DNA of 6,937 bases from Gammaproteobacteria bacterium (GTDB lineage Bacteria > Pseudomonadota > Gammaproteobacteria > SZUA-152): assembly GCA_003229995.1 (NCBI GenBank), contig QIGJ01000223.1:1-6937 (forward strand), written 5' to 3'. The position numbers and the translations under genes were made by a program. Positions within the stretch are counted from its first letter, which is position 1. Each line of letters begins with the position of its first letter. Under the pieces are notes generated by a model that made no database searches, was not told where the DNA came from, and worked only from the letters and a program-made list of their open reading frames with translations. This document shows, in pieces, positions 1-6,937 of the stretch.

Positions 1-1
1 A

Positions 2-73
2 TTTAGAAGACTGAGAGGAATAGCAACAGCGAAAATGTCTACAGATGAAATTATGGGTCTCACAAGGAAATAG
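2..73 (+). CDS. AbrB/MazE-type antitoxin, C-terminal end only (partial)
   Basis: Only the last 23 codons are present; the gene begins before the window. The frame is open from the first base and ends in TAG two bases before the toxin ATG. The visible tail reads LRGIATAKMSTDEIMGLTRK. The STDEIM-LTR pattern is typical of the C-terminus of AbrB/MazE-fold (VapB-like) antitoxins paired with PIN toxins, where this tail wraps the toxin and blocks its active site. The DNA-binding N-terminal domain, which normally autoregulates such an operon, is not visible. Very tight spacing to the toxin implies translational coupling. The family call rests on this short tail plus the toxin next door. Confidence 0.72.
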   Translation, partial: FRRLRGIATAKMSTDEIMGLTRK

Positions 74-75
74 TA

Positions 76-489
76 ATGAATGGAGTTCTTGCTGATTCAT
101 GTGTTCTGTTGGATTTATTCACAGATGATCCTAATTGGGCTGATTGGTCTGAAGGTATATTAGAGCAATATAGTCAGACAAATACTTTATACATAAATTC
201 AATCGTGTATACCGAAATTTCGATTGGTTTTAATAGCATTGAGGAAGTTGAACGGTCTGTAACAGAGCTTGGAATAAAAGTATTGGAAATGCCGCGTGAG
301 GCATTATTTCTTGCGGGTAAAGCATTCTTAAGATACAGAAAAAATAAAGGAAATAAAACTTCGCCATTACCTGATTTTTTTATTGGAGCTCATGCGTCTG
401 TTTCCAAATTTGGATTAATAACTAGAGATTCTGGTAAATACAAAACATATTTTCCTCAAGTTAAATTAATCCATCCAAACAACAGCTAA
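76..489 (+). CDS. vapC: PIN-domain ribonuclease toxin (VapC-like)
   Basis: Encodes a 137-aa single-domain PIN protein, the usual VapC length. The expected acidic metal-binding residues are present: Asp7 in the opening LADSCVLLDLF strand, Glu47 in YTEISIG, Asp100 in PDFFIGAHA and Asp118 in TRDSGKY. VapC-type toxins are Mg2+-dependent endoribonucleases that cut tRNA or rRNA and arrest growth until neutralised by the antitoxin; the target here cannot be read from sequence. AAGGAAA about 6 bases before the ATG is a good ribosome binding site. The antitoxin stop is 2 bases upstream, so the pair is one operon. The TAA stop overlaps the 5' core of an attC-like site, so toxin and antitoxin appear to be the payload of an integron cassette. 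The gene looks intact. Confidence 0.88.
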   Translation: MNGVLADSCVLLDLFTDDPNWADWSEGILEQYSQTNTLYINSIVYTEISIGFNSIEEVERSVTELGIKVLEMPREALFLAGKAFLRYRKNKGNKTSPLPDFFIGAHASVSKFGLITRDSGKYKTYFPQVKLIHPNNS

Positions 490-542
490 CAAACGCGACC
501 GCCGCAAAAAGACGCAGCGTCAGGTGAAGCGTGGCGTTATGT
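484..542 (+). other. attC-like integron recombination site (59 bp)
   Basis: The site begins with AGCTAAC (484-490) over the toxin stop codon and ends with GTTATGT (536-542), so the conserved AAC and GTT triplets are in place at each end. TAAC (487-490) pairs with GTTA (536-539). After short unpaired spacers (AA on the left, GGC on the right), ACGC (493-496) pairs with GCGT (529-532). Further in, ACC (498-500) can pair with GGT (523-525), and GACGC-A-GCGTC (511-521) forms the tip. The order R''/L''...L'/R' with unequal arms is that of attC sites, which IntI recombines as a folded single strand, cutting between G536 and T537. The 59-bp length matches the short classical attC sites. Core mismatches to GTTRRRY exist. 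Confidence 0.68.
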
Positions 543-577
543 GAAAAATCGATGGTTTCAAATTAAGGAAAGTATCA

Positions 578-946
578 GTGGCTGAGAAAACTGAATTTCA
601 AGCTGTCTTTCATGATTTGAAAAATATTTTACTCTCTTACGCTAAGAAGTTAGTTCTAAAAAATGATGAAGCAAATGATTTTCACGTTGATACGAAATTC
701 ATCTTGAAAAACAAGAAGCCCATGTATTTCGGCTCCGTCAAAATTAATAAAAACTATGTCAGTTTTCACTTAATGCCGGTGTATATATTTTCCACGTTAA
801 TCAAAGATATATCTCCAGAATTGAAACGCCGTATGCAGGGACAATCCTGTTTCAATTTCAAGTCGATTGATATAGCCTTATTTAAAGAGCTTACTGAACT
901 TGCAAAGAATGGGTATATTCAATACAAGGATTCAGGGTATTTTTAA
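578..946 (+). CDS. Conserved protein of unknown function (122 aa), cassette-borne
   Basis: I do not recognise a function. The start is GTG, preceded by AAGGAA about 7 bases upstream; an earlier ATG at 551 hits a stop after four codons. The protein is soluble, with no signal peptide or membrane segment. A dense block in the middle (FGSVKINKNYVSFHLMPVYIF, then SPELKRRMQGQSCFNFK) looks strongly conserved and recalls small proteins of the DUF1801/YdhG-like group, which have a similar 'aromatic-Gly ... SFHL ... Gly-x-Ser-Cys-x-x-Phe' layout. That assignment is from memory and tentative. The gene lies alone between two attC-like sites, so it is the whole payload of one cassette. A/T-rich codon use matches the neighbouring cassettes and differs from the operon on the right. 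Confidence 0.8.
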   Translation: MAEKTEFQAVFHDLKNILLSYAKKLVLKNDEANDFHVDTKFILKNKKPMYFGSVKINKNYVSFHLMPVYIFSTLIKDISPELKRRMQGQSCFNFKSIDIALFKELTELAKNGYIQYKDSGYF

Positions 947-957
947 CCCTGTAGAAT

Positions 958-991
958 CACATAACAAGTATGTCAACCGGACAGTTATGTG
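958..991 (+). other. Short attC-like inverted repeat at cassette boundary
   Basis: CACATAAC (958-965) is the perfect inverted complement of GTTATGTG (984-991). Inside, TGTC (971-974) pairs with GACA (980-983) around the loop AACCG, leaving a 5-base bulge on the left only. The 3' core GTTATGTG is identical to the 3' core of the preceding site (536-543), so the gene at 578-946 is bracketed by 8-bp direct repeats. The 5' core is the complement of the start of the same cassette, as required if the cassette once closed into a circle. At 34 bp the site is much shorter than known attC sites (roughly 55 bp and up), so it is either a deleted attC or a chance hairpin; the matched cores favour the former. 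Confidence 0.5.
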
Positions 992-1008
992 CTAGTAAAT
1001 TGAATGTC

Positions 1009-1647
1009 ATGAATAAATATTTAGAATCATCAAAATATATAAATTGGGAATCATCTATTGTGCAAAACCTGGCTGGCAATTTGTCAGAAGGCAGTGGAAG
1101 CGAACTTGATATTGTAAAAAGATGCTTTGAATGGGTAAGGGACAATATAAAACATAGTTCTGACTACAAGATTAATCCAGTAACTTGTAAAGCATCTGAT
1201 GTTTTGAAAGAAAGCACAGGGTATTGCTATGCAAAGAGCCATCTATTAGCAGCACTATTGCGGGCTAATAACATCCCGGCAGGGTTGTGCTACCAGAGAT
1301 TAAGTATATTTGAAAATGGTGCGCCATATTGCCTGCATGGTCTAAATGCGGTGTACCTGAAAAAGTATGGTTGGTATAGAGTGGATGCTAGAGGAAATAA
1401 ACAGGGAGTTAATGCTCAATTCCACCCACCGTACGAAGAGTTAGCATTTCAAATTGTTGATGAAAACGAATCTGACTTACCGGAAATATGGTCAAAGCCA
1501 TTGCCCAATGTTGTTGAGGTGTTAGAAAAGTACAATACTTATGCCGAGGTTTTAGAAAACTTGCCGGACATTGAATTAATAAAGCTAATAAATAACCCCG
1601 CAGCAAGCTGCGGGGAATGGAGAAACGGTAGTCTTAGTGGATCATAG
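1009..1647 (+). CDS. Transglutaminase-like cysteine protease/acyltransferase-fold protein
   Basis: A 212-aa protein if begun at ATG 1009. The frame is open from ATG 970, but that codon lies inside the attC-like site and before the cassette boundary (984/985), so the first 13 codons of the long form are unlikely to be native. No strong ribosome binding site precedes either start. Numbered from 1009, the transglutaminase-core triad is Cys73 (GYCYAKSHLLAALLR), His110 (CLHGLNAVYL) and Asp126 (YRVDARGN). Such proteins act as proteases, amidases or acyl-transferases on peptides; the substrate is unknown, and no signal peptide suggests cytoplasmic action. The natural-looking end is near LPDIELIKLINN. 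The last ~16 residues are encoded by a GC hairpin and the start of an insertion-sequence remnant, so the original 3' end seems replaced. Confidence 0.82.
   Translation: MNKYLESSKYINWESSIVQNLAGNLSEGSGSELDIVKRCFEWVRDNIKHSSDYKINPVTCKASDVLKESTGYCYAKSHLLAALLRANNIPAGLCYQRLSIFENGAPYCLHGLNAVYLKKYGWYRVDARGNKQGVNAQFHPPYEELAFQIVDENESDLPEIWSKPLPNVVEVLEKYNTYAEVLENLPDIELIKLINNPAASCGEWRNGSLSGS
1596..1615 (+). other. Perfect GC-rich hairpin, possible terminator or palindromic repeat
   Basis: CCCCGCAGC pairs without mismatch with GCTGCGGGG (9 bp, or 8 bp closed by a CAAG tetraloop). It is very stable but has no run of T on either side, so a classical intrinsic terminator is not shown. It lies inside the 3' end of the transglutaminase-like frame and directly before the insertion-sequence remnant. 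It therefore most likely arrived with, or marks the edge of, the later DNA rather than being part of the original gene. Confidence 0.6.
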
Positions 1648-1966
1648 TACCGCTAAGGCGAAGGTTGGGCTTGAGGCGCTAAAGGGCGTGAAGATGATCA
1701 ACGAAATTGGTTAGGAATGGGCACGAAATAACTTCCCTGTTTGGCGCCCGGATTTAGTGCGACTTCGTTCGTTCTGATTGAACAAAAGTGCAGGTGCAGG
1801 GATAGTCGTTCTATTTCGAGCTTTTGTGATTGAGGAACGGACGAAGACGGGTTGAAGCCGGGATGCAAAACAGGGAAGTTGTTTCGTGCACGTTCCTTAG
1901 GAACATGAGGTACACCCCGTGCAGGTAAGGCAGTAGAAAAAGGCGATACTATCCAATATCATTTAA
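1640..1966 (+). pseudogene. IS3-family transposase orfA remnant, split by an inserted palindromic element
   Basis: The frame from 1640 reads DHSTAKAKVGLEALKGVKMI then NEIG and a TAG at 1712. After the palindromic insertion the same protein resumes at 1904 as HEVHPVQVRQ, a TAG at 1934, then KKAILSNII. This matches the helix-turn-helix N-terminus of IS3-family OrfA (pattern 'HS-EFKAKVALEALKG-KTINEIA---VHP-QV-QWKK'). The first TAG replaces a probable Gln codon and the second a Trp codon. An ATG at 1617 followed by GAGAAACGG may be the original start, now out of frame. Only about 45 codons survive; the rest of orfA, all of orfB and any clear terminal inverted repeats are absent. The fragment is dead and sits where the third cassette's attC should be. 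Confidence 0.75.
1711..1903. mobile_element. ~180-bp palindromic, MITE-like element with flanking 7-bp direct repeat
   Basis: Arms 1713-1788 and 1821-1897 pair along almost their full length: 56 Watson-Crick pairs, 7 G-T pairs, 13 mismatches and one bulged base (A1867). The longest perfect stretch is AACTTCCCTGTTT (1730-1742). TTAGGAA occurs at 1711-1717 and 1897-1903. Deleting one copy plus the intervening DNA (186 bp) joins IS3 orfA codons NEIG-stop-E to HEVHPVQV in frame, which shows an insertion. Because GGAA is also the end of the left arm, the duplication could be as short as TA or TTA, with an element of about 183 bp bounded by GGAA and TTCC. No open reading frame is inside. No parent transposon is recognised, and the element could equally be a mobile structured RNA. 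Confidence 0.72.
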
Positions 1967-2002
1967 GTTAACAAATCGCGGTATGGGTGTATGCAAGGTC
2001 AT

Positions 2003-2028
2003 GGTGGAACCGCTGCGCTTGTTCCACC
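2003..2028. repeat. REP-like palindrome (GGTGGAAC...GTTCCACC)
   Basis: GGTGGAAC (2003-2010) pairs perfectly with GTTCCACC (2021-2028) around CGCTGCGCTT. The core, read on the minus strand as GTAGGGTGGAACAAGCGCAG and onward, resembles dispersed extragenic palindromes that I recall from many proteobacterial genomes. It lies about 100 bases beyond the stop of the leftward operon and could help stop transcription or protect the mRNA 3' end, although no T-run follows. Copy number in this genome cannot be judged from one window. Confidence 0.55.
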
Positions 2029-2129
2029 CTACGATTTTACTCTGTGTTGAATAGAGCGGAACAGAAAAATCGATGAATACCCCCAACTCTACCCTCTACC
2101 CTTCGCTACGATGACACTTCACCACCCAG

Positions 2130-4178
2130 TCATTTCTCCCGTCGCAATGCCCACAATGCGGCATATTTGTTAAACGCACCTTGTGCATAGGTTACTGCTA
2201 CCACAAATCCTACCGGGCCATCCAAAAAACCTAACCGTATAAAGTAGATCAAAATAAAATTCCATAACGAGCGTAGCGCCGCAACGGGCAGGCCTCCGCC
2301 CCATTTGCCCGCCGCAAACCGTTTCTGTCCACCCAGCCAGGCGTATTTGGCACTTTTTTGTAGGGCGTGTCCGTAATCGCGGTGCGTGTAATGATACAAA
2401 CGACCTTCCAGCGTGCCTTTTTTACCCGGTGCCAGTACCACATGTTCATGTACCTGGGCATCGGTAAAACGTGCGCCGTCACGCTTGAACAAACGCCGTG
2501 GAGCACGGGCACTGCGGCCAAAATCCATACGGTGTCCGTAGACCATCACAGCCCAGGGTGTGCGATAACCGACACACTCAGGATTGTCTGTTAATACGGC
2601 ATCAATATCGTGACGCAATTCGGGGGAAACACGTTCATCGGCATCAATGGAAAGCACCCAGCCACTGTTGGCTTTTTCGAGGGCACGCTGTTTTTGTGGG
2701 CCATAACCCGGCCAGTCGGTTTCAAATACCTTGTTGGTATAACGCCGGGCAATTTCTACGGTGTTATCGGAAGAGCCGCTGTCTAATACGATAATTTCAT
2801 CTGCCCAGTTGGCGACTGATTGCAGGCAGGGTTCAATGCGGTCGGCTTCGTCCTGGGCGATGATGGTTACCGACAGGCTTTGTTTGCGTTTAACCGGTTC
2901 ACTTCGCGCCATACGTGATTGCATGTCAATAGCGGCGAAAATCACTGCCAGATAAAATGTAAAGAAACTCACCGGGCGTACCTGTTCCAGAATCGCTTCG
3001 GAAAAACCAAAACTCATGTAGGCAACAATCAGTAACAAACCTGCCAGTGCGAGACGCTGTGTATCCGGTGTTTTGCCGCGCCGGATAACATTCATCAGTA
3101 ATTTAGCGGGTATCAGAAACAGCAGTAAAATAGCCACGAAAGCCACGCTGCCTCCACCCACTATGGCGGCAAAAAACTGATTGTGTGGATGCTCCCATGT
3201 GGTAGCGGAGCGATTGTGTAACCCGGTGTCCAGCAGTGCCTGCGCATTTTCCTGATAATGTCCCCAGCCTACGCCCAACAGGGGATTATCCCAATAAATC
3301 TGCCACGCTGCCTGCCAGATTTCCAGGCGGGTGCCTACAGAATTACTGCGCGTGCCGTTCTTGATATCACTTTGAAAATAGGTGCTGAGATTATCGGCAG
3401 TGCGTGTCACGGTTTTCTGCACACCGGTGGCAGGAATAAAATAGGCCGATGCTACGGTAATCAACAGCACGGCAACGGCAACCCAATGTTGCCACGCTGG
3501 AATACGGGTGCGGGCATACCAGACGAAGACCAGAACCAAAAAAGGAATCGCCAGCCAACCGCTATGGGCATGGGAGAGTGCGCTGGCCAGCAAACCCAGC
3601 AAGACGGCAAGCAGGGGAAGAATGACTTGCCAGCGGGCCTGCTCCCGAAACCAGCCTGCACCTGCCAGAGTCATTACTCCCATGGCCAGGGCCAGATCAC
3701 CAAAGATGATGGGATGGGTGATGCCCTTTGCCTGCCCAAGATGCTCTGGTTCCCATATCTGATACATGGCGACTCCGGCGGCCACGATAGAGCCTGCCAG
3801 CAGGCCGTACCAGAATGCCGCGAGACTCACGCCGACGCGGCGCAAAAACACATAGACTGGAATCACCAGTAACAAGCGTGCAAACGTGCTCAGTTTTTTA
3901 ATGCCAGCATCATCGATGCTACCCAGCAGGGTGGCCAGTAATGCCACGAGAAAAAAGAAACTCACGGCAAAATACAGCAGTTTTTCTTCGCGGCTTGCCT
4001 GGATGCTGCCACGTTGTTGCCAGGCAATACCAAATCCGGCCAGTGCCAGCAATCCGAGACCAAGTCCGTCAGCAGGACGCAGTACCAGTATTAATGCGGG
4101 AAACAAAAACACCACCGCAGCGGCAAAACCGTGTGTTATTTTGGAGGGTGCTGCCTGTGTTGTGATGTTATCAGTCAC
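2130..4178 (-). CDS. Fusion of O-antigen ligase-type membrane domain and WaaE-like family 2 glycosyltransferase
   Basis: A 682-aa two-part protein. Residues ~17-415 hold about ten or more hydrophobic segments with the Wzy/WaaL (Wzy_C) marks: SHAHSGW at 202-208, Arg284 in GTRLEIW, NPLLGVGWG at 298-306 and the EHPHNQFF loop at 329-336. This family transfers or polymerises lipid-linked O-antigen sugars at the periplasmic face. Residues ~435-600 are a GT-A glycosyltransferase: SVTIIAQDEADRI, DSGSSDNT (466-473), the DXD in IDADE (512-514) and VHEH (576-579), as in WaaE/KdtX-like LPS core enzymes working in the cytoplasm. A hydrophobic stretch at 636-665 probably anchors the C-terminus. The start is GTG, the first possible one after an in-frame TGA five codons upstream; its ribosome binding site is weak. 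It is last in the leftward cluster. Confidence 0.85.
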   Translation of the reverse strand: MTDNITTQAAPSKITHGFAAAVVFLFPALILVLRPADGLGLGLLALAGFGIAWQQRGSIQASREEKLLYFAVSFFFLVALLATLLGSIDDAGIKKLSTFARLLLVIPVYVFLRRVGVSLAAFWYGLLAGSIVAAGVAMYQIWEPEHLGQAKGITHPIIFGDLALAMGVMTLAGAGWFREQARWQVILPLLAVLLGLLASALSHAHSGWLAIPFLVLVFVWYARTRIPAWQHWVAVAVLLITVASAYFIPATGVQKTVTRTADNLSTYFQSDIKNGTRSNSVGTRLEIWQAAWQIYWDNPLLGVGWGHYQENAQALLDTGLHNRSATTWEHPHNQFFAAIVGGGSVAFVAILLLFLIPAKLLMNVIRRGKTPDTQRLALAGLLLIVAYMSFGFSEAILEQVRPVSFFTFYLAVIFAAIDMQSRMARSEPVKRKQSLSVTIIAQDEADRIEPCLQSVANWADEIIVLDSGSSDNTVEIARRYTNKVFETDWPGYGPQKQRALEKANSGWVLSIDADERVSPELRHDIDAVLTDNPECVGYRTPWAVMVYGHRMDFGRSARAPRRLFKRDGARFTDAQVHEHVVLAPGKKGTLEGRLYHYTHRDYGHALQKSAKYAWLGGQKRFAAGKWGGGLPVAALRSLWNFILIYFIRLGFLDGPVGFVVAVTYAQGAFNKYAALWALRREK

Positions 4179-4238
4179 AGAAAGCCGCGATCAGTGTGGC
4201 CACAAAAAGTAAAAGTTATGCTCGCGGAATAACGGTAT

Positions 4239-4439
4239 TCAGTCTTTCAATGTGTAATTTGCGCCACAATACGGGCATTTGGCTTTACTGGTTTTTTCGA
4301 TAGGCAAATACACTTTGGGATGTGAATTCCATAGGCTCATGCCATCCATGGGACAGTGCAACGGTAAGTCCGCATGGCTCACTTCGTAGTGATTTTCCGC
4401 ATTGGACTGAATTTCGGTGCTGTTTTGTGTGTGGCTCAT
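4239..4439 (-). CDS. Small CHCC-type zinc-finger protein (NDUFS6-like)
   Basis: A 66-aa protein begun at ATG 4439, chosen because AAGGGAAG lies a proper distance upstream. A GTG nine codons earlier (4466) is in frame but less well supported. The C-terminal half carries Cys29, His40 (in SHPKVYL), Cys55 and Cys58 (CPYCGANY), the zf-CHCC ligand set also found in mitochondrial complex I subunit NDUFS6. The N-terminal 25 residues are polar and probably disordered. Bacterial members are usually stand-alone genes of unknown role; iron-sulfur or zinc handling for respiratory enzymes has been proposed by homology only. It lies 35 bases after ilvE and 60 bases before the ligase-glycosyltransferase fusion, so it is probably co-transcribed. 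Confidence 0.85.
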   Translation of the reverse strand: MSHTQNSTEIQSNAENHYEVSHADLPLHCPMDGMSLWNSHPKVYLPIEKTSKAKCPYCGANYTLKD

Positions 4440-4474
4440 ATTTTCTTCCCTTTCGACAAAATTCACGGCGACAT

Positions 4475-5401
4475 TTATGCCGTCGGTGTTAACCAGTCCT
4501 GATGATCCGGGTGCCGACCATGTACTACGTCAAAATACAATGTTTGTAATTTTTCTGTTATCGGGCCACGGCCACCATTGCCGATTTCACGGCGATCCAG
4601 TTCACGAATTGGTGTGACTTCTGCGGCTGTACCGGTAAAAAAGGCTTCATCGGCGACGTAGACTTCATCACGGGTGATACGTTTTTCACGCACTTCATAA
4701 CCCAACTCGGCTGCCAAAATCAAAATCGTTTCACGAGTAATGCCTTCCAGTGAGGAAGTCAGCTCCGGTGTGTAGATCACTCCGTTGCGCACCATGAAAA
4801 AATTCTCACCACTGCCTTCAGCGACAAAACCATCCACGTCCAGCAGCAAAGCTTCGTCGTAACCATCCGCCATGGCTTCTTGTAAAGCCATGATGGAGTT
4901 AATGTAATTACCGTTAGACTTGGCTTTGCACATGGTTACGTTCACATGGTGCCGGGTGAAGGACGAAGTTTTTATGCGAATGCCTTTTTCCATGCCTTCG
5001 GCACCCAGGTATGAGCCCCATGCCCATGCGGCAATCATAATGTGGGTTTGCAGATTATCGGCACGCAGGCCCATGCCTTCGGAGCCGTAAAAACACATAG
5101 GACGCAAATAGCCGCTATCGAGTTTGTTTTCGCGCAAGGTGGCGCGCTGTGCTTCATTCAGTGTCTCTTTATCAAAAGGCATACTCATGCCCAAAATTTT
5201 CGCTGAACGAAACAGGCGGTCGGTATGTTCCTGCAAACGAAAAATGGCTGGGCCTTTGCTGTCGGTATTGTAGGCGCGTACGCCTTCAAACACACCCATG
5301 CCGTAATGCAGTGTGTGGGTGAGTACATGTACTTTGGCATCACGCCAGGGCACCTGTTCACCATCCATCCAGATGACGCCATCGCGATCATCCATCGACA
5401 T
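4475..5401 (-). CDS. ilvE: Branched-chain amino acid aminotransferase
   Basis: A 308-aa fold-type IV PLP enzyme, the normal length for IlvE. It catalyses the last step of valine, leucine and isoleucine synthesis and the first step of their breakdown, exchanging amino groups with glutamate in the cytoplasm. The PLP-binding lysine is Lys161 in KAKSNGNYINS. Other class IV marks are HYGMGVFEGVRAY near 32-44, EGSGENFF at 195-202 and FFTGTAAEVTPI at 254-265. The start is ATG, with GGAGAA about 8 bases upstream. It follows glnE by 61 bases and precedes the zinc-finger gene closely. All key residues appear intact. D-amino acid aminotransferase or aminodeoxychorismate lyase would share the fold, but length and motifs favour IlvE. 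Confidence 0.95.
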   Translation of the reverse strand: MSMDDRDGVIWMDGEQVPWRDAKVHVLTHTLHYGMGVFEGVRAYNTDSKGPAIFRLQEHTDRLFRSAKILGMSMPFDKETLNEAQRATLRENKLDSGYLRPMCFYGSEGMGLRADNLQTHIMIAAWAWGSYLGAEGMEKGIRIKTSSFTRHHVNVTMCKAKSNGNYINSIMALQEAMADGYDEALLLDVDGFVAEGSGENFFMVRNGVIYTPELTSSLEGITRETILILAAELGYEVREKRITRDEVYVADEAFFTGTAAEVTPIRELDRREIGNGGRGPITEKLQTLYFDVVHGRHPDHQDWLTPTA

Positions 5402-5462
5402 ACTGCTTTCTCCGGTTTATTCTCATTTTTATCTAACCTAAGTGTAAAAAATATACGTCTGG

Positions 5463-6937
5463 TCAATCGGTATTTTTCAACCATTCATGCCAGATGCGTT
5501 GCACAGTATTACGTTCTGTCGCAAACCGCCCGTCTGCCACTATCGCACGTAATTCCTGTAAGGCAAACCGGTGAATGTCTGCCCGGTAACGTCGATAAAT
5601 ATCAGCCAGGTGGTGTGCATCTGCGGGGGGCATCAGTGCCTGTCCGGCAAAGCTGTCTAACACACGAACGTTGTCTGTAAATTCGCTCAGCGCGGGGTAA
5701 TGACCTGCCCAATTCAAAACCCCGAATTGAACCATAAATTCGATATCAGCGATACCGCCATGGCCCTGTTTAAGATCAAATTCATCCTTGCGAGTACGAT
5801 TCAGTGATTCACGCATGCGTTCGCGCATAGCAACGATGTCTTTTTTAAGCGGAATGGTCTCTCGTGGCAGAGCGAGTATTTCCTGGCGCAAACCATCAAA
5901 GGCCTGTTTCAGTGACAGATCGCCCGCGACCACTCGTGCTCGCACCAGTGCCTGATGTTCCCAAGTCCATGCCTTGTTATGTTGATATTCGCTGAAACTG
6001 CTCAGACTGGTTACCAGCAGACCGGATGCACCGCTGGGGCGCAGGCGCATATCGGCGTCATAAAGCACGCCTGCCGAGGTATGGGCGGTAAGGATGTGAA
6101 TAATGCGTTGTCCCAGCCGGGCGTAAAACACATTGTCTGCCACCGGTTTGGGGCCATCGGTGACCGCCATCTGGTTTTCAGCCTGGTGTATAAATACTAG
6201 GTCCAGATCCGAGCCGTAACCCAGTTCGATGCCACCGAGTTTGCCGTAAGCGACAATGGCAAATCCTTTCTCATCCTTTTTTCGCTTAGACATGCAGGCC
6301 GGTCGTCCATGACGCGTCAGCAAATATTTCCACGCCAAATCTAATGTTGCCTGCAATATCAGCTCGGCAATGGTGGTGAGTTGGTCGCTGACCTGCATCA
6401 GTGGCACAGCATCCATCACGTCAGCTGCCGCGACGCGTAATATACTCACCTGTTTGAACTGTCGCAGACTGTCCATGGCCTGTTCCAGATCTTCGGCAGG
6501 TATCTGTTTGAGACGGTGTTGCAGTTCGGTTGTTAACTCGGCACGATCCGGTGGCCGGTAGAGACTGCGGGGGTCAAGCAGTTCGTCCAGCAATAATGGG
6601 TGATGGGCCAGTTGTTGTGCGATCCAGGGACTGGCTGCGCATAAGCGCACCCATTGTGACAACGCCATAGGGTGCTCACTCAACAGAGCCAGATAGGCGC
6701 TGCGCCGGGCAACGGCTTCCACCAGTGTCAACAAACGTTGTAACACAACATGCGGTGAATCGGGCCGAGGCTCCAGTGCCACCACTGCACCCAGTAGCAA
6801 GGGGATCAGCCGGTCCATGCGTGTGCGGCCAATACGTGATAAAGACTGATAATCCCGGGCCGATTTAAGTGCCTGCAAACGTGACCAACTGGCGGCAGGC
6901 TGGTCATAACCCGCTTGCTGCAACAGGGTGACGGCCT
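5463..6937 (-). CDS. glnE: Glutamine synthetase adenylyltransferase/adenylyl-removing enzyme, C-terminal half (partial)
   Basis: About 490 residues are visible and the frame runs off the right edge, so the true start lies outside; a TTG at 6923 is only an internal codon. GlnE is normally near 950 aa with two nucleotidyltransferase domains. This half is the C-terminal, adenylylating one, which attaches AMP to glutamine synthetase under nitrogen excess and answers to PII. Numbered from 6923, the marks are RVAAADVMD (163-171), the nucleotidyltransferase motif AYGKLGGIELGYGSDLDLVF (225-244; metal-binding Asp239 and Asp241), DMRLRPSGASGLL (291-303), WTWEHQALVRAR (319-330) and DLKQGHGGIADIEF (383-396), followed by the helical PII-response region. 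It ends in TGA at 5465 and is the first gene of the visible leftward cluster. The portion seen has no frameshift or lesion. Confidence 0.95.
   Translation of the reverse strand, partial: AVTLLQQAGYDQPAASWSRLQALKSARDYQSLSRIGRTRMDRLIPLLLGAVVALEPRPDSPHVVLQRLLTLVEAVARRSAYLALLSEHPMALSQWVRLCAASPWIAQQLAHHPLLLDELLDPRSLYRPPDRAELTTELQHRLKQIPAEDLEQAMDSLRQFKQVSILRVAAADVMDAVPLMQVSDQLTTIAELILQATLDLAWKYLLTRHGRPACMSKRKKDEKGFAIVAYGKLGGIELGYGSDLDLVFIHQAENQMAVTDGPKPVADNVFYARLGQRIIHILTAHTSAGVLYDADMRLRPSGASGLLVTSLSSFSEYQHNKAWTWEHQALVRARVVAGDLSLKQAFDGLRQEILALPRETIPLKKDIVAMRERMRESLNRTRKDEFDLKQGHGGIADIEFMVQFGVLNWAGHYPALSEFTDNVRVLDSFAGQALMPPADAHHLADIYRRYRADIHRFALQELRAIVADGRFATERNTVQRIWHEWLKNTD

Follow-up and report, generated by a model that had tools for sequence, protein, structure and literature searches.

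A 183-bp palindromic element within an IS3-type orfA relic: a probable MITE, with an ISAzo13-type transposase as the likely agent of its movement in trans

The stretch of DNA analysed here (the window) comprises 6,937 nucleotides of a gammaproteobacterial contig (QIGJ01000223.1, assembly GCA_003229995.1). Positions 1-1650 resemble a gene-cassette (integron-like) array, with a PIN-domain gene at 76-489 (PF01850), an ORF at 578-946, a transglutaminase-core gene at 970-1647 (PF01841) and, by eye, attC-like inverted repeats near 480-545 and 955-995. On the plus strand lies an IS3-type orfA relic in two pieces, the left one (VDHSTAKAKVGLEALKGVKMINEIG) at 1637-1711 and the right one (EHEVHPVQVRQ) at 1901-1933. 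Between them is a palindromic element of 183 bp at 1714-1896, which runs from GGAA to TTCC and is adjoined on each side by TTA (1711-1713 and 1897-1899). A member of another inverted repeat family (GGTGGAACCGCTGCGCTTGTTCCACC) occupies 2003-2028; this family also occurs elsewhere in the genome, at L161:5142-5270 and 14723-14952.

The outer parts of the element read GGAATGGGCACG...CGTGCACGTTCC, and its terminal inverted repeats, GGAATGGGCACGAAATAACTTCC on the left (1714-1736, plus strand) and GGAACGTGCACGAAACAACTTCC on the right (1874-1896, minus strand), are identical at 20 of the 23 outermost bases. A sequence-only reading of this locus had taken the arms for near-complete inverted copies and the palindrome for one that spans the whole element. 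The inverted arms and their full-length extent are real, but the palindrome is imperfect and near-completeness was overstated: the outer 33-nt arms (1713-1745 and 1865-1897) are 88% complementary, whereas identity over the whole length of the arms, from a minus-strand self match of the element, is approximately 70%. Folded as single-stranded DNA, positions 1690-1920 gave -55.6 kcal/mol (z -8.9), which none of 200 shuffles equalled. The consensus structure of 30 copies places an apical stem-loop at 1799-1817 on the plus strand (1799-1805 paired with 1811-1817, window positions hand-counted from the alignment), within a core that is common to copies of differing end types. No gene was recognisable in the element, its sole overlapping ORF of at least 50 aa being one of 56 aa, and Rfam gave no match for it at E<=1. 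We orient the element on the plus strand, that of lower predicted RNA folding energy.

Taking out 186 bp (183 + 3) leaves a single frame, ...KMINEIG*EHEVHPVQVRQ, through both pieces of the relic. Searched by tblastn, the 37-aa peptide across this join (with X at the stop) matches 37 plasmid records with E<=0.01. Among the best eight of these 37, a Methylobacter stretch with no annotated feature matches at 74% over 31 aa, gap-free across the join, and a gene of Acidithiobacillus caldus annotated 'IS3 family transposase' matches at 68% over 34 aa, also gap-free. The earlier claim that removal of 186 bp rejoins two halves of an IS3 OrfA in frame is thus upheld, and the uninterrupted IS3 homologues are the putative empty site of the insertion. 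A Pfam search with the 37-aa peptide, a very short piece, found no match. The family of the host IS3 gene, PF01527, had 0 matches in the element's own genome, and among 16 loci from a PF01527 search in the genus one matched the relic below E 0.01 (39%, E 5e-4).

The element is not a single occurrence, and the expectation of other copies in the same genome and its relatives was borne out. Its own genome (2.21 Mb in 392 contigs, 82% complete) contains at least 83 matches to the 193-bp query, counting both strands of the palindrome and with 40 of 192 candidates scored. Allowing up to 3 mismatches, the 23-bp end was found there 185 times (91 forward, 94 reverse) and the reversed pattern in neither direction (0 and 0). 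Relatives of the element are present in 16 of 57 genomes and, within the order, in 14 of the 24 genomes searched, its own included in both counts. One exact end, searched against named genomes, was found in 76 stretches, which include Leucothrix mucor isolate HyVt-493, Thiotrichaceae, Cocleimonas, Methyloprofundus, a Bathymodiolus symbiont, Cellvibrionaceae, Woeseia, Sedimenticola, Massilia psychrophila and others, where an exact end match does not by itself mean that a complete element is present. Viral contigs contained no exact match to the end or core patterns, and plasmids and phages no stretch similar to the element at E<=1e-5.

Some of these copies depart from the type seen in the window. 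Palindromes of 46 bp that consist of the two ends only, with no core (L223:3944-3989 and L184:2791-2836), may be elements of minimal size or scars left by deletion. In longer copies (L225:4569-4770, L152:6431-6643, L161:8359-8560, L162:15948-16182 and L027:597-812) one arm contains an insert of type GCATGGATGCAGGAGGTAGAGC, which is diverged in L161 and resembles another dispersed repeat. The assembly of the element's own genome seems to break at palindromes, with nine contigs starting near the element centre (C79, C82, C90, C102, C123, C185, C255, C256 and C272 begin approximately 84-88 bp from an element end).

Most copies have duplicated flanks. Among 101 distinct paired elements, chosen without regard to flanks, the two 3-bp flanks are the same in 88 (TTA in 49, TAA in 37 and ATA in 2) and differ in 13, where chance would give equal 3-mers in approximately 1.7% of pairs. 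A list of 42 elements that had been picked for equal flanks does not serve to count duplications. By source, identical flanks were found for 28/29 pairs in the own genome, 9/15 in relatives and 51/57 in named records. The 86 TWA duplications are preceded by C in 57% and followed by G in 47%, hence the target looks like CTWAG. In one case (L020:1502-1655) a type-A copy, that is one with the ends seen here, is nested within a related palindrome and has TTA on either side. The sequence-only reading had noted TTAGGAA on both sides of the element; the TTA stands as a 3-bp target duplication, whereas GGAA is no part of it, being the element's own end on the left and host DNA on the right, so that the four-base agreement is due to chance. 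Taken together, the many same-ended copies, the duplication in 88/101, the uninterrupted IS3 homologues and the nested insertion corroborate that a small element was inserted here in a transposition-like event.

The same reading could not assign the ends to a transposon family. On comparison, they match the ends of ISAzo13-family insertion sequences. A record of the Bathymodiolus brooksi methanotrophic symbiont (L227) holds a broken element of 1318 bp with GGAACGTGCACGAAATAACTTCC at both ends, with which the ends of the window element agree at 21/23 (left) and 22/23 (right) bases. The broken reading frames of L227 match PF07592 (DDE_Tnp_ISAZ013) in 2 of 3 pieces (4e-26 and 1.3e-63) and the NCBIfam model NF033519 (transpos_ISAzo13) in all 3 (3.6e-13, 5.1e-29 and 1.2e-69). 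L227 sits between two similar transposase-like ORF pieces and is flanked by TAA and TTA. No clean duplication is present at this insertion sequence, which shares the type-A ends. In genomes G017 and G014, nearly the same ends (20-21 of 22 positions) are found 0.3-0.6 kb from PF07592 pieces (L249, L259 and L261). In three further loci (L245, L246 and L264), PF07592 pieces neighbour ends of a second type (GGAATRRGRWTTAAATAACTT); of these, L245 is an intact ISAzo13 copy flanked by CTA and TTA. No intact ISAzo13 copy with type-A ends was found in the genomes and loci examined, and an end-pattern search of eight relatives gave MITE-sized pairs and single ends only, with no kilobase-spaced pair.

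The resemblance to L227 reaches further inwards in some MITE copies of G017. The right end of copy L050, GGAACGTGCACGAAATAACTTCCCGATCTTG, is identical to the right end of L227 over 31 bases and matches it at 32 of the first 35, whilst the left end of copy L036 tracks that of L227 up to CTTCCTGA. On this comparison, the G017 ends are those expected to persist in a derivative formed by deletion from such an insertion sequence. For copies in the element's own genome, agreement with L227 stops nearer the element end than in G017. Plasmid-borne ISAzo13 loci have similar features: 4 of 6 (L281, L282, L283 and L286, from Thiothrix fructosivorans, Methylomonas sp. AM2-LC, Calothrix and Streptomyces goshikiensis) have paired ends that start with GG and TTA on both sides, the Thiothrix locus having GGAACTGTCCCGAAATAACTTCCC at both ends, and two (L284 and L285, from Polaromonas and Rhizobium) have no convincing paired ends. 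The ranking of candidate ends in these plasmids favoured equal flanks; a ranking without that preference gave the same repeats. ISAzo13 is described as making 3-bp duplications (PMC10045372).

PF07592 also co-occurs with the element. It was found in 6 of 57 genomes, all of them within the 16 that bear the element (Fisher p 2e-4), and within the order in 6 of 24, all within the 14 that bear it (p ~0.02, by hand arithmetic); kinship confounds this association, and a PF07592 match is lacking from 10 of the 16 genomes that bear the element. The element's own genome, at 82% completeness, gave no match to PF07592, so that a local transposase either no longer exists or is encoded in the portion that the assembly lacks.

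The element is short and without a transposase gene, and it has terminal inverted repeats, a target duplication and many dispersed copies, as MITEs do; moreover, its ends are common to an autonomous insertion sequence, as seen in the broken L227 and in the single ends at L249, L259 and L261. Since the ends match ISAzo13, the flanks are TTA and PF07592 co-occurs, the 183-bp element is very probably a MITE that reached this site through the action in trans of an ISAzo13-type transposase.

We aligned 30 chosen near-full-length copies from several genomes, fewer than all the copies found. The alignment supports 66 consensus pairs on one strand versus 42 on the other. Double changes were observed in 24 of the 66 pairs, with 110 cells compared with a mean of 30 in shuffles, and 97.6% of cells are compatible with pairing against 92.2% in shuffles, and pairing drops to 38-49% when partners are slid by 1-3 columns; this consensus structure was derived from the same alignment on which it was scored, which favours structure. 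Predicted RNA folding energy is -99.5 for the plus strand of the window element and -71.6 for the minus strand, and over the 30 copies the means are -99.5 and -69.4, the plus strand being lower in 30/30. These copies are related by descent, and 30/30 is therefore not 30 independent events. Aligned in mirror fashion and without recourse to energies, the consensus has fixed mismatches of 7 G·U, 0 A·C and 12 others (7 : 0, two-sided p 0.016). Among majority Watson-Crick pairs, columns with any G·U outnumber those with any A·C by 36 : 16, whereas singleton changes show no bias (19 GU : 14 AC). We take the G·U bias as a tentative hint, and not as proof, that a single-stranded fold is under selection in the lineage that spreads.

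A second MITE lineage, the 161-bp Leucothrix type, has the same ends around another core and makes up 45 of the 101 pairs. It too forms a near whole-length hairpin with lower RNA energy on the plus strand in 41/41 copies, folding having been confined to those of 158-167 bp (41/45). Here the bias in fixed mismatches is weak (5 GU : 2 AC and 9 others; columns 27 : 24). Common descent of the copies restricts the weight of every one of these counts. At L170:3078-3212 and L199:691-825, a 135-bp element has the same ends around another hairpin (AGAGGGCGTATGCAATACGCCCCTAC and its reverse complement), showing that these ends also carry hairpins unrelated to each other. Conversely, sister palindromes with the window core and other ends (GGAATGGAAATTAAATAACTTAT; GGGACGGAACACAATAACTTAT) are found at L156 (contig C21 of the own genome, 689-820), L041, L055 and L068. 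In the type-B-ended copies (L055 and L068) and in a third type (L041) the core is the same and both outer arms have changed together. By sequence comparison, one hairpin core thus appears to carry at least two end types that resemble different ISAzo13 copies. A further proposal, which we put forward as speculative and on balance doubtful, is that a single RNA-folding core rides different ISAzo13 subgroups by swapping its two terminal repeats together, and that selection maintains it for a strand-specific, single-stranded fold on which its spread depends; the core, and not the ends, would then be the unit of inheritance. One core with several end types and a strand-biased fold would bear on why bacterial MITEs are often long hairpins.

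These folding data are also the ground for a different emphasis, in which the mobile element is in addition kept as a structured RNA or ssDNA hairpin whose fold in one orientation aids its spread or serves the host, perhaps as a 3′ hairpin or a site of processing. The strand difference in consensus pairs and in energies, seen again in the second lineage, the 7 : 0 excess of G·U and the double changes all speak for it. Against it stand the relatedness of the copies, the structure counted on its own source alignment, the 12 other mismatches, the unbiased singletons and the weak bias of the second lineage. The genomic setting adds little to it: of 63 distinct matches of at least 100 bp, 1 lies inside an ORF of at least 100 aa, 18 lie at contig or locus edges and 44 have both neighbours, by rough gene calls (ORFs of at least 100 aa). 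These 44 copies lie between convergent genes in 14 cases, divergent genes in 5 and tandem genes in 15 and 10, by orientation; the upstream gene is co-directional with the element in 29/44 (p 0.049), but the tandem cases alone, at 15 : 10, are not significant (p 0.42), and Rfam is silent. We consider such a retained function unlikely.

Other sources for the palindrome fare worse. IS5 ends (GGAAGGTGCG...) are similar to those seen here, which would suit a MITE derived from the IS5 group. However, duplications made by that group are 4-bp YTAR whereas the duplication here is 3 bp, and at an IS5-type locus the nearest paired repeats agree at 11/20 positions; this origin is very improbable. Among the matches listed for the genus or relatives, loci of PF05598, PF01609 and PF13359 have no transposase between such ends, and we rejected them as parents. 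Paired ends sought 500-3000 bp apart in L001-L148 yielded MITE pairs and unrelated repeats only. The whole-length hairpin, and the upstream PIN and transglutaminase genes with their attC-like repeats by eye, might point to an integron attC site or to a palindrome of REPIN/RAYT type, yet attC and REPIN elements are not known to leave such duplications. The equal 3-bp flanks in 88/101, the common GGAA...TTCC ends and the nested insertion make either identity more improbable still; for an integron attC site, the duplication and the dispersal of the copies are the grounds for setting it aside. Lastly, the palindrome lies inside an orfA relic and might have been native to this IS3 element. The best IS3 relatives are uninterrupted at the site, the palindrome is found at the same codon in none of the best eight of the 37 matches, and copies occur in many other places; a native origin, which the sequence-only reading had itself named as the outcome that would overturn an insertion, can practically be dismissed.

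For the preferred reading, mobilisation by ISAzo13 in trans, we propose the following course. A transposase encoded by an ISAzo13 copy at another location in the cell would bind the ~23-bp ends and cut the element out or copy it. The element would then be joined to a staggered cut at TTA/TAA, repair of which would yield the 3-bp duplication. The palindrome itself may have arisen through inverted duplication beside the ends. Because no ISAzo13 gene was found in the incomplete assembly, the copies in the element's own genome may be relics of past bursts. The ISAzo13 family would thereby gain multicopy MITEs in uncultured gammaproteobacteria. As the ends are defined, the target resembles CTWAG and there are candidate parents, cross-mobilisation is directly testable.

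Compared with the ISAzo13 insertion sequences, the MITE shares ~23-bp ends of type GGAA...AATAACTTCC and the TTA on either side that is seen in 4/6 plasmid loci. It differs in having no transposase gene and in its length (183 bp versus ~1.3 kb), and no palindromic core such as that of the MITE was seen in the ISAzo13 insertion-sequence copies examined. Tourist/PIF-Harbinger MITEs such as mPing are likewise short, non-autonomous elements that are moved in trans and make a 3-bp TWA duplication, but they are eukaryotic and depend on another transposase family. RUP and ERIC duplicate TA, unlike the TWA found here with an ISAzo13-like partner. RUP, ERIC and QMITE2 resemble the element in being short and without a transposase gene, in having transcripts predicted as stable stem-loops and in sometimes being nested, according to a 2024 review of prokaryotic MITEs (PMC10969869) in which ISAzo13 is not mentioned. 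Among titles, opening lines of abstracts and passages on ISAzo13 together with MITEs, no description of such an element was recognised. A passage of a paper on insertion-sequence distribution places ISAzo13 in 3 gammaproteobacterial genomes of its set.

Closer in setting is the sulfur-oxidising Ca. Thiomargarita nelsonii, for which multicopy MITEs are described, one of them a large hairpin; its authors found no ISfinder parent for them, PFAM07592 is named among the transposase genes, and the paper makes no mention of ISAzo13 (PMC4853749). By description, its two MITEs differ from ours, one account giving 10-bp direct repeats and the other TATAG/TATA ends (PMC4853749), as against a 3-bp TWA duplication. 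Zator is described as similar to ISAzo13, with 3-bp duplications in both (PMC10045372), and is paired with ISAzo13-like elements (PMC5718144); Zator elements are eukaryotic DNA transposons. Set beside these systems, the element is one more MITE, with an unusual modular core.
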